From Planctomycetota bacterium (lineage in GTDB: Bacteria; Planctomycetota; Phycisphaerae; Phycisphaerales; SM1A02), in contig JADFSH010000009.1 in the NCBI GenBank assembly GCA_022560875.1, forward strand, positions 1-52,067: a stretch of DNA of 52,067 nucleotides, written 5' to 3'. Shown here in pieces: positions 1-52,067 of this stretch. The position numbers and the translations under genes are program-made. Below the pieces are notes generated by a model, which worked only from the letters and a program-made list of their open reading frames with translations, was not told where the DNA came from and did not search any database. The first letter of the stretch is position 1; the number at the start of each line of letters is the position of its first letter.

Positions 1-845
1 TTCCAGTCGGGATGGGCATACGCAGGCTTGGGCTCCGAACCATCGGCACTCACCAGAATCACCTCGATGATCTCGCCCTTCCGCGCCTGGAGGGCGCACC
101 ATTTTTTCGCTTCCTCGGGCTTGATCAGATCCCAGAATTGCTTGACTTCCACGGCGCTGGCCACCCCCAACCGCTGCAGGGCCGAGTTGCAGGCCCAGTC
201 GATCATCTGCACGCGAGTGGGGAGCTTGTGGCAATCCTGCTCGGGGAACATGCGCTCGTTGAGATCGTAGACCTTATGAAAGTTCACCCGCCGCGTCACC
301 CCCAGCTTGCCGGTGTGCCAGAGATATTCCAGTGCGGCCTTCTGGGGCTTCCAACCCCACCATGGGCCGTTCTTCTCTTCCTTGTGCTCGAAGTCCTTCG
401 ACATGAGAGGACCTTCATCGCGAATCCGCTTGAGAACATGATTGAGCAGCTTCCGGGGGTTCTCTCCGAGACGCGAGTACCACCAGCCGTTCTCCTTGAT
501 CCGCCGTTCTGACTTCTTGTAGCGATGATGCCAAAAGGCTCGGCAGGCCACAGGTATGATCGACGCATCGTGCGTCCAGTGCTCATACAACTTGCGGTCG
601 GTCTCCAGCAGTTTCGTCAGCATGTGTTTTTCGTAACCGTCGAAACGTGACATGAGGATATGGTGGTGGGCTCGCTCGACGATGTTGATGGTGTCCACCT
701 GCACAAAACCCATACGCTCAATGCAGCGACAGACCGAGGCGGCAGTCGCCTTCCTTGCCGGGTCATCCCGCAGCCCCTGACCGAGCATGAGGAGGCAGCG
801 AGCGTCTCGCGCGGAAATGGTTGTGACTGACTTCGCGGAGACCAT
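1..845 (-). CDS. YcaQ-type (AlkZ/AlkX superfamily) DNA glycosylase, 3' end cut by window edge
   Basis: The open frame runs from an ATG at 845 off the left edge, so 281 N-terminal residues are visible; the family is usually about 380-410 residues. The segment GFVQVDTINIVERAHHH (around residues 46-62) followed by a YEHWTHDAS stretch near residue 88 is the hallmark of the winged-helix YcaQ family, which excises bulky alkylated bases and unhooks interstrand crosslinks. The Q-V-D triplet at residues 49-51 matches the catalytic Q-x-D motif of the YcaQ-like branch rather than the Q-x-Q of the antibiotic self-resistance AlkZ branch. No good ribosome site precedes the ATG, and a GTG two codons upstream is an alternative. 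There is no neighbour in the same operon within the window. The family assignment is from motifs; the lesion substrate is inference. Confidence 0.8.
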   Translation of the reverse strand, partial: MVSAKSVTTISARDARCLLMLGQGLRDDPARKATAASVCRCIERMGFVQVDTINIVERAHHHILMSRFDGYEKHMLTKLLETDRKLYEHWTHDASIIPVACRAFWHHRYKKSERRIKENGWWYSRLGENPRKLLNHVLKRIRDEGPLMSKDFEHKEEKNGPWWGWKPQKAALEYLWHTGKLGVTRRVNFHKVYDLNERMFPEQDCHKLPTRVQMIDWACNSALQRLGVASAVEVKQFWDLIKPEEAKKWCALQARKGEIIEVILVSADGSEPKPAYAHPDW

Positions 846-1082
846 CGACACAGCATAAACCAGTTTGGGAGTGCCGTGGGTAATTCATGCCGGCGTATTT
901 TGGTTCCCCCCCGAAGCGACGGGTTAGCCAGCACCCACCCAAAACGCGTCGCAATCAATGAGACTTGACCCAAAATCATCTTCGTGGGACAATCATCATC
1001 GCTTCACTTCCGCTCCTGCCTCGCCGGATGATTCGCTACGAAAGGGCAATGCACCAGGAAATCTCATCCAATTGATTTGATC

Positions 1083-1808
1083 ATGGACACTGACATCAAA
1101 CAGTCAGGCGCTTGCAAACCTGTGAAAGGTCGTTATGCGATCGAACTGCCGGAAGATGAGTATGTTAAGCTATGGGGCACGCTCATGCAGGTGCGAGAGC
1201 GACCAGTGCACCCTCGCCGATGGATCGCGCGAATTGTTCAGGTTTGCATCGCCCTGGTGATTGCCTTTTTTTGCTCTCGCTTTGAGCAATCGAAGTATTT
1301 TGCGATGGCTTCAACCGTGTACGCCGTACAAGCGGCATTGTCACTTGTCGCCCCCAACGCACGTAGCATCCGCGCTCTTCGCTACGCCGGTGGCATCGGA
1401 ATCGTTATCCTCCTCTGTCTCTGGCCATACACCATACCCTTAGGCGCGATCACCGCCCTTGCTCTCCTGCCGCCCCTTCTGGGTCGTCCCATGGCACGAA
1501 TCAGCGCTCGTCGTGAATGGCGGCGGACCACTCATTTCCACGGAACTTTTGAATGCGGCTTTGATGAGGAGTCGATTTGGCTGGTCAGCAAGAACATGAA
1601 AGCACGCTGCCGCTGGTCGGAGATCAATTGGTGGGCACTCACCTCAGAATGGCTGGTGCTTTTTCCGGAAAGCATGACCAGGGTCTTCTTCCCCCTTGGG
1701 CAACTCCAAAAAACTGATATGTTCGACCACTTGTTGACGCTGGCAAAAGAGCACAGCCAACCGTTTGGAACACCGCCCAGACCCCGCTCCAAAAAGGGGG
1801 AAGGTTAG
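1083..1808 (+). CDS. Membrane protein with YcxB-like C-terminal domain
   Basis: A 241-residue protein of unknown function. It has two hydrophobic blocks, about residues 50-67 and 100-130 (the second could hold two helices), followed by a soluble C-terminal part. The pattern there, a Phe-x-Glu-x-Gly...Trp-Ser-Glu-Ile core followed by LFPESMTRVFFPLGQL, resembles the YcxB-like domain, in which a beta-rich domain follows two membrane helices. The frame can be read from a TTG at 1077, but the ATG at 1083 is the natural start. It stands alone: the upstream 240 bases hold no gene and the downstream gene is convergent. The role is unknown. Confidence 0.6.
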   Translation: MDTDIKQSGACKPVKGRYAIELPEDEYVKLWGTLMQVRERPVHPRRWIARIVQVCIALVIAFFCSRFEQSKYFAMASTVYAVQAALSLVAPNARSIRALRYAGGIGIVILLCLWPYTIPLGAITALALLPPLLGRPMARISARREWRRTTHFHGTFECGFDEESIWLVSKNMKARCRWSEINWWALTSEWLVLFPESMTRVFFPLGQLQKTDMFDHLLTLAKEHSQPFGTPPRPRSKKGEG

Positions 1809-1924
1809 ACCGATGCCTTGATTCGGCCGAACAACCCGAACCACGCGTCAGGTGGTAGAGTCAACCACATCGTGCTTCCCGCCGAAGCGGTGTGTAGCAC
1901 GGCACCCATCAACTCTTCCAGATT

Positions 1925-1960
1925 CTCCCTCCTTGTCCTTTGTGCCTCTGTAGTGAATCC
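1925..1960. repeat. Dispersed-repeat fragment (CACAGAGGCACAAAGGACA type)
   Basis: On the minus strand this AG-rich stretch reads TTCACTACAGAGGCACAAAG followed by GACAAGGAGG. It resembles the short intergenic repeat TTCACCACAGAGGCACAGAG found in many planctomycete and other environmental genomes, where it often yields spurious peptides of the TTETQRHRE type. It lies between the convergent YcxB-like and VIT genes. Only one copy is visible, so its repeat status rests on recalled similarity. Confidence 0.35.
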
Positions 1961-1963
1961 CCC

Positions 1964-2734
1964 CTACGTGGCAATGCCCTTCAGCAGTACACCGACGGCG
2001 TAGGCCAGCACCGCCGCAATCCCGCCCACAAACAGCGTCTCCAGACCGGCGAGCCACCATTTCTCCTCGACAAAGCGGCTCTTGACCGCACCGACGATGA
2101 AGAAAGCCACCCCGGTCATCACCGCACTCCACAGAAAGGGGCTCGAGAGCTCGACGAGTCCCATGATGTTGGCGATGTACGCCAGCAAGGGCAGGATGCC
2201 GATACCCACGAATGCAAAGAACGTCGCACCGGCCGCCTTCCACGGCGAGATACCTTCCAGGGTCAGTCCGAGTTCTTCGGTCATCATCGTGTCCACCCAC
2301 CGATCGATGTCCGCGGTGATGGTCTGCACAGCGTCTTCGAGTTGCTGTCCTGAAAAACCCTTGGCCGTGAATATCTGGCGAATCTCCTCGCGCTCACCCT
2401 CGGGAATATGGCGGATGTGTTGCTCTTCCTGCTTCCTCGCCCGCTGGCGCAACTGCTCCTCCGCCCGCACTCCGAGAAAGTTGCTCACGGCCATGGAGAA
2501 CCCATCCCCAATAAGATTAGCCGTACCAAGAATCACCACGATGCCCGCATCAAGTTCCGCCCCGGCCACGCCCGCCACAACGGCGAAGGTAGTCACCGCC
2601 CCGTCAATGGCCCCGTAGATAAAATCCCGGAGGTAGCTGTCACTGCGCCCGGAGCGCAAACGCTTGTGGATCGCCTCAGGCGTGTGGTCGTCACGCAGCC
2701 CCTTGATTGCCCCGTCCTTGTGCGGCGATGTCAT
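1964..2734 (-). CDS. VIT1/CCC1 family iron/manganese transporter
   Basis: A 256-residue integral membrane protein of the vacuolar iron transporter family, which moves Fe2+ or Mn2+ out of the cytoplasm. An N-terminal helix pair (the [20 protein letters not shown] block, then [19 protein letters not shown]) carries the conserved Asp and Gly/Met residues of the pore. A cytoplasmic Glu-rich domain around residues 90-160 ([15 protein letters not shown], then helices ending [10 protein letters not shown]) is the metal-binding domain of the bacterial and plant members. Three hydrophobic helices close the protein. An ATG at 2743 is possible, but AAGGAAAGG at 2744-2752 sits 9 bases before the ATG at 2734, which I prefer. 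It is divergent from feoAB, so import and export of iron face each other across one regulatory region. Confidence 0.85.
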
Positions 2735-2811
2735 GACTGTCATCCTTTCCTTAGCTGAAGCGTGTACTCAATCAGGGCAAGGATATCTCACCGGGAAATG
2801 AGGACGACATT

Positions 2812-2829
2812 GGTTCCCCATAATGAACC
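2812..2829. promoter_or_regulatory. Imperfectly spaced dyad, possible operator for the VIT gene
   Basis: GGTTC CCCATAAT GAACC is a 5-base inverted repeat about 80 bases upstream of the VIT start. No regulator can be named from it. It is short enough to be chance, and its position in a divergent iron-gene promoter is the only support. Confidence 0.25.
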
Positions 2830-2978
2830 CTAGCGGATGCCCAAAAAAGAGGACATCAGACACCTCAGCTACCCTTAATCCGCTCGAAAAGGGGACTGAG
2901 GACTTGAATCTAAGACCCCGTTGTCATAAATTCTCAACAATAGACCTCCTCTTTGTGTCCAGAATCACAAAAACCCGA

Positions 2979-2984
2979 TACAAT
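2979..2984 (+). promoter_or_regulatory. Possible -10 element of the feo operon (TACAAT)
   Basis: TACAAT matches the TATAAT consensus at 5 of 6 positions. No convincing -35 hexamer lies 16-18 bases upstream. If used, transcription would start near 2991, inside the dyad at 2990-3006, which would let a repressor bound there block initiation. Confidence 0.3.
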
Positions 2985-2989
2985 TGGTA

Positions 2990-3006
2990 TTGAGACGCAG
3001 TCTCAA
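2990..3006. promoter_or_regulatory. Perfect 17-bp dyad before feoA, probable operator
   Basis: TTGAGAC-GCA-GTCTCAA has two perfect 7-base arms around a 3-base centre and ends 42 bases before the feoA ATG. It directly follows a TACAAT -10-like hexamer. It is not a recognisable Fur or DtxR/IdeR consensus. Given the genes on both sides, an iron- or manganese-responsive repressor is the likely ligand; that part is inference. Confidence 0.5.
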
Positions 3007-3048
3007 GACCACTACAATGCTTGGAACCAACCTGAAGCCTTAAGAATC

Positions 3049-3306
3049 ATGTCTGACCTCGCCACCAAAATGAAGCTCGTCCCCCTGACAACCCTGTCGG
3101 ACGGGATGTGCGCCACGGTCGAGCTTCGCGAGATGTGCAGCGAGGACTGCGAATTGCTCAGCGCGATGGGGCTGACTGATCGTTGCCGACTTCGTATTTG
3201 TCGGGTCGGCGAGCCGTGCATCATTCAGGTTGCCGCGACCCGGTTAGGTCTTTCCTCAACGATGGCCAGCAAGATAATGGTCCGACCCGATCCGGCCTCC
3301 GACTGA
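3049..3306 (+). CDS. feoA: Ferrous iron transport protein A (FeoA)
   Basis: An 85-residue SH3-like protein that supports FeoB-dependent Fe2+ uptake, probably by contacting the FeoB G domain in the cytoplasm. The core has the family layout: a PLTTLSDG start, then the short helix LLSAMGL, then strands ending in an IMVRP tail. The ATG at 3049 gives the normal FeoA length. Upstream codons in frame begin only with a TTG and add 32 residues without similarity. It lies 18 bases before feoB, as in a typical feoAB operon, and is preceded by the 2990-3006 dyad, so iron-responsive control is likely. Confidence 0.88.
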   Translation: MSDLATKMKLVPLTTLSDGMCATVELREMCSEDCELLSAMGLTDRCRLRICRVGEPCIIQVAATRLGLSSTMASKIMVRPDPASD

Positions 3307-3324
3307 TCGAAACGGGACTCCACG

Positions 3325-5340
3325 ATGACGCCCCAGCTCGACCCACCGCCCACGCTTTCCAAACCCGATCATCACTCGAGCCCTCAACGCGCCCAGATGC
3401 GCTTCGCCCTCCTGGGAAATCCCAACACCGGCAAAACAACACTTTTTAATCGCCTCTGCGGCGTGCGCTCGAACACCGCCAACTTTCCCGGCTCCACGGT
3501 TGAAGCGCGCAAAGGCATCAGAAATTTCCAGGGCATGCGTTACGAAGTGATCGATCTGCCCGGACTCTACGGACTCAACCTGGATCGACCCGAGTCATCT
3601 TTCTGCAAAGCCTACCTTGCCGGCAATATCGAAACGGCTCAGCGTCCGGACGGCATCATCATCGTCACTGACGCCACGAACCTTTCCCGCAATCTGATCT
3701 TCGCCAGCCAGGCTCTGCAACAGAACCTGCCCGCAATCGTGGCCCTGAACATGATCGACCTCGCCCAGCGCGGGGGGCTGACAATTGATATCAAGAAACT
3801 CGGCGAGTATCTGGGTTGCCCGGTCATCCCCATCTGTGCCCGCAGCGGAGAAGGGGTTCCGGATCTGCTCAAGGCCATGACATCGCCCGTCATCAGCGAT
3901 GCGAATCTGCCCGATCCGACCATCGCCCAAGGCGCATCGGAATGGTCTGACGAAGTCATCGCCAGAAGCGTGGGAGGGCATTCGGCCATCGGGACGGCCG
4001 GGGACAGCTTCACCGACCGCCTCGACATGGCGTTCACTCATCCCATCCTCGGGGTCCTGATCTTTACCGCCATCATGACCGGCCTGTTTTACACCATCTT
4101 CGCTCTCGCGACGGTCCCGATGGATCTCATCGATATTCTCTTCCTTCATCTCGGCAACCTCTTCGGCGCGGTACTTCCCGCCGGCGCCCTTCACGATCTT
4201 GTCGTCGATGGGGTGGTGGCGGGCATCGCCGGAGTTGTTGTCTTCCTGCCGCAGATCTGCGTGCTTTTTTTCCTGCTCACGATTCTTGAAGACACGGGCT
4301 ATCTCGCCCGGGCCGCATTCGTCACCGATCGAATATTGCGAAAGTTCGGTCTGCCCGGCCAGGCGTTCGTGCCGTTTCTTTCGGCTCACGCCTGCGCGAT
4401 ACCCGCGATCATGTCGGCGCGACTGATTCCCGATCATCGCGATCGCATGGCGACGATCCTCACCGCGCCTTTCATGAGTTGCTCGGCCCGAGTGCCGGTG
4501 TATGTCCTGATCATCGGGATGCTCTTTGGCAACAACGCTCTCTACGCCGGCCTTGCGTTCACGGGTTGCTATGTCATGGGGGCGGTGGCGGCATTGCTCA
4601 GCTCTCTGCTGTTCCGACGGACGTTCCTCAAGGGGCCGGCGAGGCCGATGATCCTCGAACTTCCCACCTACAAGATGCCGTCACTCCGCACGGCGCTGCT
4701 CACAACCTATGACCGGGCCATGGTCTTTCTCAAGAACGCCGGCACGGTCATCGTATCGATCTGCATCGTGCTCTGGTGGCTGGGTGAATATCCACACGTC
4801 GCCCCGCCCGCCGATGCGATAGCGCTGCGCGTCGAGGCCGAACAGATCGCCGATTCCGATCCCGACGGATCTCAAGCCAAGCTCCTGATGGCCGACGTTC
4901 TGGAAGCGAAACATGCCAAGGCCGAGAGTTACGTAGGACAAATCGGGCACACACTGGAGCCCGTCTTCAAGCCGCTCGGCTTTGACTGGCAACTCACCAT
5001 CGGGGTGATGACCAGCCTGCTGGCCCGGGAGGTTTTTGTCTCGACCATGACGGTCGTGCTGGCGGGAACGGAAGATGACCCCGCGGAGAATCATACCGTA
5101 CGCGAGCGTATCGTCGGGGCGGCCCGCTCCGACGGCACCCCGCTTTTCACCACTCCCGCCGCCGCCAGCCTGTTGGTGTATTACGTTCTCGCCATGCAGT
5201 GCCTGCCCACCCTCGTGGTGACCCGGCGCGAAACGGGAAGCTGGAAATGGGCCGGGTTTCAACTCGTATACATGACCGGCCTCGCTTACCTTCTGGCCCT
5301 GATCGTCTTTCACAGCCTGACCTGGATGGGGGTGGCGTGA
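3325..5340 (+). CDS. feoB: Ferrous iron transport protein B (FeoB), GTP-gated Fe2+ permease
   Basis: A 671-residue inner-membrane Fe2+ transporter with an N-terminal G domain. Visible motifs are G1 GNPNTGKT (31-38), the G2 Thr at 58 in NFPGSTVE, G3 DLPG (77-80) and G4 NMID (142-145). After a short cytoplasmic linker the membrane part shows the two Gate blocks and the FeoB core, with the conserved Cys-Ala-Ile-Pro segment SAHACAIPAIM and the later SCSARVPVYVLI. The first 24 residues are a Pro/His-rich extension, and ATG codon 25 at 3397 is an alternative start; neither has a strong ribosome site. The stop overlaps the start of the next small gene as ATGA, indicating translational coupling. Confidence 0.95.
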   Translation: MTPQLDPPPTLSKPDHHSSPQRAQMRFALLGNPNTGKTTLFNRLCGVRSNTANFPGSTVEARKGIRNFQGMRYEVIDLPGLYGLNLDRPESSFCKAYLAGNIETAQRPDGIIIVTDATNLSRNLIFASQALQQNLPAIVALNMIDLAQRGGLTIDIKKLGEYLGCPVIPICARSGEGVPDLLKAMTSPVISDANLPDPTIAQGASEWSDEVIARSVGGHSAIGTAGDSFTDRLDMAFTHPILGVLIFTAIMTGLFYTIFALATVPMDLIDILFLHLGNLFGAVLPAGALHDLVVDGVVAGIAGVVVFLPQICVLFFLLTILEDTGYLARAAFVTDRILRKFGLPGQAFVPFLSAHACAIPAIMSARLIPDHRDRMATILTAPFMSCSARVPVYVLIIGMLFGNNALYAGLAFTGCYVMGAVAALLSSLLFRRTFLKGPARPMILELPTYKMPSLRTALLTTYDRAMVFLKNAGTVIVSICIVLWWLGEYPHVAPPADAIALRVEAEQIADSDPDGSQAKLLMADVLEAKHAKAESYVGQIGHTLEPVFKPLGFDWQLTIGVMTSLLAREVFVSTMTVVLAGTEDDPAENHTVRERIVGAARSDGTPLFTTPAAASLLVYYVLAMQCLPTLVVTRRETGSWKWAGFQLVYMTGLAYLLALIVFHSLTWMGVA

Positions 5341-5531
5341 TGCCTTTCGGCGACTGGCAATTCTGGATCGTCTCCCTGCTGGGATTGGGCGGTGCATGGT
5401 TCATCATCAAACCGTTCCTGCCCGGCAAATCCAAGTCGGGAAGCTGCCCGAGCTGCGCTTCGGGAACCGCATCGAAAAAGAAAAAAGGCCAGCGGGTGGG
5501 GCTCACCATCGAGCGCAAGCACATGCAATGA
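5340..5531 (+). CDS. Small Cys-rich membrane protein associated with FeoB
   Basis: A 63-residue protein whose ATG overlaps the feoB stop (ATGA at 5337-5342 context), so it is translationally coupled. It has one membrane helix (about residues 7-26, WIVSLLGLGGAWFIIKPFL), then a Ser/Cys-rich turn with a C-x2-C pair (SGSCPSCASG) and a Lys-rich tail. That layout matches the FeoB-associated Cys-rich proteins that follow feoB in many bacteria and are thought to stand in for FeoC or bind iron or a redox partner. The alternative reading is an in-frame extension to 5199 inside feoB, which is unlikely. The function is inferred from position and layout. Confidence 0.7.
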   Translation: MPFGDWQFWIVSLLGLGGAWFIIKPFLPGKSKSGSCPSCASGTASKKKKGQRVGLTIERKHMQ

Positions 5532-5544
5532 TGAGATTGCAAAG

Positions 5545-5604
5545 GTGGCACGGGCATCTTGCCCGTGCGAATCTTTCTCGAACAGGCAGGATGCCCGTTC
5601 CACC
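5545..5604. repeat. Nested palindromic repeat (REP/BIME-like)
   Basis: The outer arms 5545-5564 and 5585-5604 are inverted copies matching at 18 of 20 positions. Inside the left half lies a second, perfect hairpin, GCACGGGCA-TCT-TGCCCGTGC (5548-5568). The GGCACGGGCATCTTGCCC core resembles a palindrome scattered through many planctomycete intergenic regions. It sits between the convergent feo operon and cupin gene, so it may also limit read-through on both strands, although it lacks a T-run. Confidence 0.6.
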
Positions 5605-5610
5605 AGATTC

Positions 5611-5991
5611 TCACAGTGATTTGAATTCCGTGACCGTTCGTTCGCACTGGACATTGCCGGTATGGAGCGTGGTTGATGGTTCGACGAGCAGGACGTGGAC
5701 CTCGCCCCCGATCGTCTCGGGCTTATGCTCCATCCCCCGGGGAATAATGATCAACTCCCCCTCGCCGACTTCGATCACCCGCTCGCCCGAATCCTCGCGG
5801 ATATGCATGGCCAGAACCCCCTTGACCACGAGGAACAGCTCATCCTCGCTCTCATGATGATGCCAGATGAAATCCCCCTCGATCTTGGCGAGCTTGATCG
5901 CGCAGTCGTTGACCTGCCCGGCCAAGCGCGGACTCCACTGCTCATCAAAGCTGGCAAACGCCTGGGCGAGGTTGATCTTTGTAATTGTCAT
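5611..5991 (-). CDS. Small single-domain cupin
   Basis: A 126-residue cupin fold protein. Motif 1 is H44-x-H46-x4-E51 in WHHHESEDE, and motif 2 ends with PRGMEH and its metal-binding H89, so all four usual metal ligands are present and a mononuclear metal enzyme or sensor is expected. The substrate cannot be told from sequence. The start has AGGAAAGGGA upstream on the minus strand. It is divergent from the malate dehydrogenase gene with a 145-base intergenic region, and convergent with the feo operon across a palindromic repeat. No regulatory domain is fused to it. Confidence 0.82.
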   Translation of the reverse strand: MTITKINLAQAFASFDEQWSPRLAGQVNDCAIKLAKIEGDFIWHHHESEDELFLVVKGVLAMHIREDSGERVIEVGEGELIIIPRGMEHKPETIGGEVHVLLVEPSTTLHTGNVQCERTVTEFKSL

Positions 5992-6136
5992 AATGAGTGG
6001 TCCCTTTCCTCACGATGAAAATCCGGTCCCTGACCACGATCTATCCCCATGTATTGCCGCTTGACGCAGAATGCGTATGATGATCGATTCACCAGAAAAT
6101 GACCACTCAGTTTCATTCACGAAGGACAAACACACA

Positions 6137-7099
6137 ATGAGACGCGCGAAGATCTCCATCATCGGGGGCGGCAACGTGGGGGCCTCCTGCGCCCTCTGGG
6201 CCGCGGAAAAGGAACTCGGCGATATCGTCGTCCTCGACATTCCCAAGGCCGAGGACCTCGTCAAGGGCAAGATGCTCGACCTGGCCCAATGCGGCCCGGT
6301 GGAACTGTTCGACGCCAATATCATCGGCACCGCCGACTATGCCGACACCGCGGGTTCGGATGTGGTCATCGTCACGGCGGGAATTCCCCGCAAGCCGGGC
6401 ATGAGTCGCGATGACCTCATCGCCACCAACGTCAAGATCGTCAAGTCGGTGGCGGAGCAGGTGGCCAGCCATTCCCCCGACGCGGTCATGATCATCGTCT
6501 CCAACCCGCTCGATGCGATGGTGTTCACCGCGTGGCGAGCCAGCGGTTTTCCCACCAACCGGATCGTCGGCCAAGCCGGCTGCCTGGATGTGGCGAGGTT
6601 CAAGACATTCATCGCCATGGAAACGGGATTTTCCGTGGAGGATATCAACGCCCTGCTGCTGGGCGGACATGGCGACACCATGGTTCCACTGGCGCGCTAC
6701 ACCAATATCTCCGGCGTGCCGATCTCGAAATTCATCAGCGACGATCGGATGAACGAGATCATCGAGCGGACCAAGAAGGGCGGCGGCGAGATCGTCAAGC
6801 TCATGGGCACCAGCGCCTATTACGCGCCCGCCTCCGGCTCGGTGTCGATGGCCGAAGCCATCATCAAGGACAAGAAACGCATCCTGCCCTGCGCCGCGTA
6901 CTGCGATGGCGAATACGGCATCAATGGCTACTTCGTGGGTGTACCCGCCGTCCTCGGCTCCGGGGGCGTGGAGCAGATCATCGAGGTCGATCTCAATGAC
7001 GATGAGAAATCGCTCATGGATAATTCCGTCGAAGCGGTCAAGGAACTCGTCGAGATCGTCAAGCAGACGTTTCCGGAACTGGCGGAAGCGGCGGTGTGA
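6137..7099 (+). CDS. mdh: Malate dehydrogenase (LDH-like type)
   Basis: A 320-residue NAD-dependent malate dehydrogenase of the citric acid cycle, interconverting malate and oxaloacetate. The nucleotide fold shows G-x-G-x-x-G at residues 10-15. The specificity loop PRKPGMSR has Arg85, Met89 and Arg91, which select a dicarboxylate; a lactate enzyme would have Gln in place of the substrate-contacting Arg. The catalytic pair is Asp151 and His178 (GGHGDTM), with Arg154 binding the carboxylate. The frame is open from 6071, but the ATG at 6137 has GAAGGA at 6121-6126 in front and gives the standard family N-terminus. A strong terminator follows, so the gene is probably monocistronic. Confidence 0.93.
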   Translation: MRRAKISIIGGGNVGASCALWAAEKELGDIVVLDIPKAEDLVKGKMLDLAQCGPVELFDANIIGTADYADTAGSDVVIVTAGIPRKPGMSRDDLIATNVKIVKSVAEQVASHSPDAVMIIVSNPLDAMVFTAWRASGFPTNRIVGQAGCLDVARFKTFIAMETGFSVEDINALLLGGHGDTMVPLARYTNISGVPISKFISDDRMNEIIERTKKGGGEIVKLMGTSAYYAPASGSVSMAEAIIKDKKRILPCAAYCDGEYGINGYFVGVPAVLGSGGVEQIIEVDLNDDEKSLMDNSVEAVKELVEIVKQTFPELAEAAV

Positions 7100-7127
7100 C
7101 GCCGGTGAATGCTTCGCGACAAACTAC

Positions 7128-7160
7128 AAAACCCAGGGATTGCCCTCCCTGGGTTTTTTT
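7128..7160 (+). terminator. Rho-independent terminator of mdh
   Basis: AAACCCAGGGA - TTGCCC - TCCCTGGGTTT forms an 11-bp perfect stem with a 6-base loop, and the 3' arm runs into a tract of seven T residues ending at 7160. It begins 29 bases after the mdh stop. Confidence 0.92.
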
Positions 7161-7270
7161 AACATTACATGACAACTAGCGGGTGGCCCGGGGGAAATTC
7201 AACTGCCTGCGTTCCGGCGGCACCCTCGTCATGGACATGATGGGCAAGGAAATAAGCCCGAATGATTCCA

Positions 7271-7924
7271 TCAGGGCGTGGGGGTGGTCATTCCGGAGGG
7301 CGGGGAAACTCCGCTGGATTGTCCCGGACGCATCATCGCGAAGGCAATCAGGATTAGTACGAAGACTCCGATGATAAGTCCGACGATGACTGGCCCGGCC
7401 AGTCTGTTCTCATGCGGCGAGAGTTTCGCCGGCTCGCCCTGGGGATCAGATTCACGCCAGCCCAGATCGCGTAGGGAGAAGTGCGCATCGCATTCCGGAC
7501 ATCGCCGCAGGCCTTTCTCGATTGCCGCCGCGATGCCGTGATGACATGACGGGCATTTCTTGGCGTGATAGGGAATGTCATCCGGCTCGAATTTCGCGAT
7601 CACCCCTCGCTCCTCACTACCCTGAGCATGACGCCACCCGCGCGCTCCCCATACAATTTGAACAACGCCGAAGATCCCCATGGCAAAATAGAGCACCCAT
7701 GACCAGGCGCTCGCTCCCGGGGGAAAATACCAGGCCAGCACTCCCACCAGCAATTGCGTCAGCACGCCGAGGATAAACCCGAGCAGCCGACGGGCGCGAT
7801 ACGCCGTCACGTCGAAAAGGGGTCGATCGCAGTTCGGGCAGCGCGCCGGGCGGTCGGGGTCATCCGCGGTCAGGACATACGCGCAGACCGGGCAATGTGT
7901 TTCGTGACCGGGGGGCAGTGTCAT
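7271..7924 (-). CDS. Zinc-ribbon membrane protein of unknown function
   Basis: A 217-residue protein with an N-terminal zinc ribbon (CPVC, then CPNC, residues 11-32), two membrane helices at about 47-67 and 75-95, a second zinc ribbon in the middle (CPSC, then CPECDAHFSLRDLGW), and a third helix near residue 180 (VIVGLIIGVFVLILIAFAM) before a Pro/Ser/Thr tail. Duplicated ribbons around membrane helices are common in Phycisphaerae proteins of unknown role. The gene is alone on its strand here, convergent with mdh and divergent from the FG-GAP gene. Confidence 0.7.
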   Translation of the reverse strand: MTLPPGHETHCPVCAYVLTADDPDRPARCPNCDRPLFDVTAYRARRLLGFILGVLTQLLVGVLAWYFPPGASAWSWVLYFAMGIFGVVQIVWGARGWRHAQGSEERGVIAKFEPDDIPYHAKKCPSCHHGIAAAIEKGLRRCPECDAHFSLRDLGWRESDPQGEPAKLSPHENRLAGPVIVGLIIGVFVLILIAFAMMRPGQSSGVSPPSGMTTPTP

Positions 7925-8126
7925 ACGTTGTTGTTTTCCATGACGCGGACTGACGACCAGACATCCTTGAGTCTTCTCTCAGATGAGACTACTCGGATGC
8001 AGACCGGACGCAACCGCTAGCGAAGGCCTCATCCCTCGTTTTTCGATACACTCCAGGAAATCGTTGCTCCCCTTTCGATATCGGAAACCGGGTAGTGACA
8101 TCATGCTCCCCTGAAAGGCGTTGTGA

Positions 8127-9512
8127 GTGAAGTCCAGGACTTCATTAAACAGTCCAAGAGCCGCGGCCATCAGCCTGATCCTGATCGTCATCGGAGTTCC
8201 CCTGATGACGCTGGCGTATCAATCGCTGCGTTCGGGGCGAAGCTGGTCAGAGATCATCCGAGGCATGTCCGGGGCTCAATCGCCGGACCCGCTGGCCGTC
8301 ACAAACTCCGGAGATGATTCGAGACTTCCCGCTCCGCCCCGGGGTCGATTCAGACGCAAGACCGTCGGCATGCCATTCCAGGAGAACCCGTATATCACCC
8401 ATGTCCAGGCGATCGATCTCGATCAGGATGGCTTGCTCGATGTCATTGTCTCCGATGCCCGCTCCAATCGCGTGAGCTGGATCAGACAGGAGAGCCCCGG
8501 CGTATTCAGCGAGCGTCTCATCAGCCCCGCCATCATTGCCCCGGCGCGTACCCAGGCGTTCGACATCGACCAGGACGGCGATCTCGATGTGCTCATCGCC
8601 GGACTAGGATCGCTTTTCCCCACCAATGAAAAACTCGGCAAGGTGGTCATTCTCGAAAACATGGGCGACTCATCCTTCACCGCCCACACCATCGCCACCC
8701 GCCTACCCCGCGTCGCGGATGTGCGCGGTGGCGATTTCGATGGTGATGGCGACATGGATCTGGTCGTCTCGCAATTCGGCGCCGAGGAAGGCCGGACGAG
8801 CTGGATGGAAAACCTCGGCGACTGGACATTCAAGGATCATCCCCTACTCGAACTCAGCGGCAACATTCACACGATTCCTATCGACCTCGACGGGGACGGC
8901 GATCTTGATCTGGTGAGTCTTATCAGTCAGGAATGGGAAGAGATCTACGCCTTCATCAACGACGGGAGTGGAAATTTCTCTCAACATCTTCTCTATGGAT
9001 CGAGTAACGACGATTATGGATCAAGCGGCATCAGTCTTGCCGATCTCGATGGGGACGGCGACACCGACATCCTCTATACCAACGGTGATGCCTTTGATTA
9101 CACACCACCCCTTCCCCGCCCCTGGCACGGCGTGCAATGGCTGGAGAATCGCGGCGATCTGAAGTTCACCTTTCATCGCATCATTGATTACCCCGGAGCC
9201 TACGGCTCAAGCCCCATTGATGTGGATGGCGATGGCGATCTCGACATCGTCGTGGTCAGCAGCTTCAATTACTGGGATAATGAGTCGGCGCAGAGCGTCA
9301 TCTGGCTCGAAAATAACGGCGAGGCGAGCTTTCTTCGCCATAACATCACAAACGACCCCACTCACCAGATCACCGTCAGTATCGGCGACTTCAATAATGA
9401 CGGCCTGCCGGACCTGGTCACGGGGGGGATACACTTCTACGCCCCCTACGACCGCATCGGGCGGGTGACACTCTGGCTGAACACGGGTAAAGACGACGTG
9501 GCGAAACCCTAG
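8127..9512 (+). CDS. Secreted/anchored FG-GAP (VCBS) repeat protein
   Basis: A 461-residue predicted beta-propeller protein. An N-terminal hydrophobic segment (about residues 13-31) is a signal anchor, so the body should be periplasmic or outside. Seven D-x-D-x-D-G-x-x-D type calcium loops recur at roughly 45-70-residue spacing (for example DLDQDGLLD, DFDGDGDMD, DVDGDGDLD; the last is DFNNDGLPD), as in FG-GAP/VCBS propellers of integrin-alpha type. Each is followed by a W/I-x-E-N-x-G strand. The start is GTG at 8127 with GAAAGG at 8113-8118, 8 bases upstream. It is followed after 20 bases by a TPR protein gene, very probably in one operon. The ligand is unknown. Confidence 0.82.
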   Translation: MKSRTSLNSPRAAAISLILIVIGVPLMTLAYQSLRSGRSWSEIIRGMSGAQSPDPLAVTNSGDDSRLPAPPRGRFRRKTVGMPFQENPYITHVQAIDLDQDGLLDVIVSDARSNRVSWIRQESPGVFSERLISPAIIAPARTQAFDIDQDGDLDVLIAGLGSLFPTNEKLGKVVILENMGDSSFTAHTIATRLPRVADVRGGDFDGDGDMDLVVSQFGAEEGRTSWMENLGDWTFKDHPLLELSGNIHTIPIDLDGDGDLDLVSLISQEWEEIYAFINDGSGNFSQHLLYGSSNDDYGSSGISLADLDGDGDTDILYTNGDAFDYTPPLPRPWHGVQWLENRGDLKFTFHRIIDYPGAYGSSPIDVDGDGDLDIVVVSSFNYWDNESAQSVIWLENNGEASFLRHNITNDPTHQITVSIGDFNNDGLPDLVTGGIHFYAPYDRIGRVTLWLNTGKDDVAKP

Positions 9513-9532
9513 CCGGGCCGGGACTCTGAAGC

Positions 9533-11233
9533 ATGGATGAGCACAACGACCCCAGTATCACAAACGAAAGCCATGGCCAGACTCAACTGCCCGCGCGAAT
9601 TATTTTTGTCATCATCGCCCTGAGCCTCGCCTTCGGCCTCTGGTATGTCACCAATGAGCTGATTCGTCGTTCACATGCCGAGCTTCTGCCTTTGATGCCC
9701 GACCTGAGCCGTGAGCGGGTTCCCGTCGTCGAGCAGATCACGATGGCGGACCGCAATGCCCGGGGCAACCCACTCTCAGCCGCCTATATCGGCGCTCTGG
9801 CGAAGCGATATCATGCCAGCGCCTACTCGAACCATGCCCGGGTGTGCTACGAACTGGCACGAAAACTCGAACCGGATAACTGGCGTTGGGCGTATTACCT
9901 GATTCTCCTGCACGAGGAGATTGGCGACACGCAGAGCGCTCTTGTCGCGCTCCGGGAGTTTGTGTTGCTCAAGGATAATCTCGCCCTGGCCTGGTTTCGG
10001 CTCGGTGAGGCGGAATTCAATGTCGGGCGCGACGAGGAAGGGGATCTCGCTTTTTCCCGCGCGACTCAACTCGCCAATAGCGCTTCCTCAGCATCACTCC
10101 GACGTAAACCATTCTTCCCTCTCGGGTCGTATGCCGCGGTCGGGCGCGCGAGAATCGCATTTCGCCGGAAACGATACGAAGACATCGAACCTCTGCTGCT
10201 GCCGGTTGTCGAGCGTTCTCCGATGTTCGGTGCAGCTCATCGCCTGCTTGGGAATTCATATCAGAAGATCAGGCGAGAGGACGACGCGAACCGTCAACTG
10301 AATCTGGCTCTCGACTGCGGCCCCTACTCGCCGCCCGTCGATCCGCTGATTGACGACCTGACCACGCTCTCGCGCAGCCCCGCGTTTCTCCTCAAGGAGG
10401 CCGGGGTTGCCTACAACAAGGGTGATGCGGCATGGGCCGAAACGACGCTGCGCCGGGCTCTCAATCTGTATCCCGATGATGAAGACATTCTCGGGGAGTG
10501 GACACTCCTGCTCTGTCGCCTGCATCGTCTTCCGGAAGCCCTGCCTCTGCTTGATCGCTTTCTCGCCCTGCCCCCCACCCATCACGCCACGCCGAGCAAG
10601 ATCGGCACGGAACTCATCAGCCAGAATCAACTCGCCGAGGCGATCGAGTGCTTTCGCATCGCGGTCGAATTGCAGCCCGCCCATCCCGCCAATCATCTCA
10701 ACCTGGGCATGGCCCTGGCCAGGAGCGGCCGGCTCGACGAGGCCGAGGGATATTTTCGGGAGACGCTGCGGCGCGACCCGCTTTCCTACAACGCCCAGCG
10801 TAATCTCGCCACCGTCCTATTCGATCAGTCGCGTTATGACGAGGCGATCGAGCCGTATACCGCCGCGCTGAAGATCAAACCCGAGGATGCGGATGGGCGG
10901 TTCCGCCTTGGTCGCGCGCTGGAGCAAACCCAGCGCTTCGATGAGGCGATCCGGGAATATCGGGTAGTCCTGGACCTCGATCCAGACCATGTACGCTGTC
11001 TCGACCGGCTCGCCCAGATTCTTTCCGCCCGTCAGCAATATGAGGAAGCACTGACGCTTGCCCGGCATCTGGCGGATGTCGGCAAGCAATTTCCCCAGGC
11101 GCACCACACCCTGGCCCGAGTCGCGTTCGCGGCCGGCGATATCCAGCTCGCCCGACAACACTGCAAGCTCGCTCTTGAGCTCGATCCCGGCTTCGCCCCC
11201 GCGCGGGCGCTGCTTGATCAGATCGGCGAATGA
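9533..11233 (+). CDS. Membrane-anchored TPR repeat protein
   Basis: A 566-residue protein with one N-terminal membrane helix (about residues 21-40) and then a solenoid of tetratricopeptide repeats. The clearest units are in the C-terminal half, for example NHLNLGMALARSGRLDEAEG, then the DQSRYDEAIEPYTAAL and TQRFDEAIREYRVVLDLDP units. The orientation suggests the repeats face the periplasm. It starts 20 bases after the FG-GAP gene, and such FG-GAP/TPR pairs are frequent in planctomycetes, so the two products may work in one envelope complex. The start ATG has only a weak ribosome site. No catalytic motif is visible. Confidence 0.82.
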   Translation: MDEHNDPSITNESHGQTQLPARIIFVIIALSLAFGLWYVTNELIRRSHAELLPLMPDLSRERVPVVEQITMADRNARGNPLSAAYIGALAKRYHASAYSNHARVCYELARKLEPDNWRWAYYLILLHEEIGDTQSALVALREFVLLKDNLALAWFRLGEAEFNVGRDEEGDLAFSRATQLANSASSASLRRKPFFPLGSYAAVGRARIAFRRKRYEDIEPLLLPVVERSPMFGAAHRLLGNSYQKIRREDDANRQLNLALDCGPYSPPVDPLIDDLTTLSRSPAFLLKEAGVAYNKGDAAWAETTLRRALNLYPDDEDILGEWTLLLCRLHRLPEALPLLDRFLALPPTHHATPSKIGTELISQNQLAEAIECFRIAVELQPAHPANHLNLGMALARSGRLDEAEGYFRETLRRDPLSYNAQRNLATVLFDQSRYDEAIEPYTAALKIKPEDADGRFRLGRALEQTQRFDEAIREYRVVLDLDPDHVRCLDRLAQILSARQQYEEALTLARHLADVGKQFPQAHHTLARVAFAAGDIQLARQHCKLALELDPGFAPARALLDQIGE

Positions 11234-11358
11234 ACCGTAATCTTCATGAGCAGTCTCTGGAAGGAGCAATTTCCAAATTCGATGGAACCGAACCGGCCCG
11301 GGCGGCCTTCTATCAACCGTAAAACGCCCCCGTGAAGGGCGGAATAATCGGAGTCAGC

Positions 11359-11940
11359 ATGGAAGCGGATGCTTGTGCAGTAGTGATGGAAGCGGACGGC
11401 GTGAATGCCGAACCCGATCTCGTGGAACGGGCCAAGTGCGATCGTGACGCTTTTTCGCAACTCTACCGGCTTCACTATCGGGCCATTGCCTCGTATCTGT
11501 ACCGACGTACCGGCGATGTCCATGTGACCGAGGAGCTGGTCAGCGATGTGTTTTTCACCACCCTACGCACATTGCATCGTTTCGAGCAGCGCGGCATCCC
11601 GTTTCGATCCTGGCTTTACCGGATCGCCACGAATGCCGTGAACAACTGGGCCCGAAGGAGGCGGCGGGAGTTGCGTCGCCTGAGCGATACCGCCCAATAC
11701 GAACGGACGAAAACCTCCGAAGCCGCGGCATTGACAACCGAACTCAGACCGGAACTGCTCCGTGCATTTCAGTCACTCTCGCCGAAGCATCAGACGGTGC
11801 TGGCCCTGCATCATCTGGAGGAACTGTCCGTCGATCAGATCGCCCTGGTCATCGGGCGCAGCCCCGGCACGGTCAAGTCGCGTCTCAGCCGTGCGCGAGA
11901 GGCGATGCGAAAAAACCTCAAGGAATCAGGTGCCATATGA
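11359..11940 (+). CDS. ECF-type RNA polymerase sigma factor
   Basis: A 193-residue extracytoplasmic-function sigma factor. Region 2 runs from about residue 25 (DAFSQLYRLHYRAIASYLYRR) through RSWLYRIATNAVNNWARRRRR, which binds core polymerase and the -10 element. Region 4 is the C-terminal helix-turn-helix LSPKHQTVLALHHLEELSVD followed by IALVIGRSPGTVKSRLSRAR, which binds the -35 element. The ATG at 11359 has CGGAG 5 bases upstream and is preferred over an in-frame GTG at 11332. The stop overlaps the next start as ATGA, so it is co-translated with a small membrane protein that may regulate it. Confidence 0.9.
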   Translation: MEADACAVVMEADGVNAEPDLVERAKCDRDAFSQLYRLHYRAIASYLYRRTGDVHVTEELVSDVFFTTLRTLHRFEQRGIPFRSWLYRIATNAVNNWARRRRRELRRLSDTAQYERTKTSEAAALTTELRPELLRAFQSLSPKHQTVLALHHLEELSVDQIALVIGRSPGTVKSRLSRAREAMRKNLKESGAI

Positions 11941-12371
11941 ATCACGAACAAGACCCGCTTGAAAATGCCATGTCCGCGCTTCGCACTCCCCAGTGGGATC
12001 GGGAAGATCACATGAACGCCCTGGAAAGGCAATTGATGAACAACCCCGCGCAAATGCATTCCGTTCCACATCGTCGCCGCCGCACCGGCCTCATCGTCCT
12101 GGCCCTGCTCCTGGTGAGCGGCCTCGCGGGCGGCGCGACGTACCTCCATCTGACGAAGGCCGTCCAGTATTCGTTCATCATTCGTTATCAAGGTGAAGTC
12201 GTGGCCCGACCGACCATTCTCATAAAACGCGGCCAGACCGCCGCCTGCACCATCGGCAACGGGACGGACGCCTACACGGTCTTCATTCACTACGACGGCA
12301 CCACGTCCTACGAAGGCCCTCCCGGAGTTGAGATCTACCTCGTGATCGAGGAAGTCGAGTTGGACGACTGA
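11937..12371 (+). CDS. Small single-pass membrane protein coupled to the ECF sigma factor
   Basis: A 144-residue protein of unknown family, translationally coupled to the sigma factor by a 4-base overlap. Residues 1-48 form a short cytoplasmic part ending in HRRRRTG, a membrane helix spans about 50-70, and the remaining 75 residues form an outward beta-rich domain (the region between YSFIIRYQGEVVARPTILIK and YLVIEEVELDD). Position and topology suggest an anti-sigma factor, but no HxxxCxxC zinc motif and no cysteine cluster is present in the cytoplasmic part. It would therefore be an unusual anti-sigma factor, or a target gene product. It is convergent with the cobalamin/GTPase gene. Confidence 0.7.
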   Translation: MNHEQDPLENAMSALRTPQWDREDHMNALERQLMNNPAQMHSVPHRRRRTGLIVLALLLVSGLAGGATYLHLTKAVQYSFIIRYQGEVVARPTILIKRGQTAACTIGNGTDAYTVFIHYDGTTSYEGPPGVEIYLVIEEVELDD

Positions 12372-12383
12372 CCCCGGCGTGTC

Positions 12384-13514
12384 TTACCCCATCAACCCGT
12401 CCAGAAGCTCCACGATCCCCTGGCCCTGGGTGGCGATGGTCTCGAAGATCGCGCGGCCGGAGGCGATATCCAGCAGTTCCCGGTGCAGCTTGTTCTCCCC
12501 GGCAAAGTCCGCCTTGTTGATCACGAACACATCGGCGATCTCCAGGATCCCCGCCTTGTCCATCTGCACCGAGTCGCCCATGCCCGGCACGACCACCACC
12601 GCGGTGGTGTCCACGTGCTCGCGAATACGCGTCTCGTTCTGACCCGCCCCGACGGTCTCGATGATGAGCCGGTCGAAGCCCGCCCCCCCGATGAGTTCGA
12701 TCATTTCGGGCAGTGAGGTGTAATCCTCGCCCGCGATCGCCAGCGATCGGTAAAAGACGTTTTCATCGACGGCGTTGAAATCGACCCGCAAACGATCGCC
12801 CAGCAGCGCCCCGCTGGTGATGGGGCTCATGGGGTCGAAGGCGACTACGGCAATCTTCTCGCCTCGCTGCACCACTTCGCTCGCCATCGCCGCAACCAAG
12901 GTGGACTTGCCCGCTCCCGGCGAACCGGTCAGTCCGATGACCTTTGCCGGCCGGCGTCTGGGCGCCGCATCCGGGGGCGGAGGCGGGGGCTTTCCCGCGT
13001 GGGCGAGGCTGATATGCCGCGCGAGCTGCGCGATTGGATGGTCTGATGCCTTGTCCTCATAGGGCTTGGTCGCCTCGCGCACGGAATCGATGATCTGCAT
13101 CATGGTCGTGCCCGTATGGAAGATGCTGTTGATGCCCGCATCGAGCATGGTCTGGACATCTTCCTTGGGAATGATGCCGCCCATGTTGACGGTCATGTCG
13201 GGCCGCCCGACCTTGCCGCACTCACCGATGAGACGCGGCACAAGGACGAGGTGGGAGTTGCTCATCATCGAGCAGGCGATGAGGTCGGCATCCTCATCGC
13301 GGGCGGAAATCGCCAGGGAACGGGGGGTCTGCCAGAGACCGGAGTAGATGACGTGGATGCCGCTATCGCGCATGGCCCGGGCGATGAGCTTCACCCCCCG
13401 ATCGTGGCCGTCGAGGCCCATCTTGCCCAGCAAAACGCGGGGCCGATGCTCCAGATCGCTGCAGCGGTCCTTTTTCTCGATCGAGGTGGTTGGTTCGGTG
13501 GTGGGGCTGGCCAT
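12384..13514 (-). CDS. Cobalamin-binding domain fused to MeaB/ArgK-type G3E GTPase
   Basis: A 376-residue fusion. Residues 25-155 are a mutase-type B12-binding domain with the base-off signature DGHDRG (D35-x-H37-x2-G40), a SGLW.TP segment and GGIIP. A Pro-rich linker (176-181) leads to a MeaB-like GTPase with Walker A GSPGAGKST (197-205), the Mg-binding AFDPMSP, ETVGAGQNE (286-294) and the base-recognition NKAD (333-336). MeaB chaperones load and protect methylmalonyl-CoA or isobutyryl-CoA mutase. No mutase catalytic domain is fused, unlike IcmF. The family RGxLGG segment reads AGEDYTSLP here, and the C-terminal dimerisation arm of MeaB is missing. The catalytic mutase subunit should be elsewhere in the genome. 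Confidence 0.85.
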   Translation of the reverse strand: MASPTTEPTTSIEKKDRCSDLEHRPRVLLGKMGLDGHDRGVKLIARAMRDSGIHVIYSGLWQTPRSLAISARDEDADLIACSMMSNSHLVLVPRLIGECGKVGRPDMTVNMGGIIPKEDVQTMLDAGINSIFHTGTTMMQIIDSVREATKPYEDKASDHPIAQLARHISLAHAGKPPPPPPDAAPRRRPAKVIGLTGSPGAGKSTLVAAMASEVVQRGEKIAVVAFDPMSPITSGALLGDRLRVDFNAVDENVFYRSLAIAGEDYTSLPEMIELIGGAGFDRLIIETVGAGQNETRIREHVDTTAVVVVPGMGDSVQMDKAGILEIADVFVINKADFAGENKLHRELLDIASGRAIFETIATQGQGIVELLDGLMG

Positions 13515-13567
13515 GGGAGGGACATGATAGCGTCAACCGAAGTTTTTTCGCATCCAAGGATATCCCC

Positions 13568-13615
13568 GTTTAGCCGCGACCGTCAGGGAGCGCTTCCTGA
13601 CGGTCGCGGCTAAAC
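13568..13615. repeat. 48-bp perfect palindromic dispersed repeat
   Basis: Arms of 20 bases at 13568-13587 and 13596-13615 are perfect reverse complements around the 8-base centre GAGCGCTT. The core GCCGCGACCGTCAGGGAGCG is a sequence I recognise as frequent in planctomycete intergenic regions. The right arm overlaps the last codons and TAG stop of the ArsC-like gene, so the element supplies that stop codon. It may be a mobile miniature element or a stem that ends transcription; it has no T-run. Confidence 0.7.
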
Positions 13616-14116
13616 AATCAGGCCTCCGCCCCCGGAAGTTCCCGAAGGAAACCGACTCCTGACCAGTTCCGCCGCCCGCGCCGCCCGGACCTCGACGGGG
13701 GAATTCGCATCTTCAACAAACGCCCCGATCGCCTCGACCAGCCCGTCGAAGACCTCCTCGAACATCGCCTCGGGATCGGCGGCGGCCGGCGGATCGGGAA
13801 AGCCCCAATGAGTCTGCACCGGGGTTCCGGGAAACACCGGGCACGATTCCTCCGACGCGGAATCGCAAAGCGTCACCACCAGATCAAAGGGAGAGTCGCG
13901 AAACTCATCCCAGCTTTTGGAGCGCCAATGGTCCGCGGGCAAGCCGTGATCTTCGAGCGTCTTCAACGCCATCGGATGAGGCTCGCCCTTGGGTTTCGAA
14001 CCCGCGGACGCCCCGATGATCTCCTCCCCGAACATCGCATTGGCAATCGCCTCGGCCAGGATAGACCGCGCGGAGTTGCCGGTGCAGAGAAAGAGGATGC
14101 GGGTGGGGGAGGGCAT
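13610..14116 (-). CDS. Thioredoxin-type arsenate reductase / low-molecular-weight tyrosine phosphatase
   Basis: A 168-residue protein with the phosphatase loop CTGNSAR (Cys11 to Arg17, C-x5-R) at the N-terminus. Two further cysteines, Cys84 and Cys92 in TLCDSASEESCP, are positioned as the redox relay of thioredoxin-coupled ArsC enzymes, which reduce arsenate to arsenite. A plain phosphatase usually lacks this pair, so arsenate reduction is the better guess. The frame extends upstream to 14194, but the ATG at 14116 gives the family start and avoids overlap with the ankyrin gene, 20 bases away. The Gly-rich C-terminus and stop lie in a palindromic repeat. No arsenite pump or ArsR is nearby. Confidence 0.8.
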   Translation of the reverse strand: MPSPTRILFLCTGNSARSILAEAIANAMFGEEIIGASAGSKPKGEPHPMALKTLEDHGLPADHWRSKSWDEFRDSPFDLVVTLCDSASEESCPVFPGTPVQTHWGFPDPPAAADPEAMFEEVFDGLVEAIGAFVEDANSPVEVRAARAAELVRSRFPSGTSGGGGLIV

Positions 14117-14136
14117 GGCAACAGTGTAGGTGAAAA

Positions 14137-15930
14137 TCAATCCTGTCCATCTGATTGCCTCCGGCTCGCCGCCTCCCCATGCTCGGCGATCCACTTGACT
14201 TCATACTCTTCCAGCAGAACCTTCAACTCGGAGTCCTGCGCCGAGTTCCCTATGTAATCCACTGCCTTGTTCCCGGCATTGTCCGTGATCGTGGGGTCCG
14301 CGCCATGTTCCAGCAGATACTTCACCAATTTCGGGCGACCCATATCCACTGCGGAAATCAGCGCAGTATCCCCATCAACATTCACCGCGTCGATCTTAAT
14401 ACCATTTTCCAACAACAGATCCCAGATAGGATCATGACTGTTGGGTCTTCTCGCTGCTGTCAAGAGCAGGGTCTGGCCCCGGGATCCCCGCAAAGTCACA
14501 TCACCACCGTATTCAATCAATAATCGCAATGCCTCGAACCGATCTCGGGCGATGGCACTGTACAGAGCGTAGTACTCGATTGCGACTTCCAATTCGAGAA
14601 GTTGCCTTATGATGCTAATATTTCCATTCATGACCGCCATTTCCAACGGCCCAATAACCGGATTCGCTGCTGATCTTTGGGGATTCGCTCCGGCCTCCAG
14701 AAGCATGGTCATGATTTCCTGATTGCCGCTACCCGCCGCCGTTTGAATGGCACTCTGCCCGAATGTGCTGGTCGCATTGACATCCACACATTCCTCCAGC
14801 AGCCTTCTGACCATTTCGACATTGCTATTCAGTGCCGCACTCATCAGGAGCGTGTAACCCGAAGGTAATGAAACATTGACATCAGCCCCAGCCTCGATAA
14901 GAAGATCGAACAGCCGCAGATTGCAATACGCCACGGCATAACCGATTGCTAGCTCACTTTGCGAACCAAGCGACACATCGGCCCCGGCTTCAAGCAGCAT
15001 TACCACAATCTCCTCATGATGATTGAATATCGCCAGTAGTATGGGGGTCGATAAAGCAGCCTGCCCGTCCCTGGTCATGACATCGACATTCACCCCCCCA
15101 TCGAGTTCATGCCGCACTCTCTCGATATCGCCGGAATGCGATGCCCAGTGGATAGGATCGTACTCGTGCTGCTGAGCGAATATCCAAGCGAACGCACCGA
15201 TGCTGAACAAGCCTGCCACCACCAGGATTACAGGCATCGCGAGGCCCGGCATGAGAAATACCCGGGGCCTGACTGCCGCCACCTTGCCGCATTCCGGACA
15301 GCGTCCCTCCGGGGCATGGCGAAGATCGTAGCCGCACCACACGCAACGCCCCTTGGGTCGCCAGCGCAGCCACAGATTCAATCGCCAGACGCAAGGCAGA
15401 CAAAAGAGCAGAAACCAGGCAATTCCCCAGAAGACACTGTTCACCAGCAGGTTTCTCCAAACCGGCTGGATGGGAAGGCGGGTGATGTCGTTGAACTTCG
15501 GATCAACCGAACTGAGAAGGAGCTTGCCCATCAACGCACCACGAGGCAGGCGGTTCAGACCGCGGTCATACATTTCTGTGCCTATTCCTGTGTGCATCAG
15601 GCACAAAAAGGGCCAGCCTGCGGAAGTCTCCACCAGATGCGATGGTGCCGACTCGGGCACACCATGCACACTGCTCCATGACGGCAGCTCCTGTCGGGGG
15701 AGATACACCCAATGAAGTTTCGCTTCATTATCCTGATCGGTCATTGCCTCGGCAGGGACTCTGCGAAAACCACGGAACTCGGTGATGGCAAACTCCCAGG
15801 AGATGTTGAAAATATTATTGGTGTTGGACTCTGTGTGAATCGTCGCCCCCCACGCGACCGCCACACTGGTGGCGAGCCCCAAGCCGAGAAAGAGCAGTAT
15901 TGTCAGCGTCAGCCGCGCATACTTTCCCAT
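14137..15930 (-). CDS. Ankyrin-repeat membrane protein with zinc ribbon
   Basis: A 597-residue protein. It starts with a signal-anchor helix (residues 7-27) and a periplasmic region to about 160. A helix near 165-185 is followed by a zinc ribbon C-x2-C-GYDLR...C-x2-C (about 200-220) and another helix (about 230-255). At least eight ankyrin repeats fill residues 265-580, with the usual G-A-D-V/P turns (LLEAGADVSLGS, LIEAGADVNVSL, LLEHGADPTITD). The ribbon type is a hallmark of Phycisphaerae membrane proteins. The repeats should follow the last helix into the periplasm or cytoplasm, and topology alone does not settle which. AAGGGG 7 bases upstream supports the ATG. The binding partner is unknown. 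Confidence 0.8.
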   Translation of the reverse strand: MGKYARLTLTILLFLGLGLATSVAVAWGATIHTESNTNNIFNISWEFAITEFRGFRRVPAEAMTDQDNEAKLHWVYLPRQELPSWSSVHGVPESAPSHLVETSAGWPFLCLMHTGIGTEMYDRGLNRLPRGALMGKLLLSSVDPKFNDITRLPIQPVWRNLLVNSVFWGIAWFLLFCLPCVWRLNLWLRWRPKGRCVWCGYDLRHAPEGRCPECGKVAAVRPRVFLMPGLAMPVILVVAGLFSIGAFAWIFAQQHEYDPIHWASHSGDIERVRHELDGGVNVDVMTRDGQAALSTPILLAIFNHHEEIVVMLLEAGADVSLGSQSELAIGYAVAYCNLRLFDLLIEAGADVNVSLPSGYTLLMSAALNSNVEMVRRLLEECVDVNATSTFGQSAIQTAAGSGNQEIMTMLLEAGANPQRSAANPVIGPLEMAVMNGNISIIRQLLELEVAIEYYALYSAIARDRFEALRLLIEYGGDVTLRGSRGQTLLLTAARRPNSHDPIWDLLLENGIKIDAVNVDGDTALISAVDMGRPKLVKYLLEHGADPTITDNAGNKAVDYIGNSAQDSELKVLLEEYEVKWIAEHGEAASRRQSDGQD

Positions 15931-16062
15931 TGCCGGTCCCCTTGAAAGTCTAACTTACCATACGAAATCACCGATCAGAAGGGGAATCGGCCTGCCTTGG
16001 AGATTGATCCCGGATCGCCTCCCCGCCTCAAGATGGACCCTGAATCGTAACTCCAGCCTGGA

Positions 16063-16068
16063 TATACT
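16063..16068 (+). promoter_or_regulatory. -10 element of argS (TATACT), suggesting a leaderless mRNA
   Basis: TATACT matches TATAAT at 5 of 6 positions and ends 8 bases before the argS ATG at 16077. A start 6-8 bases after it would fall at or next to the A of the ATG. There is no ribosome site before that ATG. The -35 region is weak. Confidence 0.4.
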
Positions 16069-16076
16069 CTTGCCCC

Positions 16077-17957
16077 ATGCCCTCGCCCGATGAGCCTCTG
16101 ACGATGACCTCTTCGCCCAGCGATCCCGTGGCCATTCTCCAGGCTGCATTCCGCAGCGCGATCGCATCCACGTTGGGTGATGCGTATCGCGAGGTTGATC
16201 CTCTCATCAAACCCAGCGGGAAACCCGAGTTCGGGGATTTTCAGGCCAATGCCGCGATGGGGCTGGCCAAGAAAATCGGCACGAACCCCCGGAAGCTGGC
16301 GGAACAGATCATGCAGGCGGCGGATCCACTGCTGGAGGCGATCGCCGAGCCTCTGGAGGTTGCCGGTCCCGGTTTCATCAACATCACCCTCAAGTCCGAG
16401 GCCCTGGTGGAAATGCTCAAGGGGATGGATGACGAATCGCTGGGGGTTATTACCGATTCCGACCCGCACCCGATCGTCATCGACATGTGCTCGGTGAACG
16501 TGGCCAAGCAGATGCACGTGGGGCATCTCCGCTCGACCATCATCGGCGACGCCCTGGCCCGCATCTTCGAGCGTCTCGGACGCACGGTCATCAAGCAGAA
16601 CCACCTCGGCGACTGGGGGCTGCCCATCGCGATGGTGCTGCATCATCTCCGGGAATCCGGGCAGAACCTTGATGATCTCGATCTCGACGATCTGAACCAT
16701 GCATATCGCCAGGCCCAACTGGAGACCAAGGCCGATGTGCGAGGGCTGGCCGCGGCATTGGAAATGAACGCCGGGCCTCATCGCATCGTCGAACTCGAAG
16801 AACAGGCCGCAGGAGCCCAGAAAGCTCTCGAAGATTCAAAGGCCCTGCTGGTAGAACTTCAACAGGGCGATCCCGGGCTGCTCGCCGACTGGCACAAGCT
16901 CATCGACTGCACCATGCGATCGGTGTACGAATCACTCGCACTGCTCGACGTGACGCTCGGACCCGAGCACAACTGCGGCGAGTCGTTCTATCGCGATCGC
17001 CTCCCGGATGTGATCGATGCCTTCACCCGCTTCGGGCTCGCCGAGGAAGATCACGGGGCACTGGTGGTGAAATTCGACGATCGCGATCGACCGCTGATCA
17101 TCCGTAAATCGGACGGGGGGTTTCTCTACTCGACGACCGATCTCGCCGCGGTGAAGTACCGCGCGGGTGAACTCGGTGCCGATCGGGTGATCTATGTCGT
17201 CGATGCGCGTCAGCGAGATCATTTCCGGGATGTCTTCGACGCGGCCCATCTCATCGGCTGGGACCAGACCGAAGACGGCGCGCCCGTTGAGCTTAATCAC
17301 ATCGCATTTGGTTCGGTGCTCGGGCCGGACAAGCGGCCGCTGAAAACGAGAAGCGGGAAAAATATCACCCTCAATTCCCTGCTCACCGAGGCGATCAAGC
17401 GCGGCACATCCGAAGTGCGGAAGCGAGCCGCGGATCCCGCCGCGCCCACCCATGGCCTTACCCGGGAGGAACTCGGCACGATCGGAAAAGCCGTCGGCAT
17501 CGGCGCGATCAAGTACGCCGACCTGAGCAACGACCTGGCCCGCGATTACATCTTCAATTTCGACCGGATGATCGCCTTCGAGGGCAACACGGGCCCCTAC
17601 CTCCAATATGCCCACGCCCGGGTGTGCTCGATTTTCGCCAAATCCGGGCTTGCGTTATCGGATATTGAAGGGGCCGACCTGATCCTTGCCGAGCCGGCGG
17701 AAAGGCAACTCACCCTGCTCCTGCTGCGTTACGGATCGATAATCACCGATGTGGGGCGTACGCTTGAGCCCCATCGACTTTGTACCTATCTCTATGAAAT
17801 GGCAGACACCTTCAGTGCGTTCTATCAGCAATGCCCGGTCCTCAAGGCCCCGGATGACGCCCTGCGAAAGTCGCGTCTGAGGCTGTGCGACCTGGTGAGG
17901 CGGGTGATCGCCGATGGCCTCGGGCTGCTGGGTATCGACGCCCCCCGACAGATGTAG
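16077..17957 (+). CDS. argS: Arginyl-tRNA synthetase
   Basis: A 626-residue class Ia synthetase that charges tRNA-Arg. The N-terminal additive domain (about 15-105, with GDFQANAAMGLAKK) is followed by the catalytic fold with the HIGH motif as HVGH (147-150) in KQMHVGHLRSTIIGD. The KMSK region reads LKTRSGKNITL, as is usual for ArgRS enzymes lacking a canonical KMSK. The all-helical anticodon domain carries FEGNTGPYLQYAHARV and ends with the typical hydrophobic tail. An ATG at codon 10 is an alternative start. A TATACT box directly upstream suggests a leaderless transcript. The VKOR-DsbA gene follows after 39 bases. Confidence 0.95.
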   Translation: MPSPDEPLTMTSSPSDPVAILQAAFRSAIASTLGDAYREVDPLIKPSGKPEFGDFQANAAMGLAKKIGTNPRKLAEQIMQAADPLLEAIAEPLEVAGPGFINITLKSEALVEMLKGMDDESLGVITDSDPHPIVIDMCSVNVAKQMHVGHLRSTIIGDALARIFERLGRTVIKQNHLGDWGLPIAMVLHHLRESGQNLDDLDLDDLNHAYRQAQLETKADVRGLAAALEMNAGPHRIVELEEQAAGAQKALEDSKALLVELQQGDPGLLADWHKLIDCTMRSVYESLALLDVTLGPEHNCGESFYRDRLPDVIDAFTRFGLAEEDHGALVVKFDDRDRPLIIRKSDGGFLYSTTDLAAVKYRAGELGADRVIYVVDARQRDHFRDVFDAAHLIGWDQTEDGAPVELNHIAFGSVLGPDKRPLKTRSGKNITLNSLLTEAIKRGTSEVRKRAADPAAPTHGLTREELGTIGKAVGIGAIKYADLSNDLARDYIFNFDRMIAFEGNTGPYLQYAHARVCSIFAKSGLALSDIEGADLILAEPAERQLTLLLLRYGSIITDVGRTLEPHRLCTYLYEMADTFSAFYQQCPVLKAPDDALRKSRLRLCDLVRRVIADGLGLLGIDAPRQM

Positions 17958-17996
17958 GACATCCGGCTCAGCTCAGGAACATGGACAGGAAACGAT

Positions 17997-19856
17997 ATGA
18001 GTAAGCGGAAGAAAAATAAGAATCGAGCGACTGCTCAGGGTTTAGCTCAACCGGCCTCAGACCCATCCCAGTCTTCCCTCTCATCTCCCGGAGACAGAAT
18101 TCCCGCAATACATTTCGCCGGGGGCATCATCCTGCTCAGCCTCGCCTGCGCAGCCTCTCTCGGGCTCGTGCTGGAGAATCTCGGGGCGATGTCGCTCCCC
18201 GGCTGCGGCGAGGACAGCGGCTGCGCACGGGCCGTCGCCAGCGTGTGGGGGAAGATCCCCGGGCTCAACTGGCCGCTTTCCTCCGTCGGTCTCGCGTATT
18301 TTCTCGGCCTGCTGGCGGCGTTCATCACCAGCCGCAATGGCATCCCCGCGGGGCTTCGCTTTCTCGTGCGTTTCAGCACGCTGGGGTCAGTGGTGCTGAT
18401 CACCGCGATGATCAGCAATGGCTATGTCTGCAAGTACTGCATTGCAGTCCACGTTGCAAACCTCACGTTCTGGCTGCTGATTGAATTTCTCCCCGGCTCC
18501 CGAGCCGGATCATTCCGAGCCCTGGGAACAATTGCGGCCTGCTTCGCCATCAGTGTGGGTACTTTGCTGGTGATCGAAAATTCTGTTCAGAAAGAAGTTC
18601 TGGCCCAGGCTGAACAGGAACGAACAGAATCCATTGCGGGGATAGTTCCCGTTTCCGGGCAGCAGCATACCTTCACGGGACGCTATCACTATGGCCCGGA
18701 GGACGCCCCGATTCACATCGTGATGTTCACCGACTTCCAATGCCCCGACTGCAATACCATCGAGCTTCAGGTGGAACGTCTGTTCAATGAGCGCACGGAC
18801 GTGTCGCTGTCCATCAAGCATTTCCCGTTCTGCACCGACTGCAATAAAAAGATAACCCGTAACCTCCACCCCAATGCCTGCTGGGCGGCGCGGGCGGCGG
18901 AGACGGCGGGAATCCTCCGGGGCAACGAGGGCTTCTGGGAAATGTATTTCTGGCTATTCCAGCGCGATGGCGCCTTCTCCACGTCGGAGCTGAACCAGGC
19001 GTTGCAGCAAATGGGTTATAACCCGTCCAGATTCATTTCCATCATGCGCAGCGGTGAAACCGAACGACTCGTCTGGGCGGATATCGAAGAGGCCAACTCA
19101 CTTGGATTGTACTACACCCCCATGATCTTCATCAACGGAAAGCAAGTTCGCGGCATCGCGACCCCGAATGTGCTCTACAATTCCGTCATCGAAATTGCCG
19201 CGCGCAACCCCCCACCGGATTATGACGCAACACCTCCTGATGCGGCGGCCAAATACCTCGAAGACTGGCGACTACAGAGACCTCACCACCGTTTCCTTGC
19301 CGACACGTTCGAGCATACGACCGGTCCCGAGAACCCGAAACTGGACATTCTCGTGTGGGGGGATTATCGCGAGGAAAAGACTGCGGAACTCGATCAGATC
19401 ATCCACCGGTTGACGGGGACGCGCAGCGATGTCAGGTACACCTTCCGGCATTACCCGGTCAATCCCCTGTGCAATAATCATGTGACGAAAACCTACAGTG
19501 ACGAAACCTGTCGCGCCCACCGGGCGGTCGAAGCCGCGGGAATGCTGGGAGGCCCGGACGCCTACTGGACGATGCATCGCTGGATGATTGACAATCAGGA
19601 GGCATTGCCGATTGAGCGCCTCCGACAACTGGCCATCGAACACGGTTTCGATCCGGATCTGTTCCTGGAGACCATGAAATCCGACGAGGTTGAGTTTGCG
19701 ATAACCGAGGATGTCGAAGCGGGATGGCGACTTCGAATCAAGGGCATTCCCACCGTCTTCGTCAATCGAAAACGCGTTCCCCGCATCTGGCGCGATGACG
19801 CGTGCATCATCGATGAGATCCTGTCGGAGGCGCTTGGAGAGGATCTGAACGAGTGA
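17997..19856 (+). CDS. VKOR - DsbA - degenerate DsbA triple-fusion oxidoreductase
   Basis: A 619-residue disulfide-forming enzyme. Residues 38-200 are a four- or five-helix vitamin K epoxide reductase domain with periplasmic loop cysteines C70 and C76 and the quinone-side pair C145-x2-C148 (CKYC). A DsbA-like thioredoxin domain follows, with CPDC at 249-252 and the cis-Pro YTPMIF. A second DsbA-like domain (about 440-615) aligns with the first, including a matching HYPVNPLC...C segment and GIPTVF, but EEKT replaces CPDC. The fusion should pass electrons from folding proteins through DsbA and VKOR to quinone. AGGAAA before the ATG supports the start. It is convergent with the sugar dehydrogenase gene. 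Confidence 0.85.
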   Translation: MSKRKKNKNRATAQGLAQPASDPSQSSLSSPGDRIPAIHFAGGIILLSLACAASLGLVLENLGAMSLPGCGEDSGCARAVASVWGKIPGLNWPLSSVGLAYFLGLLAAFITSRNGIPAGLRFLVRFSTLGSVVLITAMISNGYVCKYCIAVHVANLTFWLLIEFLPGSRAGSFRALGTIAACFAISVGTLLVIENSVQKEVLAQAEQERTESIAGIVPVSGQQHTFTGRYHYGPEDAPIHIVMFTDFQCPDCNTIELQVERLFNERTDVSLSIKHFPFCTDCNKKITRNLHPNACWAARAAETAGILRGNEGFWEMYFWLFQRDGAFSTSELNQALQQMGYNPSRFISIMRSGETERLVWADIEEANSLGLYYTPMIFINGKQVRGIATPNVLYNSVIEIAARNPPPDYDATPPDAAAKYLEDWRLQRPHHRFLADTFEHTTGPENPKLDILVWGDYREEKTAELDQIIHRLTGTRSDVRYTFRHYPVNPLCNNHVTKTYSDETCRAHRAVEAAGMLGGPDAYWTMHRWMIDNQEALPIERLRQLAIEHGFDPDLFLETMKSDEVEFAITEDVEAGWRLRIKGIPTVFVNRKRVPRIWRDDACIIDEILSEALGEDLNE

Positions 19857-19880
19857 GGGACCGGTCGCCCCTCTGTCTGC

Positions 19881-21089
19881 TCATTGTTCCCTGAGTTCAT
19901 AGATCCTTCCTGCATCACTTCCTCTGCCGTCCAGTCGGTTGAAAACACAGACATACAGTTCACCCGCTTCAGTCTCACCGAACGAACTGATAAATCGTCT
20001 CCGTCTCGGCGAATAGATCTCCCGATGCGCGACGAGTTTGCCATCGGCGTACCGCAGCGCCCAGATCTTGCCCGAAACGTAATCCGCATAGACATACGCG
20101 CCGATTAGCTTCTCGTTTTTCTTCCCGCGATAAACATAACCCCCGGTCACGGAGAGGCCATCGGAGCGGGGGTATTCCACGATGGGGTCAAGGAGCGAGT
20201 CTAGGCCAGGCTTTTCCTGAAACGGGTGAAACCCTTCGCGGATATTCCAGCCGTAGTTGCCTCCCCGGGTGATCAAATCGATCTCCTCCCAGAGATTCTG
20301 GCCGACATCGCCGCCCCACAGTTCGCCGGTTTCACGATCGAAACTCATGCGCCATATATTGCGCAGGCCGTAGGCCCAGATTTCACCGCGCGCCCCCGGC
20401 CGATCGACAAAGGGATTGTCTTTCGGGATGGCATAGGCCTTGTCGCCCTCGGCATGATCGACATCAAGACGCAGAACCGTACCCAACAGAGTTCCCAGAT
20501 TCTGGGCGTTGCCGTGCGGATCGTTGGCCCAGCCGCCATCGCCTAGACTCAAATACAGATACCCGTCCGGCCCGAAGACAACCGTAGCCCCATTGTGGTT
20601 TCCATAGGGCTGCTCGACTTCGAGAATGATCATTTCGGAATCAGGATCGACCTGGTTGGGATCATCATCGGATACTGAAAACCGAGAAAGCACACCTCGG
20701 CGTGGCTCCGCCGCGGAGTAGTAGAGAAAACAGTAGCCGTTGTTCTCATAGTCGGGGTGAAAAGCAAGGGCGAGCAGCCCTTCCTCGTTATGCTTCATGG
20801 AAACCTGCGGGCGAATGTCGAGGAACACGCCCGCATCCAGCGCATCGCTCCGGTTGTCGAAAACTCTCACGCGTCCTCGTTGCTCAATGACAAACAGGCG
20901 ATCGGATCCATCGCCCGCATGAGTGAGGCCCACCGGTCGCTTGAAGGTGAGCAGCGGAAACGCCCTGACAAGAATCACCTTCGGCAGATCACCCGGACCG
21001 ACATCCGGCGGCTGCGCGAACGCCGTCGAGACGAGAACCGTTGAAACAACCACCCCCACAAGGGGCAGCGCGGCGGATATTGATGTCAT
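19881..21089 (-). CDS. Secreted PQQ-dependent glucose/sorbosone dehydrogenase-like protein
   Basis: A 402-residue six-bladed beta-propeller of the soluble aldose dehydrogenase (GSDH) family. A signal peptide ending VSTAFA-QPP (cut about residue 25) sends it to the periplasm. Family features include the opening RPVGLTHAGDGSDRLFVIEQRGRV, split here as RPVGLTHAG then DGSDRLFV, the EEGLLALAFHPDY segment, GNHNGATVVFGPDGYLY with the active-site His, and the later GEIWAYGLRNIWR and GGNYGWN. These enzymes oxidise sugars with PQQ or act on related secreted substrates. AGGAG 6 bases before the ATG fixes the start. It lies 105 bases downstream of comEC on the same strand. Confidence 0.85.
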   Translation of the reverse strand: MTSISAALPLVGVVVSTVLVSTAFAQPPDVGPGDLPKVILVRAFPLLTFKRPVGLTHAGDGSDRLFVIEQRGRVRVFDNRSDALDAGVFLDIRPQVSMKHNEEGLLALAFHPDYENNGYCFLYYSAAEPRRGVLSRFSVSDDDPNQVDPDSEMIILEVEQPYGNHNGATVVFGPDGYLYLSLGDGGWANDPHGNAQNLGTLLGTVLRLDVDHAEGDKAYAIPKDNPFVDRPGARGEIWAYGLRNIWRMSFDRETGELWGGDVGQNLWEEIDLITRGGNYGWNIREGFHPFQEKPGLDSLLDPIVEYPRSDGLSVTGGYVYRGKKNEKLIGAYVYADYVSGKIWALRYADGKLVAHREIYSPRRRRFISSFGETEAGELYVCVFNRLDGRGSDAGRIYELREQ

Positions 21090-21194
21090 AGCAATCTCCT
21101 GACCTTTCGCTTCACAATAACTCCAGCGTCATGCCGGCCATCATAGAGGTGAGCGTGATTTAACCCCTCATTTTCCATCGTGACGACAAGTGAA

Positions 21195-23714
21195 TCATGG
21201 TGCGTGAAATCGACCCGTGCGCAAACCGCCCGCATGATCCACCCGGATCGAGCACGCCCCGTCCCGCGCGGTGACCAGACGCAGACGGTCAGCCAGCGTC
21301 TCCTCCCAGCGATCCGCTCTCCATCGACGGTAACCCGTGGACTGCATCACGATTCGAGGATTGACGATTTCAATGAACCCGATGGCGGCGGGGTTGAAGC
21401 TCCCATGATGGGGCAGTTCGACGATATCCGCCGTGAGCATGTCCGTGTCCCGGGCATATCGATCGGTCAGCGACGTGATGGCCTTTTTTTGAATGTCGCC
21501 GCACAGCAGAACCCGCCTCCCGGCCGCATCGATGCGAACGACCATTGATTCGTCGTTCGGTTTCGGGTAACGATCATTCTCCGCCGGATGAATCCAGGTC
21601 CAGGACGACTCGCCCAACTGAAGTTGATACCCCGCCGCGACCGGCTGAACCTGCACGAATCGCCGGCTCAGGCCATCCAGCAGGTAGGACAGTGATTCAT
21701 CCGGCTCGTCGGTCGCGGTGAGCAACATCTGGGGCGTGACCAGAACCCTTCCCACGCCGAACTCGTCCACCAGTTCCAGCACCGCCGAGTAATGATCAAG
21801 ATTCGAATGGCTCACCGCAATGAAATCAATCGACGTCACCCCGAGCCTGCGAAGGGCGGGCAGGATCGACCGCCGCCCGGCATCGAGATCCGTACTCGAA
21901 CCGGCATCGAACAACGCGGTCCGCCCCCCGCTTCGAATGACAAAGCACGATCCATCACCGACCGCGAGCATGTCTATGCGAAGGGCATATGACGCGCGGG
22001 GGGAGATGACGGGCCAATACAACCAGCCAACGATCAGCCCCAGCGCCGTCCATAGCGCCGCCTTGGTTGTCCGGCTCGATCGCACATTCACAAACGCGCA
22101 TACCCAGAGTAATCCCGCCGCGGTCCACCACGCCGAAGGGAAGGGCACATGAATCGCCGAACCCGGTAGAGCATCGATGGCCGCAATCGTCGAGAGCAGC
22201 GAATCGGCGCCGATGGTCAGGGGCACTCCGAGCAGCATCGCCGCGCTGGGCAGAATCATCGTCAGCACTATTTTGGTGTAACCGATCGCCAGGAGTACCG
22301 CCACAAGGGGGACGGCAACGACGCTGAGCGGAACCGCCAGGGGAGAGATCACCCCGAAGTGATACGCCGTGATCGGGGTGGCGACCATCCACGCGGTGGC
22401 GGTCACGGCCATTGTCGTGCGCAACCATTGGCCGATCATCTGGGCCGTGGATGACGCCATCATGTTCCGCTTCTTGAACCACCGCTCACGGAGAATCGGG
22501 GAAAAATGAATGATCCCCAGCACGACCCCGAAACTCAGTTGAAAGCCCGGAGTGAAAAGCTGGTCCGGCTTCCAGACAAGCAGGAGGATCGCGCTTGCGG
22601 AAACCAGGCTGGTGACCCGCAGACGCGACCCGGTGACGAGGGCCAAACTCGCCATGATCGTCATGATGCCCGCGCGAAGAACCGGCAGTCTCACCTCGAC
22701 CAGAATCAGATATCCGATGACGACCACGATGAGCAACCAGCCGTGCCAGCGGGCTTGAGGGCTGAACCATCTCAAAATCAGAAGGACGAACCCGGCCATG
22801 ACCCCGAGATGCAATCCCGAAATCGCCAGCAGGTGAGCAAGCCCGACGCGACGGAAGGACTCGCTGACTCCATCGAGTTCCTTCTCTCGCTGACCGAGCA
22901 GCAAGGCGGAAAGCAATGCAGCACGCTCGCCCTTGTCGTCATCGGGCAGGTTTGATAGCAGCCACCCGCGGGCCCGCCGCCGCAAAGAGTCGCGCCAGTT
23001 CAGCCAGGCGCTGTAGAGATGGCTGCGCTTTGCGGGCGTGACGGTGAGCAGTCGGCGTGATGCCACGACCAGCGAACCGGCTTGTCCGTTCGACCGGGAC
23101 AATCTTTGATAATCAAACTCGCCGGGATTTCCCGGAGGCCGGGGGGCGCGCAATATCCCCATGACCTCGATCCCATCGCCCGCCCGAAACGGCGCGATCG
23201 TCTCATCCACCCGCACCGAAATACTTCCCTTGACGGAATGGACTTTCCCGTCCCGTCCGATCAGCATCTCGACGGTCATGGGAAAATATGTCGCGGCGGT
23301 CCGGTAGTCGAACGTCGCCATCGACCCGCTGGTTCGGTCGAGCAGCTTTGGCGAAGCCTGTGCGATCCCCTTCATTCGCACCAGCACCGGTTCCTCGCCG
23401 ATCATCGCGGCGAGGTCGCTCGGTGATCGATAATACTCATGCAACAGGTAACCACCCGCCCCCAAGGCTCCTGTCGCCCCGATGAGGCAACTCATCATCA
23501 GGCGCGGCAGTTTTCTTCTCCAAACGATTTCTCCCCCGACCAGAAACACCGTCGCCAGCGCGAGCCAGGGCCAGAGCAGATTCGTCGGTGAGATTCGACC
23601 AATCGAAATCCCCCCGGCCAGAGCCAGCGCAAGATATGTGAGTCTCATCCCCGAAGACCCGGATGAGGAGACTACCGGCAAGGCACCCGAAGATGGCCCG
23701 GAAAAGGCACTCAT
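21195..23714 (-). CDS. comEC: ComEC/Rec2 family DNA-uptake channel protein
   Basis: An 839-residue inner-membrane protein with the full ComEC architecture. The first 240 residues hold N-terminal helices and an OB-like DUF4131 region. The competence domain follows (about 250-530) with the signature GLAHLLAISGLHLG. A C-terminal metallo-beta-lactamase domain (about 565-830) carries the metal motif as SHSNLDH, with further ligands at PHHGS. ComEC carries single-stranded DNA into the cytoplasm during transformation, and the lactamase domain is the likely nuclease. The first 22 residues are Ser/Gly-rich and ATG codon 23 at 23648 is an alternative start. No other com gene is in the window. Confidence 0.9.
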   Translation of the reverse strand: MSAFSGPSSGALPVVSSSGSSGMRLTYLALALAGGISIGRISPTNLLWPWLALATVFLVGGEIVWRRKLPRLMMSCLIGATGALGAGGYLLHEYYRSPSDLAAMIGEEPVLVRMKGIAQASPKLLDRTSGSMATFDYRTAATYFPMTVEMLIGRDGKVHSVKGSISVRVDETIAPFRAGDGIEVMGILRAPRPPGNPGEFDYQRLSRSNGQAGSLVVASRRLLTVTPAKRSHLYSAWLNWRDSLRRRARGWLLSNLPDDDKGERAALLSALLLGQREKELDGVSESFRRVGLAHLLAISGLHLGVMAGFVLLILRWFSPQARWHGWLLIVVVIGYLILVEVRLPVLRAGIMTIMASLALVTGSRLRVTSLVSASAILLLVWKPDQLFTPGFQLSFGVVLGIIHFSPILRERWFKKRNMMASSTAQMIGQWLRTTMAVTATAWMVATPITAYHFGVISPLAVPLSVVAVPLVAVLLAIGYTKIVLTMILPSAAMLLGVPLTIGADSLLSTIAAIDALPGSAIHVPFPSAWWTAAGLLWVCAFVNVRSSRTTKAALWTALGLIVGWLYWPVISPRASYALRIDMLAVGDGSCFVIRSGGRTALFDAGSSTDLDAGRRSILPALRRLGVTSIDFIAVSHSNLDHYSAVLELVDEFGVGRVLVTPQMLLTATDEPDESLSYLLDGLSRRFVQVQPVAAGYQLQLGESSWTWIHPAENDRYPKPNDESMVVRIDAAGRRVLLCGDIQKKAITSLTDRYARDTDMLTADIVELPHHGSFNPAAIGFIEIVNPRIVMQSTGYRRWRADRWEETLADRLRLVTARDGACSIRVDHAGGLRTGRFHAP

Positions 23715-23846
23715 GGGAGCATATCATCGTCGGAAACACCCCATCATGCAAATCCCGCGATGCCCGCCCACCGGGAGGCCCGGATCACGTTATGCTTGGG
23801 ATGCAGGTTGCGTATTCCAACTCCGCTGACTGAGGCCAATTGACGA

Positions 23847-24935
23847 ATGAATAAAATCCTCGGCCAACCCCATGCTCTTGACGTGCTCCGGCAGGCGCTC
23901 AAGAGCGCGCGGCTTCATCATGCGTGGATTTTTTCGGGCCCCAGGGGGGTGGGCAAGTTCACCACCGCCGTCGAATTCGCCAAAATCCTCCTCGATCCCG
24001 AGGCCGCGCCAAACCTTGCGGGTGCGATCGAATCCGATCCCGAGGGGCGAATCTCGAAGATGATCGACGCAGAATCGCATCCTGACCTGCATGTGATTCG
24101 CAAGGAACTGGCCCTGTACTCGGACAACCCCCTGCTTCGGGCTCGCAAGCTCATGAATATCCCGATCGATCTCCTGCGGGAACGAATGATCGGCGGAAGG
24201 ACCGGCGACGATAAGATCCACGATGCGATCGCCTACCGAACCGCCTCCCTCGGTAACGGCAAGGTGTTTATCATCGACGAAGCGGAATTGATCGACTCGA
24301 ACGGTCAGAACACCCTTTTGAAAACACTCGAAGAGCCTCCGCCGCGAACCTATATGTTTCTCATCACCGCGCGACCGGAGCGATTGTTTGCCACGATCCG
24401 CAGTCGCTGCCAGCACGTGAGGTTCCAGCCCCTGGATCACGAGTCAATGCAGGCGTGGTTCGCGCAATCGGGACTCGAAGTGGACGCAATGGAGCGTGAG
24501 TGGATCGAGCGGTTCGCGGACGGTGCTCCGGGGCAGGCGAAGACCGCGGCGGAGTTCGGCTTTTCTCAATGGCAACTCGCCCTCGATCCCATGATCGGGC
24601 ATCTTGAGCGGGGGGGGTATCCGGCGGAGATGGGAAAACTGATGGCCCAACTCGTCAAGGACTTCTCCGAGGCGTGGGTCAAGAGCCGCAAGAACGCAAG
24701 CAAGGACGCGGCCAACAAGGACGGCGCGCGTCATCTGCTGGCCATACTTGCCGCCTACGCCCGCCGGCGATTGCATGAATCGGCCAATAATGACGAGGCC
24801 GCTTCCTCATGCGCCGACCTGATCGATCTCGTGCGTGAAGCGGAGCGCCAGCTCGAAACCAACGTCAACCTGCGCCATGTGATGGACAACCTCGTGGTGC
24901 AGTGGGCGGATCTGGGGGTGCCGGTTCACGCCTAG
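23847..24935 (+). CDS. holB: DNA polymerase III delta' subunit
   Basis: A 362-residue AAA+ clamp-loader subunit. It opens with ILGQPHALDVLRQALKSARL, typical of HolB. Its P-loop reads GPRGVGKFT (31-39): the Ser/Thr that normally follows the Lys is Phe, consistent with a delta' that does not hydrolyse ATP. The Walker B region FIIDEAE, the TLLKTLEEPPP segment and the arginine-finger motif SRC (in TIRSRCQHV) are all present. The zinc-binding cysteines seen in many delta'/gamma subunits are absent. It is divergent from comEC and convergent with the thioredoxin gene, 16 bases away. DnaX could be confused with it, but length and P-loop favour delta'. Confidence 0.85.
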   Translation: MNKILGQPHALDVLRQALKSARLHHAWIFSGPRGVGKFTTAVEFAKILLDPEAAPNLAGAIESDPEGRISKMIDAESHPDLHVIRKELALYSDNPLLRARKLMNIPIDLLRERMIGGRTGDDKIHDAIAYRTASLGNGKVFIIDEAELIDSNGQNTLLKTLEEPPPRTYMFLITARPERLFATIRSRCQHVRFQPLDHESMQAWFAQSGLEVDAMEREWIERFADGAPGQAKTAAEFGFSQWQLALDPMIGHLERGGYPAEMGKLMAQLVKDFSEAWVKSRKNASKDAANKDGARHLLAILAAYARRRLHESANNDEAASSCADLIDLVREAERQLETNVNLRHVMDNLVVQWADLGVPVHA

Positions 24936-24951
24936 AGAATGCCTTCCGGAC

Positions 24952-26226
24952 TCATTTCTCAACTTTAGCCGCCAAGGCCTTATTGAGCTTTCGTCTGAGC
25001 GGCGCGTTCTTCTCACCTTGCTCGTCCGCTTCGTCGAGCCATTGGGAATGCAGCATTCGAGGCTGGCCCGCGTCCAAGGCGGATTTGATCAGATTAAACC
25101 GTGAAATCTCATCATCCATTTCCTTCAGCAACACTGCCGCCACTTCCCTAGCAGGTTTTTCCCGCTCGGCAGCCAGACAGGTTGCATATAGCAAGCTGAG
25201 ATCATTGCGAAAACTTTTTGTGCGGAATTCGCGCAACCTTGCTGCCTGATCCTCTGGAATATTAAGTCGCTCACTCATCCTCAATCGCCGTATTTGCTGC
25301 TTGGCTTGAGACTCCGGACTCTCATAAACCCAACCCGCATCGCACCATCTCTCATCCGCAATTAGCAACTCGAATATTTCGCGCTCAACATAGTGCAAGG
25401 TTTCTGGTCTTCCCAGGTCATCTTTGACCCTGTCATACCAGTCGAGTGTCGCCTCAGTGTCGTTGATGATCTGGTTTAGACACACCCAATCTTTGAGAAC
25501 TTCTCGATCGCCGGTTCCCTTTTCAATGCGTTCTGAAAGTTGATCGCGAAGATGCTGAAACGCCTCTTTTGCGGGCGCATGGGAATTGGTCAATTCGGTC
25601 ATTTTTCCGGCCATAAAGGAAAGCCGTACGCCGTACATCGACGGCATAAATTGCAGCATGTTTTTCCAAAGCCAGACATACTCTTCCGTCGCTTCGTCAT
25701 ACTCACCATTACGTACAAGGGCTTGGGCCAAATCATAGCGGGCGCGGATATCGACGTTACCCTCCGGATCCATGCGGTCGCCCGCCCTCTCGCGGAGTTT
25801 GTCGATGGCGCGTCTGCCCTCGCTCACGCCATCGAGCCAATCGAGGATTTGCTGGGAATCCTGATAGCCGACGACGCGATCGAACTCTTTCCCCTCCTTG
25901 AACACGATAATCGTGGGCATCGCGCTGATCTTCAGCATTTTCGCGCCCATTTTCTCCTCATCGACATCGAGTTGGATCGCGATCGCATGTTCATTGATCC
26001 AGGAAACCACGGCCTCATCGATCCACGTGGTCTGGTCCATCATTTTGCAGGGGGCGCACCAACTCGCGGTGGCGTCCACGATGAAGAGCTTTTTCGTTTC
26101 GACCGCCTTCGCTTTGGCGTCCTTGAACTTCATGTCGGAAAATACATCGGGCGGAGACGCAGCGACGGTCATCCCCAATGAAGCAATGACCCCGGCAAGA
26201 ACAAACATTCCTGTTGACTTTCGCAT
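24952..26226 (-). CDS. Secreted thioredoxin-fold protein with helical C-terminal region
   Basis: A 424-residue protein. A signal peptide (residues 1-23, cut after VAA-S) leads to a thioredoxin domain with active site WCAPC (Cys57 and Cys60) and cis-Pro in SAMPTIIVF. The remaining 270 residues are helical and TPR-like (for example DLAQALVRNGEYDEATEEYVW), as in secreted thioredoxins of planctomycetes. It should reduce or isomerise disulfides outside the cytoplasm. The frame is open to 26295, but AAGGGGA sits 5 bases before the ATG at 26226 and the signal peptide starts there. It lies about 100 bases downstream of lgt on the same strand. Confidence 0.85.
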   Translation of the reverse strand: MRKSTGMFVLAGVIASLGMTVAASPPDVFSDMKFKDAKAKAVETKKLFIVDATASWCAPCKMMDQTTWIDEAVVSWINEHAIAIQLDVDEEKMGAKMLKISAMPTIIVFKEGKEFDRVVGYQDSQQILDWLDGVSEGRRAIDKLRERAGDRMDPEGNVDIRARYDLAQALVRNGEYDEATEEYVWLWKNMLQFMPSMYGVRLSFMAGKMTELTNSHAPAKEAFQHLRDQLSERIEKGTGDREVLKDWVCLNQIINDTEATLDWYDRVKDDLGRPETLHYVEREIFELLIADERWCDAGWVYESPESQAKQQIRRLRMSERLNIPEDQAARLREFRTKSFRNDLSLLYATCLAAEREKPAREVAAVLLKEMDDEISRFNLIKSALDAGQPRMLHSQWLDEADEQGEKNAPLRRKLNKALAAKVEK

Positions 26227-26328
26227 GAAATCCCCTTTCCAAGGAAATATTCCGGGAAATGCTCTCCGCTGCTCTACAGATCGAACATGATTCATTGTAG
26301 TTTACGAAGCGTTATCAGGGGCGGTTTT

Positions 26329-27339
26329 TTACGATTTTAACAACCCGCCCAGGGGTTTGACATCGCGTCGCACGGCGAGCCAGAGAATAACCGCCCCCGA
26401 CAGGATCATCAGCGAACTCAATACCTGGCCCCGCGAAAAGCCCAGGAGCAGGGCGACCCCCTCGTCCGGCTGTCGGAAGAATTCCGTGGTGAAACGCAAG
26501 ATCCCATACGCCATCAGGAACGAACAGCCGATCACGCCTGGCTTGCGGGGGCGGAGCCAGAGCAGGGCAAGAATGATCATAAGGATCGGCCCGTCCGTGA
26601 TCGCCTGAAAGAGTTGCGAGGGGTAATACGCCGTCAACACCGGCTGCACAAGATCGATGAACTCCTGGTTGCCGTTCTGAATGTGGGAGAGGAGTTCGTT
26701 TTCCGAGATTTGACGCCCTCCGGGAATGGCCCCGAGGTTTTCCCTGAGTCGTGAGACTTTTTCCAGGTTGTTCTGAAATGACGCATGCAGCAGTTCCTGC
26801 GGATACTTCACACTCCACCAGGGGGGAGTCGCCTGCATATCCGCGGGCAGTGCGCGGCCCCAGAGTTCGCCATTGTTGAAATTGGCCAGACGACCGAAAA
26901 AGAGGCCCGGCAGGCAGGAGAACGCCGCGAGATCGAGGATGTGCAGGGAAGAGTGTTGGTGGCGTCGGGCGTATAGCCACATGGCGACAATGACGCCAAT
27001 GATCCCGCCGTGGCTTGACATGCCCCCCTTATGGATTGCCAGTAAATTCCAGAAGGGTAGCGTGGGGCTGAACTCGATGAAAAGGTGTTGCTGATAAAAG
27101 ATCGCATAGCCGAGTCGCCCCCCCAGCATCACACCCAGCACACTATAAAAAGACAGATCCCAGACGCCTTCGGTGGTAAGGGTGCTGCGATCGCTCTTTG
27201 CCATCTGGCGGATGATCAGCCACGACATCACGAAACCCGTGATATAGGCAAGGCCGTACCAGTGCAGTTTGACCTTGAATATCTCGATCGCGATGGGATC
27301 GAGACTGTACAGGTAAGATTCGGCAAGGAAATTCATCAT
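26329..27339 (-). CDS. lgt: Prolipoprotein diacylglyceryl transferase
   Basis: A 336-residue inner-membrane enzyme that transfers diacylglycerol from phosphatidylglycerol to the lipobox cysteine of prelipoproteins. Seven or so membrane helices carry the family marks: HWYGLAYITGF near the N-terminus, the HKGGMSSHGG loop with the essential His, and the Lgt signature GRLANFNNGELWGR. An insertion of about 50 residues, richer in charged residues, separates the signature from PSQLFQA; typical enzymes have a much shorter link. The frame begins with GTG at 27360; the ATG at 27339 is chosen because nothing supports the GTG, but both lack a ribosome site. It is divergent from trpD. Confidence 0.9.
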   Translation of the reverse strand: MMNFLAESYLYSLDPIAIEIFKVKLHWYGLAYITGFVMSWLIIRQMAKSDRSTLTTEGVWDLSFYSVLGVMLGGRLGYAIFYQQHLFIEFSPTLPFWNLLAIHKGGMSSHGGIIGVIVAMWLYARRHQHSSLHILDLAAFSCLPGLFFGRLANFNNGELWGRALPADMQATPPWWSVKYPQELLHASFQNNLEKVSRLRENLGAIPGGRQISENELLSHIQNGNQEFIDLVQPVLTAYYPSQLFQAITDGPILMIILALLWLRPRKPGVIGCSFLMAYGILRFTTEFFRQPDEGVALLLGFSRGQVLSSLMILSGAVILWLAVRRDVKPLGGLLKS

Positions 27340-27410
27340 GTCGGTGGGATCGCGATTCACCTCAATCGTATCACGACCATATCGCCCTGTGTTATCATGA
27401 GCGACCCATC

Positions 27411-28508
27411 ATGACCCCATCGCCAACTTCTTCATACGAAACCCCCTCATCTCATGCCAAGTCTCACGCGGAATTTGCAAGAGGAGATCAATCCGCAGAT
27501 CTCACGCCGACCCTGAAGATCCTGCTGGGGGGCCAATCTCTCACCAGCGCTCAAACCACCACGGCCTTCGAGGCGATGATGACCGGGCAATGCCATCACG
27601 GTGAGATGGGCGCCCTTCTGGCCCTCCTGGCGACGCGTACGCCCTCGACCGATGAAATCCTTGGTGCGGCCATCGTGATGCGCAAGCATGTCGATCGCAT
27701 CCGGAGCGATTGCGATCCGGCGGAAATTGTGGATACCGCCGGCACGGGCGGCGCGCCCAAGACGTTCAACGTCTCCACCGCCGCCGCCATCATTGCCGCC
27801 GCCGCGGGATCCAAGGTCGCCAAGCACGGCAATCGGTCGCGCACCGGACGCGGTTCGGCGGAAGTACTCCGCGAACTCGGCGTCAACGTCGATGCCCCCC
27901 GCGAGGTTCAAGCGCAATGTCTTCAGCAGGCCGGGGTCTGCTTTTGTTTCGCAATTCATCATCATCCTGCCACCCGCCACGTCATGCCCGTCAGGCAGGC
28001 GCTGGGGTTTCCGACCATCTTCAACCTGCTCGGCCCCCTGACGAATCCCGCCGGGGCCCTGCGCCAGATGATGGGAGTCTATGACGAGCGTTTTCTTGAG
28101 CCGATCGCCGAGGCTCTGGCGGCGTTGGGGGCGATTCGCGCGATCGTGATGCACAGTGAGGATGGGCTGGATGAGATTTCCATCTCCGCCCCGACAACGA
28201 TCATGCACGTGGAAAATGGCCGCGTTCGTCGGGAGACGATCACTCCGGAGCAGTTCGGTCTGACCAGATCCTCTTTGGAGTCGGTCACGGCCCGCGATCT
28301 TCCCCATGCCGCACAGATGATTCGCGAGGTTCTGGATGGCACGGACCAAGGGCCGGCGCGGGACATGACGCTGCTCAACGCGGCGGGCGCAATTCTTGTC
28401 TCGGATGACGGAATTTCATTCGACCAGGCTTTTGGTTCTGCGATCGAAGCCATCGACAGCGGTGCCGCGCGCAGCACCCTGGAGAAGCTGGTTCGGTTCT
28501 CACAATGA
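27411..28508 (+). CDS. trpD: Anthranilate phosphoribosyltransferase
   Basis: A 365-residue enzyme of tryptophan synthesis, joining anthranilate and PRPP. The first 30 residues are a Ser/Thr-rich extension. The PRPP site shows DTAGTGG and FNVST, then KHGNRS. The metal site is DGLDEIS, and the anthranilate side has HHHPATRHVMPVRQALG followed by FNLLGPLTNP. Two details differ from the usual pattern: GTGGD is GTGGA, and the loop after KHGNRS (RTGRGSAEVL) is one residue shorter than the common SSKSGSADVL form. No other trp gene is nearby. The stop is 4 bases from the stop of the convergent operon end. Confidence 0.92.
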   Translation: MTPSPTSSYETPSSHAKSHAEFARGDQSADLTPTLKILLGGQSLTSAQTTTAFEAMMTGQCHHGEMGALLALLATRTPSTDEILGAAIVMRKHVDRIRSDCDPAEIVDTAGTGGAPKTFNVSTAAAIIAAAAGSKVAKHGNRSRTGRGSAEVLRELGVNVDAPREVQAQCLQQAGVCFCFAIHHHPATRHVMPVRQALGFPTIFNLLGPLTNPAGALRQMMGVYDERFLEPIAEALAALGAIRAIVMHSEDGLDEISISAPTTIMHVENGRVRRETITPEQFGLTRSSLESVTARDLPHAAQMIREVLDGTDQGPARDMTLLNAAGAILVSDDGISFDQAFGSAIEAIDSGAARSTLEKLVRFSQ

Positions 28509-28512
28509 CATT

Positions 28513-29682
28513 TCAACGGGGTTCGATCAGAAGCATCGGCAGATTGAGAATAAGCCGGTCCTGAATGGGGCCGTTGGCGCCTTCAGTCAGCTCAATTGTC
28601 AGCTCAGAGCCTTGCAGCGGGATATTGATATCCGCCCTAGGATGAATCGCGTTCATCCGCTGACTGAAAAGCACTTCGTCGTTGCCGCGAATGATGAGCT
28701 CAAAATCCGCCCAGTGACGTGCGTCATCGGGAATCATCGCCTGAGCGGCAAATCGCGTGCAATCCGGGGGAAGCAAGTACCGCACGACGATCGGCCCATT
28801 AAACTCAAGCGGCGAAAGTTGCAACGACGCATCGGGCTGAAGCTTCACCGGTTCGGGGATTATGAATCTGGTTTTCGGTCCCTCGATTCGATCCGGACTG
28901 AGAGTCGCGAGCGGCAAAAGGCGTTGCGGGTCGAGAAGCATGGCATCGAACTGTGCTCGTTCGATCTCCGCGGGTTTCGTGCCCGCGGAATGCCACCGGC
29001 TGGTCAATCGCAGCAATCCATCATCCCCAATGAGCAATGACGTGACATCCATGACCGTCCCGTCCCTGAACCAGACCCGACGTCCGGACGGTGACGTACG
29101 ATGGGCCACCATGCGCACCGCCTCGACATTGGCCCGAGGGATATCGACAAGCTCCTCACCGCTTTCCGTTTCGATTTCAATGACCACCGGATCTCCCAGT
29201 GAAACCAGAAAACCCTCAAAGCGATCGCCATTGGTCAGGAGGAGCACATCGGTATCACCGGGTTCGGGGGCGCGGAGCGTGGGACCAAAGAGAACGGCTT
29301 CAATGGATTGTAAAGACACCACGATCTGTCCCAGCCATTGATGGCTCCACGAGAATTCATCGTCAGGATGAGTGGGTTGAACCACCGGCTGGCCGGGAAA
29401 CCGCTGCCCGTCCGTCAAAATCAAAACCCCACCGCCATAGCTTCTCGGTTTCGCATCCGTGGCCAGCAAAGCGATGCACTGATCAAGATCGACGGTCATC
29501 CAGCGGTCGTTCTCCAGATGAACAAGACTCTGCTCATTGATTTCCGCCAGGGTAATCCGCTGTATCTGCAGGTGCTGGCGGATGAGCAGATACTCATTGG
29601 AATCCGCGCGCGCGGCCGAGCCAATGAGCAACAGACAACTCATAAGCAAAACGCGCGGAAAAGAGAAGCACTGGATACACAT
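28513..29682 (-). CDS. Secreted protein with NPCBM-like C-terminal domain (last gene of the MoxR operon)
   Basis: A 389-residue protein, not assigned to a known enzyme family. A signal peptide (about residues 1-26, ending SAARADS) precedes two beta-rich segments that each contain an LLTNGDRFEG or LILTDGQRFPG phrase, and a C-terminal domain of about 100 residues. That domain (YLLPPDCTRFAAQAMIPD, then FELIIRGNDEVLFSQ) resembles NPCBM/NEW2 carbohydrate-binding modules. It starts 2 bases after the stop of the prenyltransferase-repeat gene, so translation is coupled. The frame is open upstream to 29835, but that lies inside the neighbour. It may bind a glycan or the wall outside the membrane; this is inference. 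Confidence 0.65.
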   Translation of the reverse strand: MCIQCFSFPRVLLMSCLLLIGSAARADSNEYLLIRQHLQIQRITLAEINEQSLVHLENDRWMTVDLDQCIALLATDAKPRSYGGGVLILTDGQRFPGQPVVQPTHPDDEFSWSHQWLGQIVVSLQSIEAVLFGPTLRAPEPGDTDVLLLTNGDRFEGFLVSLGDPVVIEIETESGEELVDIPRANVEAVRMVAHRTSPSGRRVWFRDGTVMDVTSLLIGDDGLLRLTSRWHSAGTKPAEIERAQFDAMLLDPQRLLPLATLSPDRIEGPKTRFIIPEPVKLQPDASLQLSPLEFNGPIVVRYLLPPDCTRFAAQAMIPDDARHWADFELIIRGNDEVLFSQRMNAIHPRADINIPLQGSELTIELTEGANGPIQDRLILNLPMLLIEPR

Positions 29683-29684
29683 GG

Positions 29685-30809
29685 TTATTTCTGAAATATC
29701 GGCAAATATCGTTTCGGCATTTGAAGAACTATGAGACTCATGGACGTGGCATAGGCCCCTCCCGCATGGTGATCGAGCCAACCGCCACTGCTCGATTGCT
29801 TGGCCATAAGTTCGGTTGAAATCGCGGTCCACCATCTTTCCCAGTGTTCCCCGCCAGCAAGATACATGGCCTGGGCCGCATAGTAGTGCCCATAATAATA
29901 ATGAGCCTGACCGGGAGCGTTCCTGCCGGGTAATGCCGTTCGCATGAGGTATTGAAGGCCCCGATCAATTGAATCATCTTCATAAATCCCCGCGTAAAAT
30001 AGACTGGCGACTCCCGCGGCGGTACGGGGCCAGGCTGATCCGCCCGCTTGTATCATGTATTTAAAACCGCCATCAGGATTCTGACATGCCCGGACATACT
30101 GGACGGCGCGGTCGATGGTTCTTTTCGGCACTTTAATGCCTGCGTTGCGAGCCGACCGGAGTGCCATGATCTGGCAAATGGTCACTGAGATGTCGGCGTC
30201 AACCGGCACCGGATTGTAGCGCCATCCTCCTTCCTCATGCTGCGTGCCGACAATCAGCTCGACCGCCTTGACCAGAGATTCGCGAATACGACTGTCCTCA
30301 GGGGTCATGCCGTACAGCTCACCGAGAAAAAGCGTGGCGAAACCGTGCCCGTACATCGGTCCGTGCGACGTTTCCGCCGCGATGAGACCGGTCTCCGTCA
30401 CATTGCCGAGAACGAATTCGAGCGCGCGCTCGACTTGTTCTCCGTAGGGGCCGCGTCGGGGCAGATTACCGTCGGCCATAAAGGCCAGCCCGGCCAGTGC
30501 GGTAATGCCGACGTGCCGGCCGTAACGGCCGCGACCGTATGAGCCGTCGGAATTCTGCTGGCTCCGCAGATAGATGAAGCCACGGCCAATTTGCTCTTGA
30601 AGCTCCTCGGACATTTCGTTTTTGATCGGTTGGTTCTGGGCGCCCTCGTCTTCGTTTGCAACATCCGATTGAGGAGTCGCCCGCTGTGGCTCACTCTGCG
30701 TCTCGGAATCTTCCGCATCCGACGTTGATGCCTCACTCAGGAGCGGGAAGGAAATAATCGCCGTCAGGAAAAAGGCAAATACGGGCGTTGAGTCTTTGAC
30801 TTGCTTCAT
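29685..30809 (-). CDS. Secreted prenyltransferase/squalene-cyclase-repeat protein
   Basis: A 374-residue protein with a signal peptide (residues 1-28) and an acidic low-complexity spacer (about 30-65, SDAEDSETQSE type). It then has an alpha-alpha barrel of QW/prenyltransferase-type repeats, with repeated phrases QNSDGSYG, HEEGGWRY, QNPDGGFKY and SSSGGWLDHH at about 55-residue spacing. The DxDD acid motif of squalene-hopene cyclases is absent, so this is a non-terpene member, as in alpha-macroglobulin- or squalene-cyclase-like planctomycete proteins. GAGAGG 6 bases before the ATG at 30809 supports that start over 30839. It sits between the Ser/Gln-rich and NPCBM-like genes of the MoxR operon. 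Confidence 0.75.
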   Translation of the reverse strand: MKQVKDSTPVFAFFLTAIISFPLLSEASTSDAEDSETQSEPQRATPQSDVANEDEGAQNQPIKNEMSEELQEQIGRGFIYLRSQQNSDGSYGRGRYGRHVGITALAGLAFMADGNLPRRGPYGEQVERALEFVLGNVTETGLIAAETSHGPMYGHGFATLFLGELYGMTPEDSRIRESLVKAVELIVGTQHEEGGWRYNPVPVDADISVTICQIMALRSARNAGIKVPKRTIDRAVQYVRACQNPDGGFKYMIQAGGSAWPRTAAGVASLFYAGIYEDDSIDRGLQYLMRTALPGRNAPGQAHYYYGHYYAAQAMYLAGGEHWERWWTAISTELMAKQSSSGGWLDHHAGGAYATSMSLIVLQMPKRYLPIFQK

Positions 30810-30865
30810 GAAGGACCTCTCCACCGGGGTACGACACACTTGAGTTTGCAGGGCGGAATCAGAAC

Positions 30866-31633
30866 TCAGTTCGATCCACTCTCCGCCAATCGTCGGTAGT
30901 ACTCGCTGGTCAGGCGATCATACAGACTCGAATATTTTTCATTTCTCCCCTGAAGAAGCAAATTACGGACACGATCAGGCAAATGTCCCCATTCCGAGCC
31001 CAGCTCTTCAAGAGTCGGATTAAGGGCACCTTCCTGCTGGGGAGGGAGATCATTTTCACCCTGATTCTGGTTCCCTTTACTTTCCTTACCGTCTTGTTGT
31101 CCCTGTTGTTGCTGCTGGCTCTGCTTGCCCGGATTCTGCTCCGGTTGCTGCTGTTGACTGCTTGACGATGAGGAGGACGAACTAGAAGAGCTGCTCATCT
31201 TCTTGGCCTGATCGATCAGTTGTTGCAGTTTGTCGATGATGTCTTCCTGAATACGCTGCGTACCCAGACCCGGGTCGAACATCGTGTCGAGCATCTCGGC
31301 GCTTAATGACATCCCCACGATCGCCAGTTGGAGGGCGTCGGCGATCTGCTGCTCGTTGAGTTGTCGCTCAAGTTCCTCCTTGATCGCCCGATTGGCCGCG
31401 TCATCCGCGCTTGCCGTCTGCTTCTCTCCCTTGATCCCCAGCAGGTCATCGAGGGAAGGAGGATCCTTCTGATCCTGTTTCTTCTTGTCCTCGCCGGGCG
31501 GGGGTTGTGATTCGGGGGGTTGTGATTCGGAACGATCCTGGGTCATGCCCATCACGCCCCCTGACAACATCACGATCGTCGCAAGAAACAGCGGGCCAAG
31601 TCTTCGATGCACCATGTTGCGCTTCCCGTTCAT
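30866..31633 (-). CDS. Secreted Ser/Gln-rich low-complexity protein
   Basis: A 255-residue protein of unknown function. A signal peptide or anchor (about residues 9-30) precedes a Pro/Lys-rich stretch, an amphipathic helical core (about 55-140) ending in DIIDKLQQLIDQAKKM, and a disordered region of a 14-Ser run followed by Gln/Asn/Gly-rich sequence. The last 55 residues are ordered (LEELGSEWGHLPDRVRNLLL and YYRRLAESG). The C-terminal piece looks like the W-x-L-P-x-R motif seen at the ends of proteins encoded beside large coiled-coil membrane proteins in planctomycetes. It starts 2 bases after the stop of the giant upstream gene and GAGGAAAA precedes it. A scaffold role is inference. Confidence 0.7.
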   Translation of the reverse strand: MNGKRNMVHRRLGPLFLATIVMLSGGVMGMTQDRSESQPPESQPPPGEDKKKQDQKDPPSLDDLLGIKGEKQTASADDAANRAIKEELERQLNEQQIADALQLAIVGMSLSAEMLDTMFDPGLGTQRIQEDIIDKLQQLIDQAKKMSSSSSSSSSSSSSQQQQPEQNPGKQSQQQQQGQQDGKESKGNQNQGENDLPPQQEGALNPTLEELGSEWGHLPDRVRNLLLQGRNEKYSSLYDRLTSEYYRRLAESGSN

Positions 31634-31635
31634 GA

Positions 31636-34600
31636 TCAGTTTTCCTCCTGCTCTTCAACCGGGGTAGGGACCGCTCCCCGCTGTCTTTTGAGTTGCTCCA
31701 GCATCTGCTGGCCGATGTCAAGGAGATCGCGCTGCTGCTGGCCGAGATCGCGCAGACGAGACCGTTGCCGCGCTTCGTCAAGATCATCTCGCGAATCCAA
31801 TTCGCGGGTCTGGGTATACACCTGTTCCTGCATCCCCTGCAGGAGTTTGAGTTCCGCAACGGGAGGGATAAGCGGTTTTGGAGCCTGGCTCCCGCTTCCG
31901 CCGCTCTGGTTTTCCTGGTCCTGGGCAAATTCATCGGGCGGAACCATCGACTCCTCCAACGCGGCGATCAGCCGGCCGAGACTATCGATGATCTGCAGTT
32001 GTCGATCCGTCACGTCTACATCGACCTGGCCGTCCTTCAGCGAGTCGCTGATTTCGAGTGACCAGTTGTCCATCGCTCGATGCACGAGGGAGAACACCTT
32101 CGCTTCGAACAGTTCACGGGTCTCGCTTCTCAGGTCTGACAACCCAGCTCGAATGGCTTCCTGGCGATTGCCCAATCGCCTCGCATCGACGAGTTGCCGC
32201 CGGTTGAGATCTTCCAGGTCAGAGAGTTTGAGCGACTCCTCGCGAACCACAACTTCCTGCTCGGCGAACCCTCGATAGCTGTCGATCAGGGCCTCTCTCT
32301 GTCGTCGGGTCTCATCTTCCTGGGTTTGTTGCTGGAGATCTTCCGCCAGTTTCCTGGCCTGCTGAAGCAGTTCCAGCGAACGATTTTCCGCAAGTTCAGC
32401 GTCCGCGGCATTCAACGGCCGGGCGCGGAGCGCGATCACCGCCGCCCCCTGAGCGTCCGCAGCCCGGTCCAGGGCTCGGGCAATTCGCCTTGATTCCTGA
32501 CCCGCCGCCCGCGCCTCTCCCGCCACCGACTGCGTGTTCTGATTCAAGCGGATCATCGCGCGGTCCCTGCCGGTAAAATTGCCTTCTTCCGCCGCCTGGT
32601 TCAACGATGTCAATTCGTTTTCCTGAATGGTGATCAGGCGGTCGATGGATTCGATCAGGCTGGCGAGCTGTCTCAGAAGCTGTTCGGTCTTGGCCCGATC
32701 GGTTTCCTCAAGCTCCTCGAGCATGCGTTTGAGGGTTTCCATGGCCCGCTGCTGCGCGCCTGATGCTTTCTGGAGTTGATTCTGACTGACTCGACTGGCG
32801 GATTTCTCCATGTCACGATCAAGCTCGCGCTCCTCGGCCTGATCTGCCGCGGCCCTCATGCCGGCCGCCGACTGCGGATCGTGTTCCTCCATCGCCTCTG
32901 CGCGTTCGCGGGCGGAATCGATAAGTTGTCGCGCGCGATCACGCAACTCCATTTGCTTGTCACGGATCCGGTCCAGCTCGGTTTTATCCTCTTCGGACAT
33001 TTCCTGAATCGTCTGGCCAAGCGTGCGTCTGCCAAGTTGATTTGTTTGTGCCGCAAGTTGTTCCTGATCCTCCAGCAGCTTGCGGGTCTGGCTTGTGATG
33101 ACCCAAGTGTCCTCATCGCGATCCAGCAACTCAATGAGATCCGCCATTTCGTCGCGGACTTCCTGCTGTTGCTCCACAATCTCGCGGTCCTCTTCCGCGG
33201 GCTCCTTCACGTCAAGCTCGGGGAATCCCTCGTCATCTCCCGCTTCCTGATCCCCCTCTTCCTTACCTTCAGTTTCTCCTCTCGATGACTTTCCATCACG
33301 AGCGCCGGGGCGGGAATTCCGCTGGCCGTCCTGGGCGCCTTCCTGCCCTTCGCGGGGCTCGTCCCCTGATGCCTGATCGCCCGAATCACCGGCTTGCGCG
33401 TCCCGGGCCATCCGGGCTTCGCGCTGCTCGATCAATTTTGCGGCGCGAGTGCTGGCCCGGCCGGCAAAGTCCAGCAAGTCCTCGGACTGCCGGAGCAGAT
33501 CCTCGAGTTGAGCATCGTCGAGCTGGTTGCGATCCAATACCTCCCGAATTTCCTGAACGGCATCCTGCTGGGCGGCGATACGGTCACCGATCCGGGTCTG
33601 GGCGCGACTGATCCCGGATTGTACGCCCGCCTCGATGACATCATCCTGAAGTTCCGCCTCCATCGACTCGATCCGGATCGCATTGTGCCTGACTGCGCCC
33701 AGTTGTCGACGCAGTTGATTGGCCATATCGAGTTCACTGATGATGCGCAATCGACGGACTGATGAATGAACCGGCTCATGGGTCATGCCGTCAAGCTCGT
33801 ACATATCCTGAGCCACTCCGGTGACGAGCACGACATCGCCTTCGGCAAGATTGAGATCCTCCAGTTTCAGCTCCGTCTCGATCGTCGCGGAAATGGCATC
33901 GACATCACGGGACTCCGCCCAGATCACCGGCAGATTTTCCTCCGCCACATCCTCAGACACCCGATCGAGAGCGGCTTCAAGGCCGACGCGCGATACCGCG
34001 ACATCGTCCGTTGCTTCTCCCACCAGCGGCACGATCGCGCTGGCCGTCACCGCTTCATCAGACTGCGGCTCGGTGATGGTCACGCTGGGAGTGAAATCGT
34101 TGACGGCATCAATTCGATACGTGATCGGTTCACTGTTGGTCAAGCCGTACTCATCAGTCAGTCTGGGCGAGATGGCCCGGGTTCGATCCAGTCGCCAACG
34201 CAACGTCCACATCCGTGGCTGCTTCCCATCAAACTCAAAGGCAAACGATTGCTCCTCATCCCAGCCGAAAAGATCTCGCGCCCACTCATCGCGTAGCCTT
34301 GCGTCATCCGGCACGGGAAGCGCCTTGTTCAATTCAAAGGCAAGCCTGACGTGGGATCCAATCAGGGATGGCGTATCCGTCGCCGCCCGCTCATCAATGC
34401 CGGGGCCGAGCTGCGCCTCGAACGGGGGATATCGTCCCGAGGCGTACGCCGGGGGCGTGACGGCTAAGGAGGCGGAGAGAATTGACGGCGGGGGGACAAG
34501 CTTGACCCGCTCGCGTCTGGTCTGCGCGTCGGCGGTTTGGAAATAGAATTCAATCATGTCGGCATTGGTGGCGACCAGGCGCTCCTGGACGCCGGCGGAT

Positions 34601-35340
34601 TGATGGGTCAGCACGATCTGCTGCCAATCCTCCAGCGCGCCGTCCACGCGGATGCGGAAATGCGCATCAATGCGTTGGTCATTCGCGCCTTTCGTCACTT
34701 GCGCGCGCAGGGGCAAGGCGACGCCCCGCGGGAAAATGTCTCTACCCTCCAGCACTTCGTGCATGAGCGATTCCACGCCGGTGCGCGCCGGCCATTGGGC
34801 GCCACTGAAAGGAAGGAGGTATCGCATCAATCCGGTTCCCGCCGCGACGGGATTCACCCAGGTAAGCAGGATCGCCAGGGTGGTCGTCGCCATCATCACC
34901 ACCACATCGCGCAGGGCCCGCTGAGGCGCAAGCACTTTCTTGACCGACGCCCCCTGCATTCGAGTCTGCGTTTCGACCACGGATCTTGCCGCCAGGGGAT
35001 TGCTCTGAGCCATTCCCGAGGTCACAAATTCCAGGCTTGAGGCCAGCCGGCCCTGTAGACTGGGAAACGACTGCTCGGCGCGCAGCGCAATCTGGGTCAG
35101 CGTGGGGCTGAAGCGAATAACGGACCCCAGGTACCAGCCCAATCCCCAGATGACCGTTCCGATGCCTCCCAGCAGGAATGACAGGCGAATCACTTCGGGA
35201 AGGCGGACAAAATAATCCAGCACGATAAGCGCGAACATCGCCGTGATTGTCCAGGAAACCACTTGGGCCGCGCGATGAGCGATCAGCAGCCTCCGGGCTT
35301 GCTTTCTGATATGTCGCAATTCGCTAATGACGTGCTGCAT
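31636..35340 (-). CDS. Giant DUF4175-like coiled-coil membrane protein
   Basis: A 1234-residue protein. Two N-terminal helices (about 28-45 and 52-73) and one near 150 form a membrane base. Residues 170-500 are Ig-like or beta-rich extracytoplasmic modules (EYGLTNSEPITYRIDAVNDF is typical). Residues 520-1230 are long charged alpha-helical coiled coil, rich in Glu, Arg and Gln, broken by a Gly/Asp/Glu-rich disordered segment (about 640-710). The layout resembles DUF4175 family proteins that accompany MoxR/BatA genes. AAGGA 8 bases upstream of the ATG supports the start. It is probably the structural scaffold of the operon's product. The next gene starts 2 bases after its stop. Confidence 0.75.
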   Translation of the reverse strand: MQHVISELRHIRKQARRLLIAHRAAQVVSWTITAMFALIVLDYFVRLPEVIRLSFLLGGIGTVIWGLGWYLGSVIRFSPTLTQIALRAEQSFPSLQGRLASSLEFVTSGMAQSNPLAARSVVETQTRMQGASVKKVLAPQRALRDVVVMMATTTLAILLTWVNPVAAGTGLMRYLLPFSGAQWPARTGVESLMHEVLEGRDIFPRGVALPLRAQVTKGANDQRIDAHFRIRVDGALEDWQQIVLTHQSAGVQERLVATNADMIEFYFQTADAQTRRERVKLVPPPSILSASLAVTPPAYASGRYPPFEAQLGPGIDERAATDTPSLIGSHVRLAFELNKALPVPDDARLRDEWARDLFGWDEEQSFAFEFDGKQPRMWTLRWRLDRTRAISPRLTDEYGLTNSEPITYRIDAVNDFTPSVTITEPQSDEAVTASAIVPLVGEATDDVAVSRVGLEAALDRVSEDVAEENLPVIWAESRDVDAISATIETELKLEDLNLAEGDVVLVTGVAQDMYELDGMTHEPVHSSVRRLRIISELDMANQLRRQLGAVRHNAIRIESMEAELQDDVIEAGVQSGISRAQTRIGDRIAAQQDAVQEIREVLDRNQLDDAQLEDLLRQSEDLLDFAGRASTRAAKLIEQREARMARDAQAGDSGDQASGDEPREGQEGAQDGQRNSRPGARDGKSSRGETEGKEEGDQEAGDDEGFPELDVKEPAEEDREIVEQQQEVRDEMADLIELLDRDEDTWVITSQTRKLLEDQEQLAAQTNQLGRRTLGQTIQEMSEEDKTELDRIRDKQMELRDRARQLIDSARERAEAMEEHDPQSAAGMRAAADQAEERELDRDMEKSASRVSQNQLQKASGAQQRAMETLKRMLEELEETDRAKTEQLLRQLASLIESIDRLITIQENELTSLNQAAEEGNFTGRDRAMIRLNQNTQSVAGEARAAGQESRRIARALDRAADAQGAAVIALRARPLNAADAELAENRSLELLQQARKLAEDLQQQTQEDETRRQREALIDSYRGFAEQEVVVREESLKLSDLEDLNRRQLVDARRLGNRQEAIRAGLSDLRSETRELFEAKVFSLVHRAMDNWSLEISDSLKDGQVDVDVTDRQLQIIDSLGRLIAALEESMVPPDEFAQDQENQSGGSGSQAPKPLIPPVAELKLLQGMQEQVYTQTRELDSRDDLDEARQRSRLRDLGQQQRDLLDIGQQMLEQLKRQRGAVPTPVEEQEEN

Positions 35341-35447
35341 TCGTCATTCCTTACACTTCGTTCCTGCGCAACCGGCAGGAATCATCCGACCCATTGGTCC
35401 TCTTTCTCCGAACAGATCGACAACTCGACCCCACGCGAGGAGAGCAC

Positions 35448-37784
35448 TCAAACCAGCCTCAGCACTTTTCTGCCGATCCACTCCAGCATCAGGATCATCA
35501 GAAACAACGAAAAGGCCAGCGGGGTATCCCAAATCCGCTCTGAGAGCGGGTTAATAGTACGCACGGAACGGTTGGGAAGAAGGTTGGCAAGCTCCCCCAG
35601 TTCATCCGGGTACAGCATCCGCCCTCCGGTAATCTCGGACAGCGATGCCAGCAGGTCATGATCCGTTTCCGGACGCCTCAATTCGTCATCCGGCGCGACC
35701 ACTTCGACCTGCGCCATGAGATGCAGGCTTGCCAGGCTGAGATCGTCAAGACGCACCTGAAGCTGACCGGGGAAATCCGGCAGATAGACGGCGGAATATC
35801 GATCCTGGGCATCGTTGGCACGTCTGAGTTCTATCTCCGCCCGGGGCAGGCCATCTTCATCCTCAATCACCACGCTGACGCTGATGCGGCGGTCGTCGCT
35901 CAACTCCCCGTCGAGCAGGCGAAGATCGATCCGCACCGGCTGACCGACTTCAATACGACGGGGGTTCACATCAAGAACGGCGGCCTGATTGGATGTCACA
36001 AGTGACTCCCGGCCCAGCATCCGAATCATCTGAACCCAGAACTGCTCGGGATACAACTCGCCGCGCCCATAACGCCAGCGCCAGATTTCATCGGTGGCGA
36101 CATAAATGCTTTGTCCACTACCGAAACGCATCTTGAGAACCAGAGGCAGGGGAAGCCCGCTGAATAGCCCGACGGTTTCGGCGAGCACCTCGGTGGTCGG
36201 CTTGAGCAGGCCCGGCTCGATTTTCTGGGCGTAATAAAGTTGCGACCAACCGTAACTCGAATCTTCAATCTCGATCGGCCAGCCGATTTGATCGCCGGAT
36301 GCCAGACGCAGCACCCCGAGGCGTTCGGCAAGCGGCGTGGGGCGCATGTTCACCGGCTCGCCGATGGCGGGGATGTTCAACGACCCTCTCATGGGCAATA
36401 AATCCGCCAAAACGGTCCCCGCATAGGAACTCGGAACCCAGCGCTCCCCGGCTATCCAGAGCAAACCCGTACCCCGTTCCGCCACCTGGTCACGAATCAT
36501 TTCCAGTTGACCCGGAGAGAAAAACATCGAGGGGACATCCCCGATAATGATGACGTCGAATTCGGCAAACTCTTCCGGGGAGCGGGGAAGACGCGTAATC
36601 GGTTGATTGCCTTCCTGGGCAAAATCGCGATCCGCGGAAATCAGGAACACCGAGCTATCGATAGAGCCCTCTCGCACCAGCAGGTTCTTGACGAAACGAT
36701 ATTCCCAACGCGGATAGCCCTCCACCATGAGCACCCGCAAAGGACGATCGATGAGTTCGATGTGCAGGAGCTTGATGTTGTTGGCGGGGATCAGATCCGG
36801 CTGCGAGGTTTCGATGACGATCTCCCAAACCGTCTCGCCGGCCAGATTCGGCTCTGCGGTCAGCGTCACCCGGTCCTGGTTCTCATGGGGATCAAGCTCG
36901 ACCTCATCAAGTATCTCTCCGGAGAGTTGATCGACCAGCTTGATCTTTCCTCTCAATCCATCCACCGCCGTCCCGAGCCGATCAATTTCGACCACGACCG
37001 GAACCTTGTCACGGACGAAGGCTCGTCGGGGGGCATCGACACGCCGTATGGCAAGATCGCCCATCGGTTCGGAGGAACCGAGTGGAACCGAAAAGACGGG
37101 CACGGAGTCGGCCTGGAGACGACGAATCACGGAGCGAGTGGGCGGATTGTCGGTGCGCCCGTCGGAAAACAGGACGATGCCGCTGAGCGGTCGAGCCGCA
37201 GCGCGGTGCAGCGCCTGTTCGAGAGCGGTATTCAGTCTTGTGCGCTGGCCGTCCGGTTCCCCCAGATCAACCGGAAGATACCCGGCCTGTTCATCATTAT
37301 TACCTTCACGCGCCCCCAGATCATACGCTCCGAAATGAAAGCCCATGTACACGAGATGGCGCTGCTCGGCCAGCATGCCGAACATCTCCTGCTGAGCGTC
37401 AAAGGCGTTTCGCATCTGCGTATCCCGCGAAATACGCCCTTCGGGGCTTTGCACATCTTCGATCCGCATCGACTCGCTGCGGTCAACGAGCACCAGCACC
37501 CAGTCTTCCTCTATGGTTTCTCGGGGCAGTTCCAGAACCGGCCCGCTGATGGCCATCAGAACCATGAGAATAATCAAGGCCCTGACCACCGCGAGCATGC
37601 CCCGCCCCTTGCGATTCCCGACGAGTTTGGTATAGCTCCACACGGCGAACAAACCCGCCACCAGAAAACACATCGCCCAGACCCAACTCGCCCAGGGATG
37701 TTCCCACGCCAGACGCAACGGTTCACTGGTATCTTCGGGGATGACCTCCAGATCAAGCAGCCATCTCATCAGTTTGCTGTTCAT
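35448..37784 (-). CDS. Membrane VWA-domain protein with GATase-like middle domain
   Basis: A 778-residue protein. Two N-terminal helices (about 35-52 and 66-83) are followed by a von Willebrand A domain with a complete MIDAS start D-R-S-E-S (VLVDRSESM) and the later IVLFSDGRTDN. After a beta-rich region comes a Rossmann-like domain (about 375-490, starting LRVLMVEGYPRWEYRF) like the class I glutamine amidotransferase-type domain often found in such proteins. The last 20 residues are a membrane helix (AFSLFLMILMLEWIG). Its ATG overlaps the stop of the BatA gene as ATGA. The intact MIDAS suggests metal-dependent partner binding outside the membrane, or in the cytoplasm if topology is inverted. 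Confidence 0.8.
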   Translation of the reverse strand: MNSKLMRWLLDLEVIPEDTSEPLRLAWEHPWASWVWAMCFLVAGLFAVWSYTKLVGNRKGRGMLAVVRALIILMVLMAISGPVLELPRETIEEDWVLVLVDRSESMRIEDVQSPEGRISRDTQMRNAFDAQQEMFGMLAEQRHLVYMGFHFGAYDLGAREGNNDEQAGYLPVDLGEPDGQRTRLNTALEQALHRAAARPLSGIVLFSDGRTDNPPTRSVIRRLQADSVPVFSVPLGSSEPMGDLAIRRVDAPRRAFVRDKVPVVVEIDRLGTAVDGLRGKIKLVDQLSGEILDEVELDPHENQDRVTLTAEPNLAGETVWEIVIETSQPDLIPANNIKLLHIELIDRPLRVLMVEGYPRWEYRFVKNLLVREGSIDSSVFLISADRDFAQEGNQPITRLPRSPEEFAEFDVIIIGDVPSMFFSPGQLEMIRDQVAERGTGLLWIAGERWVPSSYAGTVLADLLPMRGSLNIPAIGEPVNMRPTPLAERLGVLRLASGDQIGWPIEIEDSSYGWSQLYYAQKIEPGLLKPTTEVLAETVGLFSGLPLPLVLKMRFGSGQSIYVATDEIWRWRYGRGELYPEQFWVQMIRMLGRESLVTSNQAAVLDVNPRRIEVGQPVRIDLRLLDGELSDDRRISVSVVIEDEDGLPRAEIELRRANDAQDRYSAVYLPDFPGQLQVRLDDLSLASLHLMAQVEVVAPDDELRRPETDHDLLASLSEITGGRMLYPDELGELANLLPNRSVRTINPLSERIWDTPLAFSLFLMILMLEWIGRKVLRLV

Positions 37785-40039
37785 ATCGATGCCACCTTCA
37801 CGGTGCGCTTATTCACCGAAGCCCGAATGCCTCCGAAACGTTCATCTTCCACTGACGCGCGGAACGCATGACTAAACCAGCGCGCCAGCAGGGTTTCGAG
37901 CAGCACAAGCGCCAGAAGAATCCAGAGAAGGATGCCCGCCAGCGATGAACCGGTCTTTGTGGCCTGAAGTGCGGCATTCAGATCGTCAGGTTCAAACAAT
38001 TCCCAATCGCCCGACGCATTCAACCAGTCCGAGACCCCAACCGCACTTTGTGTTTCCGTGCGCCCAGATACAGGATCGACGTTGACGGAAAGAAGGCCGA
38101 CTTCCTGTGAGGCCTGATCCAGAAGTGTATATAGTCCAGCCCTTGCAAATGGACTTTGCGGCCGGCTTATGGCATCGAGTGGGTAGAGTTCGCCCTCCGG
38201 ATCCTCCAGATCCCGAACGACCGGTCCCAAGGCCAGGGCAGGACGCTCACCCACCTGCAGTCGATGTCCCGCCCGGGTCAGGCTGAGACCCTGCCTGACG
38301 ATTTCCTGAAACAGAGGAACCATGAGCGGCTTGGCCGGCAGAGAGGTCCAGTTGAGTTGAGGCGCCACGGCGATGTACACGACCAGCCCATGAGAAGGGG
38401 CCGGACGCTTCTCGGAAGTCAACCCATCATCTTCACTCTCCGTCACCGTCATTCCCGGCGCGGCAATACTCACCATCGGACTGCCCCCCTCGAAAACAAG
38501 CACCGATTCAGGTCGGGACTGCTCGATATCGATGGGCAGGGTTCGGTAAGCAATCACCGGCGATATGAGTGCTTCCAGATCCGGAGAAATCATACGGAGC
38601 AGTTCTGACGATGGTTGTTCGTTTGCCAGGGCCAGGCCGCCGGGGTGTTCCTTCACTTCAAGGTTGATCCGCCAGGGCAAAGCCAGTTCATCATGAATGT
38701 GATCAACCCAAGGATGCACGTTTATCTCGCCCGGAGGGAGAATGATGAGAAGCCCGCCGTGGTCAACGAAGTCACGGAGCAAGGTCCAACTGTCATCGAT
38801 AAGCAAATCAGGTCGTGAAAGCACGGCGACATCCGCCGTACGCAAATCAATGACACCCAAGGAAGCCGGCTCGACGTTGACAACCTCAATCGGGCTTTCC
38901 TCCGTCGGCTCAAGGGCTCGCTTGATCCACTGCCCGGCATGCATGTCGTCGAGCGAGGGATCGAAACCAAACGATCGCCGATCGATGAGAAGCGTACGGA
39001 TGCGGTCCCGCAGCTCGAGCACGATGTGTCGTTGATTGTCCGCATTGAGAGAATCATTTTCCAGGGAAGCGGTCAATCCAATCTCACGATTGCCGCTCAC
39101 CGCGAATTTGAGCGAAAATTCAACCTGCGCCTCGGATTGCCCCGGCTCCCACTCGATAACTCGAGGGGTGAGTTTTTCTATCCCATCTCCTGTCAACCGA
39201 ACGGTGGAGACCGCATGACCCAGCGCTCCCCCGTGACGCTCGACCTTCACCACCAGCTGTCCCGATCCATCCAGCACCCCCGGCAACATGAGATTCCGGA
39301 CCGGCTTGATTCCGACGATTTGCATGTTCGTGGCGGCCACCTGGGAAGGGGGAGAAGCAAGCAGCGTCAGGTCACGATCAACATCTTTGAAAATATCATT
39401 CAGAGGCACGTTCAGAGAAGACGAGCCTCTTCGAAATTCGCTGAGTAAATAGACAAGCAGATGATCGTAATTATCCCCGTATTCATCCGTTGCCTCGCGG
39501 ACCAGGGCCAGCGCGCCCGGCAGATCGGTCGGGGATTGTTGTGGCTTTAACGCTCGTAATAGCCCCACGACCGCACGGTGATCGCTCGACGGAGGAGACA
39601 ATAATGCCTTCGCCGGTCGGGAGGCGGTAATCACCGCCACCGAATCACCGGCATTGAGCGCTTCGATCAACTCAATCGCTTGTGAGAGATGATTTTCCAG
39701 TGCGACGATATGCTCGTCATCCGTGACTCCGGAAGCCAGCCCGTCATCAATCACCAGAAAAACTGCGCGGGAACCGCCCACATTCAGAACCCCCGCATCC
39801 TCCAGCAAGGGCCGGGCAAGTGCAAATCCGATAAGGGCGACAATCAGACAACGCACCAGGAGAAGGAGAAGCTGTTCAATCTGAAGACGCCGGCGATGCT
39901 TCTTGAACGCTTCGAGCAGAAACCGCATCGCCGCCCATTCGATCGGACGGCGGCGCTGACGACTGAGCAGGTGGATCAGGATCGGGATTCCGATCGAGAT
40001 CAACCCGGCGATGGCAAGGCCCGCGGTGACGAAGGTCAT
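37781..40039 (-). CDS. BatA/aerotolerance-type protein with degenerate VWA domain
   Basis: A 752-residue protein. The first 80 residues are the BatA N-terminal domain: helix, then HLLSRQRRRPIEWAAMRFL, then a second helix (LLLLLVRCLIVALIGFAL) and ARPLL. A VWA-like domain follows, but its metal motif D-x-S-x-S reads VIDDGLASG, so two of the metal-binding serines are lost. A Rossmann/GATase-like domain occupies about 345-560 and a final helix (SLAGILLWILLALVLLETLLA) near residue 715. GGGGG 6 bases before the ATG supports the start. It should pair in the membrane with the intact VWA protein encoded next to it, with 4-base overlap. Confidence 0.82.
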   Translation of the reverse strand: MTFVTAGLAIAGLISIGIPILIHLLSRQRRRPIEWAAMRFLLEAFKKHRRRLQIEQLLLLLVRCLIVALIGFALARPLLEDAGVLNVGGSRAVFLVIDDGLASGVTDDEHIVALENHLSQAIELIEALNAGDSVAVITASRPAKALLSPPSSDHRAVVGLLRALKPQQSPTDLPGALALVREATDEYGDNYDHLLVYLLSEFRRGSSSLNVPLNDIFKDVDRDLTLLASPPSQVAATNMQIVGIKPVRNLMLPGVLDGSGQLVVKVERHGGALGHAVSTVRLTGDGIEKLTPRVIEWEPGQSEAQVEFSLKFAVSGNREIGLTASLENDSLNADNQRHIVLELRDRIRTLLIDRRSFGFDPSLDDMHAGQWIKRALEPTEESPIEVVNVEPASLGVIDLRTADVAVLSRPDLLIDDSWTLLRDFVDHGGLLIILPPGEINVHPWVDHIHDELALPWRINLEVKEHPGGLALANEQPSSELLRMISPDLEALISPVIAYRTLPIDIEQSRPESVLVFEGGSPMVSIAAPGMTVTESEDDGLTSEKRPAPSHGLVVYIAVAPQLNWTSLPAKPLMVPLFQEIVRQGLSLTRAGHRLQVGERPALALGPVVRDLEDPEGELYPLDAISRPQSPFARAGLYTLLDQASQEVGLLSVNVDPVSGRTETQSAVGVSDWLNASGDWELFEPDDLNAALQATKTGSSLAGILLWILLALVLLETLLARWFSHAFRASVEDERFGGIRASVNKRTVKVASI

Positions 40040-40121
40040 TCACAACCCCCCGTCGTCATGTACGATCCCTTCTCAGGCAGGTATATTTTACACGTCGGCT
40101 TTTCTGAACGTCGCGGCCACC

Positions 40122-41096
40122 TCATCCCATCTTGCTCCGTTTGATAAAGGCGTTTCGACGCGCCAACAGGTGGGTCAGAGCCGGTCCAACCGGTTCATGG
40201 GTGTCCACCCGCTGGTAGTCAAATCCGAAGCCGAGGGCCACCTTGGCAACCGTTTTGTTGTGGGCTTCAAGCGCATCGAGATAGCTTTTCCGCAATGCCC
40301 GGGGGTCAATCCGAAGCCTCCCCTCACCCTCCAGGCCTTCGAAAGGCGAAGGCTGCGTGAAGGAAAACTGCATCTCCTGCCGGTCCAGCGTCTGGAGAAG
40401 GATGACATCATTCTTTCGATGACGAAAGCGGGCCAGGGCTTGTCGAATTGCCTCGGGATCCTCGAAAAAGTCGGAGATGAAAATAAACAAAGCCCGATTC
40501 GTGATCTTGCCCAGAATCTGTTCCGTGACCTTGACGATATCGGTTCCCGTCTCCACGGGATGCGAGCTCAAAGCATTGATGATCCGGCGCCACTGGCCCT
40601 GGCCGCTGGATCTCTTTACAAGCGTTTTTATCTCCTCTGCATACACACACACTCCGACCCGGTCCTGTTGATGCAGGCAGAGGTAGGCAATGGCGGTGGC
40701 AGTGGCGGTGGCATGATCATACTTCGTCCAGGCAAGACGCCTGCGACTGGCTTCCGTGCCCCCCCAGTTTTTCTTGATGGTCATGCTGCCATAGTTCATC
40801 GACGCCGATGCGTCGATCATCAGAATGATATCAAGGTTCGTTTCCTGCTGATATTGCTTGACGTACAGCTTGTCGGTCCGGCCGTACACCTTCCAATCGA
40901 GATGCTTCAGATCATCCCCGGCGACATACTGGCGATGCTGGGCGAACTCGACGGCCATTCCCTGGTAGGGTGAACGGTGAGTGCCGCTCATCACCCCCTC
41001 GACGATCATCTTTGCCCGGAGTTCAAACGGCGATAGCTGCGCCAGCGTTTCCGGGGCAAGATATTGTTCCGCTCGAAGTGTCTGGCTATCCACCAT
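40122..41096 (-). CDS. DUF58 domain protein with VWA fold
   Basis: A 324-residue soluble protein. The family signature YVAGDDLKHLDWKVYGR lies near residue 60, and a VWA-type fold follows with the MIDAS motif DASAS (ILMIDASASM), ISDFFED and a TGTD loop. DUF58 proteins are encoded directly after MoxR in most bacteria and are thought to be among the client or partner proteins of that ATPase. AAAAGG 4 bases before the ATG supports the start. The gene lies 46 bases downstream of moxR and 82 bases upstream of the BatA-like gene, all on the minus strand. Its partner specificity is unknown. Confidence 0.9.
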   Translation of the reverse strand: MVDSQTLRAEQYLAPETLAQLSPFELRAKMIVEGVMSGTHRSPYQGMAVEFAQHRQYVAGDDLKHLDWKVYGRTDKLYVKQYQQETNLDIILMIDASASMNYGSMTIKKNWGGTEASRRRLAWTKYDHATATATAIAYLCLHQQDRVGVCVYAEEIKTLVKRSSGQGQWRRIINALSSHPVETGTDIVKVTEQILGKITNRALFIFISDFFEDPEAIRQALARFRHRKNDVILLQTLDRQEMQFSFTQPSPFEGLEGEGRLRIDPRALRKSYLDALEAHNKTVAKVALGFGFDYQRVDTHEPVGPALTHLLARRNAFIKRSKMG

Positions 41097-41142
41097 GTGG
41101 CCTTTTGCGTCTCCATGACGATGACCTGGGTCAGGGTTCCGG

Positions 41143-42216
<1,074 letters not shown>

Positions 42217-42260
42217 GGAATGCTTCCAATAAAAAGAGAAAAGTCGCCTGATTACTCTGT

Positions 42261-42274
42261 TTTTCGGGCGAAAA
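42261..42274. promoter_or_regulatory. Small perfect dyad in the moxR leader
   Basis: TTTTCG-GG-CGAAAA is a 6-base perfect inverted repeat lying between the putative moxR -10 (42289-42294) and the moxR ATG. It could be an operator for the operon or an RNA hairpin. No regulator is recognisable. Confidence 0.3.
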
Positions 42275-42288
42275 CCGCACTTAGGGTA

Positions 42289-42294
42289 AGTATA
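42289..42294 (-). promoter_or_regulatory. Putative -10 element of the moxR operon (TATACT)
   Basis: On the minus strand the hexamer reads TATACT, 73 bases upstream of the moxR ATG. No good -35 is seen at 16-18 bases (the region reads TCTGTT), so the assignment is tentative. It is the best candidate in the 150-base region between moxR and mutM. Confidence 0.35.
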
Positions 42295-42367
42295 GTCGCC
42301 GATTTCTGCAGAACAGAGAAAATACACGGAAGTACGCTTGTCTTGTACCCTCTCGGAAAGGTCGGAG

Positions 42368-43231
42368 TTGCCCGAACTACCGGAAATTGAGCACCTCAAA
42401 CGAACCCTTGAGCCCGTCCTTGTGGGATCAGAAATCACTACGGTCCGGATCCTGCGACGGGATATTCTCCATCGTGGCTCAGGTTATGAAAAAGAAACAG
42501 CTCGTATCAAGTCAGAATGCCTCTTGGCTCGTTCACGGATCATCAGACTCGACCGATATGGTAAACAACTGGCACTTTCCAGTGAGAGTGGCAAGGTTCT
42601 TTGCATCCATTTAGGCATGTCAGGCCAACTCCAGTACCTCCCGACAAAATCAAGACTCGAGAACAATCGTCATGTGCATTGCATTTGGACAATCCGCGGC
42701 CCAAAGTCCTCCGGTCGTCTGATCTTTCGCGATCCGCGACGTTTCGGAGGGATCTGGGTATTTGCAACGCTCGATGAGTTGCACATTTCCCGTTGGTCAC
42801 GACTCGGACCCGATGCCCTCGATATTCGTTCCCGATCCCTTTTTCAACAACTCATTCGGACTCGCAAATCGATCAAATCCGCGTTGCTCGATCAATCATT
42901 GATTGCGGGGGTAGGTAACATCTACGCTGATGAATGTCTTTTTGCATCCGGCATCCATCCCTCAAGACCGTCGAACGAACTGAGTACCGTCGAGGTTACC
43001 AGGCTGGCAAAACATCTGCGCAAGATTTTGCAAAACGCCATCCGTGCCGGGGGTTCGACGATTCACTCCTATAGAGATGGGAATGGAGAAGTCGGCACCT
43101 ACGTGTCCAAACATCAGGTGTACGGTCGGGCGCACATGCCTTGCGTGAAATGTCGTAGACCGCTGTGCCGTACAACCATAGCCCAGAGAACCACTGTCTT
43201 CTGTTCGACATGCCAGCGAGCAGAAAACTAG
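42368..43231 (+). CDS. mutM: Formamidopyrimidine-DNA glycosylase (8-oxoguanine repair), TTG start
   Basis: A 287-residue bifunctional base-excision repair enzyme that removes oxidised purines and cuts the strand. Catalysis needs an N-terminal proline (after loss of Met) followed by Glu, and the sequence reads start-PELPEIE. That forces the start to the TTG at 42368, which has GGAAAGG at 42355-42361, 6 bases upstream. The upstream ATG-free codons from 42338 would bury the proline. The Lys of RYGKQL and the H2TH helices are present, and the C-terminal zinc finger is C-x2-C...C-x2-C (CVKC and CSTC). It is divergent from the moxR operon. Confidence 0.93.
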   Translation: MPELPEIEHLKRTLEPVLVGSEITTVRILRRDILHRGSGYEKETARIKSECLLARSRIIRLDRYGKQLALSSESGKVLCIHLGMSGQLQYLPTKSRLENNRHVHCIWTIRGPKSSGRLIFRDPRRFGGIWVFATLDELHISRWSRLGPDALDIRSRSLFQQLIRTRKSIKSALLDQSLIAGVGNIYADECLFASGIHPSRPSNELSTVEVTRLAKHLRKILQNAIRAGGSTIHSYRDGNGEVGTYVSKHQVYGRAHMPCVKCRRPLCRTTIAQRTTVFCSTCQRAEN

Positions 43232-43663
43232 TCCCCAAGACGCCACGTTAAAGTTTTCAGAACTTGCCCACAAATTACCCCCCGGCGGAGCCGGTGCATC
43301 ATTGACTCGGATTTGATGCTCGGTCATGGGGTGAGTCGGAAGGGGGTAATAAGAGAATAGTGTTTAACTATCATCATCATCGTTAAATACCCCGTCGTTT
43401 TGTGGGGAACTGAAGTCGTTCGATGCTAAAGGGATGCCCGTACGTAGCTAATGGTGACCGTCGAATGCGGGGAAGCTGATGGTTATCAGTCTCCTCTGCT
43501 CCCTGTCCTGTGTTTTGTGTCCGCTTCCTGAACTTCATCAAGCAAATGTACGTGAGTATGACGTACGGTGGGGTAAGACCCGCACGATGAATAGGGCGCG
43601 TTCGGAAAGAAGTGAACATGCGAGTGGAAGGTCGAACACGCGCGGTTGTGGGGGGGTTGTGGG
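43232..43663. other. Non-coding region downstream of dnaA, possible oriC
   Basis: These 432 bases between convergent mutM and dnaA hold no credible gene. They contain an AT-rich stretch at 43346-43389 (about 73% A+T) with an inverted repeat TTTAAC (43363-43368) / GTTAAA (43382-43387) around CATCATCATC. A second repeat, GTACGT-7 nt-ACGTAC, lies at 43548-43566. DnaA-box-like sites are TTGCCCACA at 43264-43272 (plus) and TTCCCCACA on the minus strand at 43401-43409, each 7 of 9 against TTATCCACA. This is weak but consistent with an origin-like or dnaA-control region. Confidence 0.35.
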
Positions 43664-45055
43664 TTATTCGTTGAAAGTTCCCACCACCCGCGTCGAAATC
43701 TGATCCTCAAGCCTGGTGACATCCATATCAAGTGTATTGTCGCGTTCGCGTTTGGAGTCGATCATACGGATTGCGTGCATAACGGTGGTATGGTCTCTCC
43801 CCCCGAAGTAGCTGCCGATTTCTTCCAGACTGAAGCGGGTATGTTTCCGGGCCAGCCACATACCGATCTGTCGCGGCAAGGCAATGGATTTGTGGCGCCT
43901 TTTTGAGAGGAGATCGGTCAGTTTCACGTCATAGTAGCCGGTTATGGCGTCAATGATCTCCTGAATGGTTGGATTCGCGGATTGAGAGGAACCGGTGGGT
44001 TCGCCAATTGCCTGCTTGGCAAGGTCGAGATTGATGGGCGTGTTGCTGATCAACGCCAAGCCCTGAATCTTTGTGATCGCGCCTTCGAGTTCACGAATAT
44101 TTGAATCGATTTTTGCGGCGATATAGCTGGCCACATCGTCAGGTAAATCGAGGTTACGCAGATTTGACTTGTTTTTTACGATTGCCACGCGTGTTTCGTA
44201 ACAGGGTTTCTCGATTCGCGCCACGAGACCGCAGTTGAAGCGACTGGTAAGCCGCTCTTCGAGATCGGGGATCTCGTTGGGGAGGGCGTCCGAGCTGAGA
44301 ATGATCTGCCGACCGGTCTGGTAAAGGCTGTTGAAGGTATGGAAAAATTCTTCCTGGGTGCGATCACGCTTGGAGAGATCGTGAATATCGTCAATGACGA
44401 GGATATCGACATTCCGGAACCGATGGCGGAATTGAGCCATCAGCCCCGCCTGCACGGCATCGAGGAATTGTGTCATAAATCCATTACAGGAAACGTAATA
44501 GATTCTCATGCTGGGGCGATGGCGGATGGCAAGCTGGCAGATGGCTTGCAAGAGATGAGTTTTCCCCAAGCCAACCCCGCCGTGGATGAATAACGGGTTA
44601 TAGGCACGACCGGGTTTTTGCGCCACGGCATAGGAAGCCGCATGGGCCAGACGATTACCCGGCCCGACAATGAAATTATCAAAAGAATAATCCGGGCTTA
44701 TCAACATATCGTCGTCGCTCGAGAGCAACCCACGATCAGTAGAGTCTCCATTCACAAACTCAGGATTGATGGAGTCGTCCCGGGGAGCAGGATGACTCTC
44801 AACCAGATCCGCGTCTCCCACAAAGCGAACGGCAAGGAGACGACCTGTTACCGATTGAGCCGCTTCCGTAAACTGCTCCACGCAGCAGCGTTGCAGATAC
44901 TTGAGCTGCACCGGCTCCTTGACGAGCAGCCGCAGGGTCCCTCCGGATATTTCCAGCGGCTCAATATCGTCGAACCAATGACGGCACATGCTCGGGTGGT
45001 TTGATCGTAAATGCGCATTGATAGCGTCCCTGGTATGCGGATCTGGTCTTCCCAT
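43664..45055 (-). CDS. dnaA: Chromosomal replication initiator DnaA
   Basis: A 463-residue AAA+ initiator with all four domains. Domain I spans about 1-80; an acidic linker follows; domain III starts with YSFDNFIVGPGNRLAHAAS and has Walker A GGVGLGKT (159-166), Walker B VIDDIH and the sensor segment SSDALP. The DNA-binding domain IV carries RHKSIALPRQIGMWLARKHT and the signature DHTTVMHAI. The frame is open to a TTG at 45109, but GAGG 8 bases before the ATG at 45055 makes that the better start. Neither dnaN nor recF is next to it, unlike many bacteria. Confidence 0.95.
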   Translation of the reverse strand: MGRPDPHTRDAINAHLRSNHPSMCRHWFDDIEPLEISGGTLRLLVKEPVQLKYLQRCCVEQFTEAAQSVTGRLLAVRFVGDADLVESHPAPRDDSINPEFVNGDSTDRGLLSSDDDMLISPDYSFDNFIVGPGNRLAHAASYAVAQKPGRAYNPLFIHGGVGLGKTHLLQAICQLAIRHRPSMRIYYVSCNGFMTQFLDAVQAGLMAQFRHRFRNVDILVIDDIHDLSKRDRTQEEFFHTFNSLYQTGRQIILSSDALPNEIPDLEERLTSRFNCGLVARIEKPCYETRVAIVKNKSNLRNLDLPDDVASYIAAKIDSNIRELEGAITKIQGLALISNTPINLDLAKQAIGEPTGSSQSANPTIQEIIDAITGYYDVKLTDLLSKRRHKSIALPRQIGMWLARKHTRFSLEEIGSYFGGRDHTTVMHAIRMIDSKRERDNTLDMDVTRLEDQISTRVVGTFNE

Positions 45056-45236
45056 CAATCTCGCCTCGACACTTGAATTTTGTGAATTAAGGCTAACGAC
45101 ACTGTTCAAGAAGTGAGTTCGAGTGCGCTCCCACGATCCATCGTTTCATGCACAAAGTCATTCACTTCACCAGTGTGGAATTTAGAGAGATTTTGTCATC
45201 AAGTCAACCCTGACAGAATGCGATTCTCAGGACATG

Positions 45237-46157
45237 TCAACTCTTTGACGAAAGTGCTTCGATTTCAGCCAGTTGTTTTTCGTAACGCAAGCGATTAGCG
45301 CGATGATCCATGAGAAAATGAACGCGGGATGACTGTTCTTCTCCCACGAGTTTGCTCAACATCTCACGGGATAATCCGAGATTTGTTCTTCGGGAGGCGT
45401 GAACGAGCACGATTGCCTCCGCCTTCCATACGGAAAGCAACTTGGCGATGTCACCAACATGCAGGTGCTTGCCGATTTTTGCACGTGAATAGTGATCGCT
45501 CTCAAAGAAGGTACATTCAGAAATGATGATCTTTGCTTCAGCAAACTCATCCCGGAACAAAAACGGCCCGAATTCAGTGTCGCCGGTGTAAGCGATCAGG
45601 GGGATCTCCAGAATTCGCGTGATTTCCACGCCCTTTTGTTTCAATTCCCGCAGTTTTTCCTGCGGCAAGCCGAAAAATTCCTCTTTGAGCTTGCTGCGAT
45701 ACTCGATGATCGCGTAGCCAAGCGCCGTAACGGTGTGACTCATTTCAATCGCCCGAATACGAATATTACGCTTGATCTCGAACTCTGCGCCCGGTTCCAG
45801 CGGTATCACTTCAAATTTTGTGTTTTGCTTTTCCAACTCAACCCAGGACTGCATCATCTTGTTGATGGCATCTGCCAGCTCCGGGTGGCAGATGCATTTG
45901 CCGACCCCCATTCGCTGAAACATGCGCTGGCTGAAGTAGTAGGGCAGGCCGGCCACATGATCCATATGGCCGTGACTGATGGCAACGTAGGGCGAGGAAA
46001 GGGCAATGCGAGGGCACAAACCGATATCAAATGTCACATCAAGCTCCGGGAGCTGAACCACCGTCTGCTCACCGGCAACGCTGACCCCCTGTATGCGATA
46101 AGGCGGAAGATAAAGAAAACCAACCTGTCCCACTCGGGGTGGGGGCTTGGGCAGCAT
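45237..46157 (-). CDS. Metallo-beta-lactamase fold hydrolase related to ribonuclease Z
   Basis: A 306-residue MBL-fold enzyme. The metal motif H62-x-H64-x-D66-H67 (SHGHMDH) and further ligands in MSHT, GDTEFG and VHASRR are in RNase Z-like order, with an ESDHYSRAKIGKHLHVGD loop. The tRNA-processing exosite arm of RNase Z is not evident, and related proteins act on small phosphodiester or other substrates, so tRNA 3' processing is possible but unproven. GGAG 8 bases upstream of the ATG supports the start. It lies between dnaA (same strand) and the tRNA-Glu gene. The 5' leader holds a small CGGCG-TTTTCA-CGCCG hairpin. Confidence 0.78.
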   Translation of the reverse strand: MLPKPPPRVGQVGFLYLPPYRIQGVSVAGEQTVVQLPELDVTFDIGLCPRIALSSPYVAISHGHMDHVAGLPYYFSQRMFQRMGVGKCICHPELADAINKMMQSWVELEKQNTKFEVIPLEPGAEFEIKRNIRIRAIEMSHTVTALGYAIIEYRSKLKEEFFGLPQEKLRELKQKGVEITRILEIPLIAYTGDTEFGPFLFRDEFAEAKIIISECTFFESDHYSRAKIGKHLHVGDIAKLLSVWKAEAIVLVHASRRTNLGLSREMLSKLVGEEQSSRVHFLMDHRANRLRYEKQLAEIEALSSKS

Positions 46158-46329
46158 CGTGAAATCTCCTTCGACGGCGTTTTCACGCCGCCAGGTCGCT
46201 AGGTCTCTGTTGCCATGCTAAGGCACCAGATCGTTCAGTCAATTTGTCATTCAGGAATTCGCATGATTTTGAAAAGGAAAACGGCGAGCCGGAATCACCT
46301 GAAGTCTGGTGCCGTCATCAGGAAGTCGC

Positions 46330-46358
46330 TTGCTCTTCTGAGATGCGTTTCATATCCT
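46330..46358 (+). promoter_or_regulatory. Possible promoter of tRNA-Glu
   Basis: TTGCTC (46330-46335) and TATCCT (46353-46358) are separated by 17 bases and end 10 bases before the mature tRNA 5' end. Matches to the -35 and -10 consensus are 3 and 4 of 6, so support is positional. Confidence 0.3.
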
Positions 46359-46368
46359 CATCCGCCCT

Positions 46369-46441
46369 GCCCCGTTCGTCTAGTGGCCCAGGACGCCGGG
46401 TTCTCATCCCGGTAACAGGGGTTCGAGTCCCCTACGGGGTA
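46369..46441 (+). tRNA. tRNA-Glu (anticodon CTC)
   Basis: A 73-base cloverleaf. The acceptor stem is GCCCCGT pairing with ACGGGGT, with one G-T pair at position 1-72. The anticodon stem is CCGGG/CCCGG around loop TTCTCAT, giving anticodon CTC, which reads GAG. The T stem is AGGGG/CCCCT with loop TTCGAGT. The discriminator base is A and CCA is not encoded. The serine recombinase and BREX genes begin directly to the right, which fits use of this locus as an island border. Confidence 0.95.
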
Positions 46442-46536
46442 TTCTCCATTGATATTGAGGTGGTGCGTAGCGCCTGCGGATCAACGCGGGTGTGCTGCTT
46501 TTTGAGGCTTGTCCCGGGTCAGAATTTGAAGCCAAA

Positions 46537-48462
46537 TCAGGAGGCGAAAGGCACCGGAATCGTGATGGTTTCGGTCAGCGTGGTCAGTGAACCGCCGAAG
46601 ATCATGGGCAGCTTGCGAAGCGAGAGACGCAACTCGTTTCGGTCCAGATCGATGACGATCCCGTCAACGCAGCGTCGGATCGCGGCCTGCCGCCGATCGA
46701 GCGGGTTGTCACTGAGCGAGATCCGGAGCGAGGCGATGAATCCCGCCGTCTCGGTGATCAACTCCTGGCACTCCTCTTCCGTGATCGCAAGGTTCTCAAG
46801 CGATTCCAATTGATCCTCAAGCTGCTCGCGTTCCTGGGTCAACTCGGAGAGCCGTACATCAGCCAGGTTCTTGTTCCTGGCGGTGATGTTATCGAGGAGA
46901 TTCCGCACTTTGCGATCGATTTTTCTCACTTGTGATTTGATCGACGCTTGGGTCTTTGCTATCTCCGTGATGTCGCTACCGATCTGCTCGTCTAGCACAT
47001 CAGCCATGCGATCCTGAGCATCATCACCGATGAACGGTTTGTAGAGGTCAATAACGGCCTCGATCACTGCTTCTTCAAGCAGTTCCTTCTTCAATCTCCC
47101 GATCTGACATGTACTGCGGCCATGTCTGATGTACCCGCCGCACGCGTAGCCGAGGGTCTTGTGCCGTTTACCGTTCTTGTCGCGGCGGCTCAGGTATTGC
47201 GAATGGCCTTCGTAGCGATTGCCGCATCGTCCGCACGTCATCAGCTTCGACAAAAGGTACTTGGACCTCGGACCGGTCCAACCTCCAGGAGGCTCTCGTG
47301 ATCCGACTTTCTTGCCGGTACGCGAGTTGATTCCTCGTTGCAGTACCGAGGTCTCCAACTCCTCGCGAAGGAACTTGGCCGCTTCCCACTTGCGCCGACT
47401 CACGATCACGGGATGCGTGTCCGGCACTACGATCCAATCAGACTCGTCATTGAACTCGAGCCGATGGGATTGAGCCTGCGGCCGCTCGATTGCCTGTCCG
47501 TTCGAGATTCTGTGGAATCGGGCATCGGTGCGCCGATTCCAGACGGTGTCCCCGACGTAGACGGGATTGGTCAGGATCGACCTGATCGTCGTGATCGACC
47601 ACTTGCCTCGATACCGCCGGTCCCAACCCGGGCCGCGGGGTGAGAGAACACCCTTCCTGTTCAGAGCATCTGCGACCGCCTTGTAGCCGCGGCGCTCCTC
47701 GACATACAGTCGAAAGATCTCACGCAAGGTCGCAACTCGCGATTTATCGCTGAGCACGAGCTTGCAGTAATCACTTCGTGACGTGACGATCGTCTCTCCG
47801 CGCGGCAACGATCGCGTGAGCTTCACATTCTCGTCGTATATCTCCTTTGCCCCATCCCGCATAAAGCGCACATGCATCAGGAACAACCCTGAAGTGCTCT
47901 GATAGCGAAGGTCATACCCATAGGGCGGCACCCCACCCATCCAAGCACCCCTGGCATCATCCCCGACCCCAGAATTGACCTTTGACAACAGACCACGGAT
48001 GGTGACCTTTGAGAGGTCTTTCGATTCCTGCCGGGCCTGCCACTGCTTGACTGGGCGGATCAGATCGTCGGTACTGTCACCGGTGAAATTCTCTGACACG
48101 TAGAGCACTTCGATCCCCTGCATATGGAGCAAGTGCCGGTAGTACCCAGCCTCATCGTTGCCGACACGACCGAACCGCTTGACGTCGTACACGATGACGA
48201 ACTGGAATTCGCAACGCTTCCGTTTGGCATCCGCCATCAACGCCTGGAACGCCCGCCGACCGACCGTGCTCGTGCCGCTGACCGCGTCGTCGGTGTAGTA
48301 CCGATGCACCCGGAATCCATGCTCCTCCGCATACGCCTCAATGGCCGCTTTCTGATCAGGAATCGACTGCTCCTGCCGATCAGTGGATCGCCGCAAATAG
48401 CCAACGGCAACCTGTGATTTCCTGTCCTGCTTCGCGTATCCCGTGCCTGGATTTCGTGCCAT
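46537..48462 (-). CDS. Large serine recombinase (site-specific integrase)
   Basis: A 641-residue large serine recombinase that integrates or excises DNA. The catalytic domain begins GYLRRSTDRQEQ with the nucleophile Ser26, and contains the downstream conserved Arg/Asp cluster (VIVYDVKRFGRVGNDEAGYY). The recombinase domain (about 210-320, with NRKGVLSPRG and LTNPVYVGD) is followed by a zinc ribbon (CGRCGNRYEG, then a YACGGY...C pair) and a long coiled coil (about 490-600). GGAGG 7 bases before the ATG is a strong ribosome site. It lies between tRNA-Glu and brxL, both encoded in the putative defence island, and is the likely mover of that island. Confidence 0.92.
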   Translation of the reverse strand: MARNPGTGYAKQDRKSQVAVGYLRRSTDRQEQSIPDQKAAIEAYAEEHGFRVHRYYTDDAVSGTSTVGRRAFQALMADAKRKRCEFQFVIVYDVKRFGRVGNDEAGYYRHLLHMQGIEVLYVSENFTGDSTDDLIRPVKQWQARQESKDLSKVTIRGLLSKVNSGVGDDARGAWMGGVPPYGYDLRYQSTSGLFLMHVRFMRDGAKEIYDENVKLTRSLPRGETIVTSRSDYCKLVLSDKSRVATLREIFRLYVEERRGYKAVADALNRKGVLSPRGPGWDRRYRGKWSITTIRSILTNPVYVGDTVWNRRTDARFHRISNGQAIERPQAQSHRLEFNDESDWIVVPDTHPVIVSRRKWEAAKFLREELETSVLQRGINSRTGKKVGSREPPGGWTGPRSKYLLSKLMTCGRCGNRYEGHSQYLSRRDKNGKRHKTLGYACGGYIRHGRSTCQIGRLKKELLEEAVIEAVIDLYKPFIGDDAQDRMADVLDEQIGSDITEIAKTQASIKSQVRKIDRKVRNLLDNITARNKNLADVRLSELTQEREQLEDQLESLENLAITEEECQELITETAGFIASLRISLSDNPLDRRQAAIRRCVDGIVIDLDRNELRLSLRKLPMIFGGSLTTLTETITIPVPFAS

Positions 48463-48833
48463 GATGATGCCTCCAAGTCTTTGTCACCACAGCACATAGG
48501 GGCATGAGAGGACCCCGATAGCAAGGCCATCTGGTCCGATATCGTATTGAATTTACCCAGATCTGGCCGAATTGCGGCCAATTAACCGCACCGTGGCGGA
48601 GGCGGAGAGCATCCTGTTCATGGCCGGAGACAACGACACTGATGGTCGCCAAATACTGGCGAGAGAATCTGTACGGCCCATACCAATTACACGGACAGTC
48701 TCCGCAGCTGATACACCATAGTCAGACGATGGACAGAGCGACCTCCGGGTGTCCACCCCGGAAGTTACTGTTCACAAAATGAGTCGAACACTCTGACCTT
48801 TACTCATTCCAGTCGACTTACACGAACGTCCAT
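48463..48833. other. Non-coding stretch between recombinase and brxL
   Basis: These 371 bases hold only short frames without similarity. Visible structure is a hairpin TCCGGG-7 nt-CCCGGA near 48742-48760, which lies after the brxL stop on its strand and could end transcription though no T-run follows, and TGCGG-8 nt-CCGCA near 48575-48592. A recombinase attachment half-site could lie here or between the recombinase and the tRNA, but none can be identified by eye. Confidence 0.45.
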
Positions 48834-50882
48834 CTAATCCGCCCCTAGCGCCTTGAAAACGGCGTCGATAGGATCCGCATAGAAACTGGTCTGAAACTTC
48901 GCAAACAGTTCTCCAGGCACGCTCGGGATAGCACCAACGCTCGCCATCGGCAGGAGCAGCCGCTTGCCGCCTGCGTCGAAGACCACTTGCAGGGTCTCGG
49001 CAACATTCTCCACTGGCACAACACTTCCACCAAGGCTCATGCTGCCTAGAACCACCATTTGTGATTGCACCGGCTTTCCGAGTACTGCCGAGCAAAGAGC
49101 CACGAACGTCGCCAGCGTAAGGCTCGATGTGGGACCTGTATTGTGCAGTTCCACGACGTGCAGATGGTAATCATGATCACCGAATTTGATGGAGGCACTT
49201 ACGTTGTTCGCATTCGCCTTGAAGAAATCGAATCCGACCTTTACTGCCTCCTTGGCTGCAGAACTCGATCCCAAGCCTGACATCTTTAGCGCTCCATTGC
49301 CGGCGGTGACTTGGGTCTCCATACGATAAAGTCCCAGATGATTGTCGTTTCCCCGAGAAACGATATGGAGTACACCAGGATTCATAGGGCCGTCGGGGAT
49401 GAGCGATCCGCCTCCCTGCTCCGGAACGCTGACGAAGTGCTCCTCGTTTGAGTCTTGGTCGATGTAACTGAAGTGAACGTCGTAGAATTCCATCCCCCCT
49501 ATCTTCTTCAGCTGTTCCTTGATCCTTCTTCGTGCCTCAAGTGCATACTCGAGACATCGCCGCACAGCGTCCTTTTCATAGTCCTCGTGTGGGTAAAGCA
49601 GTTTAAGCAGACCGGACACGGTACGTCGTACAGCGATGGTATCCCGCTGGTTGAGATCGCGCCCCAGTCGGAAGTACTTGTTGATTGCGTCACCGAAGGT
49701 GCGCTTTCGCATTTCACGGAGTGCTTCTGCAAGATAGTCGGTGATGAGACCGTATTGGTTGGTCAGGAACTCGGGTCTCATCTTCGGGATTTCCCAACCT
49801 GGAATATACGCGTGAAAACGGTCGAAGAACGCGGAGTCGATCATTGCTTCTGGGAATGGCGCGAAGAGGTGGCTTGTCTTGATGAGCGTTTCGACGTTAC
49901 TGATGTTTCCAATAAAGACCATTGATGCATACGCGGCCACAGAGTCACGACCCCTGGCAAAGGACCCAGAAGCCATGTAGTCCTTCATGATCTGGACACC
50001 GTCCTTGTCCTTGAAGGAGATGCCGGCAACTTCATCGAACGCGACCACATCCCATACGCCTACCAGGCCCACAGTCCGTCGGGCGAGGTTGTAGAACAGG
50101 TTGGCTACGGTGGTCTGGCCGCCGGAGATCAAGATGCTGTTGGGGCTGATCTCCTTGTAGATATGGCTCTTGCCGGTACCCTTCGGTCCCAGCTCGCAGA
50201 CGTTGTAGTTGTTCTCCACCAAAGGGATCATGCGTGCGAGGAGATGCCACTTCACGCGATCGTCGAAGTGAGTCGGCTCCAAACCGGTCGAGCGAATCAG
50301 TACGTCGATCCACTCCGACTCGGTGAATGCCCTTCGCCCTTGGAAGAACTCCTCCATGTCCATATTGGGCATTTGGATGGGCTTGATATCGCGGATGACG
50401 AATGGCGAGCTCTTCTGGCCCTCCTCGAAGAAGTACTCCACAGTGAGAATCGCCCAGATCCCACCCGCGAGGAGCTTCTCGTACTGTTTCACGAAGCTGC
50501 TGTTGACCTCGACACTCTTGATTCCGAGGTTTGCGAGGAGCGCCTCATAAACGTCACGGCGCTCGTTGAGTGTGACACTCACCTTGTCAATGATCTTGAG
50601 GCTGCCTCGCTCTCGGATTGTCGACTTGACCTTCTCCGCTTCATCTGGTCGCACGTAGTTCTCAGCAAGCACGCGTTTGACCGTCTGCATTCCATCCTCG
50701 ATGATCTCTGGATCCGTGGAGGCACAGTAGGTCCCGAGCAGGTACTCGAGGACGTACACGGGCACGTTCGCGCCTTCCTTGACGAGCTTAGTGAGGTCCT
50801 TGCGGACGACTCGGCCAGCAAAGTGCTGGGTGAGCATCTCATCCAAGTTCGACTCGACGGTTTCTTGTGTTTCAGAAGTCAT
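48834..50882 (-). CDS. brxL: BREX protein BrxL (AAA+ with Lon-like C-terminal domain)
   Basis: A 682-residue protein of type 1 BREX phage defence. The central AAA+ ATPase has Walker A GPKGTGKS (232-239), Walker B AFDE with D283-E284, and the ISGGQTTVANLFYNL segment typical of BrxL. The C-terminal 120 residues fold like a Lon protease domain. However, the catalytic Ser motif GPSAG reads GPTSS (583-587, Thr585) and the catalytic Lys of EKLL reads ETL (Thr630), so the Ser-Lys dyad is missing. BrxL is a DNA-binding ring motor in known systems rather than a protease. Its ATG overlaps the pglZ stop by 11 bases, so the two are co-translated, with brxL as the last BREX gene. Confidence 0.93.
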   Translation of the reverse strand: MTSETQETVESNLDEMLTQHFAGRVVRKDLTKLVKEGANVPVYVLEYLLGTYCASTDPEIIEDGMQTVKRVLAENYVRPDEAEKVKSTIRERGSLKIIDKVSVTLNERRDVYEALLANLGIKSVEVNSSFVKQYEKLLAGGIWAILTVEYFFEEGQKSSPFVIRDIKPIQMPNMDMEEFFQGRRAFTESEWIDVLIRSTGLEPTHFDDRVKWHLLARMIPLVENNYNVCELGPKGTGKSHIYKEISPNSILISGGQTTVANLFYNLARRTVGLVGVWDVVAFDEVAGISFKDKDGVQIMKDYMASGSFARGRDSVAAYASMVFIGNISNVETLIKTSHLFAPFPEAMIDSAFFDRFHAYIPGWEIPKMRPEFLTNQYGLITDYLAEALREMRKRTFGDAINKYFRLGRDLNQRDTIAVRRTVSGLLKLLYPHEDYEKDAVRRCLEYALEARRRIKEQLKKIGGMEFYDVHFSYIDQDSNEEHFVSVPEQGGGSLIPDGPMNPGVLHIVSRGNDNHLGLYRMETQVTAGNGALKMSGLGSSSAAKEAVKVGFDFFKANANNVSASIKFGDHDYHLHVVELHNTGPTSSLTLATFVALCSAVLGKPVQSQMVVLGSMSLGGSVVPVENVAETLQVVFDAGGKRLLLPMASVGAIPSVPGELFAKFQTSFYADPIDAVFKALGAD

Positions 50883-52067
50883 CGGTGAATGCCCTGTCGA
50901 TTATTACATCTACTGCTTCATGCTCGATACCCGTATCAGCTTCCTGGAGAACGAGGCGATATGGTCGGCGCTTATCAAACTCACGATCCTGGAGCGTCAA
51001 CGTCACCCACTTGCGCCGGTCATCAAGAGACTCCGATGTGCTGTCAAAGGTGACGGTGTCAACATTGGTGACTGGCGTGTCTCCGTCGTAGACAGCGATC
51101 TTCAGGGTCACCGGCTTGATGCGGTCACCTGCCGACTCCATCTGGAGCAGCTCGAATCGATGCCGCGACGTTGTGATCTTGTGACCGGCGCCAAGCACGT
51201 GAACAGGCACGAACTTCGTCGCTGTCTTGCCACGTGTGCCCTTGTCCTTGCGATGTCGCACCGTGATGACCGGCACTACGACCTCCTGTGGCATGGCCCC
51301 GCCGTGGAAGTACTTCGCTCCGCCAGCGAAATGAAAGCGATTCGTGCCCTTCGGGATCCAGAACTCCATGCCACCTTCGGCACCCGCAGTGACCTTGGTG
51401 AAGCCATGTAGAGCGGCGGGATGGTCTCCCAAATCCCGGCCAAGAAGGTATCGTTTCTTGGCAATGACCGTGCCATCGGGCTTGTCTCCGAGGCTACTCT
51501 TGTCCGTCTGGTCCGGACCGGATTCGGTGAAGAGAAAGCCGTGGTCGGCCGTTATCAGCACGAAGTTTCCGTTGAGGTTGTCGATAACGTAGCGCACGAT
51601 ACCCGCAAGCTGGACGATGGTTCTCCGAACCGCCGCGAAGGTCCGATCTTCGGTAGATGCGGAATCGCCAACTGAGTCAATGATGTTGTGGTAGATGTAG
51701 ACGACCCGGCTATCAGCAACAAGGGCGCGCCCATCCTCTTTCTTAAGGGCGATCAGTTCGTCCGCTCTCAAGGCAAGCCCTTTCACGCTGGCCAGAATCA
51801 ATCCTCGCTGATCGATGCTTGCTGTGGACTTGCCGTCGGCGAGCACCGTTCCATTGTCCTGGTACTCAAGGGTCCGGTGTGGCAAGAGGCTTGCCATGCC
51901 CAAGGCCGTGTAGGAAGGAAGTACGCCAAGTTGAGATGACAGCGTGGCCTCGAAGCGATACTTGCCATTGAGATCGCGTGTCAGCTCCTCAGCTGCTTCG
52001 TAGCGGAAGGCGTCGCTGATGATGACAAACATACGACGGTTGTCGGCCTTGCCGAGCCAGGGTTTGA
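50872..52067 (-). CDS. pglZ: BREX protein PglZ/BrxZ, 5' part beyond the window edge
   Basis: The open frame continues off the right edge; 398 codons are visible, and the full protein is normally about 850 residues. It belongs to the alkaline phosphatase superfamily: the VIISDAFRYE segment carries the metal-binding Asp of the core, and LITADHGFLF holds the Asp-His pair of the second metal site. PglZ is the signature protein of BREX systems and is needed for host methylation and phage exclusion. Eleven bases of overlap with brxL give the pglZ-brxL order of type 1 BREX. The frame through the edge reads KPWLGKADNRRM before the segment, so the internal Met at 52032 is not the start. Confidence 0.92.
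   Translation of the reverse strand, partial: KPWLGKADNRRMFVIISDAFRYEAAEELTRDLNGKYRFEATLSSQLGVLPSYTALGMASLLPHRTLEYQDNGTVLADGKSTASIDQRGLILASVKGLALRADELIALKKEDGRALVADSRVVYIYHNIIDSVGDSASTEDRTFAAVRRTIVQLAGIVRYVIDNLNGNFVLITADHGFLFTESGPDQTDKSSLGDKPDGTVIAKKRYLLGRDLGDHPAALHGFTKVTAGAEGGMEFWIPKGTNRFHFAGGAKYFHGGAMPQEVVVPVITVRHRKDKGTRGKTATKFVPVHVLGAGHKITTSRHRFELLQMESAGDRIKPVTLKIAVYDGDTPVTNVDTVTFDSTSESLDDRRKWVTLTLQDREFDKRRPYRLVLQEADTGIEHEAVDVIIDRAFTDDF

Follow-up and report, generated by a model that had tools for sequence, protein, structure and literature searches.

Domain architecture of the fusion gene

The window, meaning the whole stretch of 52,067 nucleotides analysed here, comes from a bacterium of the Phycisphaerales (Planctomycetota) and contains an open reading frame (ORF) whose start lies 39 bases downstream of the argS stop codon. 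The protein it encodes was initially annotated as a VKOR-DsbA fusion with an additional DsbA-like domain, and the ORF together with one VKOR and two DSBA stretches in Pfam confirms this layout. Its features are:

17997..19856, + strand: whole gene, VKOR-DsbA-pseudoDsbA fusion of 619 aa (ORF and Pfam)
18129..18479, + strand: VKOR domain, residues 45-161, with catalytic C70, C76 and C145-X-X-C148 (Pfam PF07884; homologue conservation)
18681..19196, + strand: DsbA domain 1 (D1), residues 229-400, with C249PDC252, cis-Pro 375 and C282/C295 (Pfam PF01323/PF13462; conservation)
19233..19274, + strand: interdomain element, residues 413-426, P413 ... K419 ... D423-W424 (conservation; helix in models)
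19308..19835, + strand: DsbA domain 2 (D2, pseudo-DsbA), residues 438-613 (Pfam PF01323, E=4e-11; AlphaFold2 and Foldseek)
19371..19382, + strand: E459-E-K-T462 at the CXXC position of D2 (alignment; CXXC in 0/131 homologues)
19470..19511, + strand: C492 ... C505 of D2, a probable structural disulfide predating the duplication (conservation in homologues)
19749..19751, + strand: cis-proline P585, retained in D2 (129/131 homologues)

The VKOR domain scores above the PF07884 cut-off and contains both the loop cysteine pair and the membrane CXXC. D1, which corresponds to the DSBA match at residues 241-389, is a thioredoxin-fold domain with a CXXC motif and a cis-proline fused to VKOR, as in VKOR-DsbA fusions. 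The second DSBA stretch lies in the C-terminal third of the protein, and residues 414-619 alone still gave a match above the gathering cut-off (E=4e-11).

The alignment of D1 with D2 is gapless, and matched residues always lie 210 positions apart. Its Smith-Waterman score of 229 far exceeds that of 1000 shuffles (29 +/- 4.4, maximum 55), and the likeness is thus not due to chance. In this alignment C249PDC252 falls on E459EKT462, C282/C295 on C492/C505 and cis-Pro375 on P585, which bears out the earlier proposal that the second copy aligns to the first with CPDC replaced by EEKT and other cysteines partly kept. The description of D2 as cysteine-less holds for the CXXC pair, which is the only one missing, but not for the domain as a whole, where C492, C505 and the non-conserved C603 are still present. 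Judged by its EEKT motif in place of CXXC, D2 is a pseudo-DsbA and not a DsbA enzyme.

Predicted structure of D2

We utilised AlphaFold2 to model the window's protein from shallow alignments made up of the window and related loci, with 17 aligned sequences for D2 alone. D2 on its own was predicted with a pLDDT of 83.7 and a pTM of 0.82. Searching the PDB with this model in Foldseek returned DsbA-type proteins, namely the thioredoxin-like oxidoreductase 3gyk, BdbD (3eu3), alpha-DsbA2 (6eez) and ScsC, with TM values of 0.74-0.79 by target for the best matches. D2 is therefore predicted to have a DsbA fold with a cis-proline, the outcome anticipated by the initial annotation. The full-length model also contains both DsbA domains; with a pTM of 0.44, we discarded its placement of D1 relative to D2 as unusable. 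A helix is predicted with low confidence at residues 416-425 of the interdomain element.

Distribution and origin

Searches of relatives, order and class yielded 131 tandem proteins. They belong to four families of the window's class, two from its order (f1, f2) and two from elsewhere in the class (f8, f22). Three further tandem proteins come from genomes outside the class, with the D2 motif EPYT in two and EPFT in one. A named bearer of the fusion is the Phycisphaerales isolate OFTM33 (L031). VKOR fusions with a single DsbA domain occur in two families of the order (f5, f6) and one of the class (f12), as well as in the form of extra paralogues in f8. One such single-domain fusion (L026) was left out of the set of 131; mean identities and the conservation of C603 refer to the 132 proteins that include it. 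IMG/VR, searched with the family profile, contained no relatives. In one genus, two loci (L067, G285:C34:39500-44500; L068, G295) carry adjacent pairs of VKOR-DsbA-pseudoDsbA genes, whose products are 44-58% identical by domain, with CPDC versus CEDC in D1 and EPFT and EPRT in D2.

The argS gene adjoins the fusion gene in 8/8 family loci examined, often together with comEC/holB, and this neighbourhood was found in 0/5 loci taken outside the family. As it is absent there, these neighbours give no functional hint.

Trees were built from the separate domains, including single-domain fusions of the same class. They recovered one D1 clade (support 100/99) and one D2 clade (99/97) as sisters (96/82), with the single-domain fusions outside. 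The two clades are probably sisters, and the simplest account would be one ancient internal duplication before the families split, in which the CXXC of D2 was lost at the start. This fits the duplication and subsequent loss of activity proposed initially, although the sisterhood is only moderately supported. An unlikely alternative is that D2 derives from another DsbA gene, or that the duplication predates single-domain fusions that later lost D2. The moderate support would allow for this, and the AU test does not reject a topology that groups D1 with the single-domain fusions (p=0.20); against this alternative stand the best trees, the gapless alignment over about 150 residues and a CN...C insertion common to both domains.

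Conservation and selection

The CXXC motif is present in D1 of 131/131 homologues and in D2 of none, so that D2 is retained without CXXC throughout, again as the initial annotation would expect. All four VKOR cysteines are found in 129/131 proteins, and the cis-proline is nearly invariant in both DsbA domains (P375, 131/131; P585, 129/131). No homologue has Cys at position 459 (E 72, S 16, D 11, Q 11 and H 8 of 131; also T, A and others). At position 462, T or S is found in 110/131 and Cys in five, which look like relics. C492 and C505 are both present in 123/131 proteins, both absent in seven and reduced to a single one in only one. Since the two are lost together in seven of the eight exceptions, they probably form a disulfide, a probable structural element kept since before the duplication.

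Other positions set D2 apart from D1. The Thr that precedes the cis-proline in D1 (129/131) is lost in D2, where a compact residue usually takes its place (I 60, V 32, L 16). Many D1-specific sites are relaxed in D2, among them this Thr (T374), M376 on the other side of the cis-proline, H291 and N293; where both domains are conserved, the sites are mostly structural ones. The rate of evolution is higher in D2 than in D1, with a mean pairwise identity of 31% compared with 46% (132-protein set). Its dN/dS is mostly 0.08-0.37 in close pairs, and D2 is under purifying selection. In one genus (L020, L120, L121), D2 is strongly diverged (L020 D2 branch 3.0) and C492/C505 are lost.

The linker between D1 and D2 contains sites that are more conserved than most of D2 (P413, 123/131; W424, 126/131), unlike the VKOR-D1 linker, which is variable. 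On a 3.9-Mb contig of genome G586 (L146, G586:C1:2530400-2533500), VKOR and D1-D2 are encoded by separate neighbouring ORFs, the latter starting with an apparent signal peptide of its own. D1 and D2 thus remain joined without VKOR.

Genomic context

Genome-wide statements derive from family searches of an assembly that is 90.7% complete, in which missing sequence could hide other genes. Within it, the fusion ORF holds the sole VKOR and sole DSBA-family matches, and the family search gave no match for DsbB. A DsbD-type transmembrane domain (PF02683) lies in a 657 aa frame at G000:C126:5538-6158; this protein may provide a reductive partner pathway, and a reductive branch may accordingly exist. 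Four genes downstream of the fusion, the window encodes an exported-looking thioredoxin-domain protein (24952-26295, - strand) with a WCAPC motif and a long C-terminal part. A match was also found near the fusion gene in two relatives (L031, L177).

Possible role of D2

We propose, with a probability of about 0.5, that the fusion is a self-contained quinone-linked oxidase in which the pseudo-DsbA docks clients and/or positions D1. Oxidative folding in the cell envelope would then be carried out by one polypeptide. Reduced exported proteins would give electrons to C249PDC252 of D1, which C70/C76 and then C145XXC148 of VKOR would re-oxidise within the same chain, and VKOR would pass the electrons on to a membrane quinone. 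We infer the direction in which the electrons flow from VKOR-DsbA fusions that have been characterised; one from Clostridium is able to complement E. coli mutated in both dsbA and dsbB (PMC12453122). D2, having presumably arisen from D1 by internal duplication, cannot perform CXXC thiol chemistry and would be kept as a non-catalytic docking domain, whose fold and cis-proline groove may hold unfolded clients near D1 and/or fix the position of D1. Binding without chemistry is plausible, as the cis-Pro loop anchors the substrate in active E. coli DsbA (PMC13269488). The initial suggestion that D2 may bind substrates or regulate D1 is a reasonable but tentative reading of its role.

In line with docking, the VKOR and D1 catalytic sets are intact, the ORF holds the only VKOR and DSBA-family matches of a genome without a DsbB match, and D2 combines purifying selection, a cis-proline, a predicted DsbA fold and cohesion with D1 in G586. 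However, D2 changes more rapidly than D1, the best-conserved positions in D2 look structural, the cis-proline could be kept for folding alone, and the placement of the domains is unreliable. The main rival is a structural or regulatory D2 that binds no clients and instead packs on D1 or VKOR so as to limit the reach of D1, shield its active site from reductants or bring about dimerisation. We consider this less probable than docking. The conserved P413 and W424, set against a variable VKOR-D1 linker, hint at a fixed D1-D2 arrangement, and conservation common to D1 and D2 falls mainly on structural sites; yet a pure spacer would not need a retained cis-proline loop, and the model offers no reliable interdomain placement that would back such packing.

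The replacement of CXXC is itself patterned, with Glu in 72/131 proteins at 459 and Thr/Ser in 110/131 at 462, and the E/D/Q...T/S pair (EPxT) might bind a small ligand or perform another chemistry. A model for this would be the GST-kappa / HCCA isomerase group, whose enzymes have a DsbA fold and contain serine. We regard such catalysis as improbable: position 459 varies in a way not expected of a catalytic residue, simple helix capping would be just as compatible with a polar residue ahead of Pro/Glu, and GST-kappa/HCCA enzymes were absent from the best hits in Pfam, Foldseek and the other searches made. Still less credible is a decaying relic without function. The faster evolution of D2 and its extreme divergence in one genus point that way, but over such a time stops or a deletion would be expected, whereas D2 persists, with its fold and cis-proline, in 131 proteins from four families, and a dN/dS well below 1 disfavours decay.

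Comparison with known systems

The fusion is a conserved variant of an already known enzyme type. Synechococcus VKOR and Clostridium CsVKOR-DsbA likewise begin with a VKOR domain bearing all four cysteines and continue, in the same chain, with a thioredoxin-fold domain that has a CXXC motif. The difference lies in the second, CXXC-free DsbA domain, of which the excerpts of PMC12453122 and PMC4555120 make no mention; in the open-access literature we found no description of tandem or CXXC-free VKOR-DsbA proteins.

DsbA-like domains also occur on other membrane proteins, namely in DsbA-NhaA and DsbA-formate/nitrite transporter fusions. One of these, a 624 aa ORF (L030, G059:C12:23826-24311), carries a CXXC-free DsbA-like domain on an NhaA-type Na+/H+ antiporter, and plasmid hits included NhaA and formate/nitrite transporter genes with DsbA-like matches of a similar kind. 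Unlike the fusion described here, these proteins have a transporter as partner, no VKOR and no active sister domain. Four Polyangium proteins (L032-L035), considered as long relatives and rejected, resemble the fusion in having tandem DsbA domains in one chain, but all three of their domains keep CPFC and the ORF has neither a VKOR match nor a VKOR-like cysteine pattern.

The overall arrangement is reminiscent of PDI, in which the b' domain binds substrates. Both combine active and non-catalytic thioredoxin-fold domains in a single chain, in PDI in the order a-b-b'-a' (PMC4030966). However, D2 has a DsbA-type fold with a helical insertion, is linked to a membrane VKOR and would have an independent origin; its nearest relatives in the trees and in Foldseek are D1 and DsbA/BdbD/ScsC-type proteins, not eukaryotic PDI b domains. 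The fusion can at most be said to work like PDI, without being a member of that family. We tentatively suggest, as an idea more doubtful than the docking role itself, that this Planctomycetota class independently evolved a PDI-like layout in a VKOR oxidase, in which an active DsbA is paired with a duplicated pseudo-DsbA that binds substrates, so that a single chain would combine oxidative folding with a built-in means of client capture. If true, bacteria would have arrived at the PDI principle independently, in a protein with apparently all catalytic parts of the oxidative pathway of its genome, and the conserved D2 sites would offer a clean test of the purpose of a dead DsbA domain.
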